Shown: one piece after another, positions 1-34,356 of the stretch | Numbering within the stretch: the first letter of the stretch is position 1 | How the letters are laid out: each line of letters begins with the position of its first letter | DNA from: Deltaproteobacteria bacterium | GTDB taxonomy: Bacteria; UBA10199; SPLOWO2-01-44-7 | Length of the DNA: 34,356 nucleotides | Assembly (NCBI GenBank): GCA_016213065.1 | Contig: JACRBV010000061.1 | Location: 1 to 34,356, forward strand | Direction: 5' to 3' | Position numbers and translations under genes: made by a program | Notes under the pieces: generated by a model | Database searches by the model: none | Seen by the model: the letters and a program-made list of their open reading frames with translations, nothing else | What the model was told of the DNA's origin: nothing

Positions 1-21
1 AAATAAACTAACGCGTGCATA

Positions 22-807
22 TTATTTTCCCTTTCTTTCTCCGAATATCGCGGAGCCGATGCGTACCATGGTGGATCCTTCCTCGATAGCAATTTTAAAA
101 TCGTGGCTCATTCCCATGGAGAGCTCTGTCAATTTGATTTTATAAAGATAACGCTGATTCATCTCTTTGAGAAGGTTAAAAAGTTCACGGAAATACGGAC
201 GCGATTTTTCCGGATCGTCATCGAAAGGGGGAATCGTCATCAAACCGCAGAGATCAATATTTGAAAGATCATTGAGTTTGGGGATGAGCTCAAAAGCGGC
301 GGAAGGGGTGAGTCCTGTTTTGGTTGTCTCTTTCGATAATTTAATTTCCAGAAGACATTTCAGAGGTTGCAAAAGTGTGGTGGAAAATGCGGGTGACAGC
401 CGTGCGGGGTGCGAGGGCCCCCTTTTCGGGGAGACGCACGCCGTGCGGCTGGCAGGACCCGCATTTTCCACCACCTCCTGTAGAGATTTTTTGTTGATGG
501 CCAAAGCCAGTTCCAAAGAATCGAGGGAATGAAGCCACGCGATTTTGCCGATCACTTTGTTGACCTTGTTTTTTTGAAGATGACCAAGAAAATGCCAATA
601 GATTTTCGACGATAAGCCTTGAGTCTTTTCCATCAATTCCTGCACATAATTTTCGCCAAAATCTCTTTGCCCCGCCTCAAAAGCCTCATGGATTTTGTCC
701 TGAGACTGTCCCTTGCTGACCGCAATAAGACGAACGTTGTTTGTATCCCTTCCGGTTCGAAGGACCGTTTGCCGCACTGCTTCCTTAACATTGTGTAATT
801 CCATCAT
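22..807 (-). CDS. yggS: YggS/PROSC-family PLP-binding protein carrying an in-frame palindromic insertion
   Basis: Family role: cytosolic pyridoxal-5'-phosphate homeostasis protein, a single-domain alanine-racemase-type TIM barrel without a proven catalytic activity. Seen: the N-terminal [10 protein letters not shown] block with the PLP lysine, [19 protein letters not shown], the GLMTIPP block and the C-terminal [23 protein letters not shown] signature. At 261 aa it is about 30-35 residues longer than usual members. The excess lies between INKKSLQE and [11 protein letters not shown], exactly where the DNA is a 98-bp palindrome at 377-474. The inserted residues, roughly VVENAG to STTLLQ, have no counterpart in the family. 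The reading frame stays open on both sides, so the gene is probably still expressed. The insertion is near residues 110-145, where E. coli YggS has a short linker, so folding could be tolerated. No adjacent operon partner is visible inside the window. Identification of the family is secure; functionality of this allele is inferred. Confidence 0.93.
377..474. repeat. 98-bp palindromic element inside yggS
   Basis: The ends are perfect inverted repeats of 18 bp: GTGGTGGAAAATGCGGGT at 377-394 and ACCCGCATTTTCCACCAC at 457-474. Inside, AGCCG and CGGCT pair again, and a GC-rich centre (GGGCCCCC, CGGGG) closes the structure. It lies wholly inside the yggS reading frame and is translated. Its size, palindromic form and in-frame position recall Rickettsia palindromic elements, but the sequence is not one I recognise. 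I saw no second copy of these arms in the window. Confidence 0.85.
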
Positions 808-842
808 TTTCTTTTTTCGGGTTTTATATTAGTGCCAAAGTC

Positions 843-1376
843 GTGGAGAAGAAACTGTTAAATTCAAGACTTTGGGCTCTTTGTCTTTTTTTATTTTTTG
901 CGGGCTGTGTTAGCGTCCCCCGTTCGTTTCATGCTTTGACCTATCGCAAACAAAGTATTTACCTTTCAAAAGATCGTTTTTATCGTGTGGGTCCTCTTTC
1001 TGCAGAATGGAAGCAGACTACTTCCAAAAATAAAGCCGGCATCTATTTTCGCAACAAAATCACCGGCGCCAGTATTGTCACGGAAGCTATTTGTGGCGCG
1101 GCTTTTGAAGATTTAGCCCTCAACATTTTAACGGAACAAGTTTTGTCCGAACTTCAGAATGTAAAAAAACAGAAACAGGCAAACTGGATGTTAAGTGAAA
1201 GGGACGCTCTTTATAGCATCTATTCAGCGGCGCTCGATGGTGTACCCGTTCAGTTAAACATTCTGGTGATCAAAAAAAATCAATGCCAATTTGATTTCTG
1301 GGCGGTTTCAAATCCAAAGGCGGGTCCTCAAACCTCCGCTGATTTTGAAAGTTTTGTGAAAGGTTTTAACTATTAA
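843..1376 (+). CDS. Putative lipoprotein, first gene of the mla-type operon
   Basis: A 177-aa protein starting at GTG. Residues 8-20 are a hydrophobic stretch ending in FFAGC, a lipobox with the acylated cysteine at residue 22, so the mature protein should be a lipoprotein at the inner or outer membrane. No domain is recognised. The body is mixed alpha/beta in character with a few cysteines and no repeats. The stop codon overlaps the start of the permease gene by one base (TAATG), so the two are very likely co-translated. The position at the head of an MlaE-MlaF-MlaD operon suggests an accessory part in envelope lipid transport, perhaps in the place held by MlaC or an outer-membrane partner, but it does not resemble MlaC and this is only context. 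No convincing ribosome site precedes the GTG, so the start is moderately sure. Confidence 0.75.
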   Translation: MEKKLLNSRLWALCLFLFFAGCVSVPRSFHALTYRKQSIYLSKDRFYRVGPLSAEWKQTTSKNKAGIYFRNKITGASIVTEAICGAAFEDLALNILTEQVLSELQNVKKQKQANWMLSERDALYSIYSAALDGVPVQLNILVIKKNQCQFDFWAVSNPKAGPQTSADFESFVKGFNY

Positions 1377-2128
1377 TGAATTATCTGGTCCCTTTTCTGG
1401 AATATCTTGGCGGTGTTGCGGCTCTTGCTTTTCGCACTGTCAGGAATTTGTTTCATTATCGTCTCGATTTTTCAGCCCTTATTTATCAAATTGCCTCCAT
1501 TGGAAGCAGGTCTTTTTCTTTGGTCGCCTTGGTCGCCGTTTTTACGGGGATGGTCATGGCTCTGCAATTGGCGGTGGGTCTTGGGCGCTTTGGCCTGAAA
1601 TTATATGTGGGACAGGTGATTGGTCTGGCCATTGTTCGGGAACTGGGTCCTGTCTTGACTTCCCTGATGCTGGCGTCCCGTGTCGGGTCCGGCATTACGG
1701 CGGAATTGGGTTCCATGGTGGTGACGGAACAGGTTTTGGCGATTGAAGCAATGGGAGCGGATCCCGTCACCAAACTTGTCATTCCAAGAGTCCTTGCTTG
1801 CGTGATTTCAGCGCCTCTACTCACGGTGATGGCAGACATCATCGGAGTCTATGGGGGAATGGCGGTGGCTGTGATGGAAGCGGGAATCACGAGCCGGTTT
1901 TACATGGATCAAATTTTGAAGACGGTCATTCTTGAAGATTTTTCGGAAGGGATTATGAAAACCGTTTTTTTCGGTTTTTTTATCGGTGTGATTTCCTGTT
2001 ATCAGGGTTTGACAACATCGGGAGGAACGGAAGGAGTAGGTAAGGCCACAACGCAGGCTGTTGTTTATTGCGCCGCCGTAATCTTTGTCTCCGATTTCTT
2101 TTTAACGAAACTTTTTTTGCTATTATGA
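1376..2128 (+). CDS. mlaE: MlaE-family ABC transporter permease
   Basis: A 250-aa inner-membrane permease of the MlaE/Ttg2B/YrbE family, which with an ATPase and an MCE-domain protein moves phospholipids between inner and outer membranes. Seen: several membrane segments, including FSLVALVAVFTGMVMALQ (about 46-63), the family block REL-GPVLTSLMLASRVGSGITAELGSM (about 88-114), the EAMGADP motif near 125 and a final hydrophobic segment reaching the C-terminus. Length is normal for the family. The start overlaps the lipoprotein stop by one base and the stop overlaps the next ATG in an ATGA. The tight overlaps show a single polycistronic unit 843-3671. Whether the direction of lipid flow is inward or outward cannot be told from sequence. 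Confidence 0.95.
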   Translation: MNYLVPFLEYLGGVAALAFRTVRNLFHYRLDFSALIYQIASIGSRSFSLVALVAVFTGMVMALQLAVGLGRFGLKLYVGQVIGLAIVRELGPVLTSLMLASRVGSGITAELGSMVVTEQVLAIEAMGADPVTKLVIPRVLACVISAPLLTVMADIIGVYGGMAVAVMEAGITSRFYMDQILKTVILEDFSEGIMKTVFFGFFIGVISCYQGLTTSGGTEGVGKATTQAVVYCAAVIFVSDFFLTKLFLLL

Positions 2129-2907
2129 AAAATGCAAATCCGATTATTCGATTTAAAAATATCTCGATCTCCTTTGGCAATTTAAATGTGCTCAACGGGA
2201 TGGATTTAACCATTTATGAAGGAGAAACAATCACCATCATTGGAGGTTCGGGCAGTGGAAAAAGTGTTGCCTTAAAATTGTTGTTGGGGGTTCTGAAACC
2301 CGACAGCGGTTTTGTTTATTTTCAGGGACGTGATGTTACAACCATGGATGAAAAAGAATTGATTCAGATGCGCAAACAATTTGGAATGCTTTTTCAGGGT
2401 GGTGCTCTGTTTGATTCTTTGTCGGTAAAAGAAAACATCGCCTATCCGCTTCGGGAACATTTTGATTATACTGAGAATGAGTTGGACCGGATTGTTACAA
2501 AAAAGCTGAGTTTGATTGGGTTGCCGGGTGTTGAACAAAGAATGCCTGCGGATTTGAGCGGTGGCATGAAAAAAAGAGTGGGATTGGCAAGGGCCATCGC
2601 GGCCGATCCCAAAGTGATTTTATATGATGAACCCACCACAGGTTTGGATCCGGCCAACACGCAGAGGATCAACCGGCTTATTATTCAAATGCAGGAAAAA
2701 CTCAAAGTGACATCCATTGTGGTGACACACGATATGGAATCGGCCTTTACGGTGAGTGACCGGTTGGCTCTGTTAAAAGACGGTAAAATTTGTTTTGTGG
2801 GAACGAAGGAAGAAACAAAAAAATCTACCGATCCAACGGTGCGTGGATTTATCGAAGGAAAAATGACGGAGAAAGACCATGAAGAACAAATGGCGGGGGG
2901 ATTATGA
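2125..2907 (+). CDS. mlaF: MlaF-family ABC transporter ATPase
   Basis: A 260-aa cytosolic ATPase that would power the MlaE permease. Seen: Walker A GGSGSGKS at residues 40-47, the Q-loop glutamine at about 91, the signature LSGGMKKR from 144, Walker B VILYDEP ending at 170, the D-loop GLDP and the switch histidine in VVTHD. The open frame extends 19 codons upstream, but the ATG at 2125 is chosen because it forms an ATGA overlap with the mlaE stop and because the upstream residues (RRRNLCLRF...) are the wrong-frame reading of the mlaE 3' end. The gene then overlaps mlaD by another ATGA. All motifs needed for ATP hydrolysis are present. Confidence 0.96.
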   Translation: MKNANPIIRFKNISISFGNLNVLNGMDLTIYEGETITIIGGSGSGKSVALKLLLGVLKPDSGFVYFQGRDVTTMDEKELIQMRKQFGMLFQGGALFDSLSVKENIAYPLREHFDYTENELDRIVTKKLSLIGLPGVEQRMPADLSGGMKKRVGLARAIAADPKVILYDEPTTGLDPANTQRINRLIIQMQEKLKVTSIVVTHDMESAFTVSDRLALLKDGKICFVGTKEETKKSTDPTVRGFIEGKMTEKDHEEQMAGGL

Positions 2908-3671
2908 ATCTAAAAAGAACCACTTTGATGAGTGTCGGTATTTTTGTCGCGATAGGTTTGGCTCTGACGATGGCGGCTGTTTTTTTCATCGGACAAGAAA
3001 AAAGTCTCTTTGAAAAACGCTATACCCTGCATGCCATCTTTAAAGATGTCAGCGGTTTAAGAATGGGTGCGGTGGTGCAACTGGCCGGATTGAACGTCGG
3101 TTATGTGGATGGGGTGCGTTTTCCCTCGCCTGAAAGGGCCGCCGGTGGCCAGCTTGAAGTGATTTTGAAAATCAACAAAGCTTATGAAGATCAAATTCGT
3201 AAAGATTCAAAAGTAAGCATTCAGACACAAGGTTTGTTGGGGGATAAATATATTTTGATTTCAACAGGAACCCCGGGTGTTGCCGCTCACAAAAATGGCG
3301 ATACCCTTATTACTCAAGAGGCCACAGGCATTACAGTCTTGGCCGATGTCGGGAAAAAAACAATGGAAGAAATTCAGGAGACGATGCGAAAAATGCGCGA
3401 GGTGATGGATAAACTGCCTCTGCAAGATGTGGATCAAAAACGTTTCCGGGAAATTATGACTAATATCGACGCCACTACAGGTGATATCCGCGTCATCGCG
3501 GACAAGGTTAAACAGGGAGAGGGAACTCTGGGTGCTTTCCTCATGGACCCTTCTCTGTACAACGATATGCGGTCCCTTTTGGGACATGCGAATCGGAGCA
3601 AATTATTAAAAGGGTTGATACGTGCCACGATTTCCGGACAGGACAAGGGCACCGAAAAATCGGTAAAGTAA
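2904..3671 (+). CDS. mlaD: MCE-domain lipid-binding protein, MlaD family
   Basis: A 255-aa inner-membrane-anchored periplasmic protein with one MCE domain, the substrate-binding part of the MlaFED complex. Seen: an N-terminal membrane anchor at about 9-29 (GIFVAIGLALTMAAVFFIG), then the MCE domain at about 40-118, with DVSGLRMGAVVQLAGLNVGYVDGV and the downstream GLLGDKYILIS block typical of the family. The segment after about 145 is rich in charged residues and probably helical (KKTMEEIQETMRKMREVMDKL), ending with a GxGxLGAFLxDPSLYNDM motif common in MlaD-like proteins with longer C-termini. It overlaps mlaF by four bases and is the last gene of the operon. No strong terminator follows; the next 290 bases hold small hairpins and a long palindrome. 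Confidence 0.94.
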   Translation: MNLKRTTLMSVGIFVAIGLALTMAAVFFIGQEKSLFEKRYTLHAIFKDVSGLRMGAVVQLAGLNVGYVDGVRFPSPERAAGGQLEVILKINKAYEDQIRKDSKVSIQTQGLLGDKYILISTGTPGVAAHKNGDTLITQEATGITVLADVGKKTMEEIQETMRKMREVMDKLPLQDVDQKRFREIMTNIDATTGDIRVIADKVKQGEGTLGAFLMDPSLYNDMRSLLGHANRSKLLKGLIRATISGQDKGTEKSVK

Positions 3672-3754
3672 AAAACTCAATTTAGTCTTTGAAAGGTCTA
3701 AAGTTGATGTGTTAACATCGCATTGTGCGGTCGTCCTTAAACTTTTACTTAAAA

Positions 3755-3921
3755 GCGCGTAACAAAATGAGCGATCTGCTTCGTTGGCCCTCCTCGTCCT
3801 CACGGGGTAGCAGACTGACGCGGCGGTTTTCCTTCGTCCACTGGACGAAGTTTTCCCGCCTTGTCTGCTCCGGCCTTTCTCGTCGGGACCGCCTCGCATC
3901 TCATCTCATTTTGTTACGCGC
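3755..3921. repeat. 167-bp palindromic element upstream of prkA (family P, copy 1)
   Basis: Perfect 17-bp terminal inverted repeats, GCGCGTAACAAAATGAG at 3755-3771 and CTCATTTTGTTACGCGC at 3905-3921, enclose nested stems: GCAGAC/GTCTGC, GGCGG/CCGCC, and a central hairpin CTTCGTCC at 3832-3839 with GGACGAAG at 3843-3850. It fills most of the 292-bp gap between mlaD and prkA, ending 42 bp before the prkA start. The submotifs ATCTGCTTCGTTGGC near the left and CCTCGCATCT near the right reappear in opposite order and strand at 7232-7353, so the two are one family. The rest of the gap (3672-3754) holds two mini-hairpins, GATGT/ACATC and CGCA/TGCG near 3707-3729. Confidence 0.85.
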
Positions 3922-3963
3922 TCTAAAGCTTTCAGTTAGCTTTTTTTCCATGGGGGGGAATGT

Positions 3964-6900
3964 ATGCCAAAATTAGCCGATATTTACGCTTCTTGGCCCG
4001 ACGCCAAATCGTACCAAGAGCTTGCATGGGAAGGGTCTTTTAACGACTACCTTGAAATTGTTGAGAAAAACCCGAAAATCGCGCGCAGTGCCTTTCAGCG
4101 GATGTACGACATGATCATGACCTACGGGTTTGAAGAGTACACCGAGTACAAAAAGAAAATCGTTCATTACAAATTTTTTGAAGATCCCGTTGATAAGGGA
4201 AAAGATGCTCTTTTTGGGATTGACCTTCCTCTGATGAAACTCGTGAATGTCTTGCAGGCCGCCGCACGGCGTTATGGTCCGGAAAAACGCATTATTTTGC
4301 TTCATGGACCCGTGGGAGGTGCCAAATCAACCATCGTTCGTCTTTTGAAAAAGGGGATTGAGGCCTATTCGCGCGTTCCAGACGGAGCCCTCTATTCATT
4401 TTCATGGATGAAAAAAGGTTTGAACGACACCCGCAATATTTTCGGTTCTCAGGATGTTATTCGTTGTCCCATGCACGAAGAGCCTCTCAATATTATTCCC
4501 AAAGAGTTGCGTCCTCAAATGTTGTCAGCGATCAACGCCAAACTTCCCGAAGAAGAAAAAATTGTTATCAGCAATGAATTGTGCCCCGCTTGCCGTTTCA
4601 TTTATCGTGAATTGCTCAGTTTGTACAAAGGAGATTGGAAAAAAGTTTTGGAACATGTGCAGGTGAGACGAGTTGTGCTTTCCGAAAAAGATCGTATCGG
4701 GATCGGCACCTTCCAACCGAAGGACGAAAAAAATCAGGACTCCACAGAACTGACCGGTGATATCAATTATCGAAAAATCGCCGAATACGGTTCCGACTCT
4801 GATCCGCGTGCGTTTAATTTCGATGGGGAATTCAATATCGCCAATCGCGGAGTCATCGAATTCATTGAAGTGCTCAAACTGGATGTCGCCTTTTTGTATG
4901 ATCTGCTGGGCGCTTCTCAGGAACATGTGGTGAAACCGAAAAAATTCGCCCACACCTATATTGATGAAGTGATCATCGGGCATAGTGTTGCCGCCGACAC
5001 TCCCGTTCCCTATCTGGAAAGAGGGAAATTTCATTTTGAGCCGATCCAAAATATGGTTGATAAAAATTCCGCAGACATAAAAGTTCTGGCTGTGGATATA
5101 AAAACACACAAGCCTTGCTGGACTGATATCAAATCCGTTTTTCGCCACAAGTTTACGGGAGAAATGATGCGTTCCGTCCAAAAATGGGGTGTGATTGACA
5201 CGACCCCAAATCATTCCATTTATGATGCGGATTATAAGACTTTTTATCCCATTGAGATGCGTGAAATGCTGGCTCTGCGCGACGCAGAACTTCCCTTCGT
5301 TCAGGAAAAAATAACTCTTGAAGTGCCCGGTACGGAAGAGCGTAACGGATATCTTTACATGTCCAAACTTCACAAAAATGATTCTTCCTCGCAGGAAATC
5401 GGGTTTAAAAAAGATTACAATATCATCGAAAAAGAAGATTTGTTTTCACTGCTCAAGGTGTTTGCGTGGTATATCACCGAGGGACATACCCGAAATAGCC
5501 GGCGCGTCGACCGCGATTTGAGCTATACCAATGGCATTGTTTTGAGCCAGAAAGACCCGAAAATTCTGGAAGATTTGTCCCTAGCTTTTTCCCGAATCTA
5601 TACCGGCTCAGTCAAATTTCAGGAAATGGATGTTGAAAAACACGGAGCGCACCGTCTCAATGTTTCTTCAACTTTGGCTTACCAGCTGTTTTCGCATTAT
5701 TGTGGGGAACATTCAGAAAACAAAAAAATTCCGGAATTTATTGTTGCCCTGCCTGAAGAGTTTCGCGAATTTTTTTTGAAGGAACTGATTTGCGGTGATG
5801 GGAGCCGCTATATGCACGAGAATATCGCCGCGGTGGCCACGGAAGATTACAAGGACAATGCTTTTTCCTATACAACAACCTCCAAAATTCTGGCCACGCA
5901 AATCGGTTTTCTCATGTCCACTTTGGGAAAGGATTTCAGCGTCAGATTCTGGGATAGAACCGATGAGGGTAAAAAGGAAGTTTATTACATCCGCTATGTG
6001 AATCCGGAAAGACGCCAGCATCGTTGCAAAGCGGAATTGTACAGCCGCCCTGTCATCGACGAATGGGTTTATGATATCGAGTGCGTGGAACATCACAATT
6101 TTGTTGCGGGATTGGGAAATGTGGTTTGTCACAATACCAACGAAGCGGAATATCGCAAACTCCAGAACAATGAATATATGGAAGCTTTGCGGGATCGTAC
6201 GGTCAAGATTGATATTCCCTACATCACCAAACTGCGCGAAGAGATCAAAGTTTATAAGAAAGATTATAGTGTCGATAAGGTGAAGGCAAAACATATGGCC
6301 CCTCACACGATCGAAATGGCCGCGATGTGGGCCATCCTCACCCGTTTGGAAGATCCCAAGAAAGCAAATCTTACCTCGATGCAAAAATTAAAGCTCTACG
6401 ATGGCAAAACACTTCCGGGATTTACGGAAGACAATGTGAAGGAACTTCGCAAGGAAGTTGTTCGCGAAGGACTCGATGGAATCAGTCCACGCTACATTCA
6501 GGATAAAATTTCAAACTCGCTCGTGGCGGATGTTGGCGGTAATTGTGTCAACCCTTTCATGGTGCTGAATGAATTGGAAGGGGGACTGAAACATCACCCG
6601 CATATGCGCAGTGAAGAACAACGCAAAAAATACAAGGAAATGCTCTCCCTTGTGAAAGAGGAGTACGATGACATTGTGAAAAATGAAGTTCAGCGCGCCA
6701 TTTCTGCGGACGAAGACGCCATCTCCCGCTTGTGCGGCAATTACATCGATCACGTCAAAGCTTATACCCAACGGGAAAAGGTTCGTAATCGCTACACCGG
6801 CAAGGATGAGGAACCGGATGAACGTTTAATGCGGTCGATCGAGGAAAAAATTGATATTCCGGAATCCCGCAAAGATGATTTCCGGCGCGAAATTATGAAC

Positions 6901-7188
6901 TACATTGGCGCGCTCTCTCTGGAAGGAAAGCGTTTCGATTACCGCACCAATGAACGTCTCCATAAAGCGCTGGAGTTGAAATTGTTTGAAGATCAAAAAG
7001 ACACGATCAAATTGACAAGCCTTGTTTCGAACGTCGTCGATAAAGATACTCAGGAAAAAATCGATGTCGTGAAATCGCGACTTATCAAGAATTATGGATA
7101 TTGTGAAACCTGCGCAACAGATGTTTTGCATTATGTTGCCTCCATTTTTGCAAGGGGGGACATCAAAGAGCGCAAAAATTTAGGCTAA
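3964..7188 (+). CDS. prkA: PrkA family serine protein kinase, interrupted by an intein
   Basis: A 1074-residue precursor. After removal of the intein (residues 341-724) the host protein is 690 aa, close to usual PrkA length. PrkA proteins are AAA-type ATPases with a C-terminal kinase-like region, linked to stress and stationary phase in E. coli (YeaG) and to sporulation in Bacillus. Seen: N-terminal PrkA AAA domain with Walker [10 protein letters not shown] at 115-123, a cysteine-bearing region (CPMHEEP, CPACRF) near 162-210, Walker B-like IDEVIIGH ending at 340, then after the intein [20 protein letters not shown], the conserved continuation, and a complete C-terminal domain to the stop. The start ATG is preceded by a purine run GGGGGGGAA at 3952-3960. 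The next two genes, DUF444 and spoVR, are the standard partners of prkA, forming a three-gene stress module. A family P palindrome lies on each side of this gene in opposite orientation. Confidence 0.97.
4984..6135 (+). mobile_element. Intein with LAGLIDADG homing endonuclease inside PrkA
   Basis: A 384-residue intein, residues 341-724 of the precursor. It starts with Ser1 in SVAADTPV (block A) directly after the host residues IIGH and ends with VVCHN (block G, penultimate His, terminal Asn) directly before Thr+1 of host TNEAEY. Block B is TPNHSIY with its histidine, block F is [15 protein letters not shown]. Between them is a two-motif endonuclease: block [10 protein letters not shown] with acidic Glu506, block E LICGDGS with acidic Asp612, and a block H-like [14 protein letters not shown] between block E and block F. 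All residues needed for class 1 protein splicing are present, and both endonuclease acidic residues remain, so it may be active in splicing and in homing. The insertion point is in the most conserved part of the AAA domain, the stretch corresponding to sensor 1 (GHTNE), as is usual for inteins. Confidence 0.95.
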
Positions 7189-7231
7189 ACCTTGGAGAGA
7201 TTAAAGATGTGTTACAAAATGAGCAATTTGG

Positions 7232-7353
7232 GGGGTTGTCCAAAAGCGGCCAGATGCGAGGCAGGCGCGAACGAGCGACCGGAGCATACCTTGATGGTAT
7301 GTGAGGATCGCGAGTAAGCGCCAACGAAGCAGATGGCCGCTTTTCAACAATCC
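7232..7353. repeat. Palindromic element between prkA and the DUF444 gene (family P, copy 2)
   Basis: Near-perfect inverted arms: GGGTTGTCCAAAAGCGGCCA on the left (from 7233) and TGGCCGCTTTTCAACAATCC on the right (to 7353), with two or three mismatches, and a central hairpin CATACC at 7285-7290 with GGTATG at 7296-7301. Inside the arms lie CAGATGCGAGGC and GCCAACGAAGCAGAT, the reverse complements of motifs in the element at 3755-3921. Upstream at 7210-7223 a stray TTACAAAATGAG resembles the outer arm of copy 1, possibly a scar of an earlier insertion. The element ends 4 bp before the DUF444 start. Confidence 0.8.
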
Positions 7354-7357
7354 CATT

Positions 7358-8461
7358 ATGGTTCTCAAAATAGAACAGGATCTTTCCCGCTTTCGTAATA
7401 TCCTTCGGGGGCAAATCAAGAAGGAACTGCGCAAGTTTATTTCACATGGTGAGATGATTGGAAAAAAGGGAAAAGACCTTGTCAGTATTCCTCTGCCGCA
7501 AATTGAAATTCCAAAATTTGTTTACGGTCCCAAACAGCAGGGTGGTGTGGGTCAGGGGGAAGGTGAGAATGGTCAACCCGTGGATGGGGAAGAGGGTGAA
7601 GGAGTTTCCAAAGCCGGAAATCTTCCCGGGGAACATCTTATGGAAGTGGAGATCAGTCTCGGGGAACTGGCTGAAATTTTGGGTGAAGAACTGGAGTTGC
7701 CCCGCATTGAACCCAAAGGGGATCGCGACATTGTCACAGAACACACGAAATATTCCGGAATTTCTCCGAGCGGTCCCGAATCACTGCGTCATTTTAAAAG
7801 AACCTACAAGAAAGCGTTGAGACGTCATATTTTATCCGGAACTTATGATCCAAAAAATCCAAAAATCATTCCGATTCGCGAGGACAGAGTTTATCGTTCA
7901 TGGAAAATAGTTCCAAAACCGCAGAGTCGGGCGCTTGTTTTTTTCATATTAGATGTGTCCGGAAGTATGGGTAACGAACAAAAAGAAATTGTCCGCATCG
8001 AAACTTTCTGGATTGATACGTGGCTTCGTTCTCAATATCAAAATCTGGATGCCCGCTACATCATTCACGATGCGGTCGCCAGAGAAGTGGATCGGGAGAC
8101 TTTTTTTCATACGCGCGAGTCGGGAGGGACGATCATCTCTTCAGCTTACAAACTTTGTCTTAAAATTCTGGAAGAACAATACGTTGCAAATGAATGGAAT
8201 ATCTATCCGTTTCATTTTTCGGATGGAGACAACTGGTCAGGCAATGATACCGAAGAATGTCTCAAACTTCTTGAGGAGAAATTTTTTCCTCTCTGCAATG
8301 TTTTTTGTTACGGGCAGGTGGAAAGTGAATATGGAAGCGGGCAATTTTTGAAGGATTTGCAGGGGCGGTTTTCAGCCAATGAAAAAATGATCATCTCAAA
8401 AATCCCGAACAAGGAAGCGATTGTTCCATCCATCAAAGATTTTTTAGGAAAGGGAAAATGA
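7358..8461 (+). CDS. DUF444 family protein with a VWA-like fold (YeaH/YhbH)
   Basis: A 367-aa protein of the DUF444 family (E. coli YeaH, Bacillus YhbH), which is encoded with prkA in many genomes and is needed for its stress or sporulation role; the biochemical function is not settled. Seen: the N-terminal block [20 protein letters not shown], then [19 protein letters not shown], a Gly-rich linker ([12 protein letters not shown]), and a C-terminal von Willebrand A-like domain with the MIDAS-type DVSGSMGN and the later [10 protein letters not shown]. The open frame runs upstream to 7301, but those codons lie in the palindromic element, and family members begin close to the ATG at 7358. No ribosome site precedes that ATG, so the element has probably replaced the native leader. 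The stop codon TGA is itself part of a palindrome at 8458-8480. Confidence 0.93.
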
Positions 8462-8508
8462 CTTCGCTATGCGAAGTCATCCTGATCCGCTTCTGGCGGA
8501 GAAGGATC
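8458..8508. repeat. Two-hairpin repeat overlapping the DUF444 stop codon
   Basis: The first hairpin has perfect 10-bp arms ATGACTTCGC (8458-8467) and GCGAAGTCAT (8471-8480) around TAT. The second is GATCC (8484-8488) with GGATC (8504-8508) and an inner CTTCT/AGAAG. The form TCATCCTGA...GAAGGATCT is a type of intergenic repeat seen in many bacteria. The TGA stop of the DUF444 gene lies in the left arm. It could slow or attenuate transcription into spoVR, whose ribosome site follows closely. Confidence 0.75.
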
Positions 8509-8534
8509 TAAAATAGCACAAAGGAGTTTTTTAA

Positions 8535-10004
8535 ATGCCATCTCTTCCACCGGAACTTGCAAAATTACAGCAGGAGGTCAAGGTTTACGCCAAGGATTTT
8601 GGCCTCGATTTTTTTGAGGTGATTTTCGAGGTGCTTGACTGGAATCAGGTCAACATGGTGGCTTCCTATGGCGGCTTTCCCAATCGTTATCCACACTGGC
8701 GGTTTGGGATGGAATACGAGCGCCTCTCCAAATCCTATGAATATGGTCTCTCAAAGATTTACGAAATGGTTATCAATAATGACCCTTGTTACGCGTATCT
8801 TCTTCATTCCAACAGTCTTGTCGACCAGAAGATGGTGATGGCCCACGTGTATGGACACTGCGATTTTTTCAAAAATAATCTCTATTTTGCGAACACCAAT
8901 CGAAAAATGATGGATGATATGGCCAATCATCGCACCCGTATTGTTCGTGTCATTGATCGTTTGGGAATGGATAAAGTTGAATCTTTTATTGATGCATGTC
9001 TTTCACTGGAAAATCTCATCGACTATAATCTTTTGATGGATGCAAAATCGCAGACTGAACCCGAACAAGAAATCCACCCGGATTCCGTCCGGCTTCGTTC
9101 CAAACCCTACATGGAAAAATTTATCAACCCGCCCGAATTTTTGGCGGCGGAGCGTCTTAAACTGGAAGAAGAAGCGAAAGCCAGACATCATATTCCGGAA
9201 AAACCTCAGAAAGATATTTTGGGTTTTCTGTTGAAACAGGCACCGCTGGAACATTGGGAAGCCGATGCCCTCTCCATCATCCGCGAAGAAACCTACTACT
9301 TTGCCCCGCAAGGGCAGACAAAGGTGATCAATGAAGGATGGGCCACTTTGGTACACAGCAAAATCATGACAGAGAAGGCTTTGAAACCCTCTGAACTAAT
9401 TGATTATGCCGATCATCATTCGGGGACTGTGGCAATGCAACCGGGTCAGATCAATCCATACAAAATAGGACTTGAGTTGCTACGTAACATTGAAGAGCGG
9501 TGGAACAAGGGGCAGTTCGGCAAGGAATACAGTGAATGTAATGATATGCGGGAGAAAAAAAACTGGGACCGAAAGCTGGGACTTGGGCGCGAAAAAATTT
9601 TTGAAGTGCGTAAATTTTATAATGACGTGATGTTTATAGATGAATTTTTAACTCCGGAGTTTTGCGCCGAACATAAAATGTTTGTTTACGCATTCAATGT
9701 GAGCGCGGACCGCTATGAAATTGCGACGCGTGAATTCGAAAAAATCAAACAACAGCTTCTCTTTCAACTCACCAACTTTGGTTATCCCATCATTAACGTG
9801 GTCGACGGCAATTATAAAAATCGCTCCGAGCTTTTGCTCAAACATAATCATGAAGGCGCAGACCTGAAAATGGATTGGGCCAAGGAAACTTTGAAAGCCT
9901 TGTTCAGAATCTGGAAACGCCCGGTTCGTATTGAGACCATCATGGAAGGGGCTCCCAAAATTCTCTCCTTCGACGGCATCGAACACCAAGAAGCCAGACC
10001 TTAG
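8535..10004 (+). CDS. spoVR: SpoVR family protein
   Basis: A 489-aa cytosolic protein of the SpoVR family (E. coli YcgB), the third member of the PrkA/DUF444/SpoVR module. Its molecular activity is unknown; in Bacillus it affects spore cortex formation, but the family is widespread in non-spore-formers. Seen: the N-terminal block VYAKDFGLDFFEVIFEVLDWNQVNMVAS, RYPHWRFGMEYERL, the motif VMAHVYGHCDFFKNN with clustered His and Asp, HRTRIVRVID, and the internal NEGWATLVHSKIM. Length matches the family. The start is well supported by AAAGGAG at 8520-8526, eight bases before the ATG. It lies 73 bp behind the DUF444 gene with a two-hairpin repeat between them. The next 166 bases hold no gene. Confidence 0.96.
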   Translation: MPSLPPELAKLQQEVKVYAKDFGLDFFEVIFEVLDWNQVNMVASYGGFPNRYPHWRFGMEYERLSKSYEYGLSKIYEMVINNDPCYAYLLHSNSLVDQKMVMAHVYGHCDFFKNNLYFANTNRKMMDDMANHRTRIVRVIDRLGMDKVESFIDACLSLENLIDYNLLMDAKSQTEPEQEIHPDSVRLRSKPYMEKFINPPEFLAAERLKLEEEAKARHHIPEKPQKDILGFLLKQAPLEHWEADALSIIREETYYFAPQGQTKVINEGWATLVHSKIMTEKALKPSELIDYADHHSGTVAMQPGQINPYKIGLELLRNIEERWNKGQFGKEYSECNDMREKKNWDRKLGLGREKIFEVRKFYNDVMFIDEFLTPEFCAEHKMFVYAFNVSADRYEIATREFEKIKQQLLFQLTNFGYPIINVVDGNYKNRSELLLKHNHEGADLKMDWAKETLKALFRIWKRPVRIETIMEGAPKILSFDGIEHQEARP

Positions 10005-10140
10005 TTAAACTGCATCGATTCCGTTTTCTGCCGACGACTTTCATACACCCGCTCCCATCAAGTCCCTTTATATTCAACCACTCGCTGGCCTCCTTTTTGC
10101 TTTATCTAAAGACATGGATCGGTAATACCCGTTTAAAGTA

Positions 10141-10169
10141 TTGACAATATACATATAAATACATACTAT
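10141..10169 (+). promoter_or_regulatory. Sigma-70-like promoter directly at the brnT start
   Basis: TTGACA at 10141-10146 and TACTAT at 10164-10169, 17 bp apart, a near-consensus pair. The -10 box ends one base before the brnT ATG at 10171, so the expected transcription start would fall at or just inside the first codons. Either the start point is unusually close and the mRNA is leaderless, or translation begins differently. The spacer carries ATACAT-type repeats that could bind the antitoxin. Confidence 0.55.
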
Positions 10170-10170
10170 C

Positions 10171-10467
10171 ATGACAGATTACATTTTTGAGTGGGATAAT
10201 AATAAAGAAATTAAAAATATGGGCAAACATGGATTTTCTTTTAAAGAAGCGACCGAGGTTTTCAAGGATCCTCAAATTGTGCATTTCGAGGATTTGGCAC
10301 ATTCATCGGAAGAGAATCGCTATTATGCCGTGGGAAAAATCCGAAACGGAATTGTTCTGACAGTTCGTTACACTCAGGAGGGTAATACAATCCGTATTTT
10401 TGGAGCCGCTGTCTGGAGAAAATGGAGAAAGTTTTATGAAAAAAGAAAAAATACCGAATCCCTATAA
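10171..10467 (+). CDS. brnT: BrnT family toxin (DUF497)
   Basis: A 98-aa RelE-fold ribonuclease toxin of the BrnT family, expected to cut mRNA and stop translation until bound by BrnA. Seen: the family start YIFEWDNNKEIKNMGKHGFSFKEA, then VFKDP, SEENRYYAVGKIRNGIVLTVRYTQEGNTIRIFGA, with the terminal ...AAVWRKWRKFYEK where family members have the RKA(T/S)-xxERxxYE motif in degenerate form. Length is normal. There is no ribosome site before the ATG; a strong promoter abuts it. The antitoxin gene overlaps the 3' end by 32 bases. The toxin gene precedes the antitoxin, as is usual for brnTA. Confidence 0.9.
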   Translation: MTDYIFEWDNNKEIKNMGKHGFSFKEATEVFKDPQIVHFEDLAHSSEENRYYAVGKIRNGIVLTVRYTQEGNTIRIFGAAVWRKWRKFYEKRKNTESL

Positions 10468-10711
10468 GATGAAGAGAATTAAAGGGCCGGTTTTGACAGA
10501 AGAAGAATTTAAGCGGGCCAAAATTCGAATCACAACCCATCTTGATGATGAGGTTCTTGATATGTTGAGACAACTGGCACGAGAGTCTGGAAGCAAATAC
10601 CAATCAATTCTAAATCAAATTTTACGCGATGCTTTATTGGGAGAAAAAAAGGGGCTTTTTGCCAGAATTGAACGCCTTGAAAAAACTGTTTTTAAAAAGA
10701 GAGCCACTTAA
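10436..10711 (+). CDS. brnA: BrnA-like antitoxin
   Basis: A 91-aa antitoxin that should neutralise BrnT and repress the shared promoter. Seen: the segment KIRITTHLDDEVLDMLRQLA followed by SGSKYQSILNQILRDAL, a ribbon-helix-helix DNA-binding pattern placed C-terminally as in BrnA. The open frame extends upstream to 10400, but the ATG at 10436 is chosen since GGAGAAAG lies at 10424-10431 with proper spacing and the upstream residues overlap brnT needlessly. Its stop codon shares a TTAA with the stop codon of the convergent membrane protein gene at 10708. The C-terminal tail (FARIERLEKTVFKKRAT) is basic and coiled-coil-like. Confidence 0.85.
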   Translation: MKKEKIPNPYKMKRIKGPVLTEEEFKRAKIRITTHLDDEVLDMLRQLARESGSKYQSILNQILRDALLGEKKGLFARIERLEKTVFKKRAT

Positions 10712-11562
10712 CGCGCTCTATACTTTAATTTCCGCATCAGCAATAAGAATATTCCAGTACAAATTCCCGCGGACACGGCAAACAGGGAATAAGTTTCCAC
10801 CCAATACGTCATGGTTAGATTAAATCCCAAAATGCCGAAGTAAAATGCCGGACCCAGCAAAGCTTGGAAGGGGAAGCGTTTGGCGCCAAAGACCGGCAAT
10901 TTCATCCGTGCAAAAATAAATTTTTCCATAAGCTGAAAACCCGTGAGGATCACGAAGGCCACCAAAAACCAACCGGCGAAGTTTGTGAGCGGGACGTCGA
11001 AATATTCTCCGCCGTGGGGATAAAAATAAATTTTTCCGAGAAACCATTTTTCACCAAGATTTGCGACGGGGTCAATTACCATATCCGCCAGCATCATCAA
11101 AAACGCGCCCAAGGTTGCAACCGCAAAAGGCCGTGATGGCGACACATGAGGGTCTATTATAGGGGCTCGCGTCGCTCCCTCCAATGGCAAAGCCATTGGA
11201 GCCTCCCCCTCACGCTCGCTCTGCTCGCTGAGCAAATTTCTACGAGCAACGTGAACCCAAAAGTAAGGTTCCACCAGAAACCATGCGGTGGCGAAAGAGG
11301 CATAGGCGATAAAAGCATAAGAAGCGGAATCCCAAATCGGTACGCCGAAGACAAGAATTTCTCCGCGCAGATTGTCATATATATAATGATAAATACCGTA
11401 CGGAAAACCATTTCGAATGGAGGAAGCTTCCGAGAGAAGCGCTGTAAAATAGCCCCAAATCAGCCAAATCAAGGTGCGCCAGAGACCGATGTGAAGCGTG
11501 GCCAAAATCAGAAAGACAAACAGAAACGCAAAGACATAGGGGCGATGCAGAAAAGTGATCAC
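10708..11562 (-). CDS. CruF-like carotenoid biosynthesis membrane protein (DUF422)
   Basis: A 284-aa polytopic inner-membrane protein of the DUF422/CruF family, whose characterised members hydrate the C-1',2' end of carotenoid precursors. Seen: about seven hydrophobic segments, the N-terminal SEASSIRNGFPYGIYHY, the motif VPIWDSASYAFIAYASFATA, MLADMVIDPVANLGEKWFL with conserved acidic residues in the membrane, and YFDVPLTNFAGWFLVAF. Between segments, roughly residues 107-140 (RRNLLSEQSEREGEAPMALP...), is a polar insert encoded by palindromic DNA at about 11164-11235; the frame is kept. No other carotenoid gene is nearby, so the substrate is uncertain. The start overlaps the end of the upstream HD-GYP gene by four bases, so they form one minus-strand operon, a curious pairing. 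Confidence 0.85.
   Translation of the reverse strand: MITFLHRPYVFAFLFVFLILATLHIGLWRTLIWLIWGYFTALLSEASSIRNGFPYGIYHYIYDNLRGEILVFGVPIWDSASYAFIAYASFATAWFLVEPYFWVHVARRNLLSEQSEREGEAPMALPLEGATRAPIIDPHVSPSRPFAVATLGAFLMMLADMVIDPVANLGEKWFLGKIYFYPHGGEYFDVPLTNFAGWFLVAFVILTGFQLMEKFIFARMKLPVFGAKRFPFQALLGPAFYFGILGFNLTMTYWVETYSLFAVSAGICTGIFLLLMRKLKYRAR
11179..11201. repeat. Perfect 23-bp palindrome inside the cruF-like gene
   Basis: Ten-base arms CTCCAATGGC (11179-11188) and GCCATTGGAG (11192-11201) enclose AAA. The surroundings, CTCGCGTCGCTCCC on the left and CCTCCCCCTCACGCTCGCTC on the right, look like part of the same inserted element, about 70 bp in all. The core TGGCAAAGCC recurs at 21773-21782 before the MscS gene and in a perfect 19-bp palindrome at 33736-33754. 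Confidence 0.75.
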
Positions 11563-12512
11563 TTTTTCTTCCTGAGATTTTCAAGGAAAGCGTCGAGAAC
11601 ATCTACATCCCATTGACCCTCTTTCCTTTCTTTTGTGAAGATGGCGACGGCTTGTTCCTGCGACATTTTATTCCGGTAGGGGCGGTCGGTTACCATGGCA
11701 TCAAAACTGTCCACCACGGAAATAATTTTGGCAGGTAAAGGAATATTTTTGCCCGCGAGATGGTCCGGGTATCCCTCTCCGTCCATTCGTTCATGATGGG
11801 AGCGAATACAACACAAACAAGGAGACAGCGATTTCAATGGTTTGCAAATTTCAAAACCAACCGACGGATGCGTTTTGATCAGATCCATTTCTTCGAAAGA
11901 TAATTTTCCCGGTTTCAGCAACACCTCTTCCTTGACACCAATTTTGCCGATATCGTGCAACAGCGCGCCCCTTCGCAAAATTTCGATCTCCTTTTCAGGC
12001 AGACCCATCCGCAAAGCCAATGTGGTGGCGTAATAGGCGACTCTTTCCGAATGCCCGCGCGTATAGGAGTCTTTTGCTTCAAGTGCTTTGACGAGACTAA
12101 AAAGAATATTCTCGGAACGATCCACGTCGTCATGTAACGCTTTAAGAGAGAGAAGTGATTTGATCCGGGTGGTTAGCTCCAGTTTGTTAAAGGGTTTGAC
12201 CAAAAAATCATCGGCGCCCAGTTCAATGGCCTTGAGTTTGTCGTCCAACTCGGAAAGGGCGGTGATGACGATCACAGGAATAAATTGCGTGTCTTTGTTT
12301 TGTTTAACAGCGCGGCAGACTTCGTAACCCGAAATTTTGGGCATCATGAGATCAAGAAGCACCAAATCCGGAAGAGTTTGCTGAATTTTAATTAAAGCTT
12401 CTTCACCATCATAAGCGGTATCCAGCGTGTAATTATAAGGCTTTAGCTGAGCTTTCAGGAGTTCAACATTAACCGGATTATCATCAACAATAAGGATGCG
12501 TGGGTTTGCCAT
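11559..12512 (-). CDS. Response regulator with HD-GYP phosphodiesterase domain
   Basis: A 317-aa cytosolic two-domain protein of the RpfG type: phosphorylation of the receiver is expected to control hydrolysis of cyclic di-GMP. Seen: receiver domain at 1-120 with acidic pair DD at 10-11, phospho-acceptor Asp54 in VLLDLMMP, Thr84 and Lys106 in LVKPF; then the HD-GYP domain at about 135-315 with RGHSERVA, HDIGKIG at 186-192, KTHPSVG, and HHERMDGEGYPD from 239. All metal-binding histidines and aspartates of the family, including the GYP triad, are present, so it should be active. No sensor kinase is adjacent; the orphan kinase-like gene at 17930 is 5 kb away. The 3' end overlaps the cruF-like gene by four bases. 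Upstream lies a short gap to the divergent gene at 12597. Confidence 0.95.
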   Translation of the reverse strand: MANPRILIVDDNPVNVELLKAQLKPYNYTLDTAYDGEEALIKIQQTLPDLVLLDLMMPKISGYEVCRAVKQNKDTQFIPVIVITALSELDDKLKAIELGADDFLVKPFNKLELTTRIKSLLSLKALHDDVDRSENILFSLVKALEAKDSYTRGHSERVAYYATTLALRMGLPEKEIEILRRGALLHDIGKIGVKEEVLLKPGKLSFEEMDLIKTHPSVGFEICKPLKSLSPCLCCIRSHHERMDGEGYPDHLAGKNIPLPAKIISVVDSFDAMVTDRPYRNKMSQEQAVAIFTKERKEGQWDVDVLDAFLENLRKKK

Positions 12513-12596
12513 TGAGAGATCACTCTAGCAAGAAAGTTTATGGAAAACAACGAATTACTGGTTGACAGAAGCCCTTGAAGTAGCGATGACTGGCGC

Positions 12597-12884
12597 GTGT
12601 TTATCCTGAGGGGGATCAAAAATCTTATTTTGTTGGCTCTGACTGTGGTGGCCGTTTATTGGGCGGCCAATTACAAGATTCACGGGGAACCGCTTTATAA
12701 GGTTGCTGTGAGTTTTGTGACTTCGGGCAATTACAAAGACAGTTTCAGAGATATGAAGACTTTTGTCGGGGGATTTTTGAGTTCGGTGGGTGAGGAAATT
12801 CGGCATGATGAAGTCAGTGAGAAAGACCGCAAACAGTTTGAAAAATTGATCAAAGAAAAATCGAAAGAAGGAGAGAAAAAATGA
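12597..12884 (+). CDS. Small membrane-anchored protein of unknown function
   Basis: A 95-aa protein with a GTG start, one hydrophobic segment at about 8-24 (NLILLALTVVAVYWAAN) and a charged, probably helical tail (VSEKDRKQFEKLIKEKSKEGEKK). No family is recognised. It may sit in the inner membrane with a soluble C-terminal part of about 70 residues. Its stop overlaps the next ATG in ATGA, so it is probably co-translated with the zinc-finger-like protein that follows. No good ribosome site precedes the GTG, and the start is uncertain. The upstream 80 bases separate it from the divergent HD-GYP gene and could hold both promoters. Confidence 0.6.
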   Translation: MFILRGIKNLILLALTVVAVYWAANYKIHGEPLYKVAVSFVTSGNYKDSFRDMKTFVGGFLSSVGEEIRHDEVSEKDRKQFEKLIKEKSKEGEKK

Positions 12885-13186
12885 GTGAAACAAAAAAATG
12901 CAAAGTAGAAGCCTGCAAACGTCCCTATCGTGCAAAGCGATATTGTAGCGTACATTATAACAAATGGCGTCGGGGTGAAATGCCCACAAAGGCGCGTTAT
13001 AAAACTTGCGGTGAAGAAAATTGCCGCAAGCCGATCTTCAAATTTGGAATCTGCGAGCCTCATTATACCGCATGGATTGCTTCGAAAAAGGGCGTAGCGC
13101 AAGCACCCGCCGCCACTACCACTCCTGCTGAAGCGGTTCCAGAAGCTCCGGCAACACCAGCGCCGGAATCAACTCCGCAAGCCTAA
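12881..13186 (+). CDS. Small protein with two CX4CX9CX2H zinc-finger-like motifs
   Basis: A 101-aa protein. Seen: two tandem copies of a Cys/His motif, C7-C12-C22-H25 and C43-C48-C58-H61, each with spacing CX4CX9CX2H and followed by an aromatic residue (HY). The block YCSVHYNKWRRGEMP is much like the small zinc-binding modules attached to some phage HNH endonucleases and to short DNA-binding proteins. No nuclease domain is present. Residues 72-101 are a low-complexity Ala/Pro/Thr tail. It overlaps the membrane protein gene by four bases and precedes the glycosylase gene by only 6 bp, so the three may be one transcript. A zinc-dependent nucleic-acid-binding role is inference. Confidence 0.75.
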   Translation: MSETKKCKVEACKRPYRAKRYCSVHYNKWRRGEMPTKARYKTCGEENCRKPIFKFGICEPHYTAWIASKKGVAQAPAATTTPAEAVPEAPATPAPESTPQA

Positions 13187-13192
13187 AAAAGA

Positions 13193-13843
13193 TTGAAGCT
13201 CAAACTTCGAGAAGTTTATAAAAGGATGCACAAGCATTATGGCCCTCTGCATTGGTGGCCCGGGGAGTCTCCGTTTGAGGTGATGGTTGGGGCGATCCTG
13301 ACACAAAACACGGCATGGACGAATGTTGAAAAAGCCATCATCAATCTTAAAAAGAAAAATCTTTTGGAACCTCGCAAGTTATATCATCTGAAGCCGACGG
13401 TGTTGGCGAATTTAATCCGTCCGGCCGGATTTTTTCGGGTCAAAACCCAACGTCTCCGCAATTTTCTGAAATTTTTATTGGAAGAATGTGAGGGCGATAT
13501 TTCAAAACTCAAACGCCAGCCATTAGATCAACTTCGCCAAAAATTGTTGGCGGTGAATGGAGTCGGCCCCGAAACGGCCGATTCAATTTTGTTGTACGCT
13601 CTGGGAAAACCAATTTTTGTGATTGATGCGTATACGAAACGGATTTTTTCCCGTCATGATCTAGCGAAAAAAGATATCGACTATCATGCGTTGCAGAAAC
13701 TTTTGATGACCCACTTCAAACCCGATGTTGTGTTTTACAACGAATACCACGCCCAACTGGTCAATATCGGCAAAGATTTTTGCCGCACCAAACCGCGTTG
13801 TGAAAAATGCCCGCTGAATGGATTCAGAAGGGCCTTGGTTTAA
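13193..13843 (+). CDS. Endonuclease III-family DNA glycosylase, MagIII-like variant
   Basis: A 216-aa helix-hairpin-helix GPD protein that should remove damaged bases in base-excision repair. Seen: the family N-terminus HYGPLHWWPGESPFEVMVGAILTQNTAW, the hairpin NGVGPETADSILLYA, and the catalytic aspartate in VIDAYTKRI. The lysine of bifunctional endonuclease III (GVGRKTA) is replaced by glutamate in GVGPETA, so lyase activity is not expected; the same change is typical of monofunctional glycosylases such as Helicobacter MagIII for 3-methyladenine. The C-terminal cysteine cluster is incomplete: CX5CX2C is present but the fourth cysteine is missing, so an iron-sulfur cluster is doubtful. The start is probably TTG at 13193; an ATG at 13226 would cut into the conserved first helix. 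It lies 6 bp after the zinc-finger-like gene. Confidence 0.85.
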   Translation: MKLKLREVYKRMHKHYGPLHWWPGESPFEVMVGAILTQNTAWTNVEKAIINLKKKNLLEPRKLYHLKPTVLANLIRPAGFFRVKTQRLRNFLKFLLEECEGDISKLKRQPLDQLRQKLLAVNGVGPETADSILLYALGKPIFVIDAYTKRIFSRHDLAKKDIDYHALQKLLMTHFKPDVVFYNEYHAQLVNIGKDFCRTKPRCEKCPLNGFRRALV

Positions 13844-13965
13844 AATTTCTCTCTGTTTTATGCCAGACTTTTTTAAATATTCTCATCGTATTATGCCCAT
13901 AAAAAATCAACTTTCCTGTCAAAATATGCCTTGTATTTTTTAGTTTATTTTTGTAACATGTTGTT

Positions 13966-15279
13966 ATGTTTAGAGATATTTTAAATGAATTGGAACAATG
14001 GAAAATCCATCCATTGAGAAAGCCCCTTGTTTTAAAAGGGGCAAGACAAGTGGGTAAATCATGGGCGGTTCAAGAATTTGGAAAAACTTTTTCCTCGTTT
14101 GTTTCGATCAATTTTGAAAAAGAAAAAGACGCTAGGATTTTTTTTGAGGGCGACATTAGAATCGCTGATCTCATTGACCGCCTCTCGCTTTATTCGGGGA
14201 AAAAAATTATTCCCGGTGAGACTCTCCTGTTCTTCGATGAAATTCAGGATTGCGAAAATGCAATTGCATCCCTGCGCTATTTTAAGGAAGAACTTCCCGA
14301 TCTCCACGTTATTGCCGCGGGTTCCTTGATTGATTTTGTTCTGGAAAAAACCGGTTTGCCGGTCGGTCGTGTGCAATTTTTGCATCTTTTTCCAATTTCC
14401 TTTGGGGAATACCTGATCGCCATCGGCAGGGATGATTTGCGGCAAAATATTTTAACATCCGAAGTTGATCCGGTGATTCATCATCAAATTCTTGAACAAT
14501 TAAAAACCTATATGTGCATTGGCGGCATGCCAGCAGTGGTTCAGGCATGGATTAGTTACAAAGACATAATGTTGTGTCAGGAGGCACAGGATGAAATCAT
14601 CAATACCTATCGTCAGGACTTCATCAAATATGCCAGGCGCCAACAAATAGAATATGTTACGAAGGTTTTTGACGCGATTCCTCTCCAGCTTGGCAGGAAA
14701 TTTAAATACACGAACGTCGACCCGGATATGAATTTGCAACCAATAAAAAATGCACTTTCTCTTTTGGAAAAGGCAGGCATTGCTTTGCCAGTTTATCATT
14801 CTTCTGGTCAAGGAGTGCCTCTGGGGGCCGCAAAAGACACAAAGAAGTTCAAGATTTTTTTCTTCGATGTCGGGCTTGCACAGAGAATATTAGGTCTCGA
14901 TTTGAAGAGCTGGGTGGTCATGAAATTGAAAATTGCAAATATAGGTGCGATTGCAGAGCAACTTGTAGCCCAAGAGTTTATGGCCTACTCGCCGCCAAAG
15001 ATAAGACAAGAACTCTATTACTGGCACAAGGAATCTCCATCGAGCAATGCTGAAGTCGATTTTTTGTTTGTAAAAGGCGGGGAGATAGTTCCGGTGGAAA
15101 TCAAATCTGGCGTGCGCGGGGGCTTGAAAAGCATGCAGATATTTTTAGATACACATCCTGCCTCCAAATATGGACTAAAAATCTCCGAGAACCAATTTTC
15201 CTACCATTCAAAAATCAGAGAAATCCCGCTGTATGGAATCGAAGCGTGGTTGAAAGGCGACTCAATCAAGAAAAATTAA
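13966..15279 (+). CDS. DUF4143 ATPase with nuclease-like C-terminal domain (copy 1)
   Basis: A 437-aa protein of the AAA_14/DUF4143 family (COG1373), common in archaea and bacteria, with no settled function. Seen: P-loop GARQVGKS at 25-32, Walker B LLFFDEIQ around 87-94, AAGSL (sensor-1 like), LPVGRVQFLHLFPISFGEYL, a middle winged-helix-like part, and a C-terminal PD-(D/E)xK-like pattern with Asp365 in AEVDF and EIKSG at 378-382. The residues for ATP binding and for a possible nuclease are intact. It is clearly paralogous to the gene at 27597. The stop overlaps the stop of the convergent M16 gene within TTAA. The 122 bp upstream are AT-rich, with TAACATGTTGTTA just before the start and no other gene. 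Confidence 0.93.
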   Translation: MFRDILNELEQWKIHPLRKPLVLKGARQVGKSWAVQEFGKTFSSFVSINFEKEKDARIFFEGDIRIADLIDRLSLYSGKKIIPGETLLFFDEIQDCENAIASLRYFKEELPDLHVIAAGSLIDFVLEKTGLPVGRVQFLHLFPISFGEYLIAIGRDDLRQNILTSEVDPVIHHQILEQLKTYMCIGGMPAVVQAWISYKDIMLCQEAQDEIINTYRQDFIKYARRQQIEYVTKVFDAIPLQLGRKFKYTNVDPDMNLQPIKNALSLLEKAGIALPVYHSSGQGVPLGAAKDTKKFKIFFFDVGLAQRILGLDLKSWVVMKLKIANIGAIAEQLVAQEFMAYSPPKIRQELYYWHKESPSSNAEVDFLFVKGGEIVPVEIKSGVRGGLKSMQIFLDTHPASKYGLKISENQFSYHSKIREIPLYGIEAWLKGDSIKKN

Positions 15280-17840
15280 GGTGCGACAATCGATAAAACG
15301 TACGCATCCAGATCGATGTATTTTTTGGCGACGCGCAGAACATCTTCCCTTGTTACTTTCATGATTTTTTCCGGATAGCATTTTACTTCTTCGTAACCCA
15401 TTCCGTAAAGTTCGTTGAAAGCATAGCCTTGCGCCAAGGAAAGATTTTTTTGCAGTTCCAGTTCGTAGGTTCCAACCAAATAATTTTTTGTTCTTTCAAA
15501 TTCCTCTTTTGTGACCAAATCGGTGATGATTTTTTTGAGTTCCACTTCAATTCCCTTCAACGCGGTGGGGACTTTGGAAGGTTCCGTTCCGATATAAATG
15601 GCGAAATAACCCGGGTCCATCCCTTCGTGCAAAACAGAAGTGACCGAATAGGCGAGGCTTAACTTGTCGCGTAATTCCAAAAAGAGACGACCGCCTTGTC
15701 CCGAGAGAATCGCATTAAGAACCGTGAGCACGGGGTGATCCGGACTATCCATGGTGGTGCCCATAAATCCCAAGACCACATGCGCCTGTTCTTTTTCTTT
15801 TTTGGTGACAATTTTTTGGATCGATTTGGGTTTTGGATCTTCTTTGTGTTTTGTCTGAATTGCTTTTGTGTTGGGAAGCCGTTTCAGTTTTTCCTGCAGA
15901 TATTTTACAATTTCATCGGAATCAAAATCACCCACAACCCCCATCACGAGATTTTTCGAAGTAATCAATTTTTGGTAATAACTTTTCAGTTTGTTAGGAG
16001 TCAGATTCCCAAGTGATTCCTTTGAACCGAGCATGCGCATTCCATAGGGATGTGTGGGATAAAGATTTTTTTGAAAATGGATAAAGGCCAGCGAAGAAAG
16101 ATTGTCTTCCTGATTTTTTAATGCTTCGAGCGCCAGTTTTTTTTCTTTGACCACTTCTTTGGGATCCCATTTTGGTTCCAGCAAGACCTCACAGAAAAGA
16201 TTGAGTCCTTCGTGGAGATATTCGCTGAGGAATTCTGCTTTAAGTCCCAAAGAATTTTTTCCGCTAAAACCGTCCATCTGACCCGCCATCTCTTCCACGG
16301 CGTGTGCTATTTGCAGGGGAGTGCGTCTTTTTGTGCCTTTGGTCCAACACTGTGCAATGAGTGAGTTAATGCCGTTGTTGATTTTATTCTCGGCCAGAAT
16401 TCCCCCCAGAGAAGTGGCGCACACCGCAACAATCGGCAAATCGTGATCTTCTTTAAGAATGAGTTTTACTCCATTGGGAAGTTTTACAAGATGGGGTTCG
16501 GTTTTAATGATGTGTGGTTTGGTTTCTATTTTTTTCGCGTGAGTGGAAGATTTTTCCAGCGCGGCCTCAATTTTTGCGCGCACGTTTTTATTGTCTTCTT
16601 TTTCCGGAATCAAAAGAGCGGCGGTCATGTTTTCGCGTTTTAGATATCGCTCTGCCGCTTGGGCTACTTCCTCCGCGGTGACATTTTGCAATCTTTGATA
16701 ATACTGTTCTTCAAAATCAAGACTTTGTGCCGTTGCCAAAAAATAAGCCAATTTCCCGGCCAAACCTCCGACTGTTTCTTTTTCATAAATTTCATTGGCG
16801 CGGATGTTGTGTTTTGCGCGTTTCAATTCTTCATTGGTGGGACCTTCTGCCTGAAAGCGCTCAATAATTTCCCATAATGTTTGAAACGCGGGGACGGCTT
16901 GTGAAATATTAAGTTGTCCGCCAAGCATCATCAAACCCGGGTCTTTGGGTGTGTAGGCATAGGAATAAATATTCTGCACGAGCCGTTTTTTTTCTTTTAA
17001 AATTTGTTCCAGTTTAGAGGATTTTGCGCCTCCCAGAAGATGGGATAAAAGATCAAGGATGGGCACATCCGCGTGTGTGATTTCAGGAATGTGAAAACCC
17101 AAATTGAAATGAATGCTTTGAATATTATCGGGCGATATTGTCATGCGCGTTTTTAACTGCGGTGGTTCTTCGATGCGCGTTTTGTTTCCTGTCCATGGTC
17201 CATGGTCCATGGTCCATGGTCCAAAGCTTCTCTCGATTTTTTTGAGCAGTTTTTCCGATTCAAAATCACCGACAACAATGAACGACATATTCTTCGGTGT
17301 GTACCAGCGGTGAAAATATTCAAACAGTTTTTCCCGGGAAAAAGATTTGACTGTTTTTTCAAAACCGATAATAGGGCGCCCATAACTGTGCTTCAGATAC
17401 GCTTTTTGAAAGAGCATCTCCCCCACAAAACGGGAGGGATTGTCTCTTTCGCGGCGAATCTCTTCAAGCACAACTTCTTTTTCACGCTCCAGTTCAGCGG
17501 CATCAAAAGTGGGGTTTTGAATGGCGTCGGTTAAAATTTCCAACCCCCTGTCGGCAAAACGAGTAGCCATGTTGATGTAATAAACGGTCTGGTCGAAAGA
17601 GGTGTAGGCGTTGATATCTCCGCCGGCCCCTTCCACATCGCGCGCGATGGTTCCCACGGGGCGGGTGGGCGTTCCCTTGAAGAGCATATGTTCGATTAAA
17701 TGGGAGATTCCGGCCTCGTCCTCTGTTTCGTCCGCGCTCCCCACGCAAACAAGCGCGTTAAACGAAATGACGGGGGCGGTATGATTTTCTTCGAGAACGA
17801 TTTTTAAGCCATTGGAAAGGGTATAAAGTGTTGGTTTCAT
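15276..17840 (-). CDS. Two-domain M16 family zinc metallopeptidase with an internal heptanucleotide repeat
   Basis: An 854-aa protein made of two M16 halves, as in pitrilysin-type or fused processing peptidases. Seen: first half with the zinc motif HLIEH at 47-51 and the downstream acidic helix VVLEEIRRE near 123-131, which supplies the third ligand; GGDINAYTS substrate-side block; second half from about 455 (LPNGVKLILKEDHDLPIV) in which the zinc motif has become NSLIAQ, so only the first half is catalytic, as expected for the clamshell arrangement. No signal peptide is seen, so it may be cytosolic or exported by another route. Residues 207-218, GPWTMDHGPWTG, are encoded by a tandem 7-bp repeat and match nothing in the family. 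A change of one repeat unit would shift the frame and remove most of the protein. It is divergent from the kinase-like gene at 17930. Confidence 0.93.
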   Translation of the reverse strand: MKPTLYTLSNGLKIVLEENHTAPVISFNALVCVGSADETEDEAGISHLIEHMLFKGTPTRPVGTIARDVEGAGGDINAYTSFDQTVYYINMATRFADRGLEILTDAIQNPTFDAAELEREKEVVLEEIRRERDNPSRFVGEMLFQKAYLKHSYGRPIIGFEKTVKSFSREKLFEYFHRWYTPKNMSFIVVGDFESEKLLKKIERSFGPWTMDHGPWTGNKTRIEEPPQLKTRMTISPDNIQSIHFNLGFHIPEITHADVPILDLLSHLLGGAKSSKLEQILKEKKRLVQNIYSYAYTPKDPGLMMLGGQLNISQAVPAFQTLWEIIERFQAEGPTNEELKRAKHNIRANEIYEKETVGGLAGKLAYFLATAQSLDFEEQYYQRLQNVTAEEVAQAAERYLKRENMTAALLIPEKEDNKNVRAKIEAALEKSSTHAKKIETKPHIIKTEPHLVKLPNGVKLILKEDHDLPIVAVCATSLGGILAENKINNGINSLIAQCWTKGTKRRTPLQIAHAVEEMAGQMDGFSGKNSLGLKAEFLSEYLHEGLNLFCEVLLEPKWDPKEVVKEKKLALEALKNQEDNLSSLAFIHFQKNLYPTHPYGMRMLGSKESLGNLTPNKLKSYYQKLITSKNLVMGVVGDFDSDEIVKYLQEKLKRLPNTKAIQTKHKEDPKPKSIQKIVTKKEKEQAHVVLGFMGTTMDSPDHPVLTVLNAILSGQGGRLFLELRDKLSLAYSVTSVLHEGMDPGYFAIYIGTEPSKVPTALKGIEVELKKIITDLVTKEEFERTKNYLVGTYELELQKNLSLAQGYAFNELYGMGYEEVKCYPEKIMKVTREDVLRVAKKYIDLDAYVLSIVAP
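17191..17222. repeat. Heptanucleotide tandem repeat in the M16 gene
   Basis: Four and a half perfect copies of GTCCATG (32 bp) inside the M16 reading frame. The unit length is not a multiple of three. Three units make 21 bp, which explains the repeated residues GPWT and the MDH linker in the product. With overlapping CCATGG palindromes it can also form slipped or hairpin structures, favouring copy-number change during replication. Confidence 0.93.
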
Positions 17841-17848
17841 AAAAGCAT

Positions 17849-17862
17849 TTGTCTATAGACAA
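17849..17862. promoter_or_regulatory. Perfect 14-bp palindrome in the M16/kinase divergent gap
   Basis: TTGTCTATAGACAA is a perfect dyad 8 bp upstream of the M16 start codon and about 68 bp upstream of the divergent gene. Size and place suit a dimeric repressor site. The regulator is unknown. Confidence 0.45.
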
Positions 17863-17886
17863 GAACTCATGTTTTTAGCAAGCAAC

Positions 17887-17901
17887 AAATTCGAAGAATT
17901 T
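17887..17901. promoter_or_regulatory. 15-bp inverted repeat, also found upstream of cbs
   Basis: AAATTCGAAGAATTT has 6-bp arms around GAA. The same 15 bases, on the other strand, occur at 33714-33728 in the gap between cbs and tyrS. Shared sequence in two divergent gaps suggests one regulator or a tiny repeat. Confidence 0.4.
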
Positions 17902-17929
17902 CCGATAACTATAGGAGAGGAACCAAAAC

Positions 17930-20164
17930 GTGGGTGGCGAATTTTTTTTAACAAACAATGGGATGATGGATGCGGCTCAGATAGCCGATTTTATTGCTGG
18001 CGCCTCCTCAGCGGAGGGAGTTATTGAGAATTTGGCTCTGCTCGAAGGGGGATTTTTAGCGACCGGCAGTGATCCCTCCGCTCTTTTTCCCGCTACGTCT
18101 TCTTTTTTGAGAAACTATCAATCAGGACGATCTGTTGATTGGAATAATCTCCGTCTTTTGATTGCGGGTGAGTTGAGAAAATTTGCGACGAATCCGGAAT
18201 TGAAACAACGTTGGCTGATGGCGGTGGCGCGTTTGCCTTGGCCTCGAACGGTTTCGAAACCGGCCCCCCAGCCATTCGTCCGTTTTGCCACTCCCGAAGC
18301 GGTAAGGGCTCAACTCCTTGCCCATTTGCAAGTAGCACCAAACGGTGTCGGCTTTTCTGCCTCAAGCGCAGAAACAGGAGAGACTGCCGCTGTTCGTCTG
18401 GGAATAGGGGAGGGATCAGAGCCTATGGACCGGTTTTCTCATGCGTCCGACCGGACCGTGTCAGAACGCCTTGCAATGGCACGAAATATTTTCGATGACT
18501 TTTACGCACTCTTCGAACGGCAGGAGCAAGCCATACGGCGTTTACCTAAAGATGATATCGAAAGTTTGATACAGATTGACGTAGCTTTCCAAAAAAACTT
18601 CGATGAGCGGAAAAAAATCCTGTTGGGGCTTTTTCCCAATCCGGGCGAAGAAAGATTTAAAACTTTGGTTCATGATTTAAAGAGCTCGGTGGAACAACTG
18701 CGGACCGCTATTCAGTTGGAAACGGAAGCGGGGATTTCGGATTTTCGCGAACAAAAAATGACTTGGCAAAAGGCCATCGATGCCATCCCTTCTGCACAGA
18801 GTTTTTCAGAAGTAACTATTTTTGGCGGAAACTCCTATCCGGAAAATTTTATCAAAGCTGAATTGGCCAAAAATTTTGTCGCGTGGATACGCGCCCACCA
18901 TCCCGCTTCACAGAGTCTGGAAGAGGGAGGTGTCTGGTTGGTAACCTTCTCCAAAAAAACAGCCGCAGATAGCATTGAAAAAGAAATCGCCCTGCATGAT
19001 TCACCCTGGCCGCCGGATCCGAAGAACGATCCGGTATTGAAGATGTCTCTCTCCATACTGGGTTTGACTCTGCATTCGGTCGAGGCAGATGAGATCATTG
19101 TTCTTCGCATCGGGCCTTTCAGAGAAAAATCGGAAGTAGAATTGAAGAAATGGCGTGCGCTGGCGGAGGGTGTGGATCGACCAAAAGCCATGGCCGCCTT
19201 GGGACAACTTGCCGTGAGAGCCATGGTTGAAGGAGAAACAGCTTGGCAACATCTTTCTGAAATCTCGGGAGGGACTTCAGAAATGGCGGGGCCCGCATGG
19301 ACTCTTTTGAAGGTTTGGAGAGAGATCAAACAAATGGCTAAGATAACAACTCGTAAAGAATTGGCACAGATGGTCCATCGAATGCTTCAGAAAGAGCACG
19401 ATCAAATCATTGAATCTCTCAAGGAGAACCAACCACTAAAAGAAATTTGCAGAAGAATGGTCGACTTTTCATGGGGAGTCAGTGCTTTTGTGGATGCGTT
19501 TGAGAAACAAATGGAAGAAAGAAATAAAGAGTGGAAAACCGATCCCGAAGCCTCAGCAATGTTTCACGATGATATCGACAATCGTCTCAATTATTTTGCC
19601 CTGACGGGACAGAGCGGATTAAAACCGGTGGCACCGGAACAAAGAGAGACCATCCAGATGCATCTCCGGGACCTGCTTGTAAGAACGGGCCTCATGGGGA
19701 CCGGCCCCGATGAACTTTTGAGAATTGTACATCAGGCGGTCATGCAAAATGTGTTGGCCCATATTATGGGAATCAAACTCCAAATTGATGTGCCCCACGG
19801 CATTATCCTGAAAATGGGCGATGAACAAAGAAGTACACTGGGGACCAGCCTCGGAGAATTAATTAATAACGCCATCAAACATGCTGATGGAAAAGAAGTG
19901 ACAATCAAAGTGAGTTGGAACGCGAAAGATAAAAAAATTACGGTTTCAGATGATGGCCACGGAATAGCCGAGCCCGAAAAAGTCTGGGAAAAAGGTTTTC
20001 GCGAAAAATCTGCAGGGAACGTTTCAGGAAATGGCGATGGACTTTATCTTGTGCGCGAACGTTTGCGAGCCATGGGAGGAGATATCCAAGTAACTTCTGA
20101 AATAGGGAAAGGGTCCACTTTTGAAATCTCTCTCCCATCCGACATGGTTTCTGTTGAGAAATAA
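17930..20164 (+). CDS. Orphan GHKL histidine-kinase-like protein
   Basis: A 744-aa soluble protein with a GTG start and ribosome site AGGAGAGG at 17913-17920. Only the C-terminal fifth is recognised: a HATPase domain with N box LGELINNAIKHA from residue 641, G1 box DDGHGI at 674-679 and G2 box GNGDGLYLV at 700-708, followed by the usual RLRAMGGDIQVTSEIGKGSTFEISLP. No membrane segment, PAS, GAF or receiver domain is evident in the long N-terminal part. A standard H box is lacking; the best candidate phospho-acceptor is His546 in FHDDIDNRLNYF, about 95 residues before the N box. A second, HDLKSSVEQL at 248, looks like the HDLK motif of atypical kinases. No response regulator is adjacent. It could be a cytosolic kinase for a distant regulator such as the HD-GYP protein, or a non-kinase GHKL ATPase. 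Confidence 0.8.
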   Translation: MGGEFFLTNNGMMDAAQIADFIAGASSAEGVIENLALLEGGFLATGSDPSALFPATSSFLRNYQSGRSVDWNNLRLLIAGELRKFATNPELKQRWLMAVARLPWPRTVSKPAPQPFVRFATPEAVRAQLLAHLQVAPNGVGFSASSAETGETAAVRLGIGEGSEPMDRFSHASDRTVSERLAMARNIFDDFYALFERQEQAIRRLPKDDIESLIQIDVAFQKNFDERKKILLGLFPNPGEERFKTLVHDLKSSVEQLRTAIQLETEAGISDFREQKMTWQKAIDAIPSAQSFSEVTIFGGNSYPENFIKAELAKNFVAWIRAHHPASQSLEEGGVWLVTFSKKTAADSIEKEIALHDSPWPPDPKNDPVLKMSLSILGLTLHSVEADEIIVLRIGPFREKSEVELKKWRALAEGVDRPKAMAALGQLAVRAMVEGETAWQHLSEISGGTSEMAGPAWTLLKVWREIKQMAKITTRKELAQMVHRMLQKEHDQIIESLKENQPLKEICRRMVDFSWGVSAFVDAFEKQMEERNKEWKTDPEASAMFHDDIDNRLNYFALTGQSGLKPVAPEQRETIQMHLRDLLVRTGLMGTGPDELLRIVHQAVMQNVLAHIMGIKLQIDVPHGIILKMGDEQRSTLGTSLGELINNAIKHADGKEVTIKVSWNAKDKKITVSDDGHGIAEPEKVWEKGFREKSAGNVSGNGDGLYLVRERLRAMGGDIQVTSEIGKGSTFEISLPSDMVSVEK

Positions 20165-20181
20165 ATTTTTAAAAAAATTCC

Positions 20182-20232
20182 CCCTCACCCTTCCCTCTCC
20201 CTCGAGGGGAGAGGGTTAGGGAGAGGGTGACC
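20182..20232. terminator. GC-rich palindrome between convergent genes
   Basis: CCCTCACCC and CCCTCTCC pair with GGAGAGGG and GGGTGA around a central CTCGAG. It fills the 75-bp gap between two converging genes and probably ends transcription from both sides. The sequence type (CCCTCACCC..CTCTCCC..) is a repeat seen in many bacterial genomes, so it may be a mobile palindrome that serves as terminator. No clear T run follows. Confidence 0.55.
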
Positions 20233-20239
20233 TTGAGCA

Positions 20240-21739
20240 CTAAATCCTAAAGAAAGCTTTGATCTTCTGCAAAATTTGTTTGGCGGTGGGGGGATGTTCC
20301 ACTTCGAATTTTTCAGTTGTTTCGAGTTCTGAAATGACTTTCAACCGTTCGGTTTCCCGTCTGGCCAGATGTTCGCTGAAAATTTCGGAGAGTTTTGGAT
20401 TTGCTTCCAAAAGTTTTAATATGGGTCCCTTCGCAATTTCATAAAGAAGGACATCGGTTTTTGCAACAACGGTTGCTTTGCGGGGTTCGCCGGTCATCAG
20501 CGACATTTCACCAAAAAAATCTCCGGGCATCAGCGTGGACACACTCTTTTCTTTTCCGGTGGAATTTTTCACGCGGATATCACACTCACCCTCAGTGATA
20601 ATGTACATGGTTTCTCCCGCCGCAGACTGATTGAAAATGACTTCGCCGCCTGCAAACTGAAGCGGGGTAATGGATTGCACCAGTATGTCGCGGTCAATGG
20701 GAGAGAGGGTCTGGAAAAATTCGATTCTTTGCAAAAAAGTTTTTACGGGTACCAGCGATGCTTCTCCTGATATTTCTCCGCCATTGTATTGCACCTGAAC
20801 GGGATATGGGATTGAAATATTTTCACGCCGCAGTTGGTACCAAAGCCGTTTCATGATTTCGGACTTGATTGTGTCGGACCCACCCTGTGCAATATCGACC
20901 CAATAGCGGACCTGATACTGAATGGAATAGGCATCATAAGAAACAAGCCGGACTTCCATGGGTTTATCCGCCAGCACTCTGGGATGCTTTTTAAGCACCG
21001 ACAAAATCACGGTGGAAACTTTGTTGGGGGGAATATTGTAATCGAGGCCGATATTAAATGAGGAAATCAAAAGCGTGGAGGGATCGCTGTAATTAACAAT
21101 GTGGCTTCTTGAAATCACATTGTTTGGCACGACAATCATTTCGTGTTCCGGCGTGAGGAGAATGGTGGAGCGCCAGTTGATGCCGTGAATCTGTCCCTTG
21201 TATTTGTCAAAGTTAACCCAGTCTCCCAGTTTGTAGGGTTTTTCAATATTGAGTGCAAGTCCCGAAAAGAGATTTCCCAACGTGTCCTGCAATGCCAAAC
21301 CAATGACGGCCGTTAAAATGGCGGAAGTGGCCACCAAAGAAGTGACATCAATGTTGAGTTTTTCGCGCAGAACAATCATCACCACAATGAGATACAAAAC
21401 CACGAGCACCACATCGCGCGTGATGGCGGGAATGGTGATCGCCTTCTTGGGACCGATGACATATTCAATAAAAAGGGTGATGCTGTTGCGGATGATGCCG
21501 AAGCAAAGAGCCAGCAGTGCCAAAACATCCAGAATCGGTTTGCTCAAAATACCGGGGAAATGACCGGCATAATAACCCGTAATTTTCAGAAGGCAGAACA
21601 GAAGAAAAAAGCCCAACTGAATTTTGGGGAGATGAAGGTGGCGCCGCGCCATCACGCCATAAGTGAGCAGTAAAATAATAAGAACGATGTATAAAATGGG
21701 ATTGTTCATAATATCGGGGGGAACGACTCGCCACTTCAT
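20240..21739 (-). CDS. MscS-family channel with C-terminal cyclic-nucleotide-binding domain
   Basis: An inner-membrane channel of about 500 aa. Seen: four N-terminal hydrophobic segments, then the pore helix and MscS beta domain (VTSLVATSAILTAVIGLALQDTLGNLFSGLALNIEKPYKLGDWV, given here as a region around 140-185), the VPNNVISRSHIVNY block, and after residue 350 a cyclic-nucleotide-binding domain with LMPGDFFGEMSLMTGEPRKATVVA, where the phosphate-binding cassette has the conserved GE and RKAT. Such fusions are thought to gate in response to ligand rather than tension alone. The start is unsure: the frame is open to 21796, but that part lies in repeat DNA (the TGGCAAAGCC core). ATG codons at 21739 and 21709 are better; the first has AAGGAG only two bases before it. 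The gene is divergent from purK. Confidence 0.9.
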   Translation of the reverse strand: MKWRVVPPDIMNNPILYIVLIILLLTYGVMARRHLHLPKIQLGFFLLFCLLKITGYYAGHFPGILSKPILDVLALLALCFGIIRNSITLFIEYVIGPKKAITIPAITRDVVLVVLYLIVVMIVLREKLNIDVTSLVATSAILTAVIGLALQDTLGNLFSGLALNIEKPYKLGDWVNFDKYKGQIHGINWRSTILLTPEHEMIVVPNNVISRSHIVNYSDPSTLLISSFNIGLDYNIPPNKVSTVILSVLKKHPRVLADKPMEVRLVSYDAYSIQYQVRYWVDIAQGGSDTIKSEIMKRLWYQLRRENISIPYPVQVQYNGGEISGEASLVPVKTFLQRIEFFQTLSPIDRDILVQSITPLQFAGGEVIFNQSAAGETMYIITEGECDIRVKNSTGKEKSVSTLMPGDFFGEMSLMTGEPRKATVVAKTDVLLYEIAKGPILKLLEANPKLSEIFSEHLARRETERLKVISELETTEKFEVEHPPTAKQILQKIKAFFRI

Positions 21740-21859
21740 GGCTCCTTCCCCCCGCACCCCTTTCATTCGCACTGGCAAAGCCGGATGCTTATTCACCCCA
21801 TCTTTTCGCCTATATTAAATTTGTTTAAAGAGAAACCAAAAAATGATAGGACATGCCCC

Positions 21860-22969
21860 ATGTCTTCAAAATCTTCCATCGGGATATTGGGGAGTGGGCA
21901 GTTGGGAATGATGCTGGCGGAAGCCGCCGATGTTTTGAAAATTCCATTCGGTATTTTGGAAACACCGTCAGTAGGAGACGCCGTTATCCTGAAAAAATGG
22001 CTTCCCGGTTTTTCCGTCGTCACTGTTGAAAATGAATTTCTCTCCACCGAAATTTTGAAATCGCAGGCCCCCGCGGAAATTATTTTCGCCCCATCTTTGA
22101 AAACGATTGATTTGATTCAGGACAAATTGACTCAAAAAGAATTTTTGTGCGACGCAGGACTTCCGGTCCCTCCGTTTCGTGCCATCACTACAAAAGCAGA
22201 TTGCCTGAAATTCGCGAAAGACCACGGCTGGCCCATTGTGTTGAAAGAACGCCGCAACGGTTATGACGGACGGGGAACCTATATTCTGCGCACATCCGAT
22301 GCTCTGGATGGTTTTTGGAACGACTCCGCGCCCAAACGATATCTTCTGGCGGAACAATTTATTCCTTTTGCAACCGAGTTGGCCATTCAGATTGCGCGTA
22401 ATGAAACGGGCGAGGTGGCTTATTTTCCAATTGTGGAAACTTTTCAAAGCAACGGCATTTGTCTGTGGGTGAAGGCTCCGGCCGAGATCAGTTCTGATGA
22501 CCAGACAGCCATACAAGCCATTGCTACAACCATGATGGAGAAACTCAATGCGGTCGGAGTTTTCGCCGTCGAACTTTTTTACACGGCAGGAGGGGAAATT
22601 TTTATCAACGAACTGGCCCCGCGAGTTCACAATTCGGGGCATTACACGATTGAAGGATGTGAAACCTCCCAATTTGCCCAACATCTTTTGGCAATTAATA
22701 AGGAAGCTTTGGGAAAAACTACATTACGTCATCCGGCTGTTGCGATGCTCAATCTTTTGGGGGATTTTGACGGTCCTTGCAAGATAATGGGAGAAAAGAA
22801 CTTATCACAACGTCACCCCGCCGTGTTGCATTGGTATCACAAACAGGAATCAAGAAGAGGACGCAAGCTTGGCCACATTACGGCATGGGGAGAAACCACG
22901 GACAAGGCGTTGAATGCGGCCATCGAAGCGCGAAAGGAATTAAACATATGTCCAAAAAATCGAAAATAA
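21860..22969 (+). CDS. purK: N5-carboxyaminoimidazole ribonucleotide synthase
   Basis: A 369-aa ATP-grasp enzyme that makes N5-CAIR from AIR, bicarbonate and ATP in purine synthesis. Seen: [16 protein letters not shown] at the N-terminus, the ATP-grasp core [16 protein letters not shown], the metal-binding [21 protein letters not shown], and the family end [10 protein letters not shown]. The open frame extends to 21785, but the ATG at 21860 fits the family N-terminus; an AGGA lies at 21848-21851. It overlaps purE by 22 bases, and the two should act in sequence: PurK product is the PurE substrate. The region before it holds repeat DNA shared with the divergent MscS gene. Confidence 0.97.
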
Positions 22970-23445
22970 AAGTGGGCGTGGTTATGGGGTCCGATTCGGA
23001 CATGCCGGTTTTGAAAGAGGCGATAACAGTTTTAAAGCAATTGAAAATCAGATTTGAAGTGGAAATTTTATCCGCCCACCGAACGCCTCACAGAATGGTG
23101 GCTTATGCAGAACACGCGCTGGTGCGAGGTGTGCAAGTGATTGTTGCGGGGGCAGGGGGGGCGGCCCATCTTCCGGGCATGATCGCTTCCATCACCACTC
23201 TGCCGGTCATTGGTGTGCCTATTCCTACCAAATCCCTCAACGGTCTGGATTCGCTTTTATCGATTGTGCAAATGCCTCCGGGTGTTCCGGTGGCAACGGT
23301 AGCTATCGGCGGAGCAAAGAATGCCGGCTTGTTAGCCGCGCAAATTCTGTCCCTTTCTGATTTGAGTCTTGCAAAAGCGTTGAAAAAATACAAAGAAGCA
23401 CTGGTTGACATAGTCGTTGCAAAAAATAAAAAATTAAAACATTAA
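22948..23445 (+). CDS. purE: N5-CAIR mutase, class I PurE
   Basis: A 165-aa enzyme that converts N5-CAIR to CAIR, the step after PurK. Seen: [14 protein letters not shown], the SAHRTPHRM motif with the catalytic histidine, [14 protein letters not shown], and [26 protein letters not shown], all features of class I PurE. Presence of purK next to it supports class I as well. The frame is open upstream to 22777, but the ATG at 22948 has AAAGGAAT about seven bases ahead and gives the usual length. The start lies inside the purK 3' end, so the pair is translationally coupled. A 12-bp perfect palindrome follows the stop. Confidence 0.97.
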
Positions 23446-23449
23446 TAAC

Positions 23450-23461
23450 GTGACCGGTCAC
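23450..23461. promoter_or_regulatory. 12-bp palindrome between purE and the FecR-domain gene
   Basis: GTGACCGGTCAC is a perfect dyad 17 bp before the FecR-domain gene start and just ahead of its AGGAGG ribosome site. It is too short for a terminator and could be an operator. Chance is possible. Confidence 0.3.
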
Positions 23462-23478
23462 AACATTAGGAGGGCACA

Positions 23479-24192
23479 ATGAAACTTTACACTTTAAAAC
23501 TTATTTCCTCTCTCTTCGTCATTGCGGGTTTATTTTTTGCGCCGCCTCTTCATGCAAAGGATACGGTGGGTAAGGTCACTGAAATCACCGGAAAAGTTTT
23601 GGTAACCCATGAAGGGGAAACAAAACCGTGTGACTTGGCCGATCAGGCCCCCATCTTTCTCAAAGACACCATTGAAACCAAAAAAGACGGCGTGGTGAAG
23701 TTGTCTTTGAATGATGCTTCCGATTTTACCCTGCGTGAAAATACAAAAGTTGTTGTGTCCGAATTTTTATTGGATCCAAAGAAAAACAAGAGAGAGACGG
23801 TTTTGGATGTGGCGTTGGGGAAGGTGCGTGCCGTGGTGACAAAAACCTTCAACAAAGCCATTTCCAAAACAGAATTGAAAACACCCACAGCCGTGGTGGG
23901 AGTACGTGGAACTGATTTCGCCATCGAGGTTGGGAAAAATAAGACACTTGTCTATTGTTTAAAAGGATTGGTGCAGACATTTAATCCTCTTTTCCCCGCA
24001 CAAACAATCAATGTTGCCGCCGGCATGTTTACGGATGTGCTTCAAGGTGTGGTCCCCAAATTGCCCGCCGCAATTCCGCAGGAAATGTTGCAGGAAATTG
24101 AGAACCAGTTTGGTTTTCCGGTAACGGCGGAAGGATTAAAAGAGAAGGGGAAAGAAGAGTTGCAAAAGCACGTCCCCTTTCCCCTCCCGTAA
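23479..24192 (+). CDS. Secreted FecR-domain protein
   Basis: A 237-aa exported protein. Seen: a Sec signal peptide of about 26 residues ending in PPLHA before KDTVGKVTEITG; a FecR domain at about 28-165 with GKVLVTHEGE, FLKDTIETKKDGVVKLSLNDASDFTLRENTKVVV, KVRAVVTKTF and the block TPTAVVGVRGTDFAIEV, the best-conserved part of the family; and a C-terminal segment ending in KHVPFPLP. No TonB-system or sigma factor gene is near, so it is more likely one of the free periplasmic FecR-domain proteins than an iron-citrate regulator. The ribosome site AGGAGG at 23469-23474 is strong and well spaced. It is followed by an inverted pair of heptamer repeats before a convergent gene. Confidence 0.88.
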   Translation: MKLYTLKLISSLFVIAGLFFAPPLHAKDTVGKVTEITGKVLVTHEGETKPCDLADQAPIFLKDTIETKKDGVVKLSLNDASDFTLRENTKVVVSEFLLDPKKNKRETVLDVALGKVRAVVTKTFNKAISKTELKTPTAVVGVRGTDFAIEVGKNKTLVYCLKGLVQTFNPLFPAQTINVAAGMFTDVLQGVVPKLPAAIPQEMLQEIENQFGFPVTAEGLKEKGKEELQKHVPFPLP

Positions 24193-24202
24193 ATCTGAAA
24201 GA

Positions 24203-24297
24203 AGCGGTCAGCGATCAGCAGTCAGCTTTCAGCCTGTGAAACGATTGGGTCTTTGTTGGCTGACCGCTGAAAGCTGAAGGCTGAAAGCTTTTTTAAT
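24203..24297. repeat. Inverted arms of GCNNTCA heptamer repeats
   Basis: Left arm 24204-24234 reads as successive heptamers GCGGTCA, GCGATCA, GCAGTCA, GCTTTCA, GCC. Right arm 24258-24289 is GGCTGACC, GCTGAAA, GCTGAAG, GCTGAAA, GC. AGCTTTCAGCC pairs with GGCTGAAAGCT and is followed by TTTTTT at 24289-24294, so it may end FecR gene transcription. GCGGTCAGC can pair with GCTGACCGC as an alternative. The same heptamer type occurs at 25911-26022. Confidence 0.8.
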
Positions 24298-24610
24298 TTG
24301 AACCGTCATCCATTCCCAAAAGCCTGTAGGAATGTTGACCGATCGTAATGGTAATCGATTTGGCGGGTTTTGTTTTGTAGGCTTTGTTTAATTGTTGCGC
24401 TCCGGGATCCGTGTTGGAAGCAACAATGTGTTTGAGATTCCCTTCTGTATCTTTCACCACTAAATCAAAATTACCATCGTGTTGAAGAGTAGGGTCCGAC
24501 AAAAATTGCTCAGGCCTCATCCCTTTTTTAAGATCCTGTATGGCAAGAGCTTCAATATCCCCCTCTCTTGGACCCGCAGGATTCTCACATACAAAATGTG
24601 CTGTACTCAT
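24293..24610 (-). CDS. Small conserved-looking protein with very strong ribosome site
   Basis: A 105-aa soluble, slightly acidic protein with no recognised family. There are no membrane segments and only one cysteine; the C-terminus SITITIGQHSYRLLGMDDGSN suggests beta structure. It starts at ATG 24610 after AAAGGAGGTG, a nearly ideal ribosome site about five bases upstream, so it is probably well translated. The upstream 112 bases to the aminotransferase gene could hold its own promoter (TTGAAA and a TA-rich stretch), but no clear match. It is convergent with the FecR-domain gene. The function is not known; a small secreted or effector-like role would be a guess. Confidence 0.75.
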   Translation of the reverse strand: MSTAHFVCENPAGPREGDIEALAIQDLKKGMRPEQFLSDPTLQHDGNFDLVVKDTEGNLKHIVASNTDPGAQQLNKAYKTKPAKSITITIGQHSYRLLGMDDGSN

Positions 24611-24722
24611 AAAGCACCTCCTTTAAGGAAAATTCTATCCTTTAGAAATGGAGGCGCCTAGGAGTTTTTAAAAGGTGTTATCTGTACCTGTTTTTATTTT
24701 TTATTTTCAACGACTTAGAGTT

Positions 24723-25892
24723 CTATTTCTCAATCAAATTCAATAAAGGATTATGCTCGGAGGGGATCCACTTTAATTCTTGAATGAGGCTTTGTTGCAG
24801 GTTTTTTAGGCGGGCATCAACTTCCAATCCTCCCACCAAATTCAAATAGGTTTTTTGAAGATCTTTAATTTCCTGTGGCATGGGGATTTCAATCGCTTTT
24901 TTTGTTTTGGTGTCAAACACAAGAGAGATGGGAGTGATTTCCGCCGCGGTGCCGGTCATGACAGCGCCTTGAAAATTTTTGTCCAAAATTTCCTGAACCG
25001 GAATATCGCGGTATTCGATTTCTCCGCCCATCGCACGAATCATTTGGTCGACAACTTTCAGAGTAGTTCCCGGAAGGATGGGTTTGCCTTTTTGTTCGGG
25101 TGAAACAAATTTATTGTTGCCTTTGTAAAAAACAAGATTTTCTCCGCTTCCCTCCAGAACATTTCTTTCGGGGGTGGCATCGGTCAACAGACATTCCGAA
25201 AATTGGTTGTAGCAGGCAAAATTGACGATGCGTTGTCCGGTTAAATAATTGGAGGCCAATTTAAATTGGCGATTCCACTCTTCATTGCCATGCTGGGAAA
25301 TAAGAACCGGAGCGCCTTTTTCAAAAATTTCTTTTCCCAGATATTTTCCCCACGGTTTGACCGATAAAAGAAAATCAACACTGTGTCCCAATGAAAAAAC
25401 CCCAAGACTTCTGCCCGGCGTATTGCCGCGCATCACTAGAGGGCGCACGTAACAACCCTCGGATGGTTTGAAAAATTCGTTGTGAAGATTCAGCAAAACT
25501 GTTTTGATAATAAAATCTTTGACATCGGCCTTGGAGTAGCGAAACTGAATCACATCTTCTTTTTTTATTTTTCCCTTGAGCACGGCTTTGTATTTCTCGG
25601 CGAGTGGAGGATAAAGAGAAACAAAATCATTCCACACCTGTTGCGGATTTTCTGAAAGCCGCATCCATGCATATTCCATGGAACCAAAGAGACGGTCGAT
25701 GCGGATGTCAATGCCGATCAAATTGATTGTTCCATCGTTTTTTGCGAGATTGGGATAACAGCGTGAGCCTTCAAAAACAGCGCTTGCGTAGTGAAGCGCG
25801 TGGCAGTAGGCAAAAAATTCGAAATCGAGAAAATCAGGTCTCGCGCTCGCAGGATACCATTTGCCGTTGAAAAAAAGGATCTGTTCCGTCAT
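24723..25892 (-). CDS. Branched-chain aminotransferase-like class IV PLP enzyme
   Basis: A 389-aa fold-type IV aminotransferase, probably acting on branched-chain amino acids and their keto acids. Seen: HALHYASAVFEGSRCYP, the PLP lysine Lys211 in FKLASNYLTGQ, LEGSGENLVFYKGNN, PILPGTTLKVVDQM, and GTAAEITPI. These match IlvE more than D-amino-acid aminotransferase or ADC lyase. It is about 80 residues longer than E. coli IlvE. Extra sequence lies in the segment 70-130, between LFGSMEYAWMRLS and the conserved FKPSEGCYVRPLVMRG, and at the C-terminal tail. Such long forms exist in some deltaproteobacteria-like genomes. A GGAGG lies at about 25899-25903. The gene is divergent from pfkA, with 420 bases of repeats between. 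Confidence 0.87.
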   Translation of the reverse strand: MTEQILFFNGKWYPASARPDFLDFEFFAYCHALHYASAVFEGSRCYPNLAKNDGTINLIGIDIRIDRLFGSMEYAWMRLSENPQQVWNDFVSLYPPLAEKYKAVLKGKIKKEDVIQFRYSKADVKDFIIKTVLLNLHNEFFKPSEGCYVRPLVMRGNTPGRSLGVFSLGHSVDFLLSVKPWGKYLGKEIFEKGAPVLISQHGNEEWNRQFKLASNYLTGQRIVNFACYNQFSECLLTDATPERNVLEGSGENLVFYKGNNKFVSPEQKGKPILPGTTLKVVDQMIRAMGGEIEYRDIPVQEILDKNFQGAVMTGTAAEITPISLVFDTKTKKAIEIPMPQEIKDLQKTYLNLVGGLEVDARLKNLQQSLIQELKWIPSEHNPLLNLIEK

Positions 25893-25910
25893 AAGTCGGA
25901 GGTTACTCCA

Positions 25911-26022
25911 AAAAAAGCGATCAGCTGTCAGCCTTCAGCAATCAGCTTTTAATTTTGTTAAAGAAGCGTAAATAAAACCCAATCATTTTTCGGGCCGACA
26001 GATGATTGCTGATCGCTTTTTT
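25911..26022. repeat. Second heptamer-type inverted repeat
   Basis: Left arm has GCGATCA, GCTGTCA, GCCTTCA, GCAATCA, GCTTTTA (25917-25951). Right arm ends in TGATTGC, TGATCGC. The outer 15 bases, AAAAAAGCGATCAGC at 25911-25925 and GCTGATCGCTTTTTT at 26008-26022, are perfect inverses. The position between divergent genes means no terminator is needed, so this looks like a repeat element in its own right. Of the 423-bp gap to pfkA, 26023-26120 shows nothing clear. Confidence 0.8.
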
Positions 26023-26120
26023 GGATTACAAAACAGATTTATGGATTTATGACAAGGATTCGTTTACAAGCTGTCCGTAATCAGTTATAGCCCTCGAAAA
26101 ATAAGATGATTGGTTTCTAG

Positions 26121-26288
26121 TGTCATTCCGGCGAAGCTTGTCCCTGCAGGCAGTAAGCAGGGAGCCGGAATCCAGACGTCGTCCCGACCCCGTATCGTAG
26201 TACGAGGCAGGCTCCAGTCGGGAACCAGAAATGAAAGGTTGGATCCCTGCTGGAGTTTACCCCTGCGGAGGCAGGGGCAGGGATGACA
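26121..26288. repeat. 168-bp composite element of three hairpins
   Basis: Ends are TGTCAT (26121-26126) and ATGACA (26283-26288). Hairpin 1: ATTCCGGC with GCCGGAAT and inner TCCCTGC/GCAGGGA. Hairpin 2: CCCGAC with GTCGGG and inner TCGTA/TACGA. Hairpin 3: ATCCCTGC with GCAGGGAT and inner CCCTGC/GCAGGG. The style (TCATTCC..GGAATCCAG..GGGATGACA) is a REP-like type widespread in bacteria. Its right end supplies an in-frame ATG at 26283 upstream of pfkA. Confidence 0.85.
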
Positions 26289-26315
26289 AAAAGTATATTT
26301 TTCAGCACTCTCTTT

Positions 26316-27410
26316 ATGAAAAAAACCAAAAAAATTGCAATTTTAACCGGTGGGGGTGATTGCCCGGGTTTGAATGCCGTTATTTGCGCTGTCACGCGCA
26401 GTGCTATTAATGATTATGGTTGGGAGGTGTGGGGGATTGAAGACGGGTTTGAAGGGTTGATTGAAGGGCGCCTGTCGCCTCTCACATCGGACCGCGTTTT
26501 TGACATCATGCCGCTCGGGGGAACCATTTTGGGGACCACCAACCGGAGCAGTCCGTTCTTTTATTCAAAAGATGGGGGCAAGACTCCGTACAGAGATACT
26601 TCCAAACAAATTTTGCAACTCTTCGAAAGAAATGGACTCAATGCCCTTGTGTGCGTGGGCGGGGAAGGAACTATGTCTTTCGCAAAAAGATTTTCACAAG
26701 AGGGTTTGCCCATCGTCGGTATTCCAAAAACAATTGATAATGATGTCCCCGGCACGGAGCGAACGGTTGGTTTTTATTCCGCGGTTCACACCGCCACCGA
26801 GGCAATTGACAAACTCCACACCACGGCGGCTTCTCACCACCGTGTGATGGTGATTGAGGTGATGGGCCGTGATGCCGGTTGGTTGGCGCTTGCTTCCGGT
26901 TTAGCAGGCGGAGCCAACATTATTCTAATTCCGGAACTTCCGTTTGATTTGGAGAAAGTTTATCAACGCGTGAAGCGGCGTTCTCTGCGCGGTCGTCGTT
27001 TTACCATCGTGGTGGTTGCCGAAGGGGCTTTTCCCGCGGGCGGAAAACAGGTTGTGCAAAAAAGAGTGAAGGATGTGAGTCAACCGATCCGTCTGGGAGG
27101 AGTTGCCCATTGGCTCGCGGCGCAAATTGAAAAAAATACCGATGTGGAAGCAAGGGCCGTTGTGTTGGGGCATGTGCTACGCGGCGGAAGCCCCATTTAT
27201 CAGGATCGCATTTTGGCAACTTCCTTTGGTTGTGAAGCCACCCACCGGCTTGCCATGGGAGAGAGCGCGATGATGGTTGGCTGGCACGAGGGAAAACATA
27301 TTTCGATCGCGCTGAAAAATTTGGCCCCGGGCATGAGACACGTCCCCAAAAATCACGACTGGATTGCCACCTGCCGTTCCATGGGTTTTACTTTTGCCGA
27401 AGCTGATTGA
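26316..27410 (+). CDS. pfkA: 6-phosphofructokinase, probably ATP-dependent group III
   Basis: A 364-aa glycolytic enzyme that phosphorylates fructose 6-phosphate. Seen: IAILTGGGDCPGLNAVI, VCVGGEGTMSFA, GIPKTIDNDVPGTERTVGF with the catalytic TIDND, the MGRDAGWLA substrate block, and VLGHVLRGGSP. In the E. coli numbering the residue after GGE is Gly (position 104), which favours ATP, while the PKTIDND lysine (position 124) is shared with PPi enzymes. The Gly/Lys combination is that of group III enzymes such as the ATP-dependent actinobacterial ones, so ATP is predicted but not certain. The start is chosen at the ATG 26316 by family fit; an ATG at 26283 lies in repeat DNA. No clear ribosome site is seen for either. 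The 3' end overlaps a pseudogene fragment on the other strand. Confidence 0.93.
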   Translation: MKKTKKIAILTGGGDCPGLNAVICAVTRSAINDYGWEVWGIEDGFEGLIEGRLSPLTSDRVFDIMPLGGTILGTTNRSSPFFYSKDGGKTPYRDTSKQILQLFERNGLNALVCVGGEGTMSFAKRFSQEGLPIVGIPKTIDNDVPGTERTVGFYSAVHTATEAIDKLHTTAASHHRVMVIEVMGRDAGWLALASGLAGGANIILIPELPFDLEKVYQRVKRRSLRGRRFTIVVVAEGAFPAGGKQVVQKRVKDVSQPIRLGGVAHWLAAQIEKNTDVEARAVVLGHVLRGGSPIYQDRILATSFGCEATHRLAMGESAMMVGWHEGKHISIALKNLAPGMRHVPKNHDWIATCRSMGFTFAEAD

Positions 27411-27501
27411 CGACTTCCGGTGCGAGAGACAGATCATGCTGTTTCGCAAGATTGGCGAGACTTTCCCACGTTCCAACATCCGACTAGCTGAAAGGTGCTT
27501 C
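27388..27501 (-). pseudogene. Remnant of a manC 3' end
   Basis: The minus strand reads EAPFS, a TAG stop, then SDVGTWESLANLAKQHDLSL, then APEVVNQLRQK and TAA. This matches the C-terminus of the intact guanylyltransferase at 28989 (EAPFTWSDVGTWESLANLAKQH...) until the last residues, which differ. About 62 bp are shared with only five mismatches, including a run of 35 identical bases. The TGG codon has become TAG. The end overlaps the pfkA stop by 23 bases, which suggests that the original gene once ended here. It is separated from the intact copy by the DUF4143 gene. Confidence 0.85.
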
Positions 27502-27547
27502 CGTTTCAGCGTATTGTATAAAGTATACCTTCTTTAATACAAAAAAA

Positions 27548-27576
27548 TTGCAAAGAATACATTCTTTTGGTAAGAT
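27548..27576 (+). promoter_or_regulatory. Promoter with palindromic operator upstream of DUF4143 gene 2
   Basis: TTGCAA at 27548-27553 and TAAGAT at 27571-27576 with a 17-bp spacer. The spacer holds AAAGAATACATTCTTT (27552-27567), a near-perfect dyad with 7-bp arms. Upstream, GTATAAAGTATAC is another dyad. A repressor at the first dyad would block polymerase. Confidence 0.55.
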
Positions 27577-27596
27577 AGGAGTGGAAGGATGGATCT

Positions 27597-28955
27597 ATGT
27601 TTTCACGGTCTATTGAAAAATCCTTAATAAATTGGATGAGTTCTGCATCCAGAATGCCTCTTGTCATCAGGGGGGCAAGGCAAACTGGCAAAACCACGCT
27701 TATAAGGGAGTTTGGAAAGAGATTTGATCAGTTCATCGAACTGAACCTTGAAAAAGAGGCAAACAAAAGGATTTTTTCAAATGTAGGGGATATCAAAGAT
27801 GTAATCCTGTCCATTGAATCCGTCACAAATAAAAAAATAGTTCCGGCCAAGACACTTCTCTTTTTGGATGAGATACAAAACTGTCCCACCGCTATAACCA
27901 TGCTCCGCTATTTTTATGAAGACGCACCCGACCTGTATGTCATTTCCGCTGGTTCGTTGCTTGAGGTCAGGATGAAAAAAGAAGGATGGTCTTTTCCCGT
28001 CGGCAGGGTGGAATTTCTGTATCTCTTTCCTGTCCTTTTTGAAGAATTTTTAAACGTGCTCGGTGAAGTTTCCATTTTGGATTTCCTTCGCAGTTTTAAA
28101 CTGGGCAAAAAAATTCCCGATGCGGTGCACGACAAACTGATTGGATTACTTGTGGACTATATGACAGTTGGGGGGATGCCACAGGCCGTCAATGAATATC
28201 TCGTCAACAAAAGTTTTATCCCTGCAAGAAGGGTTCATGAGATATTGACGGCTACATTTAAGGACGATTTTGCCAAATATTCCAGTGAGACATCGGCAGA
28301 ATATTTATCAGAAGTGCGGAATCGCATCCCATTTGAAATAGGCAATCGCATCAAATATTCAGCCATCGGTGGGCTTCATTCTCGTTCGCAATATATCTCC
28401 AAGGCATTTGATGTTCTGCATTCTGCGATGCTTATAGAAAGGGTTTTTCCGACCACGCAGGTAAAACTGCCGCTTGTCAAAAAACCCAAATCTGCCCCCA
28501 AGTCTATTTTTGTTGATATTGGGTTGTGCACGCATCTGCTCAAACTAACACGTGACCAGATCAAGGAGAGGCTGATTGACCCTCGTTACAGCGGTGCACT
28601 TTGTGAACAATTCGTGGGGCAGGAATTACTGGGTATGGATTTTAACAGACGAAACGAGCTTTACTTTTGGGTCAGGGAAGAAAAAGGGACAAGCTCTGAA
28701 CTGGATTATATTATGCAAACAGGCAATGAGATATATCCCGTTGAAGTGAAATCGGGGAGTCATGGTTCTCTCAAGTCATTGCACCAATTTTTGTCCCGCA
28801 GTGGAGGCAAGATCGGGATCAGATTATTTCAAGGATCAGCTCAAATAGAAGAACATGACGTCATTCTTTCTCCCGCCCAAAACCGTCTGCATTACCGGTT
28901 GGTTTCGCTCCCGTTGTATCTGACTTTCAGGTTGGCATCTCTTTTGGGACAATAG
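27597..28955 (+). CDS. DUF4143 ATPase with nuclease-like C-terminal domain (copy 2)
   Basis: A 452-aa AAA_14/DUF4143 protein, paralogous to the one at 13966. Seen: P-loop GARQTGKT at 26-33, Walker B LLFLDEIQ with D91 and E92, SAGSLLE, FPVGRVEFLYLFPVLFEEFL, and the C-terminal nuclease-like pattern with Asp370 in SELDY and EVKSG at 383-387. Both the ATPase and the nuclease-like residues are intact. The start ATG has GGAAGGA seven bases before it. A promoter with an operator-like palindrome lies directly upstream. The gene ends 34 bp from the end of manC on the other strand. Family function is unsettled; roles in archaeal stress and in toxin-like or defence contexts have been suggested by others, but nothing here decides. 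It sits alone between copies of the manC 3' end. Confidence 0.93.
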   Translation: MFSRSIEKSLINWMSSASRMPLVIRGARQTGKTTLIREFGKRFDQFIELNLEKEANKRIFSNVGDIKDVILSIESVTNKKIVPAKTLLFLDEIQNCPTAITMLRYFYEDAPDLYVISAGSLLEVRMKKEGWSFPVGRVEFLYLFPVLFEEFLNVLGEVSILDFLRSFKLGKKIPDAVHDKLIGLLVDYMTVGGMPQAVNEYLVNKSFIPARRVHEILTATFKDDFAKYSSETSAEYLSEVRNRIPFEIGNRIKYSAIGGLHSRSQYISKAFDVLHSAMLIERVFPTTQVKLPLVKKPKSAPKSIFVDIGLCTHLLKLTRDQIKERLIDPRYSGALCEQFVGQELLGMDFNRRNELYFWVREEKGTSSELDYIMQTGNEIYPVEVKSGSHGSLKSLHQFLSRSGGKIGIRLFQGSAQIEEHDVILSPAQNRLHYRLVSLPLYLTFRLASLLGQ

Positions 28956-28988
28956 CGTATAGGAGACTCAAGTCTTGCAATGTCCATT

Positions 28989-29873
28989 TTACACAGAGCG
29001 GGTTTCTAAAATCTCCAGTACTTCTTTGGAAAGTTTCAGAGAGTGTTGTTTCGCAAGATTGGCGAGACTTTCCCACGTTCCCACATCCGACCATGTGAAG
29101 GGTGCTTCCACGACAAGCAGGTCTTTTGACTTTTCCATGATGGCGTAGTCAATCGAGATCGCCGGAGTTTTTTCAAAGAAGTCTTCAATCCGCGTTTCCT
29201 TTTCAAGCAAGGAATAAATTTCGGGCATGAATTTTTGAAAAGCCTCCACCATTTTTGCGACGGGAAAAATAAAAGTGCCGCCGTTCCAGAAATAATTTCC
29301 GTTTTCCAAAAAATGTTTTGCCGTTTTCGCATCCGGTTTTTCCACAAACTCTTTAACCCTGCTGTCCTCCTTATGCAGATAGCCATGATGGGTGGAGGCA
29401 AAAGTGGGCGGAATGCCAATCGTGACAATGGCATTCTGTTTTTCGGCCATTTCAAATGCCTGACGGATGGTTTTACAAAAGACCCCTTCAGGCGTGATGA
29501 ATTGATCCGAAGGAATGGCCATCAAAACGGCGTCTTTGTTTCTCTGCATGAGCTGAAAGCTAACCCAAGCAAGGCAGGGCGCTGTGTTTTTTTTTTGAGT
29601 CTCTCCAAAAATTTGTGAATCGTTTAAAAAAGGCAGTTGTTCTTTCACAAGAGGGACGTAACGCCGGTTCGTGGCGACGAGAATGTTTTGGGGTTCAAAA
29701 AGCTGGCTGAGCCTTTCAACGCTTTGCTGTAACAGCGTTTTTTCCGGGTGGATCAATTTAAGAAATTGCTTCGGTTTTTTAGGCGTGCTTAAAGGGGCAA
29801 ACCGTGTTCCTTCCCCCCCCGCCATAATCAAGGCGTAGAAGGCATTTGACCGTTGCGTTCTGTTTTGCGGCAT
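28989..29873 (-). CDS. manC: Mannose-1-phosphate guanylyltransferase
   Basis: A 294-aa nucleotidyltransferase that makes GDP-mannose from GTP and mannose 1-phosphate for surface glycans. Seen: LIMAGGEGTRFAPLSTPKKPKQFL (nucleotide-binding signature, with FAPLS in place of the usual FWPLS), IPSDQFI, FVEKPDAKTA, NGNYFWNGGTFIF, SIDYAIMEKS and TWSDVGTWESL. It is the short form without the C-terminal phosphomannose isomerase domain. The frame is open to 29912, but the ATG at 29873 has AGGA at about nine bases and leaves only 15 bp to the divergent thioredoxin-like gene. The last 40 residues overlap the duplicated region at 29047, and the final 15 (SLKLSKEVLEILETRSV) differ from the remnant near 27400, which hints that the tail was exchanged. 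Confidence 0.93.
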   Translation of the reverse strand: MPQNRTQRSNAFYALIMAGGEGTRFAPLSTPKKPKQFLKLIHPEKTLLQQSVERLSQLFEPQNILVATNRRYVPLVKEQLPFLNDSQIFGETQKKNTAPCLAWVSFQLMQRNKDAVLMAIPSDQFITPEGVFCKTIRQAFEMAEKQNAIVTIGIPPTFASTHHGYLHKEDSRVKEFVEKPDAKTAKHFLENGNYFWNGGTFIFPVAKMVEAFQKFMPEIYSLLEKETRIEDFFEKTPAISIDYAIMEKSKDLLVVEAPFTWSDVGTWESLANLAKQHSLKLSKEVLEILETRSV

Positions 29874-29888
29874 GTTAGCGGACGTCCT

Positions 29889-30443
29889 ATGGCATTTCAG
29901 CCCAAAACGCAACTTTTAGCTTTTGGCGCTACCGCTCCCGATTTTTCCCTTCCGGGTGCCGATGGTCAAACTTATCATCTCCACGATTTCAAAAACAAAG
30001 CCAAAGCATTTGTCGTGATTTTCGCCTGCAATCATTGTCCCTATGTTTTGGCTTACGAAGACCGAATGATTCAAATTTGCAAAGACTATCGTTCAAGCGG
30101 AGTCGCCTTTTTTGTCATCAACGCCAATGAAACTAAAAATTATCCCGAAGATTCGTTTGAAAAAATGAAAGAAAAAACAAAACTTAAAAAACTTCCCTAC
30201 CCTTATTTGCGGGATGAAGATCAAAAAGTGGCAGAAAGTTTTGGGGCAGGAGCCACGCCGGAAGTTTTTCTTTTTGATGGAGACTTAAAACTTGTCTATC
30301 ACGGTCGGATTGATGACAACTGGCAGGAGACAACCAAAGTTACACAACACTATTTGCGGGATGCGATCTCTGCGTTACTGGCAGGCAAAGAAATTGCAAA
30401 AAAAGAAACACATCCCATCGGTTGTTCCATCAAGTGGGGGTGA
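29889..30443 (+). CDS. Thioredoxin-fold AhpC/TSA-type protein
   Basis: A 184-aa protein of the thioredoxin family that carries the CNHCPYV motif, a subgroup related to peroxiredoxins and cytochrome biogenesis thioredoxins. Seen: APDFSLPGADGQTYHLHDF, VVIFACNHCPYVLAYEDRM with the redox pair CxxC, FFVINANE, and the cis-proline region GATPEVFLFD. It ends in THPIGCSIKWG, typical of this subgroup. No signal peptide is visible, so it is likely cytosolic. The start is at ATG 29889 and no ribosome site is clear. The divergent manC starts just 15 bp away, so promoters of both genes must overlap the other coding region. After the stop there is a two-hairpin repeat, and 64 bp later the next gene. Confidence 0.9.
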   Translation: MAFQPKTQLLAFGATAPDFSLPGADGQTYHLHDFKNKAKAFVVIFACNHCPYVLAYEDRMIQICKDYRSSGVAFFVINANETKNYPEDSFEKMKEKTKLKKLPYPYLRDEDQKVAESFGAGATPEVFLFDGDLKLVYHGRIDDNWQETTKVTQHYLRDAISALLAGKEIAKKETHPIGCSIKWG

Positions 30444-30444
30444 A

Positions 30445-30477
30445 CCCCTGCGGGGCACGCAACTTTTTTTGCGTCCC
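30445..30477. repeat. Two-hairpin repeat after the thioredoxin-like gene
   Basis: CCCC-TGC-GGGG at 30445-30455 followed by ACGCAA (30457-30462) and TTGCGT (30469-30474) with a T-rich loop. The layout, two small adjacent hairpins right after a gene, is like those at 8458-8508 and 32122-32164. It may act as a weak terminator, though the T run is in the loop. Confidence 0.5.
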
Positions 30478-30507
30478 GCCGAAGATAGATGTGAACGGAG
30501 GATTTTT

Positions 30508-31086
30508 ATGAAGACTTTTTTGATTGAATTAGTAGTTGTTTTTTTCTTGGGAAGTGTGGGGTTGCTCCACGCAAAAATGACTCCCGCAACTTTTAATGCG
30601 GGCGAGTCGCTCACATCAGGAAAACTCTTTCTAAATCAGGTAGATACAGTCAGTCTTTATTTAAGTACTGAAAGAATTGTCTACGTTCCCCGCCTCACAC
30701 AGGATTTGCATTTAAGCGTCAGCCTTACACTTTTGGGCATGTCGTTTGGGTCCAATACGACCGAAATGGAAAAATTTGTGGTCCGCCATATTCAGGCTTT
30801 CAACAAAACGTTAAAAGAACGTTTGGAATTTTATGCCCCCCAGTTGGCCAAGGAATTTGATCCCAATCAGGATGTCGATTTTGTTGTGAAGGTGGGTGCG
30901 GATCAAAAATCGGTGGCGACTTGGCAAGGCGGCGAATGGAAATGGATTGATACCTCGAAAAAACAAGCTAGTGTTGTCGAAGTTGGAAGTGACAAAAAGA
31001 AATGCCCGGCGATGATTGGAACCAAAAAAGAGGAGGGGACGCCTCCCGCAATAGAAGCCAGCGCAACGCCTCCTCCAAGTAGATAA
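30508..31086 (+). CDS. Exported protein of unknown function
   Basis: A 192-aa protein with an N-terminal signal peptide (FLIELVVVFFLGSVGLLHA, about 21 residues) and no known domain. After cleavage the mature part begins KMTPATFNAGESLTSG. The middle is mixed, with one predicted helix (MEKFVVRHIQAFNKTLKERLEFYAPQLAKEF). The segment VDFVVKVGADQKSVATWQGGEWKWID is likely beta. The C-terminus is a Pro/Ala/Glu-rich tail. The open frame runs upstream but ATG 30508 is backed by ACGGAGG at 30495-30501 and by the signal peptide. No partner gene is seen; tRNA-Arg follows within 6 bp. It may be a periplasmic structural or binding protein; no function can be assigned. Confidence 0.8.
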   Translation: MKTFLIELVVVFFLGSVGLLHAKMTPATFNAGESLTSGKLFLNQVDTVSLYLSTERIVYVPRLTQDLHLSVSLTLLGMSFGSNTTEMEKFVVRHIQAFNKTLKERLEFYAPQLAKEFDPNQDVDFVVKVGADQKSVATWQGGEWKWIDTSKKQASVVEVGSDKKKCPAMIGTKKEEGTPPAIEASATPPPSR

Positions 31087-31091
31087 AGCCT

Positions 31092-31164
31092 GCGCCCGTA
31101 GCTCAACGGATAGAGCATCTGGCTTCGAACCAGAGGGCTGGGAGTTCAAGTCTCTCCGGGCGCA
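31092..31164 (+). tRNA. tRNA-Arg(TCG)
   Basis: A complete cloverleaf of 73 bases: acceptor GCGCCCG/CGGGCGC, D arm GCTC/GAGC, anticodon stem TCTGG/CCAGA with loop CTTCGAA, anticodon TCG at 31125-31127, variable loop GGGCT, T arm GGGAG/CTCTC with TTCAAGT. The discriminator is A31164. CCA is not encoded. It reads CGA arginine codons. It lies 6 bp after the exported protein gene, so it might be co-transcribed, and is followed by a terminator. Confidence 0.97.
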
Positions 31165-31165
31165 C

Positions 31166-31201
31166 AACGATTTTCCGCAGGGAAATCGTTCCTCTATTTT
31201 T
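31166..31201 (+). terminator. Terminator after tRNA-Arg
   Basis: AACGATTTTCC at 31166-31176 pairs with GGAAATCGTT at 31181-31190, one bulged T, a GCAG loop, followed by CCTCTATTTTT. It is a plausible Rho-independent terminator. Confidence 0.7.
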
Positions 31202-31314
31202 GGGGAAACGGGTGGAGGATTTGAAAAATAAAAAGATAATTTGAGAAATTGGTGTGATGCCCAAGTCATGAAGGATTGGTGCGTATAGTTGCAAGGATGT
31301 TAATAGATTAAAAC

Positions 31315-31342
31315 TTTACATACATAGCGGATATGCTATATC
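31315..31342 (+). promoter_or_regulatory. Promoter and operator-like dyad at the HigB/HigA operon
   Basis: TTTACA at 31315-31320 and TATATC at 31337-31342, 16-bp spacer. The expected transcription start, seven bases after the -10 box, coincides with the A of the toxin ATG at 31349. ATAGC-N6-GCTAT at 31324-31339 is an inverted repeat inside the promoter, fit for binding by the XRE antitoxin. Confidence 0.5.
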
Positions 31343-31348
31343 ATCTCC

Positions 31349-31690
31349 ATGAATGTTGAGTTTCTGATATTGCCGAATGGACGTTGTCCTGTCGAAGAAT
31401 TTCTTGAAGAGCTGGATGATAAATCTCTTGCGAAGGTTTACAGGCTCATTGAAATTCTCAAGAAGCAGGGGAGTTTGCCCTTTCCTCATGCAAGAAAAAT
31501 GACGGGTTTGAAAGGTTTATGGGAATTGAGAATTTTATCGAAAGGAATGGCTGTCCGGGTGTTTTATGTTTATTGGGAGAAAAACAGGATTGTATTAGTT
31601 TCCGGCTTTATCAAGAAATCGCAGGAAACGCCAAAAAGAGAAATTGATAGAGCTATGCAATATTTACAAGAATCAGGAGTCAAACCATGA
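31349..31690 (+). CDS. HigB/RelE-type toxin (phage Gp49-like family)
   Basis: A 113-aa ribonuclease toxin candidate. Seen: VEFLILPNGRCPVEEFLEEL, LPFPHARKMTGLKGLWELRI, the motif AVRVFYVYWEKNRIVLVSGFIKKSQETPKREIDRA, which is the core of the PF05973 RelE-like family, including the LWELR and F-x-KK-x-x-x-TP blocks. Toxins of this family cut mRNA at the ribosome and are encoded before an XRE antitoxin. Here the next gene is exactly that, with a four-base ATGA overlap. There is no ribosome site; the mRNA is probably leaderless. No mobile element is adjacent. Active residues are intact, so it should be functional if expressed. Confidence 0.92.
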   Translation: MNVEFLILPNGRCPVEEFLEELDDKSLAKVYRLIEILKKQGSLPFPHARKMTGLKGLWELRILSKGMAVRVFYVYWEKNRIVLVSGFIKKSQETPKREIDRAMQYLQESGVKP

Positions 31691-31983
31691 AAACAAAACC
31701 TATTTCAGGACCGTTGGCCAAAAGAATAAAGCGAAAGAGTTTTGCCGAGGCTTATGAAGAAGCAGGTTATTTGCTGGATATCGGGGTGATGATTGCCCGT
31801 TTACGTGACAAAGCGGGCTTCTCCCAAAGCCAACTGGCAAAGAAGATAGATACGACACAATCCGTTATTTCACGAATTGAAAATGGAAATCAAAATCTGA
31901 CTGTCAAAATGCTGGCTAAGATTGCGGATGTTTTGCACTGTGAATTATCGATGCAACTCAAGCCAACCAAACTGGCGGCATAA
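31687..31983 (+). CDS. HigA-type XRE antitoxin
   Basis: A 98-aa protein with a helix-turn-helix of the XRE/Cro family at about 36-90: IGVMIARLRDKAGFSQSQLAKKIDTTQSVISRIENGNQNLTVKMLAKIADVLHCEL. The N-terminus up to 35 (KTKPISGPLAKRIKRKSFAEAYEEA) is basic and probably binds the toxin. It should repress its own promoter through the inverted repeat at 31324-31339. It follows the toxin in the order typical of higBA. Five bases after its stop lies the ATG of the broken DUF167 gene. Confidence 0.92.
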   Translation: MKTKPISGPLAKRIKRKSFAEAYEEAGYLLDIGVMIARLRDKAGFSQSQLAKKIDTTQSVISRIENGNQNLTVKMLAKIADVLHCELSMQLKPTKLAA

Positions 31984-31987
31984 AAAA

Positions 31988-32264
31988 ATGAGAATCAAGG
32001 TAATTGTAAAACCTAGTGCCAAGCGGGAGGCGATTGAAAAAACGGCGGATGGGGATTATCGTGTTTTTGTGAAAGCTCCGGCAAGGGAGGGGAAAGCTAA
32101 TGAAGCGGTGATCAATGTCAAGGCCCAGCTATGCTGGGCCGCGAAGCAAACTCGAAGAGTTTGCGGAGTATAAAGTTTTGGCGGCCCATTTTAAAGTGCC
32201 GCGTTCTTCGATTGAAATTCTTACAGGGCTGGGGAGCAAAGCAAAGTGGGTCGAGATTGGTTAA
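31988..32264 (+). pseudogene. DUF167/YggU-family gene broken by a palindromic insertion
   Basis: The first part, MRIKVIVKPSAKREAIEKTADGDYRVFVKAP to GKANEAVI, is a standard DUF167 N-terminus. The C-terminal part, KVLAAHFKVPRSSIEILTG...KAKWVEIG, is in another frame and stops at 32262. Between lies 58 bp (32114-32171) with two palindromes. Removal of these 58 bases would restore a 72-codon protein. Since 58 is not divisible by three, the frame is lost and the first part ends early at 32171-32173. DUF167 proteins are small and of unknown function. The gene lies five bases after the antitoxin. Confidence 0.85.
32122..32164. repeat. Two-hairpin repeat inserted in the DUF167 gene
   Basis: GGCCCAGC-TAT-GCTGGGCC at 32122-32140 and GCAAACTC-GAA-GAGTTTGC at 32146-32164 are both perfect. 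The first shares the core GCTATGC with the hairpin at 8458-8480. Both loci have a second hairpin a few bases later. Confidence 0.8.
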
Positions 32265-32281
32265 GTTTTAAGAACCGTTGG

Positions 32282-32301
32282 ATTCCCGCCTTCGCGGGAA
32301 T
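32282..32301. terminator. REP-like hairpin at the end of cbs
   Basis: ATTCCCGC (32282-32289) pairs with GCGGGAAT (32294-32301) around CTTC. It lies 15 bp after the cbs stop on that gene's strand and may end its transcript. The sequence GGATTCCCGCC..GGCGGGAATGAC type is widespread and may be a mobile REP. Confidence 0.5.
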
Positions 32302-32316
32302 GACATTAGAGCGTCT

Positions 32317-33699
32317 TCACTTTCCAAGATACTGAATAAAATCGATTTTTGTGACGAGGCCTATAAATTTTTCATCTTGTTTGACGATGGCGATTTCATC
32401 GGCTTCAAAAACTTTGAACAAGGCGTCGATGGGTTCATTAGCATGAAGTGTCCGCAAATCCGTTTTCATGATGATGCTGATTGAGTCCGTGGTGGAGACC
32501 TCTCCCTTGGCGAGCGGGGCCAGAATGTCTCCCTCCGTAATCAAACCGATGATCTGTTCTTTATCCATCACAGGAAGTTGTGAAATTCCTTCTTTCGACA
32601 TTTTTTCAATGACCTGTCCCACGGTGTCTCTTAATGTGGCCGTGACCATTTCACCGCGATCGTAGCGCTTGCCAACCAAATCTTCCACAACGCCGAACGC
32701 TTTGTTAACGCCATCCCACAAACCCTGTTCCTGCATCCATTGGTCGTTGAACAATTTGGAGAGGTAACGGTTTCCGGAGTCTGGAAGAATGACAACGATA
32801 TTCTCCGGTTTTTTCAAAGTTTGTGCGTAATGGAGCGCGCCCACAACTGCCGCGCCGCTGGAACTTCCGGAAAAAATTCCCTCTTTGATGAGAAGATGCC
32901 GTGCCATTTGGTACGACTCTTTGTCAAACACACGCACCATGTGGGTTAGCTGTGTCAGGTCTGCCGTGGTTGGGAAAAAATCCTCGCCGATTCCCTCGAT
33001 TTTGTAAACATGCGGCTCCACGGTTTTCTTCGAATGAAAATAATCGTAAAAAATAGAACCTTCTGGATCGACACCGACAATATGAATGTCGGGTTTTTTC
33101 TCTTTCAGATATTTTGCGATTCCGGACATCGTGCCGCCGGTCCCGATGCCCAACACAACGGCATCGAGTGTACCCTGTGTTTGTTCCCAAATTTCCGGAC
33201 CCGTGAAACGATAGTGGGCTTCAGGATTGTCCGGATTATGATATTGGTTTGCATAGAACGCGTTCGGGGTGACTTCCGCCAAACGTTTGGCGACGGAATA
33301 ATAACTGCGGGGATCTTCGGGTGCAACGTTCGTGGGTGTTACGATAACTTTAGCGCCAAAAGCCCTCAGGTTGATGATCTTCTCTTTGCTCATTTTGTCG
33401 GGGATGACGAAAATAAGTTTGTAACCTTTGATCGCGCCGGCAATGGCGAGACCCATTCCGGTGTTGCCGCTGGTGGCTTCCACAATAGTGCCGCCCGGTT
33501 TCAAGTCTCCCCGTTTTTCGGCTTTCTCGATTAGATAGTAACCGATGCGGTCTTTGATCGACCCGCCGGGGTTCATGAATTCAAGTTTTGCGGCGATAGT
33601 GGAAGCAGAAGGTCCCACCACTTTGTTTAAACGGACCAACGGTGTATGACCGATTACTTCCAAAACATTTGAAAAAACTCCTTTGAACTCTTTGGGCAT
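32317..33699 (-). CDS. cbs: Cystathionine beta-synthase-like enzyme with CBS domain pair
   Basis: A 460-aa fold-type II PLP enzyme of the CBS/cysteine synthase family. Seen: EVIGHTPLVRLN, PLP lysine Lys49 in GGSIKDR, SGNTG at 77-81, the phosphate-binding GTGGT at 186-190, EGIFSGSSSGAAVVGAL, and a C-terminal pair of CBS domains from about 340 (SQLPVMDKEQIIGLITEGDIL and IAIVKQDEKFIGLVTKID). The two domains together match bacterial and eukaryotic cystathionine beta-synthases, which condense serine and homocysteine. Cysteine synthase with CBS domains is an alternative. The start ATG has GGAG at about nine bases. A 15-bp inverted repeat and a TGGCAAAGCC palindrome lie just upstream, between cbs and the divergent tyrS. 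Confidence 0.93.
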   Translation of the reverse strand: MPKEFKGVFSNVLEVIGHTPLVRLNKVVGPSASTIAAKLEFMNPGGSIKDRIGYYLIEKAEKRGDLKPGGTIVEATSGNTGMGLAIAGAIKGYKLIFVIPDKMSKEKIINLRAFGAKVIVTPTNVAPEDPRSYYSVAKRLAEVTPNAFYANQYHNPDNPEAHYRFTGPEIWEQTQGTLDAVVLGIGTGGTMSGIAKYLKEKKPDIHIVGVDPEGSIFYDYFHSKKTVEPHVYKIEGIGEDFFPTTADLTQLTHMVRVFDKESYQMARHLLIKEGIFSGSSSGAAVVGALHYAQTLKKPENIVVILPDSGNRYLSKLFNDQWMQEQGLWDGVNKAFGVVEDLVGKRYDRGEMVTATLRDTVGQVIEKMSKEGISQLPVMDKEQIIGLITEGDILAPLAKGEVSTTDSISIIMKTDLRTLHANEPIDALFKVFEADEIAIVKQDEKFIGLVTKIDFIQYLGK

Positions 33700-33713
33700 C
33701 TTTTTAACTCCGC

Positions 33714-33728
33714 AAATTCTTCGAATTT
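33714..33728. promoter_or_regulatory. 15-bp inverted repeat identical to one at 17887-17901
   Basis: AAATTCTTCGAATTT, the exact reverse complement of the copy before the kinase-like gene at 17930. Outer CGCA/TGCG extends the stem. It lies 15 bp upstream of the cbs start codon. Confidence 0.4.
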
Positions 33729-33735
33729 TCTGCGC

Positions 33736-33754
33736 GGACTGGCAAAGCCAGTCC
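33736..33754. repeat. Perfect 19-bp palindrome with TGGCAAAGCCA core
   Basis: GGACTGGCAAAGCCAGTCC, arms of 8 bp around AAA, in the cbs-tyrS divergent gap. The core recurs at 11179-11201 and in part at 21773-21782. Confidence 0.7.
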
Positions 33755-33818
33755 TTTCCATGGGCCTTCTAATGAAACTTGCCAATTGTGTCAAATTCGG
33801 AATATAAACCCCAACTCT

Positions 33819-34356
33819 ATGACACCAAAACAGCAGATTGAAAAATTTTCCCGCGGGGCGGTTGAGTTGATTTCTACGAAGGAATTGGAAGCCAAACTTA
33901 AAAAAGGAAAACCGCTTCGGGTGAAGGCGGGTTTTGATCCAACGGCCGCGGACCTTCATTTGGGACATACCGTCCTCATGCAAAAGTTGAAACAGTTTCA
34001 GGATTTGGGTCATCAGGTTATCTTTTTAATTGGGGATTACACCGCACGCGTAGGAGATCCTTCCGGTCAGACAAAAACGAGACCCACATTGACTCCCGAA
34101 GAGATCAAAAAAAATGCCCAAACCTATCTCGATCAAGCGTTTAAAATTTTGGACAAGAAAAAAACCGAGGTGCGTTGGAACAGTGAGTGGTTGGACACCA
34201 TGAAACAGGGAGAAACACTTTCGCTTGCTTCCAAATATAATGTTGCGCGCATGATGGAGCGGGAAGATTTTGCAAGACGCATCGAAGAGGGTAGTCAGAT
34301 CACGGTTCTTGAATTTTTATATCCTCTTTTGCAAGGTTACGATTCGGTTGCGTTAA
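33819..34356 (+). CDS. tyrS: Tyrosyl-tRNA synthetase, 5' part, cut by the window edge
   Basis: The first 179 codons of a class Ic aminoacyl-tRNA synthetase that charges tRNA-Tyr. Seen: [19 protein letters not shown], the [13 protein letters not shown] segment with the HIGH-type signature [26 protein letters not shown], and the later [33 protein letters not shown]. These fit the TyrS long form with the short N-terminus of the TyrZ-type subgroup. No ribosome site is clear before the ATG. The gene continues past 34356, so the KMSKS loop and the RNA-binding C-terminus are not seen. It is divergent from cbs. Confidence 0.95.

Follow-up and report, generated by a model that had tools for sequence, protein, structure and literature searches.

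A putative miniature transposon read in frame within yggS of a deltaproteobacterial genome

Introduction

The closest described counterparts of a palindrome lying inside a protein gene are the Rickettsia palindromic elements (RPE; Ogata et al. 2000, 2002), which, as two later papers describe them (PMC10969869, PMC3733652), are dispersed palindromes of ~100-150 bp that sit in frame in unrelated genes and are read through. Palindromic REPs and MITEs in frame within genes have also been described outside Rickettsia (PMC3733652, PMC2759123, PMC10969869). Intragenic GTAG/CGTC REPs (Di Nocera et al. 2013, PMC3733652) are in-frame palindromes known from numerous species and often found in repair and tRNA-modification genes; the CGTC type consists of a CGTC tag, an 8-9 bp stem starting with AT and a CCA-like tail in a unit of 20-40 bp. 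Bacterial MITEs, for example intragenic ERIC/RU elements (Delihas 2007, PMC2759123; PMC10969869), are short, non-autonomous, bounded by terminal inverted repeats (TIRs) and flanked by target repeats, and they occasionally give rise to in-frame fusions.

Here we describe a palindrome within yggS of a deltaproteobacterial draft genome (G000; 1.8 Mb in 155 contigs, some of which end inside copies of the element). The window, that is, the whole stretch of DNA analysed, comprises 34,356 nucleotides. Features of the locus and copies of the element near or within other genes are collected in Table 1.

Table 1. Features of the yggS locus (window coordinates) and copies of the element at other gene-associated sites (contigs of the same genome)
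Feature	Location	Strand	Reading	Basis
yggS (pyridoxal-phosphate homeostasis protein, 261 aa)	22..807	-		ORF, Pfam PF01168, PDB homologues, alignment with 29 class relatives
Putative mobile element, 106 bp	373..478	-		limits from 5-bp repeat analysis of 17 copies; composition
Terminal inverted repeat, left arm GTGGTGGAAAATGCGGGT	377..394	.		perfect complement of 457-474; arms common to other copies
Terminal inverted repeat, right arm	457..474	.		perfect complement of 377-394
GC-rich structured core CCTGCCAG ... CGTCTCCCC-loop-GGGGNCCCTCG ... CTGTCACCC	389..462	-		model R1, alignment A2
Target-site repeat, left, TGCAA	368..372	.		3/5 identical to right repeat
Target-site repeat, right, TGTAG	479..483	.		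repeat analysis over copies
prmA copy, GC-rich core or none	C79		in frame	gene backed by Pfam or PDB
rnpA copy, GC-rich core or none	C86		in frame	gene backed by Pfam or PDB
tsaB copy	C38		in frame, cut by contig end	gene backed by Pfam or PDB
PMT_2 (PMT-like) membrane protein copy, short form	C4		in frame	gene backed by Pfam or PDB
YscJ/SctJ lipoprotein copy, N-terminus	C98		in frame	gene backed by Pfam or PDB
Glycine-rich lipoprotein copy, N-terminus	C2		in frame	
Small exported protein copy, N-terminus, short form	C52		in frame	
Copy just upstream of obg	C60			

Results

The minus-strand ORF at 22..807 is open across the whole palindrome, and both Pfam (Ala_racemase_N, E 3e-16) and PDB pyridoxal-phosphate homeostasis proteins (best E 2e-36) identify its product as YggS, in agreement with the first-pass annotation, which had placed the palindrome in frame within yggS. 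The PDB homologues align on either side of residues about 111-149, which they lack. From these alignments, the insertion point appears to be the loop between a helix and a strand near residue 110; an AlphaFold model built with no alignment (mean pLDDT 37) was of no use for this position. The insert itself occupies residues 111-147, of which 35 derive from the element and two are a duplicated LQ. Since the element plus one target repeat measures 111 bp (37 codons, in frame in yggS) and contains no stop in the frame used, the gene would still be translated through, and the lengthened YggS is presumably functional.

The first-pass annotation had also proposed looking for an empty site in sister genomes. 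Within the family, the five other genomes examined (G001-G005) all have a YggS without the insert, as do most of the 29 class relatives in our alignment. Removal of the 37 codons leaves a protein of exactly the length of YggS in G001, G002, G003, G004 and G005, which aligns without gaps to IDKKATKPLKCLLE (G003) and IQQRAEKPLACLLE (G001).

Copies of the arms were then gathered genome-wide by sequence search. The genome proved to contain no fewer than 17 paired copies sharing these arms, so the concern raised in advance that the genome might hold no other copies falls away. Copies of 98-101 bp lie on contigs C98, C60, C2, C79 and C86 and partial ones on C38 and C4 (E 2e-37 to 4e-8); other copies in the genome are 87-94% identical, and the end consensus of the family is GGGAGTGGTGRAAAATGC. 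When the left and right 5-bp flanks of 17 copies are compared at a distance of 4 nt from the GTGG...CCAC unit, 74 of 85 positions agree, compared with only 6-31 of 85 at other offsets (0 to 8). Twelve of the 17 have perfect repeats, including TTAAA, ATAAT, TTTAA, TTTTT, ATTAA, TTGAT, ATAGT, GTTAT and GTAAT; among the perfect cases are genic copies in rnpA (TTTAA), in the YscJ/SctJ gene (TTAAA) and in two N-terminal signal regions. A direct repeat is absent at the copy upstream of obg and at the short copy on C4 (2/5 matches each). On C4 (180-218), another arm, oriented like the first, lies 25 nt away from it, as in a nested or partial insertion. Together, the shared TIRs and the matching flanks at one fixed offset indicate a TIR-bounded, target-duplicating miniature transposon (MITE).

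The same fixed offset sets the limits of the element in yggS at 373-478. The palindrome first reported there, 98 bp at 377-474, is real and its 18-bp ends are exact complements as described, but it is only the inner part of this 106-bp unit. The two differences between the repeats of the yggS copy are both synonymous on the coding strand (CTA CAG versus TTG CAA, each Leu-Gln), and drift is a plausible source of their imperfect match. The element has a GC content of 0.67 versus 0.43 in the remainder of yggS, and the palindrome strand, folded as RNA, reaches -66.3 kcal/mol versus -36.0 +/- 3.6 for shuffled sequences (z -8.4; 0/200 as low).

Reading frame is preserved wherever it can be measured among copies that have the GC-rich core or no core: in 8 of 8 fully readable cases, element plus repeat comes to 111, 114 or 48 nt, each divisible by 3. 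The same arms also enclose other interiors (TGTCATCCTGA..., ATTCCGGCG...); these units span 126-290 nt with their repeats, are mostly not multiples of 3, and sit between genes or at gene ends. One copy with another core (C95:3213) extends over the 3' end of rho, whose last codons and stop it provides. For the N-terminal copies in Table 1, the gene may really start downstream of the insertion, an explanation that cannot dispose of the copies in yggS, prmA, rnpA and the membrane-protein loop. Inserts are read in more than one frame and in both orientations (for example GSGEKCGSCQP.., and VVQQAGDSRARG.. in rnpA), which indicates that it is not the peptide that is conserved.

To characterize the core, we aligned 13 copies from two genera (alignment A2; G000 and G003). 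Paired bases fill 95.3% of cells, with 22 two-sided changes, and none of 500 shuffles reaches either value; slid controls pair at 39-49%. Two bulge motifs, CCTGCCAG/CTGTCACCC and CGTCTCCCC/GGGGNCCCTCG, are invariant in all 13 copies, whereas both sides of the stems vary; in the prmA copy, part of a stem is swapped from CCGC/GCGG to AAGC/GCTT. Constant bulges within co-varying stems argue that what is preserved in the core is its fold as a nucleic acid, whether its stems are kept paired by selection or by template-switching correction of imperfect palindromes. Rfam scans of the yggS locus and 14 related loci matched no family.

Model R1 detects weaker relatives of the core in two genomes of another family of the same class (G016 and G043), and a second model built from these (R2) has 63 matches in G016, 62 of which were read with their surroundings. 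Eleven of the 62 lie in frame in genes with Pfam-annotated domains, encoding an ABC transporter, MetH, MiaA, MutL, an RarA/MgsA-like protein, MnmE, FeoB, a PRMT-like protein, a WD40-like protein, an antiporter-type subunit and YggS; a copy in G043 occupies the interdomain linker of MutY. Core lengths in G016 are divisible by 3 in 11/11 copies in domain-annotated genes versus 21/34 among copies that no ORF spans (Fisher p 0.019), in a small test whose gene set was picked by open frame and domain match. The arm ends of this family are specific to each copy yet complementary: over the 10 positions outside TTTCAAAAC, complementarity is 0.58-0.82 within a copy and 0.26-0.59 between copies. No direct target repeat was found at any tested boundary in the 62-copy family, which indicates that its core moves differently.

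One YggS linker, between the same helix and strand, carries three different palindromes in three families: the element in the window, a G016-type copy in G016, and a palindrome in G019 (CATCCTGAGC...GCTCAGGATG) that likewise keeps the reading frame and has 13 other partial matches in its own genome. The site is empty in a relative of G016 (G043) and in a relative of G019 (G039), so the simplest reading is that the three insertions arose independently.

To look beyond the class, we searched 84,980 GTDB species for the exact core pattern, which gave 87 stretches, of which ~9 would be expected by chance, as estimated from base counts. The 80 stretches listed belong to the G003 genome, to numerous Rhodobacteraceae and to a scatter of other species, with no Rickettsia among them. 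By its identical element sequences, G003 corresponds to Deltaproteobacteria bacterium RIFCSPHIGHO2_01_FULL_43_49. In Rhodobacteraceae, the motif lies mostly between genes, and R1 matches many of the loci (E 1e-6 to 1e-2); because these loci were pre-selected by part of the motif, their homology to the core is suggested rather than proven. Intergenic CGTCTCCCC-loop-GGGGNCCCTCG palindromes in Rhodobacteraceae and others, which belong to no Rfam family, are in many cases flanked by CCTGNCAG and CTGTC. BLAST against plasmids and phages gave no full-length match; in viral contigs, the core pattern occurs in two and the TIR in none.

The window contains other repeats as well. Positions 24210-24289 and 25911-26022 belong to another imperfect inverted repeat family with AGCGATCAGC-like words; a similar word, GCTGATCGCT, lies beside C73:15251. 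A 73-nt direct repeat (27430-27502 and 29037-29109) is 88% identical between its two copies, 1607 bp apart.

Discussion

We consider it likely that the feature in yggS is a copy of a non-autonomous MITE, moved in trans and read through in frame. A transposase supplied in trans would cut and join the inverted-repeat ends, and integration would duplicate 5 bp of AT-rich target. A copy with a GC-rich structured core would thus have landed in the YggS loop, where its stop-free 111 bp would allow translation through to a protein 37 residues longer. Selection would purge landings that break genes, such that copies within genes survive only if their length and frame are harmless. We infer both the transposase, probably of the DDE type, and the purging of harmful landings. 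Around unpaired arms in the 155-contig draft, with some contigs ending in copies, we found no TIR-flanked transposase; the best candidate for a parent transposon, C136:8601, has neither a second arm nor a transposase ORF.

A second, distinctly less probable account is that the element is a REP-type palindrome spread by a RAYT from single-stranded hairpins, a route proposed for GTAG REPs, the arms being incidental. The genome does encode two RAYT-like Y1_Tnp proteins (C60:7776 and C56:3799), and neither gene could be taken as a parent, there being no good TIR match near either. The core holds a CGTC-tagged hairpin (CGTC-TCCCC-GAAAA-GGGG-CCC), the homologous G016 family has no target repeats, and other cores within the same arms resemble head-to-head REP dimers (TGTCATCCTGA...TCAGAATGACA). 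HUH/Y1 enzymes are not known to make target repeats, and this account is opposed by the clean repeats of 5 bp that 12 of the 17 copies show at one constant distance from their arms, as well as by the sharing of one arm type by several unrelated interiors. REP dimers are reported inside longer palindromes in H. neapolitanus and A. variabilis, and CGTC REPs include RPE-4 and RPE-6 (PMC3733652). The element nonetheless departs from the CGTC consensus, in which the stem should start with AT: its tag is CGTC-like, but its stem is TCCCC/GGGG. It also differs from the 20-40 bp GTAG/CGTC REPs in its length of 106 bp and in having TIRs and target repeats. Like those REPs, the palindromes described here often lie in repair and tRNA-modification genes, those hit including mutY, mutL, rarA-like, AddA-like, mnmE, miaA and tsaB.

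Much less probable still is a structured RNA insert that is taken out or passed over when the gene is expressed, by bypass or in the manner of an intron, leaving YggS at its normal length. Such an RNA would fit the very stable hairpin, the conserved bulges and the co-varying stems in essential-looking genes such as rnpA, but neither bypass nor splicing would require the element to keep frame, as all eight measurable copies do, and Rfam offers no match. An ancient, vertically inherited insert or an immobile chance sequence can practically be dismissed: an insert shared at saturated divergence had been feared, and another class member, G016, does have one at the same YggS position, but its arms differ and belong, like its core, to the G016 family, the site is empty in the closer relative G043 and in the five family genomes, and other copies in the genome are 87-94% identical.

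The analogy with RPE drawn by the first-pass annotation is borne out by the many copies, the in-frame sites in unrelated genes, the empty sites in sisters and the use of several frames, and its suggestion of an independent case in another lineage also held. The element appears to work like an RPE and, by sequence and lineage, seems not to be one, a distinction drawn from the exact core pattern in species genomes. Relative to RPE, it has another lineage and sequence, defined TIRs and 5-bp target repeats, and a core with relatives in other families of the class and perhaps in other phyla. Compared with ERIC/RU and similar MITEs, it differs in that most copies with one core lie in frame in conserved genes, whereas copies with other cores are intergenic. 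Three points are new: the target repeats are clear and the empty site is seen, cores are exchanged within arms of one kind, and a single loop has been used more than once.

More tentatively, and with the odds somewhat against it, a single ancient palindrome family, defined by its folded core rather than its arms, may span phyla, from this class to the intergenic copies of Rhodobacteraceae, and, within this class, have repeatedly become protein-coding and returned to the same tolerated loops. If so, the choice or survival of insertions would be predictable, one YggS linker having been hit independently in three families, each time by a different palindrome.

Protein-coding palindromes are best known as an oddity of Rickettsia, and the same outcome is now seen in a distant lineage. 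Here, the defined ends, the 5-bp repeats and the empty sites allow the mode of entry to be read from the DNA itself. Identical arms with different cores provide a built-in comparison of what genes tolerate, and the YggS loop, entered several times, gives a natural setting in which to test the evolution of linkers through insertion.

Follow-up and report, generated by a model that had tools for sequence, protein, structure and literature searches.

A lone DUF4143 gene within a duplicated manC 3' end and a recurrent footprint of flanking gene-end repeats around DUF4143 genes

Homology-facilitated illegitimate recombination (HFIR), a route of one-sided DNA capture, has been established experimentally in transformation and conjugation (PMC3240628) and has been suggested to explain T6SS modules and rhs tails (PMC5361080). 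Repeats are also found around small variable segments of bacterial genomes, flanking about 10-18% of them in E. coli, S. aureus and S. pyogenes (PMC2884548). PDC-S01 is a candidate single-gene system whose members are reported to combine ATPase domains with the PD-(D/E)XK superfamily, with validation pending for most such defence candidates (PMC12988326). PDC-S01 ranks fourth among prokaryotic defences in one survey and is among the commonest defence candidates. The literature searched does not explain how such a lone, recombinase-free gene spreads, and nothing was found in it on the insertion route or promoter boxes of PDC-S01.

We analysed a 34,356-nucleotide stretch of DNA from a Deltaproteobacteria bacterium (hereafter the window), which is one contig (JACRBV010000061.1) of a draft assembly of 155 contigs (GCA_016213065.1). 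A gene at 27597..28955 on the plus strand encodes an AAA+ ATPase with AAA_14 and DUF4143 domains and a conserved, nuclease-type D...E-x-K motif. The protein matches the PADLOC model of PDC-S01 over its full length (residues 1-450, E=5.4e-151), and the gene is thus a candidate single-gene phage defence of the PDC-S01 type. Its structure model has a mean pLDDT of 89.6, with best matches, all partial, to ORC/Cdc6- and RuvB-type AAA+ proteins; no solved structure was matched by sequence. The window holds a second DUF4143 gene (13972-15192, 38% identical), around which no flanking repeats were detected. About a dozen DUF4143 genes are present in the 1.8 Mb of this genome, which also contains a decayed relic (L130, G000:C136, about 8514-8812) that keeps residues 20-47 and 385-450 only, is about 55% identical to the window protein and has a TAG in its first piece.

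The DUF4143 gene is the sole gene between two direct repeats of a manC 3' region. It belongs to an inserted unit (27503..28988, plus strand) made up of a promoter region, the gene itself and 33 bp to the manC stop codon. Sequence comparison places the repeats, which have the same orientation, at 27430..27502 and 29037..29109 (73 bp, 88% identity; E about 2e-23 when the two flanks are compared), with a 62-bp core (27440-27501 and 29047-29108) containing five mismatches. The right copy lies in frame within a live manC on the minus strand (28989..29912), of the mannose-1-phosphate guanylyltransferase type (NTP_transferase in Pfam, GMP/ManC-like in NCBIfam). The left copy is part of a dead stub (27388..27502, minus strand) that reads EAPFS*SDVGTWESLANLAKQHDLSLAPEVVNQLRQK* and is killed by the TAG; it retains a full tail and its own stop codon (27388-27390), which overlaps the end of the convergent gene pfkA (26283..27410, plus strand; Pfam PFK, E=2e-103). 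Both coordinates and sequence agree with the original prediction, which had described a lone DUF4143 gene between a live right and a dead left copy of a 62-bp repeat with about five mismatches. The repeat is not dispersed, as the interval occurs once in its own genome, where manC is present as one live copy and the stub fragment. The unit contains no recombinase gene, no terminal inverted repeats were found at its ends, and no extended similarity was seen past the left joint (27502); DNA homology to the nearest relative starts at 27519. Further along the window, a small gene pair at 31349-31983, downstream of a tRNA-like stretch near 31090-31165, resembles a RelE/HigB-type toxin and an HTH antitoxin, judging from the translations of the open reading frames.

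Could this arrangement be an artefact of assembly (a chimeric contig from a strain mixture) or a matter of chance repeats? The window does come from a draft assembly, but its left joint offers no homology for an assembler to follow, the stub bears mutations of its own, a stop among them, and many independent genomes show this anatomy as well (see below), making such an origin very improbable.

Comparison with relatives reached the family level, not the genus. A scan of GTDB contigs with manC gave no close relatives, and the same-family genomes came from a separate genome search. In three of the five (G003, G002 and G005), an aminotransferase-like gene, pfkA and manC are found in the order of the window, followed in G003 and G002 by a thioredoxin-like gene, as in the window. 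Each of the three has a single manC, with neither a DUF4143 gene nor the inserted unit at the pfkA-manC site, which bears out the view that a cassette was inserted into the 3' part of manC. The pfkA neighbourhood is ancestral, and manC of G002 and G005 overruns the end of pfkA like the dead tail of the window, indicating that the dead copy is the native end in its native place. A tail of the APEVVNQLRQK type had been expected at an empty site; taken literally this did not hold, the relatives' tails differing from both copies, whereas the position overlapping pfkA did prove to be ancestral. Relatives lacking the DUF4143 gene and still having both manC copies, named in advance as evidence against insertion, were looked for among the same-family genomes and not found.

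Beyond the repeat, the live manC continues unbroken into a different manC-type tail (28989..29036, minus strand). This tail (SLKLSKEVLEIL...) resembles those of relatives, HLKLSPEVMRLL and GIELSAEVIPLL. Its score, added up over four manC tails, was reached by only 2 of the 116,009 peptides of this length that its genome yields, and the tail is therefore not random insert sequence. On sequence grounds, the live tail is a genuine manC tail that differs from the native one, in line with the earlier proposal that incoming DNA had replaced it. A manC 3' end may have come in with the inserted DNA; alternatively, the whole 3' end was duplicated by a first insertion in a donor and reached the present genome through a later exchange. 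Because identity between the copies is about 92% in the repeat core and only about half in the tails, there may have been one crossover near the KQH codons or a two-step event.

The same footprint was sought around 187 DUF4143 genes, taken partly from the window's own class and partly from a domain-wide set of 385 genomes, and sampled by best score and not at random. For each gene, 500 bp on either side were compared using a strict, composition-corrected score, and direct repeats were accepted at E<=1e-4. This test replaced an earlier null of mispaired flanks, which ignored the composition shared within a genome, and it removed compositional matches such as L301 and L315. Significant direct repeats enclosed 23 of the 187 DUF4143 genes and 2 of 501 ordinary genes (Fisher p=6e-12), the resulting 12% being approximate since stub decay lowers it and unrelated repeats raise it. 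The ordinary genes encoded 300-600 aa and comprised 1/124 positives from the same genomes, 0/340 from GTDB neighbourhoods and 1/37 from around manC. Inverted repeats were found by the same test at 3 of the 187. The footprint is general for DUF4143 genes, as had been anticipated, with the caveat that several of the 23 repeats are short and may be unrelated repeats. It is not universal, as the three closest DUF4143 homologues (L135-L137) have no flanking repeats.

Where its source was clear, the duplicated piece was almost without exception the terminal 3' portion of an adjacent gene. It corresponded to residues 342-362 of 363 of alanine dehydrogenase (ald) in L161, to residues 168-184 of 184 of an Nfu/NifU-like protein in L325 (53/55 bp identical, ending at the stop codon), and to the ends of a 114-aa gene (L146), a HIT protein gene (L147), an Mpo1-like gene (L194), a 105-aa gene (L328) and a secreted-protein gene (L248). 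Once, in L262, it was a 5' end, that of an amidohydrolase gene, whose dead copy holds the native upstream region and whose site is empty in the congener G385. No DUF4143 gene was present in the loci examined at the nfu, HIT and ald genes of relatives. The repeats often stop at a stop codon, and in L329 they are identical over 26/26 bp. The suggested analogy with tRNA-targeting islands is not supported, as the target differs each time (manC, ald, nfu, HIT, Mpo1-like, the amidohydrolase 5' end and others) and neither a recombinase, terminal inverted repeats nor a fixed att site was found in the footprint cases.

Several loci were not counted as gene-end cases, namely the tandem paralogues L178 and L275 and the repeat-like L240, L246, L249 and L323. 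In L222 (1974-4236, G037:C216), a 488-aa gene lies between direct repeats of about 260 bp or more. The repeats form a tandem gene pair, as the one on the right is a gene for a 112-aa P-II-like protein and the one on the left duplicates it almost completely (92% identity). A partial tandem duplication of a HIT gene around a run of N in L343 (G004:C57, 54904-55469) is probably a scaffolding gap, not an insertion.

Such recurrence might reflect an active protein, whose ATPase/nuclease would open host gene ends so that its own gene is copied in together with the neighbouring gene end, as a new kind of one-gene mobile unit carrying its own operator. The D...E-x-K motif fused to an AAA+ ATPase, the 12% footprint rate and the occurrence of single genes, each with a conserved promoter region of its own, at a wide range of sites are consistent with this. 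However, flanking repeats are about as frequent around Fic genes (4/27), which lack a nuclease of this kind, the DUF4143 cases have no fixed ends, terminal inverted repeats or shared target, and repeats also flank the 10-18% of small variable segments in the three well-studied species mentioned above. An active role is thus improbable. Since Fic genes show the footprint too, DUF4143 genes are probably cargo, not agents, and behave like other gained segments, agency being possible but unsupported. Accordingly, of the two roles originally offered for DUF4143 genes, cargo or agent, the former is retained; the latter is unproven and probably wrong, given the Fic rate and the donor- and recipient-like character of the copies (see below). 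Genomes may acquire other single-gene systems by a comparable route. HipA and N6/N4 methyltransferase genes gave no flanking repeats (0/26 each); they often have partners, and their flanks are therefore not a fair border of the unit. Direct repeats at the lone Fic genes L362, L375 and L364 measure about 290, 110 and 32 bp, respectively, that of L362 being largely non-coding.

To what extent the two copies of a gene end differ as alleles bears on their origin. Across the five youngest coding cases, the copies differ at 28 sites, 21 of which are third codon positions (p=8e-6 relative to an expected one third), an excess that may partly stem from evolution of the live copy after duplication. Because such later evolution might explain part of it, L262 was polarised with the congener G385, and all five changes private to its dead copy were at third positions (5/5, p=0.004), four being silent and one being the stop. 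The private changes of the window's dead copy are a mix of silent and damaging ones. Overall, it appears that both copies were functional alleles while they diverged and that one died only afterwards, which would favour recombination with donor DNA over plain duplication of the target. Repeats ending at a stop codon would likewise be expected if donor and recipient share only coding sequence.

Plain duplication would mean that a widely staggered break left two copies of the gene end, both from the recipient, one of which decayed, the window's tail being duplicated or exchanged later. The same pattern has been described for restriction-modification genes of H. pylori (PMC1643837), and long duplication of this kind accommodates repeats of about 20-200 bp with variable length and many different targets, the near-identity of the copies in L325 and L329, and a window cargo that lies between long direct repeats of a target that is single-copy in relatives. 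It is at odds with the two different tails of the window, both manC-like, with the third-position excess, including the 5/5 in the polarised dead copy of L262, and with the frequent ending of repeats at a stop codon. We consider it unlikely, if less so than an active DUF4143 protein.

We favour, with moderate confidence, capture of donor DNA via HFIR or an equivalent one-sided event, with the same process acting elsewhere and DUF4143 genes as its cargo. Donor DNA with a DUF4143 gene beside the donor's manC 3' end would have entered the lineage; one end would have undergone homologous recombination within manC, in its conserved WSDVGTWESLANLAKQH stretch, and the other would have been joined without homology inside the 3' region of the recipient's manC. 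In the product, the lone defence-type gene would separate a live manC, now ending in a donor tail, from the dead stub against pfkA. Other DUF4143 genes would have been placed beside host gene ends by the same process, the gene being carried passively. Capture is supported by the empty sites, the manC-type live tail, the absence of homology past the left joint, the generality of the footprint and the third-position excess. Against it count the need for a crossover near the KQH codons or for two steps, the mixed private changes in the window's dead copy, the near-identical repeats of L329 and L325, which plain target duplication would also give, and the fact that no donor genome was found. The expected donor would have a DUF4143 gene 33 bp from a manC ending in KLSKEVLEILETRSV. 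Searches of plasmids, phages and viral contigs for a vehicle turned up no DUF4143 relatives other than distant ones, with identities below 60% throughout. Targeting would not be needed to explain the preference for 3' ends, since a joint within a gene is tolerated only if the incoming DNA brings an intact end, and a joint near the 3' end leaves the promoter in place.

The promoter region of the unit is a lead separate from the question of insertion. The window gene and its homologues from other families have conserved upstream DNA in common, which in the window contains two similar boxes 32 bp apart, a probable operator (27520..27567, plus strand; 27520-27535 AAAGTATACCTTCTTT and 27552-27567 AAAGAATACATTCTTT). 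A 14-bp box recurring upstream with at least 12 matches was found at 41 of the 187 DUF4143 genes (22% versus 3% in shuffles). The spacing was 32 or 33 bp in 20 of these 41, that is, at 20/187 DUF4143 genes versus 1/237 ordinary genes (p=5e-7). The sequence of the box varies from gene to gene while its spacing is constant, which suggests that the paired boxes are a tandem operator through which the encoded protein may regulate its own gene.

The recurring footprint suggests how PDC-S01-type genes enter genomes. Being directional (live end, dead stub, foreign tail), it makes the route testable and points to recipient and donor alleles; it also offers a count of recent gains and predicts clean loss via recombination between the repeats. 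For annotation, truncated gene ends beside DUF4143-type genes are to be read as scars, and a housekeeping protein can carry a C-terminal tail of foreign origin.

Compared with known systems, the inserted gene matches PDC-S01, the single-gene phage defence candidate of PADLOC, at E=5e-151. Like integrase-borne islands at tRNA and gene 3' ends, the insertion shows a 3' end rebuilt by incoming DNA with the old end displaced; different from these, it has no recombinase gene and no fixed site, and one case concerns a 5' end. The target duplication by restriction-modification genes (Nobusato et al. 2000, as reported in PMC1643837) is alike in its long target-derived repeats and empty relatives, whereas here the cargo is DUF4143/PDC-S01, donor and recipient alleles are likely and mostly 3' ends are involved. 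The examples of HFIR (T6SS effector-immunity modules and rhs 3' ends) share the gained DNA and the displaced old 3' material left downstream, together with what would here be a homologous anchor and a non-homologous joint. They differ in that the anchor here would be an unrelated neighbouring gene that changes from case to case, with a lone defence candidate as the cargo, across many lineages. The process of capture is thus a known one, and its systematic link to the DUF4143 family appears to be new.
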